DNA of 64,000 bases from Magnolia sinica (taxonomy: Eukaryota; Streptophyta; Magnoliopsida; Magnoliales; Magnoliaceae): assembly GCF_029962835.1 (NCBI RefSeq), contig NC_080589.1, positions 19,613,586 through 19,677,585 on the forward strand. The letters are read 5' to 3'. Positions 1 through 64,000 of the stretch are shown piece after piece; position 1 is the first letter of the stretch, and each line of letters opens with the position of its first letter. The notes beneath the pieces were generated by a model, which worked only from the letters and a program-made list of their open reading frames with translations, ran no database searches and was not told the origin of the DNA. The position numbers were made by a program, and so were the translations under genes.

Positions 1-11
1 TTAAGGGAACA

Positions 12-54
12 AGGAGAGAGAGAGGGAGAGAGGGAGAGAGAGAGAGAGAGAGAG
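12..54. repeat. (GA)n microsatellite
   Basis: Imperfect GA dinucleotide run at the window edge, interrupted by GGGA units. It abuts the tandem repeat that follows. Confidence 0.9.
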
Positions 55-63
55 CAATGTACA

Positions 64-415
64 TCCCGTGATCTGCAAACCCCATCAATGATCTAAGTGA
101 GATCCTAATGTCTATCGACGATCCAAGTGAGATCCTTTTGACATTGGCGATTCACAGACTCCATTTCAATGATTCAAATGAGATCCTAATGCCATTGGCG
201 ATCCATAGACCCATATCGACGATCCAAGTAAGATCTCAATGGCATCAACAATCTATATAACCTCAATGGACGATCCAAGTGAGATCCCAATGTCGTCGAC
301 AATACAAGTGAGATCCCAACGACATCGACTATCCACAAACCCCTATCGGTGATGCAAGTGAGATCCCTTCATAATTAACATCCCATAGAGCCCCTATCGA
401 CGATCTCCAAGTGTC
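64..415. repeat. Degenerate tandem repeat, about 50-60 bp unit
   Basis: About six diverged copies of a unit containing 'CGACGATCCAAGTGAGATCC' followed by 'AATGTCATCG' and a 'CCATAGACCCC' segment. The unit recurs at roughly 55-60 bp spacing from 64 to about 415. No reading frame runs through it. It may be a minisatellite or part of an LTR that continues left of the window. Confidence 0.8.
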
Positions 416-1490
416 TCATCAGCAATCCATACTACTTGGGCTCCTTTGACATTGAAAATGATATCAACCTTCCATGGAAGGGGACCCCTCACACTCTCCT
501 CTCTTTCATAAACTCCCATCATTGATACTAAAAAAAAAAAAAAAACAAATAACAACCATAAGATTGTGACCACTAAATTCTCCTCCATTCATGAACTATT
601 ACCATCCATACCCCACCCAAAAAAGAAAAAAGAAAACCCAAAAATGGGTATTCTTACATAAACCTACCTTTGAATGACATGGCTCGTACATCGGAGAGTT
701 AAGGCTACTTCTAAGAGTCAAAACAAGTCCAAAAATCTTCGAAGAATACTAATTTTCCACCAAAAAGTATGGTGAGTATGCCGGAGCGTTACCGAAGAGT
801 CACGCGGAGAGTGTGGTGGTTCTCCGAGCAAACCTTCTAACGGTTGTGCGAGTCTCAGAGTATGGTGGTCCCCTCCTGGAAAAGAACAAAAGAGAAAGAA
901 AAAGGACAAATGCCCTCCTGTGATAGGGCCCCACGTGTAAGTTCCTTTGGGACAACTTATGTGGGGTCTACTAGCATGTCATGAGGCAAATCTACCTTGT
1001 CCAGATGATATGGGTTTAAATTTCAAGTCAATGGCCCAAGTTTGATGGCAAAAATCAACACAGATGAACCACATAGGAAAAAATAGTTCAAAATAATTGA
1101 AAAGGTTAATGATATTTTAGACCACAGAGAGCTTTAATATAAAATGAAAAAACTCCGTCTAAAGTTTCATGACTACCCAAATAAAATGAACAAATCAGAT
1201 CTTCCAAGAAGTGGGACCAATTCGAATTTAATGGGACCTACACTCCCTTTAAAAAAATAATAATAAAATCAACTTTCGATGCAAGCAACCATGTTTGCAT
1301 AAGGGCATTCTTGTTTGGCAAAAAAAAAAAATCTTAAATGTGTGCCCTATGACTAAAAAAAATAAAGTTTAGAAAAGCGAGGTTAAAACCTTAATTTTTT
1401 TATACCTTAGAACTATTGTTATAAATAAAACCCCTAATGAGTTGCCTGTGACCTGGGCACATAGATATATCTGGGGTTGTTTCAGGTCTT
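416..1490. other. Non-coding stretch, no gene recognised
   Basis: AT-rich DNA with A-tracts (for example 529-545). A more GC-rich patch at 760-960 contains short inverted and direct similarity around 'GAGAGTGTGGTGGTTCTCCG' and 'GAGTCTCAGAGTATGGTGG'. The two short minus-strand ORFs here (394-588 and 718-909) are low-complexity and match nothing I know. Confidence 0.5.
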
Positions 1491-1493
1491 TAG

Positions 1494-1900
1494 AGATGTC
1501 TGTGGAAAATCTACTCCATCTATCTATTTTAAAAGACTACAATGGGGACATGATTCTAAAAATTGGGCAAATCCAAAACTCAAGTGGGCCACACCAAATA
1601 AAATAGTGCAAATTAAGAAAAATACTCTATTGAAACCTTCCCGGATCTCATCATAATGTTTATATGTCATCTAAATTGTTCATATGGTTATTACCACTCA
1701 AATAAACTATAGGCACAAATATCATCTTGATACAAAACTTTTGTCACACCCAGGTGTTCAATCCCCACCATTACTTGTAGTATGGCCTACGCGAGTTTTG
1801 GATCTTCCTTAGTTTTAAAATCCTGCTTTAATGTGGTCTTGCAAAACAAATGGATGGAGTAAAGTTGTCAAGGACATCTTTTAATTTGGGCCCCACACAA
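1494..1900. repeat. Diverged copy of the dispersed GTGGGCC inverted-repeat MITE
   Basis: The left half has 'ATCCAAAACTCAAGTGGGCC' and the right half has the inverted counterparts 'TTCAATCCCCACC' and 'GCAAAACAAATGGATGG'. These are the signature blocks of the family seen best at 58785-59216. This copy is old and lacks clean ends. Confidence 0.55.
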
Positions 1901-4900
1901 CCCTAGTCACATGAATATCGGGCAATCCGCTTCCCTTAAGCCGAGGATATTGAGAGCCTATTAGGTGTGACATGACTATGGGCCCACTTTGAGGTATGTG
2001 TAGTACATTAAAGCCACTCATATGCTTTTCCAGCTCATTTTAGAACATTTGAGGAAAAAAATGAAGCACACATCTAAAAAATCAGTACCCAAGTATGGAT
2101 ACTCCGATCTCAAGTTTCTAGGTGTGAATCTACCAAAAATACACAAGGGCAAGTTCTCATATGCCCACGCAATACAATTAATATTTACCTATGATCAATA
2201 ATCAGAGTAGCTTTAAATCGACGACATCAAAAGTTAAACAGATATAACTAAACCCATGAATATATGACTAAAATTTAAAATGTACAGTTACAAAAATGTT
2301 GGCTGCTCAAATGGGGACTACATAAGCTACAATATATATGTTTAAGATGAAAGAAAAATATATGTAATCCATTTTTGTCCAACGCTTCAAAACATCATGA
2401 CAGTGGTGCAAACCGGTCTAAGCCAACCCGTCTAAGATCTCGGTAGTACCTGTATCGACGATATCGTTTGGTTGATGTTTTAAAATACTGTCCGAAGTGG
2501 GAATAAGTAACTAACTTTGTGGTATAATTTTATAAGTTACACATGTTATTAACACAATCAAGCATGTGCAATGAAGCATTACAAAATAAATAATTTTTAA
2601 GTTAATTATTTAAATGCACGGATGACGTGATGATATGCACAATAGTTGGTCAACAACACAACTCAAAAATGTTTACCATGATGATGCCCGGGAACACAAT
2701 AGTCGTAAACTTTCCACATCAAAACTATTGCTAGCGAGAATGTCAACATATGCACGATGGTTACCTTAAAGCACAACCCAATAATGTTTACCATGATGAT
2801 ATACATGATTAACCAAGTAATTATTCCCAATTTAAATAGTAAGGTGGCAAAGTTAGAATACTATTAATTTATCAAAAGTCACTAAACGGATTCATATAAC
2901 TCATGACGATATGTAGTGGCCCCTCACCAGCGTCCCTTGATCATGTTCTGGGTTTGTCACATATAAGCCTAACTCATAACTTAATTAGATTGATAATATG
3001 ACTCATTGCCCAAGGACATTACAATCAAGGCAAAAGTCATCACCTAAGCCCTAAATGTAGAGAAGGCACATCACCCCAAACCATTAACAACATGATAGAG
3101 TCGCGGCATTCATCGGTGCTCAATGGTCACCATAGGGAGACTCGTCACTTAATTTTTTTGCCAATGTGACAGGCATGTCACTTTAGCATAGACCGATAGC
3201 TCAGATACAGTATCCCATACCACCATGCCCGACTCATGGATCTTTATAAGATCGTAACGCACTAACGGTTATAAATGGACTTAAATTACGGGTAACAGTG
3301 GTATCCTAGATTCTATTGGATGTTATACAATCACCAAGCATAAATAATGATCAAGTCATACATTAGACTGATCCAATTGACAACAGTGGAACCTATACAA
3401 AATCAGTATTTAGTGTAAATTATCCCGTGTAGCTCTAACTACTATCAGTCATCTATGTTTAACATCGGTCGACTGTATAAGTCTGGGATAGTTAACCCGA
3501 AGAGGGATATCCACTTACATGATTTGCAAGGCTCGATCCACCACAACAACAATTTATAATATTAAATACATAAACATATTCACAAACACTTATTGCCACA
3601 AATAAGGTATATTAAGAAAACACATATGCGAATTAACACAATTCAATATATATCAATATAATCCAACGTATATCAATAATATAAATTGATACCACACTAT
3701 GAAATATCAATAAAATACATGTACTAATCAATACAATCTAATGTACATCAATACGAACCAACGTGCATTAATAACACTTATTAAATGGCATGAAAGGAAT
3801 TCTAACTATAGAAATTCCATACCGATCAAATATACTGGCTACAAATAACAAGTAACATGTAGGGTTACAATAATAAAGCAATTCGAGCACAAATAATATA
3901 TAATATCTTATAATCAACAAAAAATCATTATCTAACAACATCAAGCGTTTATAAAAAGGAATCCGAGAAGAATGGTTCCCACCTTAGGAGAAAATTTCTC
4001 AATCTTCGAGCACGTAGGGTTAGGATTTTGGGAAAAAATTGATTCCTCCATCAAATTGTGAGGGCTTACAAAAGATTTATAGAATTTAACATTTATGGGC
4101 TTGAAATCGAAAGATAGGATGTATTTCTTACCTTCGATCATCGACAGAAAGGGATTTGACGGAGGATTCTGTGACAGTCAGGGATTGGATTAAAATGATT
4201 TAATGAATATGACACCAATATCTCCCTCACTTGCTCTTACTCTTTACCCATTGCTTTCCATTTTCTCTCTTTCTCTCTTGCTAGGGCAAATTCACATAAA
4301 GGGGGAGAGCTCCCTAAAAGTTAGTATTTGTAGTAACGGATTGCGTGTAATTGGCCCTAATGACTATGTATTCAGTATTATAACCTTTTGAGAGATTATT
4401 TATAACTATTAGGGCCCACTAGGAGTTGTACAAGTTGATTTAAATCATATGATAGTTTCCCCCAATGATGATTTACATATTGATAGTGATTCGAATGCGT
4501 CAATTGATGGCTATGATCAAAAGTATGTTCGATGGTTACCGATCATTGATCAGGGTCACAACTAATGGATATGTGTAGGATATTAATTTAGGTTGGTACC
4601 CTAAAATTGGTCATATTATAATGGTCCGAGAGCCACAACTTTAATGAAGATCAAACATGCACAATTAACTTAAGTTCATGATAGTTTTTAAGGGCATTCA
4701 CACATCTCATATGCTTACGTTACGAGCCCAAGTTAAATGATTCTAGGCATGATCTCGGCTCAATATCCGGTGATGAATGTCAAGCCTATCAAGATGAACG
4801 TCTTTTTATATTTTTAAGTCCGGCGGCCTACTAACGAGTTGCATATAGCTAGTCTAGTAAATCAATGTATTTTTAGAATAAATTAGGTCGCGAGATATTT

Positions 4901-5031
4901 TGTGTACGACGATTAGGGTTTAGATTAACTAAGTTTGCAGCATGCCCTTTTTGCAATTGATGGAAATGATGATTCGACTCTAATCACCCTGATCAAAAGT
5001 CCTATTCGACTAAACTGTAAATTATTCGAAA

Positions 5032-5072
<41 letters not shown>

Positions 5073-5649
5073 AGAAAATTCTAATTTAATTACACATGAT
5101 GATTACGGGCATACTTAGAAGCAATTCTTAAGAATACACTGAATACTAAAACTCTTAGATGGAAAAGATACGTCCAATCCATCGACAAGTTGCAATTGTA
5201 GAAATGTTTTATTTTAATAGATCTATTGCTTGTAACATTTTTAGCACTTCTAGTTACTGAATAATTTTGTAATTTTTTTAATAGTTCATTATCAAGTCTA
5301 CTTTATTTTCACCAAATTTTAGTTCATTTTGAGTTCTAAAAAATTTATGAAAATTTTGGAAGCACCAAATGTCTGAAATCAACAATTAGTTTTCAAAATG
5401 TCCTAAAATCAACCTATTTTGAGTTTTGTCTTTTTTTTTTTTGGTTTTTGTTTTTGTTTTTGTTTTTCTTTTTTTTTATATAAAAGTAGCTCGTCAAGCT
5501 CCAATTTGGCTTTTGAATAACTTAGATTAAATTTCTATAGAAAAAATATGAATTTTTGAAGTTGGCATACTAAAGCTATTTATTGTTAAACATTGCTGTC
5601 CATTGTTGAATAGAAGATAATTGTAGCACTGTGGGTTCCGTGATGGCAC
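1901..5649. other. AT-rich non-coding stretch with small internal repeats
   Basis: I see no gene. There is a direct repeat of about 120 bp at 2631-2810 (two copies around 'AATGTTTACCATGATGAT') and a set of short AT-rich degenerate repeats at 3640-3780 around 'ATATCAATA' / 'ATCAATACAA'. A (TG)n tract lies at 5034-5069 and T-tracts at 5430-5480. The predicted ORFs are short and of ordinary chance composition. Confidence 0.5.
5034..5069. repeat. (TG)n microsatellite
   Basis: Eighteen uninterrupted TG units. Confidence 0.95.
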
Positions 5650-7229
5650 TGTAACACCCCGTACTTTCCAGTACTCGGGTGTTACCGTATAACCAAGCTT
5701 AGCATAAGTACAAGTCAAGCCTAAGTAAACACTTATGTTCATCCTAGTTAATTTAAATCTGACCGTTGAAAAATAGCCTGCACCTATGTATTTAATGTAC
5801 GTAAAATATTATGAAAATAATATTATGTTAACTAAGCATGATGGATGGTAATTTTACAATGTAAAATTAAATTATAAATATCAACTTAGTATTAAATATT
5901 TTGTACAAAAATTATGAGATATTTTATAAGATGGTATATTATTTAACAAGGTGATTTTAAAAGAGATATTGTACAATTTTCAATCCATATATATGTGTAA
6001 TCCGATATTGTATATTAAGGATTATATATTAATAAATATGTGATTAGTAGCATGTTAATATCAGAAATTATATTTGTATCTATGTATGAGTTTTAATTAT
6101 GTTAATTACATGTAAATCCATATTAATATTAGTATTGGTTAATGAAAGCCTTAAATGGACCCTTGAACCCTTTTAACCGTTGCCGTTTAATCTTGGGATA
6201 ATCCGAGTGTTGGATAAGTGGAAAGCCACCATTGGAGCTAAGAATTAGCTCGTATGGCCCACCTGGACCTTAGATCTATCCCACCCTTGGTCAGGGGCTA
6301 ATGCAGGGCCCACCGAATAAAATGGATGGTGTGGATTTATCCCAAACATCATGCCAGACCCCACTTAGTGATGCGCCTATGCATAACTGGGGTACACTCG
6401 AGGTGCACCAGACTGCCTGCACAGTCAGATAAGCTCTGACCCATGCCTAGCCCAAAATGGAGATTTCTCTCTCCAGCTGCTCCCACCTACGGGCATTTTT
6501 GAAAAACGGAGGGCGCCCGTTTGATGCAAGTGTGGCCCACCATCGGTCACCATCCCAATGATCCAAACCGTCTATCTGATTTAGGGGGCAAGCTTGACCA
6601 AAACCCAACTATCACAACTAAATTTCATGCACGTGTGGGCACACGAGAACTAGCACAAAACAACCCCAAAAACACAAAAAAAAATTCGAAACTAGAAACT
6701 GTCTGTTGCCATGTGGGCAACCGCGTGAGGGGTTTCCCCTCTCATCTCAGCCCTTCACTGAGAGAAAATCTCAGCCATCCAGTGGCTCTCCATGTAGGAG
6801 AGCATTCCCGCCCACAGGGAAGCAAAACCACGACCGGTATTTGCAATACCAGCCATGTGCAAGAACGGTTTCTACCAGATCCAATCTGGAGCGTTTGTTG
6901 TCAATCCGACGGACCAGGAGAAGCCTAGGTCATGTTATAAACATGGGAGGATTGAGCAACAGAAGCTCATTCTCTATTCTTGCAGCCGTTCGAGAGAAAA
7001 TGACCATCACCTTCCACCCTTGAACCCATCACCTAAACCTTCTTCAAGCTTTAGAACGGCTTATCTGGGAATTTTCTAAGACCCACACAAATCATCTAAA
7101 AGGAGCTAATTGGAGGGAGAAGCTGCCATTTGCGATCTGCCATTGGAGTTGTCTCCTTCTTCCTCGTTTGAGCCACACCAAACCGAGTCGATTCGGGCCG
7201 AATCCGAGGTCCCGTGATTCTGCTGGACT

Positions 7230-7790
7230 TGCAGCAGGTGAAAGAAAAGAAGAAAAGAAAGGAAGAAAAGTGAAAGAAGATGGCGGGGGCGTGCAGCTGT
7301 TGTGCCGCACCACCATGCCGCACTTCCAAACCGAGCCACGTCCGAGCTGAACCTGACCCAACCAGGTTGAGCCTAGTTCGGGTCTTATACATCCAGACCC
7401 GTTGCTGAGTGTTGCAAAGAAGAAGAAGAAAGAACTAGAGAGAGAGAGAGAGGAGTCAGGCGGACTCGAGCTAGTGCCGCACTAGCCGTTGCACCAAGCT
7501 ACTCGGGCCAACTGCGGGCCGAGTCTGTCATGTTGGGTCACCCCTGTGATGGGTCCAGCCACGTCTAGACTATCTGGAAGCAGAAAAGAAGGAGATTTGT
7601 GAGAGAGGCGAGTGGGGCTGTCCCGGTCGAGTTAGGTCGAGTTGGCGAGTTTTTTTTTTTTGGGTGTTCCCAACAGCTGGGAAGAAGGAAGAAAAGAGGA
7701 AAAAAAAAGAAGAAGGAAAAGAGTGGAGAAGAAAAGATAGGAGAAGGAGCAATGAGGGAGTTCGGGTCAACTCGGTTTGAAACCGAGTCA
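7230..7790. other. Purine-rich (GA/AAG) segment
   Basis: The plus strand is dominated by GAAGAAAAG-type runs at 7230-7285, 7418-7455 and 7678-7755, with an ACCGAGTC / GACTCGG motif between them. The overlapping ORFs on both strands are products of this bias and are not called as genes. Confidence 0.6.
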
Positions 7791-9616
7791 ACTCACTAAG
7801 TCAGGGCTGACCGAATCCCATGCCATTCAAGGACTTTGCTCGGTCAGCGGATCAACTACATTGGGGCTCCCAATCCCGAGCATAATGCTAGGCACCGTCA
7901 TCAGGTAACCTTTCCAACTGAGTCCAAATCGACTGAGTCGACTCGATGAATCAATGCTTTCTTTCTAAACTAGACATGTCTCATTGTATTAATATACTTG
8001 TTACCACTCTTATTTATTGGGATTGTTAATATTAAATATGACTAGACATTAGTGGAACATGTATGCTAGGACTAATTATTATACACAAGTTTCAATTATT
8101 AAATAATAGTATTTTATTTACCATTCTTAAATATTTGTTATTGGTAGGGGATTATGCCAATTGGGGTCATCATAATGATTATTAACTAATATTAACTATA
8201 ACGCTAATGTTAATAAATATTCTATAATGATTAAGTTAGCACTAAAATTAACTACACAAAATCTAGCCTAGACCTAGACTCTAAGATAGAATTTTAAACC
8301 TAAGTTACTCAAACCCTAGGCCTATACTTAAAACATAAAAGGTAGGTTAAAGTATGAATCTAACCGTAGAATTCCATGATTCATGGTAGATCATGGTATC
8401 CATTATCATGATTGGGATTGATAGTTATGATTTAAAATCATTAGGAAATATTATCATTTCCCTTATGGGATTAGTCAAATACTTATTAATGTAATTATTA
8501 GTGTTAGTCCTTATTGTATTATCATTAGAAAATACCCTATTATTATTACTTGTATTATCTAAGAGATTATTAGTCATTATAAAGATATTAGATAATGTCG
8601 GTATATTTGAACATGAACTTGTGAACCATCGATATTGATATGTAAATTATGACGCTAACACTAATAGTTATCTTATAAATATTAAGATTAAATTGTAACT
8701 GATACACTAACTAAAGTTCAAATCCTAAAGTCTAAATTTAAAACTAAACTCTAAGGTAAAAATCCTGATTTCACATCAAAACCCTAAGAATAAGCAATCT
8801 AAACCCTAGGTTATAGTCTCAACCATAAGGAGTATGTATAACTTGATCTAACCATAGAATTTCATAATTCATGATAGGACCTGATCCTAAGGGCGCAAGC
8901 ACTACTTAGCGATACTAGGAGGCAATTCAAAGTATAAGGTGATGATTCTTCCCCTTGAGCTTTCCATCTTCTCATTAGCTTAAGTTATAGTTTTTATTAA
9001 AAATTATAATTGATATCTCTCTTATAATCACATGTATTAGCTGGTGGAAATTGAATTGCTATATTGCCTGCTTAATGTTCATCCTGTATATTTGTTCATG
9101 CTTGTGGATTATTTGTGTATTGCTTATGGACTTTAAACTGGTACATTAGTGGGAAACCCCCACCTATAAATGTACACCCATACTTGGGATGTAACCCGAC
9201 TGGTTGTGATTAAAATGGACCTTCGACTTAGTGGTTATTGAGTAGTGGTCTAAATGGATCATTGATGTGGGCCTACCATCCAGGGTTATTGTGTCCAAAT
9301 GATTTTTAAAGATGGTCTTTTATCGCATAGTTTTGACACTCGCCCTATGAGGCCTATTTTGATAATTGCCCTACATGGCTTGTTTGATATCGCCCTATGT
9401 GGCTTTGTTCTGATATTTTTCCTATATGGGTTCGATATTTTATACTGTGTAACCATGTGATGGTAAGCCCCATATACTGTAATATGATTGGTCACTAGTT
9501 GACGGGTTTCTATTAAACATCCTAAGATGGTAGCCTCATGAGCCGGGGATGGTGGTAATGGGACACTATGCCCGAGCTGTCGGCCTACGCTGGGCCATGT
9601 GCTCCCCGTAGTGACC

Positions 9617-9845
9617 TTTGAGCTTATCTAAATTGGCTGGTTGTAAAGGGACCAATAATGACTTGACTAATCATGCATGTATGGCATACTACGACGACTT
9701 GGATCATTATGCCCATACGATTACGCTGTATGTTGCACTAATGACTAGCCGATCAATTTATGATGATGACTTAGATCACTCATGTCCATACGATTACGTC
9801 GGGTGTTGCGCTGATGACCAGTCACATCCTTGGGTGATGACCCAT
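9617..9845. repeat. Tandem repeat, about 80-100 bp unit
   Basis: Units contain 'GACTTGGATCATTATG' / 'GACTTAGATCACTCATG', then 'CCATACGATTACG', then 'TGTTGC.CT.ATGAC'. There are at least two clear copies and one partial. A related shorter repeat, CGCCCTATG.GGC, occurs at 9340-9410. It lies inside the putative long LTR, where such arrays are common. Confidence 0.7.
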
Positions 9846-11257
9846 TGTCTGTCTGGATGTTTTTCCTAGGGCACCGACCGTCCGGATGATTTACCCGGGT
9901 CGATGATTACATTCATGCATCCATGCACCTAATAAGACTGTATTTACTCTGTTTTGGTTGTCTGGATGTTTTATACTATTTCTTACCTAATACGACGGTG
10001 TGCAAACTTAAGGGGAATTCACACTGAGTTGGCCACTCATCCATCAAATATAAAACCGTACAAGTAGTACAGGTGGCTTTAGTGATATGTATGTTCAGAC
10101 TTGATGAGGAGCAGGGTACGATTGCCAGGGATGCATGGCTGTATTTACCTGGAGGAGCTGCGTGATCTTGCGACTTATATTTATATACTTTCCGCTATTC
10201 TTTATGTATTAAATTTTTATAAATCTTGTACTTGTTAAATTCAGAGACATTGGTTTGTATATGTCATTATGGGCAGCTTCTTGTAAATTTGAATGATAAT
10301 GAAATTTTCCTTTATGTCGATTTATCCACACTACGCTCATTTACTTACTCTGATGAAGGAAAAAAATGTACACTCGAATTTTACCATCCTTTAAAGCTAA
10401 CACTCGGGTTTTTTGGACACGGGTCATATACTTGGGTCTTGAAAAATCGAGGCGTTACGAGCATCGTCGACCGTTACCCCACAAAACACTCATTTTTCAT
10501 GGTGGCACCATGCCCCATTATCCCAAAACTTCCATTTTTATGGTGGCACCGCGGGGTCCATCTATGTTCTCCAAAACTCACAACTTCCACTCAGTCAGGC
10601 AGTTTTGGTGAACCCAAAATCACTCATTTTTTTCTCAAATACATGTGAATACATGCACAGATATGCATAAGAATCGAAAAATCAAAGGTAACACCCAAGA
10701 ACATCCAAATCCCAAGTTGGCAAAATTCTGGAGTGTTACGGGTAAAGATTACCACCCCGCTATGCCTTCATTACTGTAAAAGCTCTTTTTGAAACCTTAA
10801 TGACACTATCATCACCGAAAAACTTGCAACCAATTGCATCTAGAGCTTTGAGAGATAGCATGCTCCACCCCATCAAACATCTTGATGTAAACTATACCAC
10901 TTCCAATAATCTTATATGCATGATCATTGCCCATAAGAACCCGTTCACCATTATATTCTTTATATGTGGTAGACCAACTCTGAAGATGACATATATGGTA
11001 CGATGCCCTCGTATCAAAATCTATTCCTGATAAAAAAATTTAGAATTAGTCACTGATGATACATCACAACCATCTGAGCCTTCACCGGATTCGACTGAAT
11101 TTGCTTCATTCGATGAATCATTTGACTTATCATCCTTCCGGGCTTTGGAAAATTGTCGGTCCTTTTTTAAATGTCCAATTCTATGATAATTCTAACACTT
11201 CAACTTTCCTTTGCCCCTTAAATTGAATATAGATCACATTTTTTTCATTTATCTCGC

Positions 11258-11797
11258 TCATATGGTCATTCCAGAGCTAAGAACACATGATACCTTCATC
11301 ACCGCTTTATTATCGCAATTGTTCAACTGAAGGATTACAATAATGGTCTCAATGTCCAAAGTATCCCTAATATGGCAAAAAGTATCAACCATATACTTAA
11401 ACGACTTGGGAAGAGATGTCAACAAAATTTGAGCTTTGTCTTCCTCATTCATCTTCACCTCAACACTTGTTAACTTGTAAACTAGTTTGTTGAACGTGTT
11501 GATATGTTTAGATAAATTTAACATTTCCACCATTTTCATAGTGTAAAACAGTCTCTTTAGAAATAGATGTTTGGTGCAAGATTTGGTTATATAAATACTC
11601 TCTAACTTCGCCCATAAATTTGCAATAGTTGTATCATCTATGACGTTGTAGAGGACTTTATCGGCCATTGTATTAATTGTCTTTTGATCCAATTCATCAT
11701 AATCTTCTTCTTTCACAGATTCCAGACGTGCGCTTTCCCAATGAGTGCATACTACAACCCTTGATGAATTATAATGGCTTTTATATTCAATCTGCAT
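11258..11797 (-). pseudogene. Copia gag polyprotein fragment (UBN2 domain)
   Basis: A 179-residue open frame with the features of copia Gag. 'ELDQKTINTMADKVLYNVID' is the start of the UBN2 domain, followed by 'LWAKLESIYITKS', 'LFLKRLFYTMKM', 'HINTFNKLVYKL' and 'ILLTSLPKSFKYMVDT'. Gag forms the virus-like particle that packages element RNA in the cytoplasm. The frame lacks the usual N-terminal residues and ends before an intact CCHC knuckle. Downstream (11250-10760) the zinc-knuckle and protease-like text is interrupted by stops: a protease-like 'DFDTRASYHI' appears where a DSG/DTG motif is expected. I call it a remnant. Confidence 0.8.
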
Positions 11798-11897
11798 AGT
11801 TCAAAGTTGTTTTTACCATTGAATTTATTTATCTTGAATATCACATTCGATCCCTTTGATCCAATATCTCAAATCCAAACTAACATACTAACCTAAA

Positions 11898-11909
11898 GCT
11901 ATGATACCA
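11898..11909 (-). other. Primer binding site (initiator-Met tRNA type)
   Basis: Read on the minus strand this is TGGTATCATAGC, one base away from the standard TGGTATCAGAGC. It lies five bases inside the inner LTR edge at 11915. Confidence 0.8.
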
Positions 11910-11914
11910 CTTGT

Positions 11915-12273
11915 TGTAGAATCGGCACTATAGAAGCACTTTAATTTGAATTGAAACAAATAAGAGAAAACGAAAAATCCAAGCAACCGCATACAAAGAC
12001 ACATGATTTATATATGCAAAACCCACGTGAGAAAAAAACACGCCAAAAAGCGATGGCCAATCTACTATTTAGAGAAGATTATAGGGATGTTGAGTACTTA
12101 CAACAAAAAACCCTAGCTTTCTCTCTTGAAAGCTCTATAAAAACACCTAAAAAACAACCAAAATTTGTTACCCTTTCAACCTTAACCTGACTTATCCTAA
12201 AAGCTACTATTTTAAGAGGAAAATATCAAAAATACCCTTAAAAGGGTCTACTAACACTTGGGCCTTGTTAACA
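11915..12273 (-). repeat. 5' LTR of the truncated copia element
   Basis: On the minus strand it begins TGTTAACAAGG and ends CCGATTCTACA, giving the TG..CA termini of an LTR; the length is 359 bp. The inner end is adjacent to the PBS. No partner LTR was found in the window. Confidence 0.75.
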
Positions 12274-12539
12274 TGTGACTCATGGGTCATATGGGCTCAG
12301 AAAGGTGAATAGAATCAATAGTGATTTTGGTGTCATAATTTTAATAGGTTACACATGTAAAACAAGCACACGTGTTGCATGAATGATGAAAACAATTGTA
12401 AATCGTAATCGAATGCTGCCGTGGAGGATCTAACCAACTCAATCTCATCTTCCTTCTCTGTAAAAACACGGGTTCCGCACCCACCACATTTATGGATCAT
12501 CCATCACTATAGGGCCTTTGATCTGAACCGTTGTTGGTG

Positions 12540-12824
12540 GAGCATAAGGAAAGATTAAACGGTAGGCATTTCCCTATCCACCTTTTTGTGTCATATGGAC
12601 TACTTGAGTTTTAGATCTACCCCATTTTTGAGTTCCAATCCTATCATGACCTAACAAGCCGGATGGATGGGGTGAATTTCTCACAAACATCATGGCATAC
12701 CCCACCAACACGTTGCCGAGAACTTCACCTCCAACTTTGCTGCATCTCCTTCTTCTCATTGTCCAAAAACCGCTAATCTGAGTCCATCAAGATTGCCCAA
12801 ACCATTATGTCCTATCGTGAGGCC

Positions 12825-12867
<43 letters not shown>

Positions 12868-13030
12868 ACGCGGGCCATCCATTTTGCATAACTCATTTTA
12901 AGGCATGAGCCCAAAAACGAAGTAGATCCAAAGCTCAAGTGAACCACACCACAACAAATAACAAGATTTGAACGTCTACTGCTGATAACTTCTTGAGGGC
13001 CACAAAAGTCATAAACGAAGATAAAATTTA
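12540..13030. repeat. Fragments of the dispersed GTGGGCC MITE
   Basis: Two partial blocks are present. One (about 12580-12710) has 'TTGAGTTTTAGATCTACCCC'. The other (about 12815-13010) has 'GGGCCATCCATTTTGCATAA', 'AAGGCATGAGCCC' and 'GATCCAAAGCTCAAGTG'. An (AT)n run at 12827-12865 sits inside the second. Confidence 0.6.
12827..12865. repeat. (AT)n microsatellite
   Basis: Uninterrupted AT dinucleotides inside a MITE fragment. Similar AT runs sit inside or beside this MITE family at 33706-33744 and 57717-57750. Confidence 0.95.
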
Positions 13031-14698
13031 TGCTTTACCTTTATCCATGCCCGCATAATCTTATGTATTGGATAACAAGTAAACATCACTACGGGAGCTA
13101 TAATGGCTTCAACTTTCAACAGTTGAGGTTTGTTAGAACCACTGTTTCATGTGTCGTGGTCTACCTATGCATTGGAATTGCCATATTTTTGGACTTGTGC
13201 ATTAAGGGGTCGTTTGGCACCGTGGATTGGAGGGGATTGGAGGGGGTTTCCAACCCCTTGGTTGTTTGGCAGCATAAAGTAACCGGGGGTTTCAAATCCA
13301 AGGGGTTTCCAATCCCCTCTTTGTGGGGGTTTGTAATCCACGGTGAGAGCTTGGATTACACCTAAAATCATTTCAATAGTTACAGGTGTAACATGTGTGT
13401 CACTATACACTATCATTCTATTGGGCACATGGCCCACTAATGATGATCAACACCGTCTAAACATTGTCCATGTAAATCAACATTGTCTAAACATTGTCCA
13501 ACACCATCCAAACATTGTCCATGTAAATCAACGATTAAAAATTATTGGTTAGTCACTCAGACATGATCTTGTGCTTGTGGCCCATCTGAGACTTGGAATT
13601 TCATCATTTTCAGACAAAGCATATATATCAGCGGGCTTATCACAACCATTATATCAAAAATTACATATCTCACTAATTAGAGATATTAAAGTTGATTTAG
13701 TAATTAAATTCAAATCCCTGTAAATATACTAGGGATAAGTACTTTTGGATTAAAGTTGATTCACACTCTAGGATGCTAAACACACCAGGAGGATTGTAAA
13801 TCCAAGGGGTTTCTAATCCTGGGGTTCCGAATCCTAAGGGCGTGTTTGGCCGAACCGATCCCATGGGATTAGGAGGGATGGGATGGGTTTTAAGGTAATG
13901 GGATTTTCATATCCCTAGACCAAAACACTTGCCTGTTTGGATTGTCACAGCCATCCTAGGATCACGTGAGTGATCCTGTTTGGATGGAGATGGGATTGGA
14001 TTTTAATCCAACTGATCACACACCCGTCGCGTTTGGACGTCCGAGTGGTCCCGTACCGGACTAGAGAATCAGTCGTTTGCTGGGAAGGGATGCTCTGGCC
14101 CAAAATGCGTGGGCTACCACACCCAATCCAAATTGTCTGTAGGTAGTGGCCGGTGCTCTGTCGGACCCACAATGATGTACCTGTGTCATCCGAACCATCC
14201 ATATGTTGTACTGTATCATCCAAACCGTCCACAATGATTTGGACAGTTGGAAAAGCAACCCATGACCCGCCTTATGATTGTGCGTACATTTTAGTTTCTA
14301 TGTATGGTCATTTTCGAGATGTGTGCGGGCCACCTAATGCACGGGAGTAGATTTGGTGCTACCTGGTCTTGATCTCAGCCATACACAACATGTTGCGAGA
14401 AATTTGTGCACACGTGTGGATGTTTACAGAATCATATCCGTATGGATGATTATGATATCAACTAATAATGCATCACCTACCATGACTATACTATGTCATG
14501 AAATCATCCAAATTAAAAAAGTGGTTCAAAGTATCAGTGTCAGTAAAACATACCCAACAATATCTATAATTTAATCATAATATACAATGCGAAAAAAACA
14601 ACCATTACTCTAATCAGGAGTGCTAATAATCTCTCTGCGGCTGAAGGGAGGAGATCATCAGTAGACGTGGGCTTGGAAATAGTGGCCCGAGCTATTTG

Positions 14699-14965
14699 TT
14701 AGATAGACAGCGTTGCAGAATGATGGACATCAACTGCGTCCACTGATGTTGCCACATCTCCTAAGGGAGCTCCACATCCATGTGTCGACGATGCAGTCAC
14801 CCGACCAAAAAAACTGTCCCAGCATACCGTAGCCTCTCTCCAATCCTTGAACGCTCGATGGCGGCCCCCATTGTATCCCTCCACCTCGACTCGCGCATCA
14901 TCCCATGTAAGATAAATACCTGGCCGACGGCCAACCACAACAACATAGTATTTTTCCTTCGCCAT
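14699..14965 (-). CDS. Small protein with RNase H1 N-terminal / viroplasmin-type domain
   Basis: An 88-residue intact ORF. Residues 1-50 follow the pattern of the RNase H1 N-terminal hybrid-binding domain (Pfam family named after caulimovirus viroplasmin): 'MAKEKYYVVVVGRRPGIY', then a conserved W ('LTWDDA'), 'EGYNGGRHRAF', 'W.EA' and a C-terminal W. In RNase H1 this domain binds RNA-DNA hybrid; here no catalytic RNase H domain follows. Residues 51-88 are low-complexity and unrecognised. I chose the ATG at 14965 because it is preceded on the minus strand by CTCTTTGCAG, a good 3' splice site, so an upstream untranslated exon is likely. It lies inside the Harbinger-like element, so it is probably element cargo. 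Function within the element is unknown. Confidence 0.6.
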   Translation of the reverse strand: MAKEKYYVVVVGRRPGIYLTWDDARVEVEGYNGGRHRAFKDWREATVCWDSFFGRVTASSTHGCGAPLGDVATSVDAVDVHHSATLSI

Positions 14966-15559
14966 CTGCAAAGAGAGGTCCAGTATCGCAATGAATAGTG
15001 ATAAATTGAAAGTCATATGTATTTACAAGGAAAGAGTGACATCCACATTGCAATGAAAAGTATATAATCTAATAAAATCATTTGCATATGTTTGGGGAGC
15101 GTACCTTTTCTCCGTACGAAGTGTGTGGTCCTATCAGTAAAATAGTTACAACAAAAGCAAATGATCTAAAATTAGATTAAAAAATTACATATCAAGTATA
15201 TCGAGCCGGAAATGGTCCAAGGCCAGTCTATTTAAAAATGCATATGCTGCAGCCATTTGTTACAATTTTCTTCTATTTGGTGTTGCACCAGTTTTGTAGT
15301 TGCATGTGCTTGTGTGCTCTCTAGTTGTAGTGATGTGTGATTGTTTGATTTTCACATGAAAGGAAAGATTGTGTTAGTTACTATGATTTTTTACAGGAGG
15401 GATGGCATTGCATTGTAAGAAATGGTAATTGTATAATAATGTGGTGTTCCAATGTGTTTTTAACTTCAAATTTTATTTTTAATTTTTTATTTTGTAGATG
15501 GATGGGCCAAGTCACCTGTTGCTTGTGGCTTGATAGTTTATACCATTGGGGCCAAATTA

Positions 15560-15735
15560 GGTGGCCTTGCCCAAGATGGTGTGGTCCTTATTGTGGGCCC
15601 ACCTTGATGCATGTATTCTATATCTGTGTTGTCTATCTATTTTTTCAGATCATTTTAGGGCATGAGTTAAAAAATGAAGCAGATCCAAATCTTAGGTGGA
15701 CCATACCTTGGGAAACCGTGATGATCTAACCTTCA
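15560..15735. repeat. Half copy of the dispersed GTGGGCC MITE
   Basis: Contains 'GTGGGCCCACCTTGATGCAT', 'CATTTTAGGGCATGAG' and 'GAAGCAGATCCAAATCTTAG' in the family order. It sits inside the Harbinger-like element. Confidence 0.7.
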
Positions 15736-16062
15736 ATCCTAGTCATAGCTCTGCCCCTCACCACAAGGACATTTTCATTTTTCCATTATGTTTTCTTATT
15801 AGGCTCCTTCATGAAGGTCCATATCCAGCCAACAAGGAATGATTTAACATATTTTTTTAAAAATTTTTTTATATCGGTAAAAAAAACAAAGGAACATGTG
15901 GTAGCAACAAGGATTGAAGAAAGGTATATAAAATGGTATGAAATCAAAATAGTAATCAATAGAGATGAACAAAGATTGAATATTCCATATAATCACAGCT
16001 CCAACCCCCTGATCCGTAATGAAACATGCACCACATGCATACTAGGCAATCATATACAACAA

Positions 16063-16195
16063 GTGATCATAGTAATGAGAACTAGGAGACATCCAAAACA
16101 ATTTCAAAGTATAAGCCATCCATAAAAACTGTCTCTAGATCCTAATCCATGCATCAAATTAGATAACTGATACTGGCAATAGAGATCAGCTATCA
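16063..16195 (+). repeat. Internal direct repeat of the Harbinger-like element, copy 1
   Basis: Runs from 'GTGATCATAGTAATGAGAAC' through 'TAAGCCATCCATAAAAAC' to 'ATCAGCTATCA'. A diverged copy in the same orientation is at 32445-32580, on the other side of the copia insertion. The divergence shows the duplication predates that insertion. Confidence 0.75.
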
Positions 16196-16616
16196 CAACT
16201 TCTTCACCCACAAATATAAAAAAGAAAAAAAGAAATATGATAAGACTTTTATGAAACATCAATGGATCGATTTTACGTTCCATCAGATGTCCTTAGGTAA
16301 GAACCTTAAACCATATTGTTTGATCGTGTGACACCAGGACAAAACTAGATGCCAATAACAATAATTAAGTAATCTTTGAAAATTAACTGAAAAAAAAATG
16401 AAGATTTTGTTGAGAAGATTATAAGGCAGAAGACATTTTTATTTCGAAATTTCAACATTTCAAAGAACCACATAAATAAACTCCTTTCATAATTTGATAA
16501 AATAATCACATTCTGTATAAAGATCTTTCTGTCAATGCTGCCAAAACATATATAATACACTTGAGATGAAAACACACCAAAGATCTCAGATAATGAATTA
16601 GCAGTTTCTATCATGC

Positions 16617-17241
16617 TGCGCAGCATGCCAACAACGCAGTGAGCCTAGATCTAATCTCCAATCTCACCCACAAACGATAACAGGAAGAAATATAAACTAG
16701 AAATAGATCAAAGAAATTCAAACCAACCACAAGACAAGATATACATGGAAAAACCCCAAACTAGGGTAAAAAACCACGAATGCAAACTTCCACTATGAAG
16801 AACGAAGATTACAAGGCAATATACTAACCTCTCCCTTGGAAGAACATAGAAAATCCCTTGCCCACACCTTAAAAATATTTTCTAATATTCACCTTAACCC
16901 TAGAATAGTCCTAGGGACCTCAATTTATAGTTTTGGCAACTTCCCTTTCACACCCTTATGAAAGGCGACACAGAAATCCGCAGTACGCATCAGATTCGGA
17001 AATGAATTTACGTAACCACAACCGGTTGAGCAGACTATACGACGGGTCGAGCGGACCTCACGACCGGTCGTGCATGGCCCATGACTGGTCGAGCACCTCG
17101 GACCCAAAAACTGATGCTCGCTGGAGTTCAAGTCGTGTCAGTCCACGACTGGTCCCGACCGGTCGAGCGGACTCCACGACCGGTTGAGCAGGGGCCACGA
17201 TGGGTCGTGCGCGACCCCAGATGTGGCTCCACTTCTCAACA
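16617..17241 (-). repeat. 3' LTR of the copia element (625 bp)
   Basis: Pairs with 31207-31790 over its whole length at about 90 percent or more by eye. It keeps a segment of about 42 bp near 17042-17083 that the other LTR lacks. The segment lies between two GGTCGAGC motifs, so the partner probably lost it by slippage or recombination between them. Confidence 0.92.
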
Positions 17242-17350
17242 ATCTCCTACTTGGAGACCCATCACCATAAACCTTAGTCTTCTACATCCGGAGTGCACCA
17301 CCTCCTCGTCTTCAAGCTTGAAGACCAATTAAAGCTGAACAGAGCTTCAG

Positions 17351-20300
17351 TGTAAGACCCGTATCCTAGTCCGTACTGTTTCGTTGACTGCAGCGATTCT
17401 TTTCGTCGAATTTCAACAACCTATGATGTATAATCGATGTTTGCACGTGACCCTAAGCTGTATCCTGTAGAATTGAGTCGGCTTAATCCGAGACTTGTAC
17501 CATTGCAATCGCACCGTTGCCGCGGTTCCGGTGCCGCGTCTCGCGCACTGATCCAATACCCTAGTAAGGAGATGTGAGCTGGCGTTTATTTTGAAGAAAA
17601 CGCCACGCATTTGCAATCCCAAGAAAATCTCTACAACATGTCCCATCAATCAATCAATCAATCACCTCATGTCAAGTACATATAACTCATGCTTTCTTTC
17701 TCCACAAGTCAAGCAACCACCAAGTCAATTCTCATGTCAAGTACACCATCACCTCACCCATCACTCACATCCATCACCCAACTCTCACTCTCTCTCCTTA
17801 CAACTCTCTCTCTCTCTCATTTCTCATCACATTTTCCCAAGCAAGAGAAGAGGCTCACATCCAAGCTCTTCCATGAGAGAAAAGTGCATGTGTGTGGCCC
17901 ACTTTCCCATCCCAAACCCTTTATCCTAGCCATTCAAACCTCATCACCCTCCATCAAAGTAAGACACAAGGAGATCGGCTTTCCAACGGACTAAGAAGAC
18001 TGAACGGTGGATGCTTCTATAAGCTAGTTTCATGTTTTTATGATGGGCCAAGTGAGGCCTACCGATCAATGGTATGAATCTCACTTTGGACCTTAGGTGT
18101 GGTCGATGGCCCACCTTGATCCTCTTGATCATTCCATGATGGGGCCATTCTCCATGGACCCCATCATGATGTTTATTCTCCTTGCATGAATAGGGTCATC
18201 TAGACCTTATATTTTGGTGGAGAGGATCTCCACCATTAATTTTTGATTTGATGGGCCCACGTGTAATGGGACCCACTTGATGTATGGTTGGATGCATGGA
18301 ACGGAGGGCCCATAGTGTCGAGGTCCCTCCATCACACGTGTCTCACTCTCTTTCTCTCTCTCTCTCTCCCTCTCTTTTTTATTTGTTTTGGTGTGTGAAG
18401 ATGTGATTGTGTGGCCCACTTAATAAGCTATGAGATGTCCAAACCGTTCATCAAATGGACCTCACCTTGATGGGTGCCTTATACACACCATCCAACCATT
18501 TGGTGGCCCACCCTAATAACATGTCTATGGGTAGGGCCCACCTTAAATGTGTTATATGCAACCATCTAACGTCCCTGGACGCTGGACGGGCTACATAGTG
18601 AAGAGTGAGCTGACAGTGGGTGTACTAACATCAGTAGCAAAAAGGAAAAAAAGAAGAAGAAAGAAATGGTTTTGAGAAGGGTTGTCCATGTAGGCCCCAC
18701 CTTGATGTATGCACCCAATTCACACTGTCCATCCCTTTCCCCAGACCATTTTAGGCATTAAGCCGAAAAATGGGGCCAATCCGACTTTCTAGTGGGCCAT
18801 AACATAGAAAATAGTGTCTTTCACCGTAAAAAATCCACATGATGTTTCCACACCCCAAAATATATTGAATATTGGGCTTGTTTGGCTTGTCTTGGGCTAT
18901 GGGAAGCAGTGGACGGGGTGAATTCTTCCGATGTGGGCCCCACGTGTGAAAAACCATAGAAAAATAGGATTTCAAATAAAATAAAATAAAAATTAAGCAG
19001 GCAACGCCTGCCGCTGTTGCGTGTAGACGGACGGACAACAGACCCACGGTCCAGCCGTGGGCCCCACCATGATGTGTGTTTTGTATATCCACATTGTGCA
19101 TCTGTTAGGCCCTTAGGGCAGTGGGCCGCCCTCTAAATATCATCCCCATCTAAAGCTCAAGTGGCCCACATCATAGGAAACAGTGGGGTTTGAACGTCTG
19201 TCATTGAAACCCTTTTTGGGTTGATGAGGTTTTGAATCAATATGAAATTTGTTTTTACTCTTCATCCGGGTCTGTGTGACCACGTCAACAGATTGGATGA
19301 CAAATAAGCGTTACGGTGGGCTCTACGTGGGACCCACAATGGTGCATGTGATTTATCCACACTGGACGGTGGAACGCACCAAGGTGTATGTGTTTTGTCC
19401 ACGCTGTCCCCTGTACTGGACAGTGGGGACCCCAGTGATGTATGTATTCTCTCCAGACCGTCCATCCTTATGTGGACCCCACCATGATTCATGTGTTGCA
19501 TCCAAACCATCCACCATTTGGCAAGCTTGTCTTAACAGGCTTGAGACTAAAAATAAGTCAGATCTAAAGTCAAGTGGACCCCACCATTTAAGGTAGTGGA
19601 CAATGACGTCCGCCGTTCAAAATTTCTAAGGGGCCATTGTAGTTTCCTAATAAGCTGATATTTGCTTCCACTTCAGCCATCACTATGATAGTTTATGAAC
19701 AGGTTGGATGGGAAATATATGTTATGGTGGGCCTTAGGAATTTTAATGGTGGAAATCATTATCACCACTTTTATTTGGTTGTGGCCCATTTATGTACATA
19801 TGGGGCCCAATTGGTGTGGCCCATCTCATATACATAAGGCCCATGTGATTAGGCCCATCTTGATGTATTTGAGGCCCGTTGTTGAGGCCCACTTGGATAT
19901 ATATGAGGCCCATGTTACGAGGCCTATTGTGATGTATTCAAAGGCCCATGGGATATGGCCCATTGCAATGTACATAAGGCCCATTGATGTGGCCCACTTG
20001 ATTTATATAAGGCCCAGATGATGCAGGCCTATGGGTCGAGGCCCAACGGGATGTCCTCAGGGTTCATTGCAATGAGTGATTTATCTATGGTTTGTGTAAT
20101 GATGTTTATGGCGGGCCGTGCCTTGGGAGCAATGTTGGTTTGACGTCCAAATTGTAAGCATAATGTTAGTTAAATGTCCGCATTAGGACTCTCCTTAGGG
20201 CCCATTGATAGGCCCATACTTGTTGTGTGTAGGCCGTCTAGGCCTATCTTCGTTGTGAGAGTAGTTCATCACTTTATAATATGCTTATTATAGCTCCATG

Positions 20301-21575
20301 ATTCATGCCCATACGCATCATATGTATGCTTGATATGAGGGATGTTTGATCATAGCATAAATCGTTGGGTTGAGACATTTACGAGACTCCTTATGAGACG
20401 GAGTGCCCCCACATAAGCGCGTGGTACACGCAGGATTGCTGCATGATTTGACGATGTGACTCATGCATCCCGCATAAGTGTGACTTGATCATTATACGCC
20501 CTAACGACATCAGGGCTGTGACTCCACAGATACAACGTGGATGGCCGTATCGGATACTGAAAATACTTGGTTCTAGTACTGTGGGCACTTAGGATGTCCT
20601 TGAGTGAAAGTCCCTGAACCTTTTTGGTATTAGGAGTTGCTCCAATGTCTAGACCGAGTGGATACACGAGCGGCCGAGTGCCGAATACTAGTAGGCCGCA
20701 TCTCTCACTGTGTCGTGGTCGGTTGGTAGGGGGTGTGGCCTTATCCGCCCAAGTGATGGGGCTATAAGCTAGGTTGAGTCTGACCAGCTCATAAATGAGT
20801 CCGCTATCGACGAGCCGGGTAGGTATTGGCAGACTACTGGTCAGGCGGATAGTGAGGTCTATTCCACTTGCTTGGCTGTGCAGCTAGGGAGGAGGCAGTC
20901 AGTGTGAAGTGTATTAGACCTCAGTGATATCTAGAGAGGAACTGTACTGATATGTGTACTTGATGAGTACTGGCTTGCTTGGATTGCATCTCGCATATGA
21001 CATTCGGCTATGTAGGCCTCGCATTCAATTGGTATGGCCGATAGTATTCATGTCCCACATCGCATGGCCTTGGTATGACCGATAGTATTCATGCCTTGCA
21101 TCACATAGCCTTGGTACGGCTGGTTGTATTCATAGACTTACCGCATATTTCCGCATTACTCTGATATTGTACACTTGGTGCTTGCCTTGCGCACACACTT
21201 ACACCACCCTCTAAGCTTTTGTAAGCTTATGTATGACCATTGCATGCAGGCGGCATTGGATCACAACAGCGCTGAGGCAGGAGTGCACATCAGTTCATTT
21301 TGGAGTTTTTGATTACCTTGTATTTCCCTTTCCGCATTTGTACTTAAAGTTTTTTCTATAGTGGATATGTGGTGATGTTGTTTATGACTTGATTATGCTT
21401 GTGGTTATGCTCCATTACAAAAAAAATCATACTGAAAATCCTCCTTGTAGGATCCTAGGATCAAAATCTGGCATGTGATTACCGGAATTCGAGAATGGAG
21501 TACTACGGAGGCTGTCCGCGCCGAATTCAGCGATCGAAAATTTTATGAGCCCATTTTCCGAGTTTGGGGCATACA
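17351..21575 (+). repeat. 5' LTR of the gypsy-type element (4225 bp)
   Basis: It carries, in order, a CT-rich block (17790-17830), GTGGGCC-family MITE-like blocks (about 18680-19610), an array of degenerate 30-40 bp units around 'AGGCCCAT..GATGTAT' (19780-20030), a set of 'TATGGCCGATAGTATTCATG' repeats (21025-21130) and a terminal GAATTCAGCGATCGA region. The predicted ORFs in it are repeat translations only. Confidence 0.92.
19780..20040 (+). repeat. Array of 'AGGCCCAT' units in the 5' LTR
   Basis: About eight degenerate units of 30-40 bp, each with GGCCCA followed by a GATGTA(T/C) or ATATA segment. The matching array in the 3' LTR is 25535-25815, with one unit more. Confidence 0.8.
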
Positions 21576-21580
21576 GAAGT

Positions 21581-21592
21581 TGGTATCAGAGC
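21581..21592 (+). other. Gypsy-type element primer binding site
   Basis: TGGTATCAGAGC five bases after the end of the 5' LTR; complementary to initiator-Met tRNA. Confidence 0.9.
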
Positions 21593-21758
21593 ATAACTTG
21601 GGAATACCTGAGGATCACATCACATATCTACTATGAACTTAGAATGAATAGGTTCCGAGTCTGAATAACTTGACGATTTTTTTGATCTAGACACTTAACG
21701 TTTATGCTTTCGAGAATTCTCAAGGCTGATAGGCCCTTGTTCCTTCCTGTAGGACGTG

Positions 21759-22890
21759 ATGCCTAGAAGAGTGACCCAAACGAATCCCGCTCCACCACTT
21801 GCGACTCCCGCTCCACCACCGGATATTCTTGATTTCCAACCTGAGGATGCCACTCCTCTACTTAAGACCGGTGCGGATCTAACCGTGCCTGTGAGTGCCA
21901 CTTAGCTATAGCAGATGCTACAGGCGATGACTGCTATTCTTCAGGGGCAGAACATGCGTCCCACTATTACACCAGCCGAGGCTGAGCAAGAGCGTACGAC
22001 CTTACTGCAGCAGAGATATGGAGCTCCGAGGTGGAGAAGATATTTGACACCATGAGATGTACGACCCAGCAACGAGTTTCATTAGCTGTATTCCTTCTCC
22101 AGGGTGAGGCTCAGCATTGGTGGACATCTATCGCCTGATCGGTAGCGGCTGATCTTGTGTAGACCTGGGAGGACTTTGTAGATCGGTTTGACTGAAAGTT
22201 TTTTCCCCAGCATGTGTGACAGCAGCGTGCACTAGAGTTTGAGACTCCTGTCCATGGAGACATGACGGTGTCCCAGTATGAGGCACGTTTCATCGCGCTG
22301 TCGAGATTCGTGACATACCTTGTTGATGATAAGGGGCGGAAGGGCCGCCGTTTTGAGAACGGTTTGCATCCTGCCCTCAGGAGTCATGTGATCGGACACA
22401 TGCTTCCGACGTTTGAGTAGATCGTAGAGAGGGCCCAGATCTACGAGTCAGATTGGGTCAGTTTGCAGAGAGCCCATGACCAGAGGGGAGATTAGAAGAG
22501 AAAAGTGCCCTCTGGTAGTTCCCACCAGCAGCATCATTCACAGCAGCGATGCACGACCCGCCCAACATTCCGAGCACCAGCAGTACCCCTAGCACCACCT
22601 CTGGGACCGTTTACAGGTACTTTGGGTGTGGTAGGACAAGACATCGCGTACACGAGTGTCCCCATCCGCAGCGGTAACAACAGAGGACACCGCATCAACC
22701 TCCAAGATAGCCACCACAGCAGCAGCAGCGACCACAGTTCCAGCCTCCAGGGCTTCCCCCACAGCAACAGATCAGGCCGCTACAACGGCAGCGGCATCAG
22801 CAGAGACCTCAGAGGGGACTTGCACCTCCCCAGCAGGCCCAAGGCAGATTTTATGCCACCCAGCAGGACCCTCAGTCATCAGGAGTAGTC
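21759..22890 (+). pseudogene. Gypsy-type gag, broken, with C-terminal zinc knuckle
   Basis: Starts near 'ATGCCTAGAAGAGTGACCC' at 21759. Further on, read through stops, are 'QHWWTSIA', 'TWEDFVDRFD', 'VSQYEARFIALSRF' and 'RFENGLHPALRSHVIGHM', the pattern of the plant Retrotrans_gag domain. The knuckle C-F-G-C-G-R-T-R-H-R-V-H-E-C lies at about 22615-22660, and the Q-rich tail ends in 'GRFYATQQDPQ' where gag normally runs into protease. At least six in-frame stops, several at TGG or CAG/CGA sites, point to C-to-T decay after methylation. No protease DSG follows. Confidence 0.8.
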
Positions 22891-23131
22891 GTCGATGATT
22901 CATGTGACTTGGCCCCTACACCGTCTTGCTAGATTGCTCATAAATGATGGGTCTTGGGAGTTAGAGCTTGAGATTCATGGGCGTTATTCCCATCTCTTAG
23001 GTGTTTGATTATAATAATATGCTGTGTTTTGATCATATATGATGTTATGTTTGCTATTCCTTTATGAGTTATGGTTAGTTGCGATGGTAGTATAAATTTC
23101 GATGATAAAATTTTTATTAAGTGGGGAGAGC

Positions 23132-26100
23132 TGTAAGACCAGTATCCTAGTCCGTACTGTTCCGTCGACTGCCGCGATCCTTCCCGTCAAATTTCGGCAA
23201 CCTACAACATATAATCAATGTTTGCGCATGACCCTAAGCCGTATCTTATAGAATTGAGTCGGCTTAATCCGAGACTTATACCATTGCGACCGCACCGTCC
23301 CCGTGGTTCTGGTGCCGCCTCTCGCGCACTGATTCGATACCCTAGCAGGGAGATGTGAGCCGGCGTTTATTTTGAAGAAAACGCCGCGCGTTTGTAGTCC
23401 CAAGAGAATCTCTACAACATGTCCCATCAATCAATCAATCAATTACCTCATGTCAAGTACATATAACCCATGCTTTCTTTCTCCATAAGTTAAGCAATCA
23501 CCAAGTCAACTCTCATGTCAATTACACCATCACCTCACCCATCACTCACATCCATTACCCATCTCTCACTCTCTCCTTACAACTCTCTCTCTCTCTCTCA
23601 TTTCTCATCACATTTTCCCAAGCAAGAGAAGAGGCTCACGTCCAAGCTCTTCCATGAGAGAAAAGTGCATGTGTGTGGCCCACTTTCCCATCCCAAACCC
23701 TTCATCCTAACCATTCAAACCTCATCACCCTCCATCAAAGTGAGACACAAGGAGATTAGCTTTCCAACGGACTAAGAAGATCGAACGGTGGGCTTTTATA
23801 AGCTAGTTTCATGTTTTTATGATGGGCCAAGTGAGGCCTACCGATCGATGGTATAGATCTCACTTTGGACCCTAGGTGTGGTCGATGGCCCACCTTGATC
23901 CTCATGATCATTCCATGATGGGGCCATTCTCCATGGACCCATCATGATGTTTATTCTCCTTGCATGAATAGGGTCATTTAGACCTTACATTTTGGTGGAG
24001 AGAGGATCTCCACCGTTGATTTTCAATTTGATGGGCCCACTGTAATGGGACCCACTTGATGTATGATTGGATGCATGGAACGGAGGGCCCATAGTGCCGG
24101 GGTCCCTCCATCACATGTGCCCCACTCTCTCTCTCTCTCTCTCTTTTTCATTTGTTTTGGTGTGTGAAGATGTGATTGTGTGGCCCACTTAATAAGCTAT
24201 GAGATGTCCAAACCGTTCATCAAATGGACCTCACCTTGATGGGTGCCTTATGCACACCATCCAACCATTTGGAGGCCCACCCTAGTAGCATGTCTATGGG
24301 TGGAGCCCACCTTAAATGTGTTATATGCAACCGTCCAGCGTCCCTAGACGCTGGACGGGCTACACAGTGAAGAGTGAGCTGATAGTGGGTGTACTAACGT
24401 CAGTAGCAAAAAGATAAAAAAAGAAAGAAATGGTTTTGGGAAGGGCTGTCCACGTAGGCTCCACCTTGATGTATGCACCCAATCCACACCGTCCATCCCT
24501 TTCCCCAGACCATTTTAGGCATTAAGCTGAAAAATGGGGCCAATCCGACTTACTGGTGGGCCATAACATAGAAAACAGTGTCTGTCACCGTTAAAAATCC
24601 ACATGATATTTCCACACCCCAAACTATGTTGAATATTGGGCTTGTTTGACTTGTCTTGGGCTATGGGAAGCAGTGGAAGGGGTGGATTCTTCCGATGCGG
24701 GCCCCATGTGTGAAAAACCATAGAAAAATAGGATAAATAAAATAAAATAAAAATTAAGCAGGCAGCGCCTACTGCTGTTGCGTGTAGACGGACGGACAAC
24801 AAACCCATGATCCAGTCGTGGGCCCCACCATGATGTGTGTTTTGTATATCCACACCGTGCATCTGTTAGGCCTTTAGGGCAGTGGGTCGCCCTCCAAATA
24901 TTAGCCTCATCTAAAGCTCAGGTGGCCCACATCATAGGAAACAGTGGGGTTTGAATGTCTGTCATTAAAACCCTTTTTGGGTTGCAGAGGTTTTGAATCA
25001 ATATGAAATTTGTTTTTACTCTTCACCCAGGTCTGTGTGACCACGTCAACAGATTGGATGACAAATAAGCATTACGGTGGGCTCTACGTGGGACCCACAA
25101 TGGTGTATGTGATTTATGTGGACGGTGGAACCCACCAAGGTGTATGTGTTTTGTCCACGCTGTCCCCTGTACTGGACAGTGGGGACCTCAGTGATGTATG
25201 TATTCTCTCCACACCGTCCATCCTTATGTGGACTCCCACCATGATGCATGTGTTGCATCCAAACCATCCACCATTTGGCAAGCTTGTCTTAACAGGCTTG
25301 AGACTAAAAATAGTCAGATCTAAAGTCAAGCGGACCCCACCATTTAAGGTAGTGGACAATGACGTCCGCCGTTCAAAATTTCTAAGGGGCCATTGTAGTT
25401 TCCTAATAAGCTGATATTTGCTTCCACTTCAGCTATCACTATGATAGTTTATGAACAGGTTGGATGGGAAATATATGTTATGGTGGGCCTTAGGAATTTT
25501 AATGGTGGAAATCATTATCACCACTTTTCTTTGGTTGTGGCCCATTTGATGTACATATGGGGCCCAATTGGTGTGGCCCAACTCATATACATAAGGCCCA
25601 TGTGATTAGGCTCATCTTGATGTATTTGAGGCCCGTTGTTGAGGCTCACTTGGATATATATGAGGCCCATGTTACGAGGCCTATTGTGATGTATTTAAAG
25701 GCCCATGGGATATGGCCCATTGCAATGTACATAAGGCCCATTGATGTGGCTCACTTGATTTATATAAGGCCCATATGATGCGACCCATTTGATGTACCTA
25801 AGGCCTATGGGTCGAGGCCCAACGGGATATCCTTAGGGTCCATTGCAATGAGTGATTTCTCTATGGTTTGTGTAATGATGTTTATGGCGGGCCGTTCCTT
25901 GGGAGTAATGTTGGTTTGACGTCCACATTGTAAGCATAATGTTAGTTAAATGTCCACATTATGACTCTCCCTAGGGCCTATTGATACACCCATACTTGTT
26001 GTGTGTAGGCCGTCTAGGCCTATCTTCGTTGTGAGAGTAGTTCATCACTTTATAACATGTTTAGTATAGCTCCATGATTCATGCCCATACGCATAATATG

Positions 26101-27352
26101 TATACTTGATATGAGGGATGTTTGATCATGGCATAAACCGTTGGGCTGAGACATTTACGGGACTCCTTATGAGACGGAGTGCTCCCACATGAGTGCATGG
26201 TACGCGCAGGATTGCTGCATGATTTAACGGTGTGACTCATGCATCCGGTATAAGTGTGACTTGATCATTATACGCCCTAGCGACATCAGAGCCATGGCTC
26301 CACAAGTACATCGTGGATGGCTGTATCGGATACCAAAATACTTAGTTCTAGCACTGTGGGCACTTAGGATGTCCTTAGGTGAAAGTCCCAGAACCTTTTT
26401 GGTACCAAAAGTTGCTCCAACGTTTATACCGAGTGGATATACGAGCGCCCGAGTGCCGAATAGCAGTAGGCCGCGTCTCCCACTGTGTCGTGATCGATTG
26501 GAAGGGGGTGTGGCCTTATTCGCCCGAGTGATGGGGCTATAAGCTAGGCTGAGTCTGACCAACTCGTACATGAGTCCGCTGTCAACGAGCCGGGTAGGTA
26601 TTGGCAGACTACTGGTCAGGCGGATAGTGAGGTCTATTCCACTTGCTTGGCTGTGCAGCTAGGGAGGAGGCAGTCAGTGTGAAGTGTATTAGACCTCGGT
26701 GATATCTAGAGAGGAACTATACTGATATGTGTACTTGATGAGTACTGGCTTGCTTGGATTGCATCTCGCATATGACATTCGGCTATGTAAGCCTCGCATT
26801 GCATCGGTATGGCCGATAACATTCATGTCTCGCATCGCATGGCCTTGATATGGCCGATAGCATTCATCATTACATCGCATAGCCTTGGTACTGCTGGTTG
26901 TATTCATAGACTTACCGCATATTTTCGCATTACTCTGATATTGTACACTTGGCGTTTGCCTTGCACACATACTTACACCACCCTCTAAGCTTTTGTAAGC
27001 TTATGCATGACCGTTGCGTGCAGGTGGCATTGGATCGCAACAGCGCTGAGGTAGGAGCGCACATCAGTTCAATTTGGAGTTTTTGAATACCTTGTATTTT
27101 TCTTTCCGCATTTATACTTAAAGTTTTTTATATAGTGGACATGTGGTGATGTTGTTTTGTGATTTGGTTATGCTTGTGGTTATGCTCCATTACAAAAAAA
27201 AATCATACTGAAAATCCTCCTTGTAGGATCCCAGGATCGAAATTTGGCATGTGAGTGCCGGAATCCGAGAGTGAGGCACTACGGAGGTTGTTGGCGCCGG
27301 ATTCAGCGATCGAGAATTTTGTAAGCCCGTTTTTGAAATTTGGGGCGTGACA
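23132..27352 (+). repeat. 3' LTR of the gypsy-type element (4221 bp)
   Basis: Collinear with 17351-21575 throughout, with substitutions and small indels. For example, 'ACACTGGACGG' is missing near 25110, and an extra AGGCCCA-type unit sits near 25770-25800. The many differences show that the insertion is not recent. Confidence 0.92.
25535..25815 (+). repeat. Array of 'AGGCCCAT' units in the 3' LTR
   Basis: Counterpart of 19780-20040, differing by point changes and one additional unit (about 25772-25804). Confidence 0.8.
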
Positions 27353-27665
27353 TTCAGCTTCTCCCGTGTGACCACATTGGTCAGCATATTCGCAGGATTC
27401 TCACTTGTATGAATCTTCTCTAGAGCAATCGATCCATCTTCCAGTAACGAACGTATGAAGTGATATCTGATGGAAATATGCCTGGTCCTTAAATGAAATG
27501 TTGAATTCTTAGCCAAGTGTATTGTACTCTGATTGTCACTGTACATCTTGCAATCTGCTTGCTTCTTACCCAACTCTTCCATAAAACATTGCATCCATAC
27601 CATCTCCTTGCATGCTTCTATAATCGCAACATATTCTGCTTCCGTCGTACTGATAGATAATATAT
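27353..27665 (-). pseudogene. Copia RNase H region, interrupted by the gypsy insertion
   Basis: Contains 'EELGKKQADCKMYSDNQSTI' and 'HISIRYHFIRSLLEDGSIAL', the C-terminal copia RNase H landmarks. The frame reaches 'NVVTREKLN' and then runs into the gypsy LTR at 27352. The last copia codons continue on the far side of the insertion, just below 17350, as 'LCSALIGLQA'. The gypsy therefore landed inside the coding region a few codons before the polyprotein end. Confidence 0.88.
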
Positions 27666-28006
27666 TTTGTAACTGAGAGACCTAACTGACTGCAGCACTA
27701 CCCAAAGTAAAAACATAACCTGTAGTGCTTCTTCTACTATCAATATCTCCTGTCAAATCTGAATCTACGTAGCCTTGTAGCTTGATTTCCGATCCACCGT
27801 AGCACAGCCCTATATCCTTACCTACCAGGTATCTAAGGATCTACTTCACAGTTTCTCAATGTTCCTTTCCGGGGTTATTCATGAACCTGCTAACAACTCT
27901 CACTGCTGAGCAATGTCTGGTCTCGTGCTCACCATAGCATACATGAGACTCTCAATAGCTGATGCGTATGGGACTTTAGCCATGTAGTCCCTTTCCTCTT
28001 GCGTCT

Positions 28007-28657
28007 TTACACCTTGCTCCTTAGATAGTTGAAGTGGTTGGCTAATAGAGTGCTAACCGGCTTAGCACCTCCCATATTGAATCGATCAAGTACCTTGGCT
28101 ATGTACTCTGCCTGTGACAAAACCAGTTTCTTATTTTTCCTGTCACGCTTTATCCTCATGCCCAGGATTTTTTTTGCTACTCCTAAATCCTTCATGACAA
28201 ATTCTCTAGACAGTTGTCTTTTGAGAATTGAGATGTCCTTCATGCTTGAACCGGCCATAAGCATATCATCAACATACAGAAGAACGATGATGTGCGATGT
28301 ATCAAACTTCTTCAACTAACAGCAGTAGTCAGCATGACATCTCCTAAAACTGTTTCCTGACATGAAACTGTCGAACTTCTTATACCACTGCCTCGGGGCC
28401 TGCTTCAGGCCATATAAACTCTTATTCAATCTGCACACTTTGTTCTCCTTTCCTGGTGCCACGTATCTTGTCGGCTGATGCATGTATATCTCTTCTTCAA
28501 GGTCTCCATGAAGAAAGGTTGTCTTAACATCTAACTGCTCTAAATGTAAGTCCTCTGTAGCCACTATACTCAGGACCATGCGAATCGTAGACATTTTCAC
28601 CACAGGTGAAAATATTTCAGTGAAATCGATACCTGCCTTTTGTTGAAACTCTTTCAC
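28007..28657 (-). pseudogene. Copia reverse transcriptase region
   Basis: Two frames (28316-28657 and 28007-28315). The first has 'GIDFTEIFSPVVKMSTIRMV', 'LEQLDVKTTFLHGDLEEEIY' and 'LNKSLYGLKQAPRQWYKKFD'. The second has the catalytic 'LLYVDDMLMAG' and 'LSREFVMKDLGVAKKILGM'. These are the conserved copia RT blocks in order. A stop and frame shift between residues FDSF and the YVDD block break the protein. RT copies element RNA into cDNA. Confidence 0.9.
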
Positions 28658-29056
28658 AACTAATCTAGCCTTGTACCGTTTCGAACCATCGTGCTCCTCC
28701 TTCAGTCTGTAAACTCACTTGTTATGAAGAGCTTTTTTACCCTTAGGTAGAGTGACTAGCTCCCATATACGATTAGACTGAAGAGAGTCCATATCAACAT
28801 CCATGGCCTGCTCCCACTTAACCCGTGTATCTGACTGTAATGCCTCTTCAAAACACTCTATCTCACCATTATCTGTCAGCAGTAAATAATGTAAGGAGGG
28901 TGAGTATCGGACCGTGGGTCACCTCTCCCCAGTAGACATCCTCACAACTGGTGTATGCGGCCTACCTCATAATGCTCCTGTGCATGATCATCCTGTGGCG
29001 CTGTAACACCTGTGTCCAGTAACTCTTCCAACTCTACGAATTATTTCTCCTCGGCC

Positions 29057-29927
29057 TTATTTTCTTGCACAGTCCTTATGCATCACTTTTTCATTGAAGA
29101 CTACGTCCTTGCTTCTGATGATTTTCCTGTTTTCTGCATCCCAAAACCTGTAGCCAAAATCATGTTGCCCGTAGCCTATGAACGTGCACCTCATGGACTT
29201 CGCATCCAGCTTGTTTCTTTGTTCTGCATCAATGTGAACATATGAAGTGCAACCAAACACTCTGAGATGTGAAAGCTTCACTTCTTTTCCAGTCCACGTT
29301 TCTTCTAGTAGCTCACCATCCAATGGTGCTGAGGGACTTCTATTGATGAGATATGTAGCCGTATTCAAAGCATCTACCTAAAAGGTCTTGGACAACCCTG
29401 CATGTGACCTCATGCTCTTGGCACGCTCAAGGATAGTCCTGTTAATGCGTTCAGCCACACCATTCTGCTGCGGTGTCCCTGGAATCATTTTCTGATATTT
29501 GATTCCATTTTCTGCACAATACTCTTCAAATCTCTTATAACAGTACTTTCCCCTATTATCAGATCTGAGACCTTTTACTATTTTACATGTCTTTTTTTTC
29601 TACCATAACTTTTCACTTCTTAAATACATCAAATACATCAGATTTATGTTTTAAGAAATAGACCCACAGTTTTCTACTAGCATCATTAATAAAGGAAACA
29701 AAATAACGTGAGCCACCAAGAGATAATACCTGTGCCGGTCTCCACACATCAGTGTGTACAAGCTCCAACAGATGCACCTTTGGAGTGCGTCCCGTCTTCT
29801 TGAAACTTACCCTCTTCTGCTTGTCATACACACAGTCCTTGTAGAATTCCAAGTCAATAGACTTCAGCCCTGGTAGCTTCCCTTTTGACAATATCACTTT
29901 CATCCCTTTCTCACTCACATGTCCCAA
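29057..29927 (-). pseudogene. Copia integrase region
   Basis: Two open pieces (29613-29927 and 29057-29368) joined by a frameshifted stretch. The first has 'MGHVSEKGMKVIL' (zinc-binding region; only one clear cysteine of the CxxC pair) and 'LVHTDVW', which holds the first catalytic Asp, then 'FINDASRKLWVYFLK' with the second. Between the pieces, TPQQNGVAER carries the catalytic Glu. The second piece contains 'LINRSPSAPLDG' and 'HLRVFGCTSYVHI'. It would insert element cDNA into the genome, but is broken by stops. Confidence 0.87.
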
Positions 29928-29936
29928 CCTCTGATG

Positions 29937-30455
29937 TCATAACTGCCCATTCACTCCAGTTGATGCGACTGCGAGTGAACTATATGATCCTGAAGTCACG
30001 TACAAAGTACTTTCTTTTTTGCCTCGAGATATCATCAAGGCACCTTTTGTGATCTTCCAGGAATCACTGGTGAATGTCGTCACATAACCGGTATCGGCCA
30101 ACTGCCCCACTGAGATCAGATTCTTTCTCAAATTCGGTACATGTCTGACATCCTTCAATTTCAACGCCGTTCCATTTTTCTGATTTATATGAACGTCTCC
30201 CTTTCCAACAATATTGCACGGCTCATCATTACCCAAGTAGACTCTCTCGAAGTCACCTGACACATAATCACGTAAAACTTCTTTACATGAAGTGGCATGA
30301 AACGAAGCACCCGAGTCTATAATCCAAGACTCATTTCTCGCATTAACAGACAAGATCAACGCCTCTGTATCACTCTCCTCAGATAAATTTACTGAATCCT
30401 TCCCTCCTTGAGAGCTTCCTTCTTGTTTCTTAAGCGCCTTACAATCACGTTTCAT
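29937..30455 (-). pseudogene. Copia protease region
   Basis: A 172-residue open frame that begins in the zinc knuckle ('MKRDCKALKKQ'). It carries the aspartic protease motif 'WIIDSGASFHATS' (catalytic D in DSG), then 'VYLGNDEPCNIVGKGDVHI' and 'LKDVRHVPNLRKNLISVGQL', which are standard copia protease landmarks. It would cut the Gag-Pol polyprotein. The frame stops just before the integrase GH motif, where the expected LWH reads L-stop-H. Confidence 0.88.
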
Positions 30456-31175
30456 GTGCCCCTTCTTGCCGCAATGCCAACACCCGTCTTTGTCTTTCGG
30501 TCTCTTGGACTTCTTCCTTAACTTAGAACGCCCGTGTTTATTGCCTCCTTTGTTCAGCGATCTTCCTATTCCTTCAACCTTTTGAGCATTCCCCGAATCC
30601 CCTTAAACTCCTGATGCCTTTCTTCTAGATTCTTCGCTAAGAATTAGACCGGTCACATCATCAAATTTCAGCTTTGTCGATCCTAAAGAATTGCTCACAG
30701 TAATCACCAAACCATCCCAACTGTCTGGCAGACTGGATAAGATCAATAACGCCCTAACTTCATCCTAAAAAATAATGCCAACGGATTCCAACTGGCTCGT
30801 AACTGTATTGAACTCGTTTAAATGTTCAGCCACGCTCCCACCATTGGACATCTTCATGTTGAATGGCTATTTCATAAGATGAACCTTGTTAGATGCTGAG
30901 AATTTTTTTATACATGGTGGCTAGGGCTTCCATTAATTCTTTTGTAGTTTTCATCTTGGATATATTGAAGGTGATGCTCTTAGACAAAGAGAGTCGGATC
31001 GTTCCTAAAGCCTTCCTATCCAGTAAAAACCATTCATCATCTATCATCTTTTTTGATTTTTTCTATTTTCCTCCTAGAGGAATATAGAGGTCCTTCTGAT
31101 ACAGATAATCCTCCATCTGCGAACCATCAAACTTTTCAATTCTAGTTTTCCCTTATTCCGTCATCGCTCCCAATA
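30430..31175 (-). pseudogene. Copia gag with CCHC zinc knuckle, broken
   Basis: The start region reads M-T-E-stop, then 'RIEKFDGSQMEDYLYQKDLY', typical of the copia Gag N-terminus. Further down 'DEWFLLDRKALGTIRLSLSK' and 'LSSLPDSWDGLVITVSNS' match the UBN2 domain. The knuckle CWHCGKKGHMKRDC lies at about 30440-30485. At least three stops and a frame change break it. It would form the capsid of the virus-like particle. Confidence 0.85.
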
Positions 31176-31189
31176 GAACTAAACCAATA

Positions 31190-31201
31190 GCTCTGATACC
31201 A
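31190..31201 (-). other. Copia primer binding site
   Basis: On the minus strand TGGTATCAGAGC, the exact complement of the 3' end of plant initiator-Met tRNA, five bases inside the 5' LTR. Confidence 0.9.
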
Positions 31202-31206
31202 GTTAT

Positions 31207-31790
31207 TGCGCAGCACGCCAACAATGTAGTGAGCCTAGATCCAATCTCCGGTCTCACCCACAAACGATAAATAGGAAGAAATATAAACTAGAAACAGATC
31301 AAAGCAATTCAAACAAACCACAAGACAAGATATACGTGGAAAAACCCCAAACTAGGGTAAAAAACTATGGATGCAAACTTCCACTATGAAGAACGAAGAT
31401 TACAAGGCAATATACTAACCTCTCCCTTGGAAGAATATAGAAAATCCCTTGCCCACACCTTAGAAATATTTCCCAATATTCACCTTAACCCTAAAATAGC
31501 CTTAGGGACCCCAATTTATAGTTTTGGCAACTTCCCTTTCACACCCTTGCGAAAGGCGACACAGAAATCCGCAGTCCGCATCAGATTTGGAAACGAATCT
31601 GCGTAACCACGACCGGTCGAGCAGACTGTACGACCGGTCGAGCACCTCGGACCCAAAAACTGATGCTCGCTAGGGTTTGAGTTGTGCCAGTCCACGATTG
31701 GTCACGACCAGTCGAGCGGGCTCCATGACTGGTCGAGCAAGGGCCACGACTGGTCGTGCGCGGCCCCAGATGTGGCTCCACTTCTCAACA
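31207..31790 (-). repeat. 5' LTR of the copia element (584 bp)
   Basis: Outer end TGTTGAGAAGTGG (minus strand, at 31790) and inner end at 31207 next to the PBS. Carries repeated ACGACCGGTCGAGC-type motifs at 31603-31760. It would contain the promoter and polyadenylation signals of the element. Confidence 0.92.
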
Positions 31791-33606
31791 CATCATGTGG
31801 ATGCAAGTAGATGGTTAAGAGTAGTATGAAATGACCATCCACATTGAAAAAACTAACCGTTCAACAGATTTAATTGCCATGATACACCCTGTCTAGGAAT
31901 TTTCAAGTATTACTCAATCCATAGTGGGAGAAGACAGAAACAATCAACATACACAGAGTACTACAGGCCAATCGAAGATATTACAGGTGTACTTGTGAAC
32001 GATGTTTCTAAAATTCTGGTCACCTGAAATTCATATACAAAATAAAAGCAAATTAATTTATATGTAAGGATTTCCTAAAATGAAAGGTAGAAACTAGTGA
32101 AGAGTAAAACCGTACCCATCCATATCAGGCCATGTTCACTACTAGTACACGAGTTCAAACAATCCACAGATCAATTGAAAGATAAATGAACTGTGAATCT
32201 GAAATAGTTATTTCATATTTCAAAATTTATCCACTGGTTGAACGATCAACCATTTACCAAATTAAATATTTCGTATAGTATTAATTTCTCTTTAATTGGC
32301 GATTCATAATGACTCCCTATTACAATGCAACCTCAGTAAACAGAAATAAACATGAAGAAAGTTCATCCCAAACAAGGGAACCTGCAATACAAGTCAGTGC
32401 TCTCAGCTACCTCAATAAACAAGGCACATCCTAACTATAGAACTGGTGATCATAATAATGAGAAGTAAGACACCTCCAAACAAATTTGAAATGCTAAGCC
32501 ATCTATAAAAAAACCGTCTCCAGATCGAATTCAACTAGTTGGTATAGATAACTAGTGCTGGTAATAGAGAACAACTATCATTTCATTTTCACCATAGTAA
32601 GAAAAAAAAAAAAGAAAAAAAAGAAAAAAAAATGTATGGAACATATATTAACCTGAAGTTCCAACGGATATCCTTTGCCCTTCATGAAAATCCATTTTAA
32701 AGCACCACAATGTCCATCTGCGAGGTATAAACTAAACCATTTATGCGTCATGCAAGAAGTCGAGCTTCTCTAACACCCGCTAATACGGTATGAAATACCC
32801 ACTGACATTATAGTTTTTGTGTAAAGTCCGTTTATGATGGATTCCATTCCCAAATCCGTTTTGAATCCAAGTCCTCCTCTCAGCCAAACGAGGCGTTTAC
32901 TGTGCATGCATGCGAAGTTACAGATCCAACAACCGTACCTTCACATTGCAATGCATGTGACAGTCGAATGGATTTTTATAACTCGACTATTTGCAATTAC
33001 AAAGAAATTAATTCCAAACATGGATTCATCAAAAGGATTACAAGTTTTAAAAACGGGATGACATCCGCTCAAAGTCTAGATAACAACAGAAATTCCTGAA
33101 ACGGCCAATTCCTAACTAAGAGACAGATTGTGGGAAAATCAAAGTAAGGGAAACATATCTCACACAAGAACGGTAAACCGCATCTAGAGACCGGAGCTTA
33201 CCTTCTCTCCGTGGGATGATGAATGGAGCTCGACAACATACATCCATGGCTAAATACCCGGTGATAGTCGTTACTGACCAAAGCTCATACTAGAGATATT
33301 TCATCTCTACTAGTACGGACCTGATAGCAGGGAAGGGATGCTGCTGGTGGCGACGCCGTTTCCTCTCTCCGTATATGCGATAATCCAGTAGCAGACGGCA
33401 GGCCGAAATCCCGCAAGATTTGGTTGGTGGGCTAAAGGAGACGAGAGAAGTGGGATGGGATATCGCATCGATATCTACCGTACACGAGTTATAAAGACCA
33501 TGGGATAGAGATGAATTCCAGATCCCACGCGACGCAAACGCGCGCGTGGGATGGGCACGTGTGATCGCGTGATCCCATCCATCGTAAGCCATCTTAATGC
33601 GTCTAC
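31791..33606. other. Right interior of the Harbinger-like element, no recognised gene
   Basis: Contains the second internal direct repeat and A-rich tracts at 32599-32632. On the minus strand, CACGGAGAGAAG|GTAAGC near 33200 and GGAACTTCAG|GTTAAT near 32653 could be 5' splice sites of untranslated exons serving the small gene at 14699-14965. The ORF at 33290-33610 (minus) has no family resemblance. No transposase was seen. Confidence 0.45.
32445..32580 (+). repeat. Internal direct repeat of the Harbinger-like element, copy 2
   Basis: Partner of 16063-16195: 'GTGATCATAATAATGAGAAG', 'TAAGCCATCTATAAAAAA' and 'ATAACTAGTGCTGGTAATAG' align with copy 1 at roughly 80 percent by eye. Confidence 0.75.
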
Positions 33607-33653
33607 CCAAACACGCCCTAAGGGGTTACAAATCCATGCTCTCAAACAGGCCC

Positions 33654-33704
33654 TAAAATGAGTTGGGGAAATGGATGGACGGCATATCCATCACGGTGGG
33701 CCCC

Positions 33705-33746
<42 letters not shown>

Positions 33747-35463
33747 TAGAATTCCCTGTAAAAGGAGATGATTCACGGACTTGGGCACACAAGAAATAAT
33801 GATGCGACTAATGTAGACATTTTTGTGAAAATCAAACAAGCATTCGAGTATTACATTTTAATCTACTTAATAAAAATTAAGTTTACCCGAATATATTACT
33901 GATTTTATATACATTTAAATTATAAATTATTAAACAAAATGTTTTGAGTTACAGGGAATTCTATCTACAGGCTGCCAAACACAGCTGGGTAGTACAATTA
34001 CTCTGAATTACATGGTAACAGTGAAATGTATTTTAATTTTAACCACATCCAAGCTGCCTAGAAGCGAGAGGACGGTTGGGTTATTAAAAGCAAACATTCC
34101 AGAATCTGAAAGGCTTGCATGATTACAGGAACTCAAGTGCCGGCCTGACTATTCACTGATGTGGAAGGAGAATTTCGTATGGATGAGATCCAAACCGTCC
34201 ATCAGGTGAACCACTCTCTGTTTTGACTACTAGTGAAAAATCAGGCAGATCGAAAACTAGGGTTGGCTACACCAGGGGCAACATTTGAGCCGCAAAGTCC
34301 CACCGTTAAGATAGTCCAAATTGTGTGTGAGCCCTACTGTAGTGTGTATATTCCATCCAATCAAATCATCTTACGGGCCACACCATGATGAATGGATACG
34401 ACTCATGTAGGCCACACCACGTGAGTTTAGAGCTTTTAGGCATAATTTTAAACAGTCCCAAATGATGTGGCCTATATGTCTCTTGGATTGGATTTATTTT
34501 TAGGATCCATGGTGAAAATGTAGTGGCCCATCTGATGGACGGAGTAGATCTGACTTAAAATTTTCCTAAGTAGTGTTGGAAGTAGTCACGACCGCCTATT
34601 AGTGGGGTTAGTGCGGTCGCTTTCGGGATCTCAGTCGCCCATCAGTTCACCGTGCGTCCAACTCACGTGCTTCCGATACAACCGATGCTCACAACTACCT
34701 TGTACAATTGCACTCGATCCACAGAAACAATACATCCACTATCCACCGTCGATGTGTAAGATGTCATATGTAATGAAGACCATCCATCCAGTGGGCCTTA
34801 CAATGAATGACGTACAACTTAGAAATTCACACACATTGAAGGGTCAATAACATCCGATTTCTAGCCTTCAACTGGACGGTGATAAGTAAACTGATTAATG
34901 GTTGAAACTTAGCTCGGAAAGTAGAAAATTTGATTTTTTTTTTTCAAATTAATTTTGATTTACAGATCATCCATGATAGAAAACAATAGATGAACGGTCC
35001 AGATTGCATGATCTACGGTCGCATTTAGAATATATAAGAGATCTACCATATGTTGATATAGACGAATGTATCATATTATTTTCCATATCTGCATATAAAA
35101 CAATAGACGCTCACATTCAATCGGTTGGAAAATAAGTTACCGTCCATCACAAAATATATTTCAATTTTTTGTCTTAATAAAAAATCCAAACCGTCTAATA
35201 CTTTTAATCAACCATCAAAATAATATTTTTTCTATTTATCAGTGATTAACATTTTATTTTTCTATTTATCAGCGTTTATACGTTTTTTTCTAAAATATAG
35301 GGAAAACGATGATTGGATGAGAATTTTTATTAGAAAATTTAATTATTTTGGTGGGGCCAAGATATTGGACGTAGTGGATGCATCACTTACACAATAACTT
35401 AGAAGTTATTGACGGGATGAACGGTAGCTTATCGTCCAACTGTTTGGATGTGAGCATTTCTCC
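33654..35463. other. Upstream flank of the ACP gene: MITE fragments, no gene
   Basis: Holds the end of a dispersed MITE ('GGATGGACGGCATATCCATC', 33673-33702), an (AT)n run (33706-33744), and fragments of GTGGGCC-type repeats at about 34180-34560. The 34860-35400 stretch is AT-rich, with 'AACCGTC' / 'GACGGT' words. No reading frame is convincing. Confidence 0.5.
33706..33744. repeat. (AT)n microsatellite
   Basis: Uninterrupted AT repeat next to a MITE end, outside the Harbinger nest. Confidence 0.95.
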
Positions 35464-35470
35464 TATAAAA
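35464..35470 (+). promoter_or_regulatory. TATA box of the ACP gene
   Basis: TATAAAA lies 119 bp before the chosen ATG. Transcription would start about 25-32 bp downstream, near 35492-35500, at the start of a CT-rich leader (35515-35535) that is typical of plant housekeeping genes. Confidence 0.7.
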
Positions 35471-35588
35471 ATTCTCCCGGAGCTTCCCCCGCATGTCCTC
35501 TTTGTCCTCTCCGCGTCTCTCTCTCTCTCTCTCTGAAACTATTCTAGCATTTCTCTCCGAATTCCACAACTCTCCTTTCTTCGGATCG

Positions 35589-35657
35589 ATGGCAGCTGTT
35601 GCAGGGTCTTCTCTATCCGTTGTTTCTCGATCTAGATCCTTCCATCAGAACCGTCAG
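35589..35657 (+). CDS. ACP: ACP exon 1 (transit peptide start)
   Basis: Encodes 23 residues, '[20 protein letters not shown]' plus NRQ, then the 5' splice site CAG|GTATAC. An in-frame ATG lies at 35493, 96 bp upstream, with no stop between. It falls at or before the expected transcription start and would add a Ser/Leu-rich run foreign to ACPs, so I did not use it. Confidence 0.92.
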
Positions 35658-35659
35658 GT

Positions 35660-35698
<39 letters not shown>

Positions 35699-38600
35699 TC
35701 AGAATCGAAGCCGTCTGATTGCTGACCTACGAACGAACGGTAGGGATGAGTGGGTTTTTGGTGGGGTTGGACAACCAATCGACAGGTGGGGTTCTTCAAT
35801 CCGTGGAAATCGAACCGTCCACGATGGGGACCACCTAGCGAATGGTAGGAATCATAGATTAGTGTGCCACGTGTCCATTCCATATGCAGCGCACGATCGA
35901 TTATATTTGTGTGCTGCATTCGGGTTAAATTTCCTGCGTTGAATGTTTTGATAATGATCGTGTTTTTCTGTCGGAGATATGATATTTCCAGTGTTTTTTA
36001 ATGCATACATCTCTGTTCTTCTTTGTGTTTTCTGGTTTTGCTAAGGGAAGATAACAGAGGTAAAAGGCACAAACAATAAGGGAGAATGGGTATATGCATA
36101 AAAAAGTGGGGGTCTGATGTCAGAATCGTTTGTCTCCATACCTTGGATGGTTAAGATTGTCAGACTAAAGTAATTCTTGAGAGAAATAGACAATTCAAGG
36201 TGTGGCCTGCACAATGACGGTCCAGATTAATTATTGGAACTGTTTTCACAATCAATTCGGACCTTTCATGTTATTATTCATTGATTTGATTGTTTGGATC
36301 ATCGGCGATCTGTGGTGGGGTTCACTTGATGGCGGATTCGGATTGATTATTTGGCTTATTTTTACGACAATCAATGGACCGTTCATTTTACTTTAGATGA
36401 TTATGTTTGTCCAATCAAAATTATTCTCGAGAAATATGTGCAATCCAAGGTGGACGGTCCAATTTGTCGTTAGACCATTTTCATTATAGTTGATCTGAAG
36501 TCTACATTTTTATTGTCCATTAATCAGAAATTTGGATAATCCGATCAAAGTGATTCTTGTGAACAATTTGAAACCAAGGCTGGTCTGGATCAATTAGCAG
36601 ACCTTTTATATATATATATATATATATATAGATTTGGCCATACATTTTATTGACAATTGACCAGATGCTTAAGGATTATCCAATCAAAATGAGTATTGAT
36701 AGATATGGGCAATTCAAGGTTGGGCCCACATGTGATGAACTATTTGATAAACTTGATTATGATCATATGGGCCACTTGTTTCACTGGTTTTTTTTTATTG
36801 GATTGTTAGGATTGTCCAATTAAAGTGATTCTTCCAATGTGGGAAAAACACGATGGACACGAAACATTTGATTCGTTATTTTCAACATGAATCATTGTTA
36901 TTTTGTGTTTGGCAATTTGATATTGTGGTTATGATCATCAAATCAAAGTAATTGTCAGGAAATATGCGCAATCAGTCACAAGATGGATGGTTCATATACA
37001 TGATCAGACCTTTTATATTTTAATTGATTTAGTCTGTTAGTTGTGAAGACCATCAATCGCATGGTTTGACTTCCAATCAAAGTGATTCTTAATGGAAGTG
37101 AGGAATTGATATGCCCTCAAAAGTCAAAACAAATTCCACAAGGCTGGTGAAACAACAAATCTGTTTAACCGAAGCTGGTAAATCATGAATTTGACAGGAA
37201 AGCAACCAAACATCAAATCCTTGAGTGACAAAGGGATTTTTAGATAAGGGTTTTGCTGAAGTTCCCAAAAAGGTGGGGAGATTAGCAACACTTATAAACC
37301 TTTTGAATTACATGTGGGACGTCTAATCATCGCTTGGGATAGTTCATTCAATACTACCATTTGGAGCAAGCCATGGTGAAAGAATCATGCTGATCGGATG
37401 ATCCCAACCCTTTGAATGGGGCCAATTTGTTACAACCGTCTGTTGTTTATAAGCTATAAATCGCATGGTTAGAATCATCAAACCAAACTGCTACTTTGGA
37501 ATTATAGGCAATAAAAAGTAGGATCTATCCAGTAGATGTTTCAAGATGATGATTAGGCCAATTTTACTTTTGCGCTCAATCTTGATTGTTCATTTTCCAT
37601 ACTATTGATCGGATGATTAGGGTCGTTTGATTGTCGTGATTTTTTTGCATCGTTGTTACTACTAGTTGTATGAATGAATGAATGGTTCAAATCAACGATG
37701 GGTCAATCCATGTGCCATTTAAAGCGTCGGGGATGTTAGCAAAGCCCTTTGGATAAGAAGTCCTTGGAATGTTTTTTTAATAGAGGACCTTGAAAAATAT
37801 TTTCTACGGATGTGCTTGTACCATATGGATGGGAGTGCAAAAGGCCAATTTGTTCGTATTCTACCTAAAAAACTAATCCTTTTGGCACACCAGAAGTATA
37901 ATCGTTTTTTGAGTCTCAACTTCGTGGTACCTAAAGGTTGGTAATATTTTCACGACCTTATGGTAACAAGAGGTAATGAAATTCTTTTATTCCATTTGGT
38001 AGCAAAAGGGAACAAAAAAGAAGGAAAATTTGCTGGGTACTAGACAGTTGTGAAAAATTGTCAACCTCTTTATACTGAAAGAGTGAGATGAAAAAAATTG
38101 TTTCTTTATAGAAGGGTGGAGAAAGGAATTTTTTTTTGGAGCGGAAGGGCAAATTAACCTTTTGCCCTCTCATTCATATTACTTATGCTAAAAATTATTC
38201 TTGTAATTTTTTTTTCAAAATATCATATATTTTGAGGATTTAATTAAAAAAATCCTAATCATAAACTTCCAATTCCAACTTCATAAATTGGCTCTTAAAA
38301 AAAAAACTTCATGAATTGGCAAACTTATGAAGTCACTAATTTTATTCATTCAAATGACCCTTAGATATATTTATATGGCACTATAATAGTATCACACACA
38401 CACACAAATTCATTAAATCGAAAATGGCTTTACAAAAAGAGGGGCAATTAGGTGACCCTCTTGTCACCCTGCCCGACATGACAAAACAAAACAAAAAATG
38501 CAAGTGCAATGTCCGCAAATCCTCAGAAAACCCTAGGAGAAATCAACCCAAAACAAGTCTCCTAAGTGCTTGTAAGCTACTGGAAAGAGATCCTTGCAAA

Positions 38601-41600
38601 CTTTGGCCGCCCCACCCACACGACAACAAGGAAAGCAACAAAACGAGAGATGAAATCTAAATGAGCTGTGCTTTGTGACGTAGGGATGGATGTGATGAGG
38701 TCAATCACCGTCTTCCTCTAAGGGGATAATTACTCCGAATCCACGGAGCTTCTCTGGACTCCTCATAGAGATTCCTCAAATCCACGAGGGAAAATAAGAA
38801 AATAGAAATAAGTTTTAAGAAATTTGAAAATTAATTGATATATGATTAAAACGAATTTGCAATCCTTTAAATAATGATACCGCTTTTGAAAGTTCTCAGT
38901 TTCGCTATCTCAGCAGTCTGTACCCTTCCTTTTCTTTTAATGAAATTTTCGTTGCCTCTCAAAAAAAAAAAAAAATCCTTTAAATAATGATACCAAACCT
39001 AGGAAGAAGTTTCAGAATCAAACTCCAACTCAAACTCCCTAAAATTCGTGACTTAATATAAATAGTAAACTTACTATTTGTAGATGGTCATGATTCCTAC
39101 TAGACTTCTCATCCGTGTTGTCATATGTGATCATATATGTGGCATATGCAAAAATATGCGATCGTATATTGGCCATGGCACATTGAATTTTTTATTTAAA
39201 AAAACAACGTTTTACCTAAAAAAAAAAGGCTTCCAAATCTCCTCCATTTGCAATATGCTAATTCCAAAACTCTCTTACTCTCTTTCTCTTACATCTCTTA
39301 ATTACAAATGGTCTTATTCTCTCTCTCTCTCTTTCTCTCTCTCGTATTTCCTACTTCCAAGTGATCTTAATCTCTTCCTCTCCTACATTTCCTCTTTCTT
39401 GGAAGTTGGAAGATCAAGATTCAAGCACTTTCAAGTTTCAAGGAAGATAGCTTGTTGATTTTCTACAATAATAAATAAATAGCTTGTTGATTTTGTTGTT
39501 ACTTCTTGTTAACTATATTATTAAATGTCGATGGTTTGATGTTTAATTGATTGTTTAATTGATTTTATCTCTCTCAAATGTATTTTAAATATGTAAAATT
39601 AGTAATCTATTAACTTAGAGAAGTTCTCCTTAGTTTCTTTATATATATATAAAACTTTTTTTTGAAAAAATATATATATTTTAACTTTTCAAAAAATAAA
39701 AAAAATAAAAAAATATGTGGTCGCATATGTGATTGTGCAATCGCATTTGCGCATAGGCATATGCAATCGCACATGATCGTATATGCGATTCGACAACATT
39801 AGTCCTCACAGAGATTCCTCGAATCCACGAGGGAAAATAAGAAAATAGAAATAAATCCTAAGAAATTCAAAAATTAATTGATATATGATAAAAACGAATT
39901 TACAATCCTTTAAATAGTGATACCAAACTTAGGAAGAAGTTTCAGAATCAAACTCCAACTCAAACTTCCTAAAATTCGTGACTTACTATAAATAACAAAC
40001 TTACTATTTATAGATGGTCATGATTTCTACTAGACTTCATGGTTTTTGGCCAAAAATAGTAAGTGTCCTATTTGGCCTAACCACGTTATTCTCATAAATT
40101 TTCTAAGCCCTTTTCATGTTGGGCACAACTCCTGAAACTCAAAGGATGAAGAGTTGTGATCGAACTAAAACTTGCTATAAATAGTAAAAACGAAATTAAA
40201 AAGGATTTTCGACCGTCAATCTGATGGAATCTCGCAAATTCAGCGTGGGCAACCCGGCCTAGTGGGGTTGGTTGACTAAAGTTGCTTCTCCTACCCCAAA
40301 ATCATATATGGTACGTCGAATAACTCATTCTGGTTTGTGAGATATGCCTGTTTTAGGGTTCTGATGGTCCTGATCACTTCCGCCTCCGATCAGGCCTTCT
40401 TTGGTCCATCTTGGATATGAAAGTGTCCGCGACCCGCTCCACGTCACTTTGCCTTTGATGATTCTAGCATTCCTTTCTTTCCAAATCCCCCAAAAGATAG
40501 TAGAAGGGGCCAGCTTCCATAAAACTTTGCCACGATTTTAAAATGGGCCTACCACCCAACCTGCAATAACATCGAATGTGGATTCATGCATAACCCACTT
40601 GATTCTAAAAAGTTGCCAAAAGTGAGACCAAACTACCTGAGTAATCGAACAATGGAGGAAAAGATGACCCCTCAACTCTTCATTGTACTTGCACATGGCA
40701 CACATATCTGGCATCGCCATATTTCTCTTCTTAAGATTATCTATGGTGAGGATTTTGTTTGCTGGGAATGAGGACCTTTCAAATATAGGCACACGAGTGA
40801 CAAACAACTCCTAGATAATAATGCTTGTGCATCAATGATTTAGAGGACAAGGGAAGACCCGAAGACCATTTCCACCGAAGGTATTCCATAATGGTAATTG
40901 TGGTCCCAGTGGCCATTGCCATTACCATTATAATACAGGCTGTAACGGTCGTTACGACCTCTTTTTTTTTTCTTTCTCTTGGAAAAAACATGTTTCATTA
41001 CGCAATGGGCCGTTACATAACTATTTTGGAATACCTTGTTTCCACTCCTTACGATCCTCTTCTTGTTGGTCTAGCCTGATAGTTGCTTAGAGATTCTAGA
41101 AAAGCAGTAAAGTCCGCCACCTCCATGTCACATAAATTTCTCCTCAACCTAACATTCCACACCCCATCCCCCCCGGTGCAAACCTTATCCCTTTCTCAAT
41201 CAGCTGATCCACTTCACTTGGAATGGATGATTTAGCTTGCCTAACTCCCATGCCAATCAAGTTGATAGATTTCCATACCTTCATCTTCGAACCTCCACCA
41301 CCAGTCCCAAGGGGAGACTAGTTCTTTTCCTTTAACCTCCCTAGGCCCAAACACCAGCTGATCCACTTCACTTTGAATGGATGATTTAGCTTGCCCAACT
41401 CCCATGCCAATCAAGTCGATAGATTTCCATACCTCCATCTTCAAACCTCCACCACCAGTTCCAAGGGGAGACTAGTTCTTTTCCTTTAACCTCCCTAGGC
41501 CCAAACACCCATCCTTTATAGGCCTCTGGATAATCTACCAATTTACAAGGTGAAATTTATGTCCCTCCTCTCTCCCTTCCCATAAGAAATCTCTCTAAAT

Positions 41601-44600
41601 TTTCCATATACTCTTAATGATGCATGAGAATAATTGTAAATATAGAAAGGTAGTAAACTGCGCTATTAGAGAGGGTTGACTTAATAAGTATGATTCTACT
41701 TCCAAGCAATAAACAGGACTTCTTCCAGTTGGCTAGTCTCTTCACGATTCTCTCAATAGTGGGGTCCCATAAAGCATTACTAGGATTGCCCTCAATTGGA
41801 AGCCCTAATTACTTCATTGGGAGATGTGCGACCTTGCATCCCATAATAAAGTTAAGGGCATTCGCCTCCTCCTGTTGGATTGCCACCCCTGCAATTGCAT
41901 CGCTTCTCAAATTCACCGTCAAATTGGAAACCGCCTTGAAGCATCGGAGCACCCCCTTTGACAATCTAGACTAAAAAAGGGATGCCTCACACAAAATTAG
42001 TGTGGTGATGATGAATTGATATGGGAAATCGAAAGCCCCTGTACCCCAAACTCGAACCCTTTAAGAAGCACCTATGCAATTGACTCGACATCCATAAACT
42101 CAAAACGCTTTGCTAAATCATAAAAGAGGGGATAATGGGTCGTGCTGGCTCAACCCTCTGGAACTTGGGAAGATCCTGATTAGGGAGCCATGAAACATGA
42201 TAAAAAAAGATGTTGAGAAGCAGTCTTTCATCCTTCTAATCTATCTCCTTACAAACCCCATTTGATGCAATGATTAAAGCATGACGTCTTGATCCATATG
42301 ATCGTATGCCTATTCCATATTGATCTTGCACAGGAAACCGGCCTCCCCACTCGTGGACTTGGAATTTATGGCTTCATTAGCGACGAGAACACTATCTAGG
42401 ATCTGCCTTTTCTTTACAAAGGCTCCTTGTGAATGGAGAAATAATCGAACGCATCATCTCCCACAACCTGCAAGGTAGGGTTTTGGCTAGGATCTTGTAC
42501 ACATCCCCCACTAAGCTAATGGGGCAAAAGTCCTTAATAGTATCTTCCACATCGTTAATATTTGGGATTAACATGATGAAAGTTGCATTGAGTCCCTTAG
42601 CTTTGCTCGACTATAGTACTCCCCTCGTGAAACTCATGAAATTACCCTTGATGGTCTCCTAACATTCTTAAAAGAAGGTGATAGAGAATCCGTTGGGGCC
42701 CAAAGCCTTGTCCTTGTTCATGTCCCATGCACTACTCTTCATCTCCTCTTGGAACTGTCTTTCCAACCAAGCGGCTTGATCCTCCCACAGGCTTCAGAAG
42801 GAAAGATTGTCCAGGTTTCAACTCGCCATAAACTTCTTTCTTGTATGGATTTTTATATAATTCCATCAAAGTGGTTGTAATATGATCTGGGTCTTCTAGT
42901 AGAATATCCTAGGACTTAATTTATGAATATGATTCCTCTTTCTCCTCTCATTAGCTATCCTATGAAAGAAAGCAATGTTCTTATCGCCTTCCTTCAGCCA
43001 AATGGCTCTAGATTTTAGCTGTCAAACCGCCTCCTCTCCGAAGGGAGTCCTTAATGATCAAATTTTAGGAGCTCCCTCTCGAACTTTTGGGCTTTATCTA
43101 GTTGTTGACATTCCTCTTGCCTGCTAAAAACATCGATCCTCCTAATAGCTCCTCTTTCTTCAACTCGTTAGAGATGAAAGTAGCCTTGCTCCATTCCTTA
43201 GATTATTCTTGATAAATCACAATTTTTTCAAAAATATAAAAGCCAACCCATCCCTCCATGTCTCATTCATTTCACCATTATTCGATCATCTCATGAAACC
43301 TTTTTGACTTTGGCAACCAACTCATAAATTGAAATGGTCTTGGACTAGAAGTCGTACCTGCCGACTCCAAGTAGATAGGGGTATGATCTGAGGCGGGATG
43401 TAAGAGAACCGACTCACAACATCCAGATACTGGGATTCCTAGTCATGCAATATTAGGAACCTATCTAGTTTGTATGTAACTAGATTTTCCTAATTGTTTG
43501 ATAAGGTAAAGCTGAAGATCAATCAAGTTATTGGAAGTGATGAAGTTTGCAAACTTACACATAGAAGTTGTAGTCCTGTTGGCTGTTGCCTCCAAGCTTC
43601 TCATACCCGAAATGGATGGTATTGAATTCCCCACAAATGCACCACGAGAAATTAAATGATCTGATGATGTCTAAGAGCTCACCCCAAAAATAATTTGAAA
43701 GCTCCCTCCGAGCTTCTCTTACTTGAAATAGATGGTATTGAAACCTCACCAATGATGCACCATTAGAAATTAAATGATCTGAAGATATCTGAAAGCTCTA
43801 CCCAAAAACCATCCGTCAATCTGGGATCGTTTGGACAATAGATTGTAGTCATCAACCATTTAAACAAATGACCCACTCATTGCAACACCAATCAGTGACA
43901 TAGAATAAGCACAACTATAGATGGCTTCTACATAGATTGGTGCCTAGATTCCATGTAGTGATAATCTCCATGGCAGAACCCCTAGACGGAATAAAGGCAA
44001 AATCTTTATTCGCCTCCCCAACAACTCGTCTATGATTCTAGGTGTAACTTTCTCCAACTTTGTTTCCCAAAATAGGACAATATCTACCTTCTTTCTTCAA
44101 AACAAATCCTTCACTGCCAACCTATGGTCCTTGCAACTGAAACCGCATGCATTCTAAGAAATGATCTTCATCGTGTCACCTTCTTGCATCCCTCCCCTAT
44201 TTTCTTTCTCTCTCTACCTCTCTTCTCCGATCCCAAATTGTTGTTAGTTAACCGAAGAAGCAAGATTTACTAATTCCCTTTTCTCACTCTCTACCTATGA
44301 ACAAAGTCTTTTGCAATCTCCCTTCCATCTCTCTCCTCAAGCTTTTTGAAAATAGTTGTCGGATCATTACCAACTCCCTCAAATGATGAACCTAATTCCT
44401 TGCTCAACTCTCCAACGGTCATAAAATAGGCAGAATTCCCATAGAATTCCAGATGTTCATTAACAATTTTTTGAAAATCATTGGTCCCCTTCAATACCAC
44501 AAACGCTCCCCACTCGCTATGACAACACTAGAGCCTAGCGGAATCAGGCCACATGATTGACCTGAATAACATAGCTAAATGCCTTTTTCCCCCAATGACA

Positions 44601-46767
44601 AAGAAGAGGACCTTTACAACCAATTTTGTCATGTGTGATCAAATAAGATAAGCGATTATGCCATCGCATATGCCATTTGGACCAATGTACTGCATATGCC
44701 ATGGTGGTACATGTGGTTATTATGCCATTGGGGCTTATGCAGTTGCACATAGAAGTATGCGACCACATAAGCCATGGTTATCTGACCATTAGGACTTTTT
44801 ATTTTGCTTCATCTCACTGTTGTTTTTTGTTTTAAAGACTTCGTCTCACTTTTTTGCTTATAAATAGATGCTCTCACCCCTTTATTTTCACAACTCTATT
44901 ACTCTCTCCCTCACTCTAATACCCTCGTCTCTTAATCTCTCTCGTCTTTAACTCTCTCTTAAAATGGCATTAATAAAAATTGTGTTGTTTTTGTTTTCCC
45001 ATATTTTTAGTATATGTGTCCCTTTGAGTAGTTGTTAGTTGACTTGTTATTGTCTAATAATCTAATAAAACTATAAAAAAATTCCCTACACTTGTAGTAT
45101 GTTTACATAAATTCCCTACACAAATTTTCATTTGTGGGGATGTGCGATTATGCCATAACATAAGCGCATTGCCCTGTTGGGTGACATAAGATTGTTTATT
45201 CCATTTGATAACATTATTTACAATGATGAGGAATAGTTAATGTCCTTGGGATAACCTGAGAGTTGAACCTGGCCGCTACTCACTCACCTCTCTACCATAG
45301 GTTGCTATGACGAGCTCTCTTCAAACCTTAAGAAACACCCCTCCACCCCCCATCTCCAGATACTGCAAATTTTTTTTTTTTTTCTTTCTATTTTCTTTAC
45401 TTTGGGAGATTCGTCCTTCAAACTCAAGATGTCAACCAAACATGTCCCATTAATGATACTGCACTTACCACCATCCCTTAACACCGATAGCCCTTGTCCG
45501 TCTCCATTCACTTTTCCGGTGCACATCAATTCCTTCTTGCCTCTCCGGATCATCGCACATGCCCTGAGAAAACCTAGACTTCTAATTACCTGGGGATTAG
45601 CAGTAACCTTAGAAGAACACGTATCCCAACCCCGGTCCTTGAAGCACTTCTCATTGCTGTGAGAGTCAATCTCACTGGATGGAATGACAATCTCATGATA
45701 AGCATCTCTTTCTTCATGGGTATATTCTCGGCAGCACCTTCATGCATCCTAATTGTCGCCTAGAGAATTTATAAGATTATAACACATGTCCCCACCTTTC
45801 AAGACCTCGACACGTCACCTTGCTTTTATTGGAAAATTGATAAATGATAATCCTATGAGTATCCTTCGCCTTTAATGAGATTCTCAATTTGACCAATATC
45901 TAGGATGCCAATTGACACCAAACTTGCCTTTGAGAGAAAATCACCACTGCCATATTTGGGCCACGTGTCCCCCGATTGCTTTTCCCTCTACAAACTCTCT
46001 TGTCCTTTCCCCGGATCCTCGCATTGGTTTTGCCATTGCAACTCTCCCTTCTCCGACTATCCTCCGACCTCCTCAAAACATCGAGATTCTTCACCCATTG
46101 ATGCCTTGATCCCTAGGAGCGGATTAGGTGAGACCTTGAACTCACCTAAGATAGTGTGGCCCCTATCGTGGGGCCCACCTTGATGTATGTATTTTGTATC
46201 CACATTGTCCATCCATTTTTCTAGATAATTTTAGCATATTATCCCAAAAATGAAGTAAATCAAATTATTAGGTGGACCCTAACATAGGAAACAATGGTGA
46301 TTGACCAAGCTCATGCCATTCTGTCATGTACCATAAATATATTTAATTACCATCAAACTTAATTATTATTTTTTAATTTTCTTATTAAATAATTTAATAC
46401 CTAGGTAGAAACGACTATTAAACAACGCTTAAATATTCTAATACATTTCGTCTGTGGGAGTTTTGTGCTCTTATCGCCGGTCCCGATGCATGAGGGTTTG
46501 CGTCAAGTTGCCAGTTGGTTACAAACTTATGCCATAACTTCCATCATTTGGCCAGATATCAATTGTGATCAATGTGTTCCGTATTCGTTACGATACGGCC
46601 GTAAAGGTTGATACGTATAGGTAAAGGCCATGATCATTACATGATATGGGGGTGAAATGTGGCAGTTGCTTTTTTGGGACCGTATCGGCCGTTAGGGGTT
46701 ATAACGACTATTACCCTTGTAACGGTTAAAAAATGGCCAATTCTTTTTTCTATGTAAATCCATTTTT

Positions 46768-46807
<40 letters not shown>

Positions 46808-49800
46808 ACTTTTCTCATTCTAAAAACTTTATTACATTCTACAACAAATTTTGACCACTCGTACTATAGTTTTTAAGATTAAGATAGTAGATTGAAGCAA
46901 TTTGAGCAAGGTGTCCCGTATCGGTATCGGTTGGCGTAACGGTAACCTCCAAAACCGATACGGATACGGGGGCGTAACGGTGATACGGGGGCGTAACGGC
47001 CCGTAACGGCGCAAAATTTTTTTTTTGCCAAAAAAATATGGATTAAATCCGGAATATTCTAAGCATTCCAAATATGCATTCATTTATAAATTGGAACATG
47101 TTTATGGTGGTGTAACGGTCCACTCTTTAGTGAGAAGTTGTATCGGACTGTCTGATGAATTTATGAACCAGATAACCTGAATTTGACTACAAAATTCATA
47201 TATTTAATTTTCTAACTATCTACTATCAATGATAGATATATTAGAATGAATGTAATATGAAAATATCTTACATTTAGGTGTTTGCAATTATTTTTGAGGG
47301 CCAAAATTCATGCATAAATAGAAAAAAATATAAAATGGCACCCCAAATATGTAAAATGCACATTAACATGTTCTACTATGATTAACACATCATATGGCAT
47401 CATTAAAACAGCAAGAGAATCATTAAAAAATGATTTTTCGAATTTTCAAAAAAAGGGCCGAAATAAATGCGTAAATAGAAAAAAATAAAAAATAAAATAT
47501 AAAATGGCACCCCAAATATGTAAAATGCACATTAAGATGTTCTAATATGATTAACACATCATATGGCATCATTAAAACAGCAAAAGAATCATTAAAAAAT
47601 GATTTTTCAAATTTTCAAAAAAAGGGTCGAAATAAATGCGTAAATAGAAAAAAATATAAAAAAATATAAAATGGCACCCCAAATCTGTAAAATGCATATT
47701 AACATGTTCTACTATGATTAACAAATCATATGGCATCATTAAAACAACAAAAGAATCATTAAAAAATGATTTTTCGAATTTTCAAAAAAAGGGCCAAAAT
47801 AAATGCGTAAATAGAAAAAAATATAAAAAATATATAAAATGGAACCCCAAATCTGTAAAATGCACATTAACATGTTCTACTATGATTAACACATCATATG
47901 ACATCATTAAAACAGCAAAAGAATCATTTGAAAATGGTTTTTCGAATTTTCAAAAAAAGGGCCAAAATAAATGCGTAAATAGAAAAAAATATTAAATGGC
48001 ACCCCAAATCTGTAAAATGCACATTAACATGTTCTACTATGATTAATACATCAAATGGCATGATTAAAACAGCAAAACAACCATTAAAAACTGATTTTTC
48101 GAATTTTAAAAAAAGGGGCCAAAATTCATGCGTAAATAGAAAAAAATATTAAAAAATTATTAAATGGCACCCCAAATCTGTAAAATGCACATTAACATGT
48201 TCTACTATGATTAACACATCATATGACATGATTAAAACAGCAAAATATATTAAAAAAAGTATAAATACCTATTTTTGACGAATTTTTGAAAAATGGCCCA
48301 CCGAGCTTTGATTCAAAAAAATCTATAATATAATGTGTTTTTCTATCAAATACCTAGCTAAGGTTGGTTAAAATTAGTAGTAGAAGGAGTTAGAAACAGT
48401 TTGGAAGCAAGAGGTTTCAAAAAAACAGCAAAAACAGAGCTTAAAAAAAAAAAAAAAAGTTACAGTTTCGGGCCCGTAACGGCCCGTTTCGGGCCGTTAC
48501 GCCCGTATCGGTCCCGTATCGGCTGATACGGGTACAAAAAATCGAATCGGCCGTTTCGGCCCCGAAACGGGTAACGATTCGCACCGTTACCGTTACGTAT
48601 CGGCCGATACGGCCAATACGTAACCGATTTGGCATACCATGAATTTGAGTGAATAGAAGCTTCGAGGGTCATTTAAAAAAAAAGTGGTATATATGCATTT
48701 TTTTTTTCGATTTTTAATTCTAATGCTTGATTGTGATGTGTAAGCATTAGAGACACATAACCATGTTCATAAATTCACCAAACAACCCAATAGAGCACTC
48801 ACCAAAGAGTGGACTGTTATGTTTCCATAAACATGTTCAAAACAAAAAATGAATATAGATCTGAAATATTTACATTATTCTAGATTTTCTAGATATATTT
48901 TTAGAATTTTTCAGCAATAAAAAAAAAAAAAAAAAAACCATTACAGGAGTTGTAATAGTCGTTACATCCCTGTATTGGCCGTTCTGACCAATACCCATAT
49001 CGGTAACGGTGGTGAACATTATGGCCTCCATTACTGATATGGAATACTTGTTTGTGATATACGAAAATGACTGCTACTGTAACATTATATTTCTGTCTAA
49101 TATCTATCATTAGTGCATGAAGGTGGTTATAAATTATAACACCATTAAAAAAGGTGGTTACAACATATTATTATCGTTATTATTTTTTGAGTGGCAATGT
49201 ATTTGTTATTTCAACCCCATAATGTTATGGGGGTTCCCCGCAATTATTGTAATGCTGATATATTGGGCTTTATATTGCCATTATAAGAACCATTGTTTTG
49301 ATTGAATTTTTTGTAAGGAAATATACAATGGTTTGGCCAAGGAAAACAAGGCTTTTTGTTTGGCTATCAATCTTCATGGTATGGCCCATGTGTAATTGGT
49401 ACAACCAGTTGAGCGCCTGCATCTTGGATGTACCCAAATGATCTATGGATCTCGCATAGGCCGACCTCATATATGATTGCTGCACCTGGCATCATATAGT
49501 ATGTCCAAGGTGTCTCGTATCCGTTACAATATGCCCATAAAGGCCGATATATATAGGTAACGGTCATGACCATTACACGATACGGGGGTGAAATGGGGCA
49601 ATTGATTTTTTGGAACTGTATTGGCCGTTGCGGTGGACGTAAAGGCTGTTACGGGGCATAATGATCGTTACCCCTGTAACGGTCGAAAAACGACCACTTT
49701 TTTTTTTTAAAATTTAAATCTATTTTCTCCCCTTTTTATACTTTTCTCATTCCAAAAACTCTCTTAAATCATTTTACAATAGATTTTGACTGCTCTTACT

Positions 49801-51449
49801 ATAGTTTTAAATATTAAAATCGTAAATTGAAGTGATTTGGGTCAATAGAATCTCCGATGGCCCTTTTTTTTCAAAAAATTGAAAAAGTAGTATTTATGCA
49901 AATTTTCTTATTTCTAGTTTTAATGCTTGATTGTGATGTGTAAACATTAGATACATATAATCATGTTCACAAATTCACTAGACAGCCCGATGCAACACTC
50001 CCACTAAAGAGTGGACCGTTACACTACCATAAACATGTTTTTTTTTTAAAAATGAATACATATTTGGAATATTTACATTATTCTTGATTTTCTAAATATT
50101 TTTTCAGAATTTTTCAGATAAAAGAAAATTTTCAACCGTTACGGTGGTCGTAACAGTCGTGATGCCCCCATATTGGCCGTTACAGCCGATACCCGTATTG
50201 GTAATGGTGGTGAGCGTCACGGCCACCGTTACTGATACGAAATACCTTGAGTATGTCTCTTCTTCTTCTTCTTCTATATTTTTGTAAGATGACCATTAAT
50301 GGCAAGCGTGAGCCTTGACTGTTCCATTGAGCAGGTGAGAGATGAAGGTTGATGCCTGTTGGGTAGCTGATCCTAAAATTTTTGCCAATCTACAATTTGA
50401 GATCTTGGGTTCTGAGTCCATACTTAACTATAGAGAAAAACTGCTGTTTAAAAGCCGAACCCATAGTTCTGGGAGAAAGGCTAAAATGATGATGATTAAG
50501 TGCTTTGGTTATTAAAAAAATTGGTGAATTCTTTTGGATTTCTGTATGAATGTGGGGTTTTCTTCTACTTTCAAAATCAAAGGCTGATGTCATTCACAAC
50601 AAAGAAATAAAATACTATCATTCCTTTTCACCCTTCTCTCGCTTGACATCAACATATCATGGCCCTTTCATTCTTTGAAAATTTGCTGTTTCTTTTTTAC
50701 TCGTTATCTTTTCTGAATAAAATAATTATTGAAACTTCTGACTTTTGAGCAGGCGACACCTGTAATGTCTACTCTGAAATTGGTCTCACTTCCCACTCAG
50801 AGGAGGAGCTTTCCTTCAGTCCGTTTGCAGCCAGTTCCACTTCGCTATCGGGTTTCTTGTGCTGTATGATTCTCTAATTCTGCATCTATTTCCATTTTAA
50901 CTTTTCTTTAGCGATGCATGGTCTAAGCCATTCAGCAGTGTCAGAAGAATCAGAACCTATGACAGCTTTGCTTGAGCACAATTTATGGCAGCTCCTTTCA
51001 AAGGAAACAGAAACATAGACACAGTATGACATGTAGTATGGCAGAACTCATGCAGTGGACATGGATATAATTTTAATAGCACAAATGGATGATTGAATCC
51101 AGCTACTCAGCCATTCATCATGTCCCATGCATGTGTGCCCATGGACATCCGTTCTCTCGTATTGATGCTTTTACTATACAAACGTGCGTGCACGCACATG
51201 TAATTCTTTGTTTGATTTGAGATCTGTCCCTCACACTTGATTGCCACCAAGTGTTGCAAGGACATTTGTAAGCCGGCCCCGCCCCCCCGCCCCCCCCCGG
51301 GCGCATACCTTTGGACATCCATTCTCTCATATTGATGCTTTTACTATACAAACATGCGCGCGTGTACACACACGTGTAATTCTTTGTTTGATTTGAGATC
51401 TGCATCCCTCACACTTGATTGCCACCAAGTGTTGCAAGGACATTTGTAA

Positions 51450-51521
<72 letters not shown>

Positions 51522-51742
51522 GATATGATATGATATGGACACCTTGTACAACACTGCCCCCCCGGCACATACCTTTGGACATCTGTTCTCTCATATTGAT
51601 GCTTTTACTATACAAACATGCGCACGCATACACACACATGTAATTCTTTGTTTGGTTTGAGATCTGTATCCCTCACACTTGATTCTCACCAAGTGTTACG
51701 AGGACATTTGTAAGCATATGCATGGACACCTTGTACAACAAT

Positions 51743-51813
<71 letters not shown>

Positions 51814-53881
51814 CACACACACATTTTCAAGAGTTCTTGTAATGTGAGCATGCAATTCATCCACCTTGTCAATTGTAATGTGGGCCAAGGTATTCAATTA
51901 ATGGTAATAGACCATAACGGCCACTGCCATTACCATTATGATATGAGCTGTAACAGCCGTTGCGGCCTTTTCTTACGGACCATTTTTCTGTAACGGCCGT
52001 TCTGGCCACGTAACACATAATGGTGTCCACTGTTACCATTACGTAACCCTTTTTGCATACCCCTTGCCCCTTGAAAATAAAACCAGCCAAGCACATCATT
52101 TAATTATCAGACCTGGCACACCTCCCTGTCCATTAAAAATAAATTTCTCACACATTGGCATATTTTGCCGAAAAAATGACAAGCTTGGGAATTACGTGTA
52201 TGTATACTTAGCAAGCAAATCTGCTAGTTTTTCCTTTTGGCAAATATGATGGCGCTCTGCCTTTAGCAACCATAGGAGGTTCAGCACTTGAATCCACTGC
52301 TGCCAGATCACCCAAAAAATGTTTCCTTTCAGAAATTGCATGCATATATAATTGCTAGTTAGCATTAACATTGCCATTATGTTGTAGCCAGAGTGACAAA
52401 GGATTTGTAATTTCCTCAACAGGCCAAGCCAGAGACTGTGGATAAGGTTTGTGAAATAGTGAGGAAACAGTTGGCACTACCAGCTGACTCTGCTGTCACA
52501 GGGGAATCCAAGTTTTCTCACCTTGGTGCCGATTCACTTGATACGGTACTCATGGCCTTTAACCCTAATCAATTTTTATTTACCAGGATTGCGAATCCTC
52601 TTTCCTTGCCTTGCTTCCAAGAGGTTTTCTTGTTCCATGTGTGTATAATGTAGCCCACAACATGCCACCACTTATGCTAATGTTTCACATGGGTGAGGGA
52701 TCCCAGTTTTCCTTCACATGAGACCTGCCGTGGGATGCCTTGGCCCAAAAATCAGCAAAAATATAGTGGCCTGTTGAGTGACTGCCTTGTACAACATGTG
52801 GGCTTTGCTACATGTAATCTCTTATCCATATGAAGAAAAAGTATAATGAAGTCCTTATTGTTAATACTGATAGTTTTTAGTGTTGTGATACTCCCGCTAT
52901 ATTTTTTTACTGCCATCTGACTTGACCTTTAATGTATGATTCCTTCTTGGCCTTCTCCTTCTGAGTATTGAACCAATGGGCCAATATCTGGATCTCAGAT
53001 ATAAACATGGAATTTACTTTAAAAGAAAGCCATTACTGACCAAATATATACTTGTTCTTCAGAATGCGAGAGAACTTAGATTTGTACTCCTTACTACCAT
53101 TCCTCTTTTAATTTCTGAGTAGATGGTCCATCATTTTTAATGTTTGTAGCTCCTTTTTTTTTTTTCCTTTAATAAATTCATCATTGCCATTCAAAAGAGC
53201 TCCAGGCAGCAGGTGTCATTATTCTTATGTTCACTCCTGAAATGATTAATTATCTATGAAGTAAAAAGCCAAAATATCTTGAAATATTGGATAAGAACCC
53301 ATCCTGATCGTGCTGTTGGTGTTTCCACTGAGTAATGGTTGGTAGGGCAGTATGGAAAATGGAATCTGCATTAAGTTGGCTTATGTTTTGCTGCCTTTTC
53401 TGCCCTGAAACATGACCGGTTCTTATGTTAACCCCAATCTGGCGGAGCACATCCTCTCCACCTCAGGAACTGGTGAAGCAACCAAACATGTCCTTCTGTT
53501 TCGAAATGACAAATTGCAGTAAATTTCTAAATTCCAGCACCGTTGATCTTGGTAGGGGATTGATCTATCCTTCCATTTTTTGGGTACAACTTTCCTTTGT
53601 GAAAATATTAATTTTGAATGGTTCAATAGAAGAACTATTCCCTCTCTTTTCATGCCTTGCGTATGCGTACTATTAGCTTTTGATGCATGGTAATGGATGT
53701 TGTTGGCATATGTGCATTGAATTCTTAATTTTCTACTGTGTTGCATGAAAAGGTGGAGATTGTAATGGGACTTGAGGAGGCATTTGGGATCAGCGTAGAA
53801 GAAGATAGCGCCCAGAGTATCACAACAGTGCAGGACGCCGCAGATCTGATCGAGAAGCTTGTTGAAAAGAATGATGGTTAA
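35589..53881 (+). CDS. ACP: Plastid acyl carrier protein (four coding exons)
   Basis: Joins 35589-35657, 50753-50863, 52423-52545 and 53753-53881 into a 143-residue precursor; all introns are phase 0 with GT..AG ends. Residues 1-60 form a Ser/Arg-rich plastid transit peptide ending 'RYRVSCA'. The mature protein starts '[17 protein letters not shown]' at residue 61 and has 83 residues, the normal plant size. 'LGADSLDT' holds Ser98 (mature Ser38, codon 52534-52536), where 4'-phosphopantetheine attaches. '[13 protein letters not shown]' is helix II, followed by '[13 protein letters not shown]'. The protein carries acyl chains for type II fatty-acid synthase in the plastid stroma. The start at 35589 gives the standard MAA(V/T) N-terminus. 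Odd point: intron 1 is about 15.1 kb and full of transposons. I see no break in the coding sequence. Confidence 0.96.
35667..35696. repeat. (CT)n microsatellite at the start of intron 1
   Basis: About 15 CT units begin 9 bp after the 5' splice site. CT-rich DNA in the leader and first intron start is common in highly expressed plant genes. Confidence 0.9.
36120..37110 (+). repeat. Degenerate repeat in intron 1, about 140 bp unit
   Basis: At least five copies of a unit with 'ATTGTCCAATCAAAGTGATT', a 'GAAATATG.GCAATCAAGG' segment, 'GACGGTCCA' and 'TTTTATTG..AATTGAT'. Anchors lie near 36145, 36410, 36540, 36690, 36820, 36945 and 37075. A (TA)n run (36609-36631) interrupts one copy. Confidence 0.7.
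37111..38400. other. Intron 1 stretch, nothing recognised
   Basis: AT-rich, with a few words from the preceding repeat near 37430-37720. The minus-strand ORFs at 37719-37919 and 37958-38173 are Phe/Lys-rich and show no family pattern. Confidence 0.45.
38757..39107 (+). repeat. Direct duplication, copy 1 (contains a mini-LINE insertion)
   Basis: From 'CTCATAGAGATTCCTCAAAT' to 'GATTCCTACTAGACTTC'. Copy 2 at 39801-40042 matches it apart from point changes and the insertion at 38882. Confidence 0.85.
38882..38973 (+). mobile_element. 5'-truncated LINE insertion with 21-bp target duplication
   Basis: About 92 bp ending 'GAAATTTTCGTTGCCTCTC' and a poly(A) run (from 38961). It is flanked by identical 21-bp sequences at 38861-38881 and 38974-38994, 'AATCCTTTAAATAATGATAC' plus C. 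A short 3' piece, A-tail and long TSD are the hallmarks of target-primed reverse transcription. Confidence 0.92.
39116..39798. mobile_element. Non-autonomous element with GCATATGCGATCGCATAT-rich ends
   Basis: Begins TGTTGTCATATG and ends CGATTCGACAACA, a short inverted terminal repeat. Both ends are packed with palindromic ATGCGATCGCAT / GTGATCATAT words, and the middle is CT-rich and AT-rich. No matching target duplication was found, so the exact ends are provisional. Confidence 0.5.
39801..40042 (+). repeat. Direct duplication, copy 2 (empty site)
   Basis: Same sequence as 38757-39107 without the 113-bp insertion and duplicated target, so it shows the pre-insertion state ('CAATCCTTTAAATAGTGATA'). 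Confidence 0.85.
40538..40807 (-). pseudogene. LINE zinc-binding domain (zf-RVT) remnant
   Basis: An 89-residue frame with '[20 protein letters not shown]', then the C..C..H....H/C pattern '[18 protein letters not shown]', then '[11 protein letters not shown]'. This domain closes ORF2 of plant LINEs. The upstream side is cut by the 162-bp hAT-like insertion at 40877. Confidence 0.85.
40877..41038. mobile_element. 162-bp hAT-like MITE
   Basis: Inverted ends GAAGGTATTCC and GGAATACCTTG; inner words GTAACGGTCGTTACG and GGCCGTTACA. Flanked by 8-bp duplications TTTCCACC (40869-40876) and TTTCCACT (41039-41046). It sits in the LINE's zinc-binding region. Confidence 0.82.
41201..41508 (-). repeat. 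Tandem duplication in the LINE, 154-bp period
   Basis: Two adjacent copies (41201-41354 and 41355-41508) beginning CAGCTGATCCACTTCACTT and ending AGGCCCAAACACC, differing at only a few positions. Confidence 0.92.
42392..42574 (-). pseudogene. LINE reverse transcriptase remnant
   Basis: '[20 protein letters not shown]' and '[13 protein letters not shown]' followed by '[14 protein letters not shown]' match the LIPK..YRPISL..YKI..K and Q..F...R blocks of LINE RT. The RPISL block reads CPISL. Flanking RT blocks are present only as broken text. Confidence 0.85.
43555..44150 (-). pseudogene. LINE endonuclease remnant
   Basis: '[20 protein letters not shown]' followed by LGG corresponds to the GDFN..R...EK.GG block of APE-type LINE endonuclease; the metal-binding D is E here. 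Further upstream '[11 protein letters not shown]'-like text and '[12 protein letters not shown]' near 44110-44150 fit the start of the domain. A tandem duplication of about 116 bp (43591-43822) disrupts it. Confidence 0.7.
43591..43822 (-). repeat. Tandem duplication in the LINE, about 116-bp period
   Basis: Copies start TCCAAGCTTCTCATACCCG (43591) and TCCGAGCTTCTCTTACTTG (43707) and both run through 'AGAAATTAAATGATCTGA'. They are more diverged than the 154-bp pair, so the event is older. Confidence 0.85.
44620..45215. mobile_element. Second element rich in GCATATG / GTGATC words
   Basis: The first 150 bp have 'GTGTGATCAAATAAG', 'GCGATTATGCCATCGCATAT' and 'GCATATGCCATGG'. The end has 'GTGCGATTATGCCATAACAT'. 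The middle carries 'CTCTATTACTCTCTCCCTC'. The layout mirrors 39116-39798, though ends and target duplication are not clear. Confidence 0.45.
45300..46140 (-). pseudogene. Possible LINE ORF1 remnant
   Basis: Basic minus-strand text such as '[20 protein letters not shown]' and '[18 protein letters not shown]', and a degraded zinc-knuckle-like '[12 protein letters not shown]' near 45600-45660. Position and strand suit ORF1 of the LINE below it. The match is weak. Confidence 0.4.
46150..46325. repeat. Half copy of the dispersed GTGGGCC MITE
   Basis: 'GTGGGGCCCACCTTGATGTA', 'ATCCACATTGTCCATCC' and 'GAAACAATGGTGATTGA' in family order. Confidence 0.75.
46907..48641. mobile_element. hAT-like element nested in its own family, 1735 bp
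   Basis: Begins CAAGGTGTCCCGTATCGG and ends TTTGGCATACCATG. Flanked by a perfect 8-bp duplication AATTTGAG (46899-46906, 48642-48649). The ends carry arrays of GGCCCGTAACGG, CGTATCGGCCGATACGG and CCCGAAACGGG. The interior is six tandem copies of a roughly 168-bp AT-rich unit. Confidence 0.9.
47285..48255 (+). repeat. Tandem array, six copies, about 157-168 bp period
   Basis: The anchor word GCACATTAA (one copy GCATATTAA) recurs at 47359, 47527, 47694, 47862, 48019 and 48187. Each unit runs 'ATGTTCTACTATGATTAACA', 'CATTAAAACAGCAAAA', 'TTTTCGAATTTTCAAAAAAA', 'GCGTAAATAGAAAAAAAT' and 'ATGGCACCCCAAAT'. The long ORF at 47714-47995 is only a translation of the array. Confidence 0.93.
49506..50249. 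mobile_element. hAT-like element, 744 bp, perfect 8-bp TSD
   Basis: Begins CAAGGTGTCTCGTATCC and ends GATACGAAATACCTTG. Flanked by AGTATGTC on both sides (49498-49505 and 50250-50257). The layout and interior match 46570-49050 minus its nested insert, so it shows that site in the empty state ('ATTGAAGTGATTTGGGTCAA'). Confidence 0.93.
50753..50863 (+). CDS. ACP: ACP exon 2 (rest of transit peptide)
   Basis: Encodes 37 residues from '[20 protein letters not shown]' to 'YRVSCA'. Acceptor TTTTGAGCAG|GCG and donor GCT|GTATGA. The intron just before the mature AKPET start matches the usual plant ACP gene plan. Confidence 0.93.
51144..51712 (+). repeat. Triplicated repeat in ACP intron 2
   Basis: Three copies of a unit of about 130-140 bp, 'GGACATCCGTTCTCTC..ATTGATGCTTTTACTATA' through 'CACCAAGTGTTGCAAGGACA', start near 51143, 51313 and 51577. 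C-rich (51279-51300) and TG/GA microsatellite spacers lie between them. ORFs translated as Ser-Leu or His-Thr runs here are artefacts. Confidence 0.9.
51453..51515. repeat. (TG)n-(GA)n compound microsatellite
   Basis: TG run at about 51453-51484, then GA run to 51515, then GATAT repeats. Confidence 0.95.
51743..51824. repeat. (TC)n-(AC)n compound microsatellite
   Basis: TC run to about 51775, then CA run to about 51822 with one CGCA interruption. It is the reverse complement type of the 51453 microsatellite, about 300 bp away. Confidence 0.95.
51886..52066. mobile_element. Short hAT-like MITE in ACP intron 2
   Basis: Begins CAAGGTATTCAATTAATGG and ends GCATACCCCTTG, with inner words CATAACGGCC, GCTGTAACAGCCG and GTAACGGCCG. 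It belongs to the same family as 40877-41038. No clear 8-bp duplication was found. Confidence 0.65.
52423..52545 (+). CDS. ACP: ACP exon 3 (mature N-terminus and pantetheine site)
   Basis: Encodes 41 residues from AKPET to DSLDT. Acceptor CCTCAACAG|GCC and donor ACG|GTACTC. Holds the serine that receives phosphopantetheine. Confidence 0.96.
52546..53752. other. ACP intron 3, nothing else recognised
   Basis: T-rich, GC-poor intron sequence without inserted repeats that I can recognise. A T-run at 53153-53169 is the only simple repeat. Confidence 0.7.
53753..53881 (+). CDS. ACP: ACP exon 4 (C-terminal half and stop)
   Basis: Encodes 42 residues from [11 protein letters not shown] to EKNDG, then TAA (53879-53881). 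Acceptor CATGAAAAG|GTG. The acidic helix II and III residues that dock fatty-acid synthase enzymes are intact. Confidence 0.96.
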
Positions 53882-54230
53882 AAGAAGTAGATCTGTGGGG
53901 GAAAGTTTCGAGGGCTTTTGGTGCTTATTCCATTCCTTTGGTGTATCCTCTGCGTTGTTATACTGAACCTACTGCATCCTACAATGGACAAACTGCTTAG
54001 GTTTTCCCATGCACGGTTTCCTTACATTTCTAGAATCCAGAATGCTTTATATATACATAGTTTTGTTTTTAATTTCTCTTGTAGTTGTGTCTTTCTTGAA
54101 GTTGGTATTGGATCTAGAGTTAGGACCTTTCCCAAGCTGCAGAGTTATACTCACTATAGTGAACATGGAGGGTGTGAGGAGGAGCGAGTGTGGTCTAAAA
54201 ACTCGTCTTGACTCGACTGAGTGGATTTAA
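53882..54230 (+). promoter_or_regulatory. ACP: ACP 3' untranslated region (approximate)
   Basis: T-rich stretches with TTGTAG (54081-54086) and AT-rich words (AATGCTTTATATATA, 54039-54053) could serve as plant polyadenylation far-upstream and near-upstream elements. No canonical AATAAA was found, so the end is a guess. Confidence 0.35.
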
Positions 54231-55660
54231 CTTCATATTAAATGAAGACTCAAGTAACTCGATCTGGTCACGACTTGGTAAGGATGGTAAAGACTAAAAA
54301 AAACTCCAGAAAAAGCACAATGAAACCTCACAAAAAACTTGAGTGGACCCCATAAGTGGGACCACCACCCAATAGCATGTTGCTGCCAGAAGCAGAACCC
54401 CATATTTCTTCCACAGAATCTCCTAATTGTTCCAGCGCAACTAGAAAGAGATTCTTTAACCAGAAAGAGTTCAGTTCAGATGTAGGATACCTATCCAGAC
54501 GTGTGATGGAATCAGCAAAGATTTGATCTTTTCTAACTCTATTTGTAACTCACTAGAGGCTCGGGAAACAAAGAGAATATGTGTACAAACGAGATATCCA
54601 GCAACAAGAAGGAAAAAAGGATTGAATAGAGGAACTCCTGATCATTTGGTGATCTCAGATGTGTAATGATTTCTTTGGACCCTAGGAATCAATAATATTA
54701 ACATATTTTTATATTTTCATTATTAGATATTATCGAAAAACTAAGAAACAAAACAAAAATCTCATTTGAGTTACTCAACCATCTGACAGACCTTTTAGGC
54801 CGAGTTTTTCAAACTATGGAAATGGGTTGCATCTCGTGTTTAAGAGGATTAGAACTGGCATGAGTTATCATGGCTATATAGTGAAAAGTTGGGCAATGAT
54901 GGGTGTATATCAGCTGACATAGTGGGTGCCAACGACACTGCATTTTAAATGTGAATTTCCTAGAGGTTTCCTACAATGCTGCCTGACTTGTTATAGCAAC
55001 ACTCCCAAACACTGCATAAGTACTATGGAGAGAAGGGGCTTGACTTTCAGTTTGAAAGCTGATGGTGGCTACCTTGAAAATCATCAAGGCCGGATGATTT
55101 TTAACTTCCCATCAATAGCCCACAAAACAATAGTTACTGAGTCAATGTGTTAGATTGCACCATTATTTCATGAAATATCATGATATTTTGTGCCACATTA
55201 GACATGATATTTAGTGCAACCAAGACGTTAAGAAGCTGTATGGATAAAAAATTGTTATGGTTGGAAAAAAGACTGGAATAAAAAATAATAGTCTCTATAC
55301 AAGTTTTTAGCTCAATCTAGTAACCACTCTGTTAATATGAAAAAAAATTGCACCTTGTTTGGAAAATAATGTGTTATCTTGGAATTGAAATTTCATTGAT
55401 AAAGTAATATCCGTTAGGCATCCATGATTATGACAATTAAAATATCATTTAACTATTTTTGTTAGTTTATGATCCATCCCTGGTGGTGTCCACCATTTGG
55501 ATGGTTTGATTTCGAGTTACATATTAATAATGTGGTTTTGGGTTGAACAATCATTATGGGGAAGCATGAAAAAGGGTAAGCTTTCAGCATGAATAGGACT
55601 ATGCCAAATAAAAAATAAATACGGAATAGAAATAAAGATAGCTGCAACAAATAACATTGC
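54231..55660. other. Intergenic stretch, no gene recognised
   Basis: AT-rich. The short frame at 54926-55153 has no family features. Confidence 0.5.
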
Positions 55661-55689
55661 AATTGAGAAGTTGATTCAAACTTTGTTTA

Positions 55690-57290
55690 AAACCTTATAT
55701 CAAAAACCAAGGTTTATGGTAGGACCAGCTAATATCTTGAACTCGGTGAGGATCAAAAATTCAAACTAAAACAAGAGACAAACTAACGAAATCTAGCCAT
55801 TACAATATCCATCACATGTACATGAAATAGATAGAATCATTCACCACTCATACAACACATACATCAACCACAAAACACCATAAATTATAGTGTGTACACC
55901 AACTGTTCTCAAATAGCCATACTTCACTTCCAATGATCACACCATAAATTATAGTGATATTGGCGTTCACTATGAAACAAGGTTTTTCAAGGTTCACCTT
56001 AGAATCTGTACAGTTGCGTTTTCAATGGGCTATCACAATGAAAAACCCTGTGCTGAGATTTTCTAGCTATCTCAGTCAAAACCAATATAGAGATTTTCTG
56101 GCAATCTCAAAAATAAAAAACAATTAGTCAAAAATACTTTTCTTGAAGATTCTGCTTGATGTAGCCGGTAGAATTACTTCACTTGTAGATGTAAATGTTT
56201 AATGTCCAACATACATATAAAAGGGTTCTAGGTTCTAAATGAATTTTAATTGAATTCAAACCTGGGCTACTTGATTGAATTCCTTGGATCTCAAAAGGGG
56301 TGGAGAAGAACTCCCTTTTACAAAATTAGATTGAAAGCAAGGAGAGATCAAGTAATTATAAATCAAATAAGCTATAAAATGAATCTACAATTACCGAACT
56401 ATAGCTTGACAATGATGGGGGCTTTTCTCTTAAAGTGGAAGCTTAATTTAGCTTTGAATGAATGAAAAAAGGTGAGAAAAAACCTTTATTTATGGGCTGA
56501 AAAACAGTTCCTTCAATTGGTTCAAGGTTCAACGAAATTTTAAAAATTCTAGTGCGATCGGATAAAACCGACCCTCGATTGGTCGAGTGGGTCCAAAAAA
56601 CCTTGCTGGAATTCGAGTTGAGCCCTTCTCGATTGGTCGAGCCAGTCTCCACGATTGGTCGAGGACTTATCAGAAATTTTCGAAAATTTGCAATAAAACT
56701 TGGACTGGTCGAGAGAAACCTTGGACTGGTCTAGCCAGAGCCTGGACTAGTCGAACATAGACTAGGACTAGTAGAAATAAAGCCTATAAGAAGTATAATA
56801 ACTCAGACCAAATGTGCAATATGAATGACCTAATCCTAAGGTCTTTCTAGGGTCATTTATATATGAATATTAAACATTGAACTTTGTAGCTTCGGTAGAT
56901 CTTCTACTTGATACGCTTGAAGCTTGAACTTGATATTGACCATATAGTGCACTTATACTTGAACTTGTAGTAGCATTTGAGCTTGAACTTGAAGTTGATC
57001 TTCATATGAAGGTGAACTTTCCATCATTCTTCACTTGAAAATGAACTTTTCATCATATGAACAAGTCGTATCCTAAAGTGGTTTGTCTCAATGAAATTTG
57101 ACAACTAACGGTGTTTGATATACAACAGAGCACTTACAAAGCATCGTCGTCATCATCATCATATCAAAATAATAATTATTGTTAGATAAGATTTCTTGTT
57201 TCTTTCTTAAGTTTGATTATGTTAACTCTTTGTTTATAAGCTTGGTTTCATTAAAATGTTTCAACTTGAGGGAGAGTGCTAAAGGTTGAT
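55690..57290 (-). mobile_element. LTR-like fragment with GGTCGAG motifs
   Basis: The order of features resembles the copia LTR at 16617: an A-rich block, a short-ORF zone, then repeated CGATTGGTCGAG / GGACTGGTCGAG words (56575-56760). A CTTGAGGGAGAGTGCTAAAGG stretch at about 57267-57287 looks like a copia polypurine tract next to an LTR start, on the plus strand. I could not pair LTR ends, so this is a provisional call. Confidence 0.4.
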
Positions 57291-57488
57291 AGATGAATAA
57301 GGCTCATTGGGCCCAAATCCATGTAATAAGGCTCATAGGGCCCATTTATGTTTTTACTATTATAAATAAGTGGGTGTTTGATTTTTTTAGTTGGTTGTGT
57401 AAATACTTGAAAATCGGTAAATGATTATTTACTCTGGCGACAGCACCGTTTTTGTCACTAAACCCAAAGCGGAGCACACAATTTTTTT

Positions 57489-57712
57489 TATAGGCCCACT
57501 GTGATGTATGTGATTAATGCAAGCCATCCATCTAGTCTGCAAGCTCATTTTAGGGCATGAGCCGAAAAATGAGGTAGATCCGAAGCTCAAGTGGACCACA
57601 CCAAAGGAAATAGTGGGATCTGAACATCTACCCTTGAAAAATTCTTTGGCCCCAAAAGTTTTGGATCGAGCTAATATTTGTGTTTATCCATTTTTTGGCC
57701 CAAAAAATTTGC

Positions 57713-57753
<41 letters not shown>

Positions 57754-57990
57754 GACCTTATGAATAGGTTAGATGATGAACAAACGTCAATGTGGGTCCC
57801 AAGAAGGAAAAAAAAAAAAAAAACTTTTAAGAGTATACCTCTTCTGGATCGCTGCTTGGTGTGGTATGGTCCACTTGCGAGTCAGCGAGTCAGATCTACC
57901 TTAATTTTTTGACTCATGCCTTATAAGTGTTCTTGCAAAATAAATGATTGGCATGGATAAGTCACATCACATTGGGGCCTACAAATTTAA
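57489..57990. repeat. Dispersed GTGGGCC MITE, nearly full copy
   Basis: Left arm 'GCCCACTGTGATGTATGTG', 'CATTTTAGGGCATGAGCCG' and 'GAAGCTCAAGTGGACCACAC'. Centre 'AAAGTTTTGGATCGAGCTAA' plus a (TA)n run (57717-57750). Right arm has the inverted blocks 'GGTGTGGTATGGTCCACTTG' and 'TTTGACTCATGCCTTATAAG'. Confidence 0.8.
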
Positions 57991-58394
57991 GTCGGTCCTT
58001 TTCTCATTGATTTTCATAGCAGAAATCATGACATGCCTAATAATGATGCGTTTCCCTCTATTCACAAGAAATTTGAAAAATCAAACACCTCATAAAGAGT
58101 TGAGGACTAGGCTTTAAATACACCCCCGTTATCTTATCTTCTTGTTATCTCTCTGATCTTCCACTCTTTCTCATTGCTCCTCCCTTCCATGTCTTAAGAT
58201 TAGCAGCATGTATCTGTTTAATAATTACAATAGCTGATTTTTTTTTAACAATAAGTAATTATAGTTTTAATAATATAAAGAAAATAGTTAGCCGACGAGG
58301 ATGACCATTATCGGTACAAAATAAAATTATTTTTATATCTACTCGTTACAAAATCAAAGAACAATTTTATCTACCTACATGCATATATGATGGT

Positions 58395-58510
58395 CAAGCT
58401 GATATTTGTGGTGGGCCATAGGACGGTTTTAACGGCTGGTGTCAGTATCCCTACTGTTTCCTGTGGTGTGGTCCACTCGAGGATGGTGGGCCCCACAGAG
58501 ACCGGGTCTC
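58395..58510. repeat. Partial GTGGGCC MITE (right half)
   Basis: 'GTGGGCCATAGGACGGTTTT', 'CCCTACTGTTTCCTGTGGTG' and 'GGTGGGCCCCACAGAG'. Confidence 0.75.
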
Positions 58511-58784
58511 AGGGCAATCAGCATCGTCGGTTCACTTGACTCAGCTCGGGTGACACGACGTGTGTAGATTTGAATGGAGTTTCATCAATCAAAGGAAAAC
58601 CAAGTCCAATTGATACGTTGAATGTGTTCTTCGGTATAAAACTAAAAGTCCACCAATCATTTGTTAGAAATTTTAATGGATTCTTCTAAAATTAGGGCCC
58701 ACAGATTGGATGGTTTTGGTTTAGCTAATTACATTCCATGTGTACGTAGACCCCAACAACAGCTAGTTAAGTGTTGTGAGGACT

Positions 58785-59216
58785 TTGTGGGGCCCACCGT
58801 GATGTGTGTATGGCATCCATCCCATCCATCCATCCATTTTGCCAGCTTATTTTTAGAGCATGAGCCCAAATTTGAAGCATATCCAAAGCTCAAGTGGACG
58901 ACATTATAAGAAACGGTGGGGATTGAATGCCTACTGTTGAATACTGGGCCACAGAAGTTTTGGATCAAGCTGATATTTGTGGTTTTCCTTCGTCCATGTC
59001 TGTGTGACCTTATGAACGTGTTGGATGACAAATAAAAATCACTGTGGGCCATAGGATGGTTTCAAATGTGGACGTCATTATCCCCACTGTTTCCTGTGGT
59101 GTGGTGCACTTGATCTTTTGATATGCTTCAATTTTGGACTAATAACCAAAAATAAACTGAAAAAATGGATGGACGGTATAGATAAAACACAAACATCACG
59201 GTGGGCCACACAGAGG
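58785..59216. repeat. Best copy of the dispersed GTGGGCC inverted-repeat MITE
   Basis: Starts 'TGTGGGGCCCACCGTGATGT' and ends with its inverse 'ACATCACGGTGGGCCACACA'. Inner inverted pairs include 'CCATCCATTTTGCC' with 'TTTTTTCAGT..' and 'AAACGGTGGGGATTGAATGC' with 'TTATCCCCACTGTTTCCTGT'. The centre is 'AAGTTTTGGATCAAGCTGAT'. It is non-coding and about 430 bp long. The superfamily is unassigned because no target duplication is clear. Confidence 0.8.
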
Positions 59217-59994
59217 CTTTACACCAGTTGGGTCGCCATACAACATGTGAGGAGCATAACTTAGTGTGAGGAGAAATTTACGACTGTAGACCCCACCTTT
59301 TATCCAGCTGTTTTTACGAAACAATACAAACTTAGTTTTGGAACTTTGACCTGCTCGTACGGACAGCGAATTTGAGGACGAAAATACCCCTCCCTTCCTT
59401 TCGGAGACGAGCGCTGACGCTCCAACCGAGAGTTGTACGAACGGCTCAAAAGAGATCAAAGTTACATGGCCCCACAGCTATGTATTTGTTATATCCACAA
59501 CTTTCATCCATATTTCGAGATCATTTCGGAGAATTATCCAAAAAAAAAAAAAAAAAATCATATCCAAAGATCAACTGGACCACACCACAAAGAGCAGCGG
59601 GAAAATTGATTTTCACCGTTAAAAATTTTGTAGGGCCCACTATAACATTTATTTTCCATCCAATCTATTCATAAGGTCACAAAGGCCTAGATGAAGAGGA
59701 AAAACAAATTTCATAATGATCCAAAACTTCTGTAACCCCTAAAAGGGTTTCAATGGTAGACGTTCAATTCCCCACTGCCTTTTACAGTGTGGTCCTCTTG
59801 ATAGTTAGATCTATCTTATTTTTTGTCTCAAGCCTTAATATGAGCTCGCCAAATAGATGGACGGTTTGGATATAACACAGTCCTCATGATGGGACCCATA
59901 AAAGCAACACACCAAAAAAAAAAAAAAGAACCCAGCATTTTTCTATCCCTTGCCGTCACGATGGGACCCATAAAAGTTCTCCTAGCTATAAAAA

Positions 59995-60025
<31 letters not shown>

Positions 60026-60324
60026 TTTTTTTTTTACAAGGAGAACTTTTTATCCCTTGCATTTTTCTCTAATATATAATTATGTAAATATGTATATATA
60101 AGTCTATAAAAATATTTTTCCATCTTTTAATTCATTTTTTTGCCTATTTATTTAACAAGCATATCTCCTAAACTAGAATGATTTACCCAACGTACCACAT
60201 ATGATTTTAGGGTAGGAGAAGCTAATTTAGCCAACCAACTTAGTTATTTTCCAAGATTCCATCGGGTCGATGGTGGAAAATCCATTTCATTCACTTCGTA
60301 GTCAATTTCAATCACTTCGCGGTT

Positions 60325-60575
60325 AAATTGGAAATTGAGCGGGCCAAATTGAAAATTGAGTGGGACAAACTGAAAATTGAGCGAGCGGGATAAACTGGAA
60401 ATTGAGCGGGACAAACTGAAAATTTAGCGGGCCAAACTGGAAATTGAGCGGGCCAAACTGGAAAACTGAAAATTAAGCGGGCCAAACTGAAAATTGAGTG
60501 GGCCAAACCGGAAATTGAGCGGGGAGAAACTGGAAATTGAGCGGGCCAAACTGGAAAACTGGAAATTGAGTGGGA
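60325..60575. repeat. Short tandem array, 18-24 bp unit (left arm)
   Basis: About ten copies of 'GAGCGGGCCAAACTGGAAAT' and variants (GGGACAAACTGAAAATT). Confidence 0.93.
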
Positions 60576-60889
60576 TAGGCAAACGTTGGATATACATTGT
60601 TGAGGTTTAACGTAATCTTGGAGTGCAGAAAATTTTTATGTCTGTGCATTTCAGTCCGAGTTCCCTCTCTAATCACGATGGCCTTAAGTTGACTGCAAAA
60701 GGGTCGATTAAAACTATATTGGGTTATCAACCCATCCCTCGGATCAACCCTTTCAAGGCTATCGTGATTAGAGAAAGAACTCAGACTGAAATGCACATAC
60801 TTAAAAATTTTCTGCATATTTGTTGGAAGTGCATGAGTGGATGTATAGTATACTTTGCAATTTTAGTGGATGATGAAATGAATTTTATA

Positions 60890-61035
60890 CTTTGTCCCAC
60901 TGTATTTTCAGTTTGTCCCGTTCAATTTTCAATTTGGCCCGCTCAATTTCCAGTTTGTCCCGCTCAAATTTCAGTTTACACCGTTCAAATTCCAGTTTGT
61001 CCCGCTCAATTTCCAGTTTGGCCCTCTCAATTTCG
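60890..61035. repeat. Short tandem array, inverted copies (right arm)
   Basis: About six copies of 'CCGCTCAATTTCCAGTTTG' and variants, the reverse complement of the 60325-60575 unit. The frames on either strand are repeat translations. Confidence 0.93.
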
Positions 61036-61906
61036 GTGGAAATGTACGGTCTTGATTCAGGCCTACTACAGATTCAATTTCGGTAGAAATGCCAGCTCAA
61101 TTTCCCGACCAAAAGTACACAAAAAGCTCCAATGACGAACGATGAATTTCAGAGTTCATTCGATTCAACCGAGAATTAATTCGGTTCGAACGAACCCAAG
61201 CTCAGTGTGACCGAAATCGAACAACTGCTGAAACAAAATCCTGTCATGATTCGAACTCAACTTCGGTTCGGCTAATGCATAACGCGGCCGAGTAAATATG
61301 AGGCAGTTCAAGGAGTGGAGCCAATGTCATATGTGGTACGTTAAGTAAATCATTCTAGTTTAGGAGATGTGCTTGTTAAATAAATAGGCAAAGAAATGAA
61401 TTAAAAGATAGAAAAATATTTTTATAGACTTATATATACATATTTACATAATTATGTACTAGAGAAAAATGTAAGGGATAAAAAGTTTTAAAAAAATAAA
61501 AATAAAAAAATAAAAAAATCTCCCTAACAGTCGCGGCAGTATTTTTAAAGTCTTTTTTTTTTTTTTTTTGCTTTGTTGCTTTCATGAGTCCCATCATGAG
61601 GTCTGTGTTATATCCAAACCGTCTATCTATTTCGCGAGCTCATATTAAGGCTTGAGACGAAGAATAAGATAGATCTAACTATCAAGTGGACCACACTGTA
61701 AAAGGCAATGGGGAATTGAACGTCTACCATTGAAACCCTTTTAGGGATTATAGAAGTTTTGGATCATTATGAAATTTGTTTTTCCTCCTCATCGAGGTCT
61801 TTCTGACCCTATGAATGAACTTAGATGTGGAGGATTTCTCACAAACATCACAGTGGGCCCCCAAAAAGTTTTATGGCCTCCAAAAAGTTTTTAATGGTCG
61901 ACGCTC

Positions 61907-61994
61907 ATTCAACACTGTTTCCTGTAATGTGGTACACTTGAGATTTGCATATTCAACACTGTTTCCTGTAATGTGGTACACTTGAGATTTGCAT
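61907..61994. repeat. Perfect 44-bp tandem duplication
   Basis: 61907-61950 and 61951-61994 are identical, starting ATTCAACACTGTTTCC and ending GAGATTTGCAT. It is a recent duplication inside a MITE copy in the right arm. Confidence 0.97.
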
Positions 61995-62699
61995 ATAACT
62001 CATTTTTGGTCTCATACCATAAAATGATGTGGAAAAATATATGGACGGCATGGATGAAAAGCATACATCATGGTGGGGCCCACGGACCACCGACCATCCG
62101 CCATTGGCTGGTGGCAGGGGGAGTACCCAATCCGTTTCCGTGAAAGGAGGGTATTTTCGTCCCCAAATTCGCTGTCCGTGCGAGCAGGTCCAAGTTCCCA
62201 AACGAAGTCTGTATTGCTTCATAAAACCTGCTGCATAAAAGGTGGGGTCCACATTCCTAAATTTCTCTAGTGTGAGAGATCTTGATCGTACATCAAGTAG
62301 GGTACATTTTGGACGTCCCATGGACCAAAATGGGTGGTCAGAAAAAAAAAAAAAAGGGTCCAATGTTCCAAATTTACTCTACATTTGGGTCACAGTTGAT
62401 GAGTGTATTTTCATGATTTTTGTAGATGGCATGCTAACCTCGCTTGCTATCTGATGAGTGGTCCAGATCTCTAATATGTGTAGATGGCTGCCTTTAGCAC
62501 TTGTTCTTTCAGATGAGAGCCCCATTACTGGATCACTACCCAAAGAGAGGAGTGATGCTGCATTTGCTGGGGATATTCGCCTTCCAGTAGCAACACGTTC
62601 CACTCCATCTAGACTGATTCGCCTTCGCCTTCAGCTGGCAATACATGACCTGTTCTTTTAGCATTTAATACGACCGAAAAAGACGGTCCATAAATTTTT

Positions 62700-62770
62700 A
62701 TTTTTTTTTTAAAGAGCGATGTGGGGCCCACTGTGATGTTTGTGTCAATTTCACTCCATTCTTATTGTAC
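62700..62770. repeat. MITE end fragment
   Basis: 'GATGTGGGGCCCACTGTGAT' after a T-tract; the rest of the family sequence is missing. Confidence 0.6.
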
Positions 62771-62774
62771 AGCT

Positions 62775-62880
62775 GTGACCCACTTGATGATTTGACCAGG
62801 CCAATAGGCTAGCTGGGTCGTTCACCAGTGACACACTTGATGATTTGACTAGGCCAATAGGCTAGCTGAGTCGTTCATCA
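62775..62880. repeat. 53-bp tandem duplication
   Basis: Copies at 62775-62827 and 62828-62880, both 'CACTTGATGATTTGAC.AGGC' then 'CAATAGGCTAGCTG', with three or four differences. Confidence 0.92.
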
Positions 62881-63610
62881 CTTGTCCCGCCCGGGCTTAG
62901 CCAGAACACTAGGCCTATATTTTAGGCTCGGGACCATTGTCGACCCAAGTCTGGGGCCCAAGCTTGGAACCGTGGCCCATTGCCTATGCTCTCTGGGGTA
63001 ATGTGTAAGTAGTGTTTTGAGGGTCGACGATATTGGTTGATATATCTTGTATCCTACTTGTGTGATAACGAAACATATATGTAATGTTGTATATTTCACA
63101 TGTTCGGCCCGTGCTTATAAATTATGTTAAATTAGTGTCAAATTATTACAAATTTAGGTTCAATTTTGAGATTTGGAGGACATTGGCCGAGTTATGAAAA
63201 ATTTTAAAAAATCAAAATCAAAATCAAAATTTCACAAATCAATTACATTCGTTGTATCCAAACATAAAATCAAACATGTATGTAACCAGATTTTGTGATT
63301 CTTCTTTTGCTTTTGAATATATTACTTGTGTTTCCATACATCTTTTTATATTTATAAATTATATGAATAAACTTTGAATATACCTATACTTTCTTTTTTT
63401 TGGTAATCTTTTGATTTATAAGTGTGTATTAATGTCTTTTTTAACGATCATTGAAGTTTCATTGAAAAAATTTACCAATTTTTCAATGTTTTCTCATGTT
63501 TCCAACAAGAGCGATACATTATGTGATACAACTGATATATCTCATTTGATAACTGATATGTATCCGCATTCTAAGGGTGCGATACATAACACGATAATGA
63601 TATTTCGAAC
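62881..63610. other. AT-rich stretch, no gene recognised
   Basis: Contains a 'AATCAAAATCAAAATC' run (63209-63226). Nothing else stands out. Confidence 0.5.
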
Positions 63611-63616
63611 ATTGTG

Positions 63617-63785
63617 TGTAAGGGTGTCAATGGGTAGGTTAGGGTTGAATCCGGCTTACATTTTGAAAGGCAAGTTCAAATTTGGCTCGAGCTTGTGATA
63701 GGCCTAAATAGTTTAGTCCGAACCTAGCCCAAACTGTATTTACAGGGCTCGGCCCGAGTCCTAGCCCAACCCCAAAAGGGTGAAT
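63617..63785. repeat. Half of a plant MITE with 'GGGTGTCAATGGG' start
   Basis: Starts 'AAGGGTGTCAATGGGTAGG' and continues into 'GGGCTCGGCCCGAGTCCTAG', a common plant repeat type whose other end would read CCCATTGACACCC. That end is not in the window. Confidence 0.45.
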
Positions 63786-64000
63786 TAAAAACCTAATATA
63801 AAACAAACAAGAATCTCAGCTATTAAAAAATTGATAAGACCTGGAATCAACTAAAAACTGCAGCCTAATCCAATGACAACTGTTGTAAGACTACAATCAA
63901 CATGGCAGTTTGGAAGGGAGAGAAAGCTAGGGCTTTCTTGGGTGAGAGTTTTGAAATCCTGAGAGCGATTAGTTTTGTATCGGGACGATATTTGTTTGGA
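63786..64000. other. Right edge of window, nothing recognised
   Basis: The last 100 bp are purine-rich ('GGAAGGGAGAGAAAGCTAGG'). They might be a leader of a gene or an LTR lying beyond the window; too little is visible to say. Confidence 0.3.

Follow-up and report, generated by a model that had tools for sequence, protein, structure and literature searches.

An odd GC-rich feature in introns of a Magnolia sinica gene proved to be part of a hAT transposon system, with coding, internally deleted, filler-containing and short classes in one genome. The window analysed is a stretch of 64,000 nucleotides (G000:C17:19613586-19677585; the genome comprises 1.84 Gb in 127 contigs), and the five elements found in it are very probably non-autonomous members of a hAT cut-and-paste family, whose coding relatives measure 5.4-6.0 kb and whose transposase would bind a short word clustered at the element ends. 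Membership of the hAT superfamily, first suggested by a sequence-only reading of the window, follows from the 8-bp duplications that flank many copies together with coding relatives that have the same ends and hAT domains. The family is real and possibly unnamed; its superfamily, anatomy and probable mechanism are of a known kind and its biology follows that of Ac/Ds closely, and given this closeness the surprise is modest.

Five related elements beside exons of an acyl-carrier-protein gene

The five related elements listed in Table 1 were confirmed at the coordinates of the sequence-only reading. They adjoin exons of an acyl-carrier-protein gene, with three coding stretches at about 50.75-50.87, 52.41-52.54 and 53.75-53.87 kb that we take to encode a plastid acyl carrier protein (ACP); no exon was located in the part of the window upstream of 40.8 kb, and the placement of the first four members in intron 1 is accordingly tentative. 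The same reading had the members flanked mostly by 8-bp duplications, which is the case for four of the five (two perfect, two with seven of eight positions matching), none being recognisable around 51886-52066. After subtraction of the 1735-bp insert and of one copy of its duplication, the outer element at 46570-49050 measures 738 bp and agrees with the 744-bp copy at 553 of 702 aligned positions (78.8% identity); as judged by this alignment, the 744-bp copy is a paralogous empty site for the nested insertion. The 181-bp and 162-bp members share 75.6% identity along a stretch of 90 bp. At least 39 other partial relatives of the 162-bp member, with 73-84% identity, are present in the genome (40 of 358 candidates scored); most of these 39 match its first 80-120 bp, and none reaches its right end. 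As to the shared CAAGGT-type ends that had been described, GGCCGTTACGGCC occurs six times in the window with one mismatch, always inside members (0.02 expected), but the window contains no exact copy of it; CGTATCGGCCGATACGG has one exact occurrence, at 48596-48612.

Two further repeats were noticed beside the members. Shortly after the 162-bp member, at 41201-41508, a 154-bp sequence is duplicated head to tail with 96% identity. In the interval 51142-51842, a unit of up to 164 bp recurs in two or three diverged versions, accompanied by long GT/GA and CT/CA microsatellites forming complementary arms.

Table 1. Family members, their parts and neighbouring coding stretches, in positions of the window
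Feature	Position	Strand	Remarks
Short old member, 162 bp	40877..41038	.	Duplication TTTCCACC/TTTCCACT at 40869-40876 and 41039-41046 (7/8)
Older 744-bp-class member, interrupted by nested insert	46570..49050	.	Duplication ATTGTGAT/TTTGTGAT (7/8)
Type A element, 1735 bp, inside 46570-49050	46907..48641	+	Perfect duplication AATTTGAG at 46899-46906 and 48642-48649 (8/8)
Type A left word array	46907..47026	+	12 GWWWCGG/CCGWWWC words, first 120 bp
Type A interior tandem repeats	47297..48257	+	Spacing 157-169 bp
Type A right word array	48442..48641	+	21 words, last ~200 bp
744-bp member of discrete non-coding class	49506..50249	.	Perfect duplication AGTATGTC (8/8)
ACP coding stretch, transit-peptide part	50755..50865	+	Approximate limits
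Short old member, 181 bp	51886..52066	.	No recognisable duplication
ACP coding stretch with GADSLDTV phosphopantetheine site	52411..52540	+	Approximate limits

Genome-wide copies and their target duplications

The genome contains 1592 occurrences of GGCCGTTACGGCC (10 for its reversed control), 695 of the exact 18-bp left end CAAGGTGTCCCGTATCGG and 356 of the right end TACGTAACCGATTTGGNATACC, the reversed controls of the latter two giving none. Among 30 left-end loci, the first ~100 bases after CAAGG were much alike in 29 (L017 is without part of them), and the sequence preceding CAAGG was unlike between copies, with the exception of L027 and L029, which have the same flanks. Pairing of exact left and right ends on two contigs yielded 28 credible elements from 100 left ends, 24 of them of 1.55-1.95 kb and four of 5.36-5.54 kb; for another 70 of the 100, no exact right end lay within 20 kb, and two pairs, spanning 6080 and 16603 bp, were excluded as mispaired. 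The 744-bp copy, which had been proposed as a query, retrieved at least 39 other places with 81-89% identity, 40 of 2631 candidates having been scored; 34 of these 39 were full length, with at most 3 bp missing at either end. One further match, left uncounted, is an inverted fragment of 55 bp that lies within another copy.

Duplications of 8 bp had been put forward as the sign of a hAT family, and they were observed with at most one mismatch in 27 of 30 genome copies (18 of 20 from the 744-bp class and nine of ten larger ones). The 20 copies of the 744-bp class, chosen from the 39 other places and all reaching query positions 1 and 744, showed 11 perfect duplications, seven with one mismatch, one with two and one with three. 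When flanks were swapped, 2 of 380 pairs had at most one mismatch, and both fit the single duplicated locus among the 20, namely L089 and L090, which share flanks; L090 was left out of the CpG-transition and 48-locus duplication-base counts. The ten larger flank pairs were picked from the 28 credible end pairs, L029 being dropped from duplication and CpG counts because its flanks are those of L027; the duplication was perfect in nine and without match in one. L070, described below, has the perfect duplication GTGTAGAG.

The base composition of the duplications and the element tips were compared with hAT patterns. At duplication position 2, T was more frequent than any other base (18 of 29 when one strand is read; 56 of 96 on both strands of 48 loci), matching the hAT duplication pattern nTnnnnAn. 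Terminal inverted repeats of hAT elements start with the pattern YARNG, which fits the left ends (CAAGG) and both ends of the 744-bp class (CAAGGTGTTCCGTATC and CAAGGTATTCCGTATC); among right ends of the larger elements, CAAGG, CAGGG and TAGGG fit it, but CATGG, present in the window copy and in further elements, and CCAGG, present in L071, depart from it. Dense subterminal repeats occur in CACTA and Mutator elements too, which would speak for placing the family in one of these or in another superfamily with long or subterminal repeats. However, Mutator or CACTA duplications are of 9 or 3 bp, those found here are of 8 bp, and the coding copies have hAT domains; Mutator and CACTA were rejected on these grounds, and an origin outside the hAT superfamily is hardly conceivable.

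Members may also lie close together. L069 contains three within 9.7 kb (481-2177, from 4899, and 6461-8338), one of which has a further end variant, CAAGGTGTTCCGTAACGG. Clustering of members as in the window may be common.

Transposase-bearing relatives

A search for a transposase-bearing relative with the same ends, recommended by the sequence-only reading, was successful: elements of 5.4-6.0 kb were found elsewhere in the genome. L071 (5979 bp) and L072 (5460 bp) have family ends and the perfect duplications ATCACTAC and CTTGGGAG, respectively, and L073, of about 5.42 kb, has family ends and the duplication TTGGTCAA/TTGGTCAG. Pfam searches detected DUF659 and Dimer_Tnp_hAT (35 bits) in L071, in whose scanned pieces no BED finger was seen. 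Three separate pieces of L073 matched, respectively, zf-BED (20.8 bits, barely above the cut-off of 20.6, the same piece giving the unrelated BST2, below its own cut-off, with a slightly better E-value), DUF659 (189.9 bits, E 2.6e-56) and Dimer_Tnp_hAT (47.9 bits versus a cut-off of 21.4, E 1.2e-12). The best solved-structure match of the C-terminal piece was Hermes transposase (E 0.0013); the DUF659 piece had no transposase match in the PDB.

The DUF659 exon is present at 80-100% identity in at least 150 places of the genome (150 of 2632 candidates scored). Among testable transposase places, 6 of 40 had an exact right end where side and strand would lead one to expect it, versus 0.06% by chance, and 6 of 20 had an exact left end so placed, versus 0.11%. 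The transposase is contained in three of the four elements of 5.36-5.54 kb (L072, and two by end placement; the check covered three) and in the type C copies L029 and L028 (the latter being L071 in its full-length reading), the check covering two of the three copies of that type. In L071, L072 and L073 the reading frame is disrupted.

A genome search with the Pfam hAT dimerisation domain, for which 150 of 2766 candidates were scored and 30 loci read, brought up other hAT families and was given up. The family word was absent from 29 of these 30 loci and occurred twice in L043, in sequences that extend only 1.5 kb from the dimerisation domain in each direction and may leave out an element end.

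Two side observations concern the transposase exon. Open frames of at least 600 amino acids, with no stop within the match, were present at 15 of the 150 places, so that coding copies would appear to exist. Five places lie within 0.28 Mb at G000:C1 43.59-43.87 Mb, and this cluster, together with the shared flanks of the type C copies L027 and L029, suggests that a segment with a transposase-bearing copy was duplicated.

Deleted, filler and short classes

The 30 sampled left ends lead into three unrelated interiors: type A, with an interior like that of the 1735-bp window copy (14), type B (13, L070-like, some diverged) and type C (3). The 1735-bp copy matches L072 over its positions 1-393 at the left end (94%) and over positions 391-1732 at the other end (87%), the tandem repeats of 157-169 bp spacing included, and it is without the transposase region found in the 5.4-kb elements. 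In transposase-bearing elements, too, these tandem repeats are present, in the stretch that separates the right word array from the coding region. Type A is thus, as read from these alignments, an internally deleted form of the coding element, and since its interior is common to all 14 sampled copies, one deletion probably founded the class.

Type B, represented by L070, retains about 320 and 177 bp of the family ends around unrelated filler, and seems, from its sequence, to have captured another repeat of the genome. The 744-bp class is short, non-coding, of discrete length, bounded by terminal repeats and present in many copies, features that fit a MITE; it is a separate, older, discrete short class. 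The 744-bp copy resembles L072 by only 74% at one end and 68% at the other; its class may therefore once have had another partner, unseen today.

The filler of L070 (747-1434) resembles a repeat scattered through the window, with longer matches of 66-78% and occurrences at 58787-59888, 61590-62083, 57486-57683, 12850-13047, 15593-15715 and others.

One clustered word at the element ends

The members had been described as dense in two words, GTAACGG and GTATCGG, and the density was verified: 54 GWWWCGG/CCGWWWC words lie in the 3568 bp of members versus 29 in the other 60,432 bp of the window, a ~31-fold enrichment, 35 of the 54 being in the nested 1735-bp copy. That the ends are word-rich held for the nested copy and for one end of the outer element, where the number of CG-WWW-CG exceeded that of all 200 shuffles, but not for the other old copies, which were not outstanding, the 162-bp copy being marginal (7 of 200 shuffles). 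The left 200 bp of type A contain 6 CG-WWW-CG versus 0.28 in shuffles, and its right word array contains 12 versus 0.79.

Across 30 left ends, the commonest NNNNCGG contexts were GTAACGG (117), GTATCGG (105), GATACGG (100), GTTACGG (20) and GTTTCGG (10), the main exception being AATCCGG/ATTCCGG (21 each). CpG pairs at distance 5 numbered 87 versus 22.9 in shuffles in ten ends of five elements, a comparison that overstates independence because the ends are related to each other, and in 81 of these 87 pairs the three enclosed bases were A or T. Other distances were raised less (11: 51, 9: 47, 14: 41, 20: 40, 6: 36 and 16: 35, versus 22-23); the old window copies are outside this pooled count and inside the per-end table. 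With CpGs 5 apart around an A/T spacer, the two words are better regarded as spellings of a single one, (C)CG-WWW-CG(G), than as a degenerate two-word code, and the idea that they are separate binding sites was dropped after the spacing count.

Counting the words by position, as had been advised, showed that they are nearly confined to the ends, packed in the terminal ~120 and ~200 bp. L072 has 11 in its first 120 bp, 18 in its last ~200 bp and three elsewhere, and between position 400 and the last 207 bp there were 0-1 words in each of the five elements over 1.7 kb. By analogy with known hAT elements, the word is probably a binding site of the transposase.

The encoded transposase comprises a BED-like zinc finger, DUF659, a hAT dimerisation domain and a low-complexity tail. 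In the mechanism that we favour, the (C)CG-WWW-CG(G) word clusters would be bound by the BED fingers of several transposase protomers. Many of the words are near-palindromic CCG-WWW-CGG double sites and may, by analogy, be paired BED sites. Word binding would pair both element ends; the enzyme would then cut at the CAAGG tips and join the element to a staggered 8-bp target, generating the 8-bp duplication. Transposase from the coding elements would mobilise the short classes in trans. The window copies have the ends but not the enzyme: one belongs to a class without the transposase region (46907-48641), and four are old short derivatives.

CpG decay in old copies

In 21 copies of the 744-bp class, transitions affected 380 of 1981 CpG positions (0.19), 310 of 4060 other G/C positions (0.076) and 179 of 9314 A/T positions (0.019), so that the CpG rate was tenfold the A/T rate; on this excess of transitions, the decay looks like methylation-driven loss. 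Younger left ends showed the same order (0.076, 0.046 and 0.024). Their transversions were more frequent at A/T (51 of 1139) than at CpG positions (9 of 794), an excess that is probably due to misalignment beside a run of T. The majority sequence of the 744-bp class has 16 and 13 words in its ends and each of the 21 copies has fewer, which suggests why CG-WWW-CG counts of the older window copies for the most part stay within those of shuffles. Transition rates of CpGs were equal inside (0.193) and outside words (0.189), so the idea that words are protected in old copies found no support; this equality indicates no selection on the words there, as is expected of dead copies, and it lends word function no support.

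The decay bears on a different reading of the words, in which they serve the host or the gene, for instance as CpG-dense nuclei from which methylation and silencing proceed, or as part of the promoter of the transposase gene. Every CG-WWW-CG word contains two CpG sites, plus CHG sites in CCG/CGG, and the CpG transition excess given above speaks for such a role as well. Against this, the words stand at both ends and also in short classes, where no promoter is needed, they are nearly absent from the interior of all five elements over 1.7 kb, and they are missing from nearly all of the 30 other hAT loci within the 1.5 kb around the domain; a role for host or gene is therefore improbable, and recognition by the transposase is preferred.

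A more speculative extension, which we consider doubtful, is that the transposase reads paired CCG-WWW-CGG as a double BED half-site, that binding depends on CG/CHG methylation, and that the words act as a counter or clock. If so, the 24-35 words per young element would constitute a counter reversibly blocked by methylation, and deamination would remove words singly, leaving a readable mutational clock of the capacity of each copy to move. An exact CpG spacing of 5 and a spacer of almost nothing but A/T give the family an unusually clean word array, on which the relation of BED-finger recognition to CpG methylation and to loss of mobility can be tested.

Comparison with known systems

The organisation found has two components, a coding element and internally deleted, filler and short classes with its ends. 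In anatomy, these classes correspond to the Ds-del (internally deleted), Ds2 (filler) and Ds1 (short) elements that accompany the coding element in maize Ac/Ds (PMC3260210). Duplications of 8 bp, ends of ~200 bp and multiple short repeats ending in CGG are further points of likeness, the subterminal AAACGG repeats of Ac being bound cooperatively by its transposase (PMC3260210). Hermes, the house fly hAT element whose transposase best matches the C-terminal piece, has BED domains that bind clustered subterminal repeats, and a quasi-palindrome of two cooperatively (PMC10368747), an arrangement that may have its counterpart here; by contrast, its repeat is AAG(T/C), not CGG-based, and it is an animal element. 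The CGG words are also reminiscent of the CGG-preferring, BED-containing domains of the CGGBP type: hAT-derived BED domains usually prefer CGG or CGC, and for those of the CGGBP type, matches to the motif lie in the subterminal parts of the elements to which they correspond (PMC8097297). That study covers animals and fungi, in contrast to the plant family described here, and the word 'plant' does not occur in its main text (PMC8097297).

The family may already be named in Repbase, Dfam or a library of repeats of the species, only the label being missing here. High copy number and chromosome-size contigs would make it likely that repeat annotation has clustered the family, possibly as an unnamed hAT or MITE. 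However, no paper on it was found in the open-access literature, in titles and abstract openings among the matches listed, and a search of that literature by literal words gave no transposon title among the matches listed. On balance, an existing name falls a little short of an even chance, and we treat the family as possibly unnamed.

Several features distinguish the family from Ac/Ds. Its main word is GWWWCGG (GTAACGG/GTATCGG), often as CCG-WWW-CGG, in contrast to AAACGG hexamers, and AAACGG is a minority here (GAAACGG eight times in six right ends). Its terminal repeat is CAAGGTGTCCCG, whereas Ac has its own 11-bp terminal repeat. With these termini and main words, assignment to the Ac/Ds family proper was rejected. 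The DUF659-type transposase, the interior tandem repeats of 157-169 bp and the old, CpG-decayed 744-bp class are further differences. Finally, CAAGGTGT/CAATGTGT may resemble the terminus of the Arabidopsis hAT element Tag1, which starts with CAATGT.
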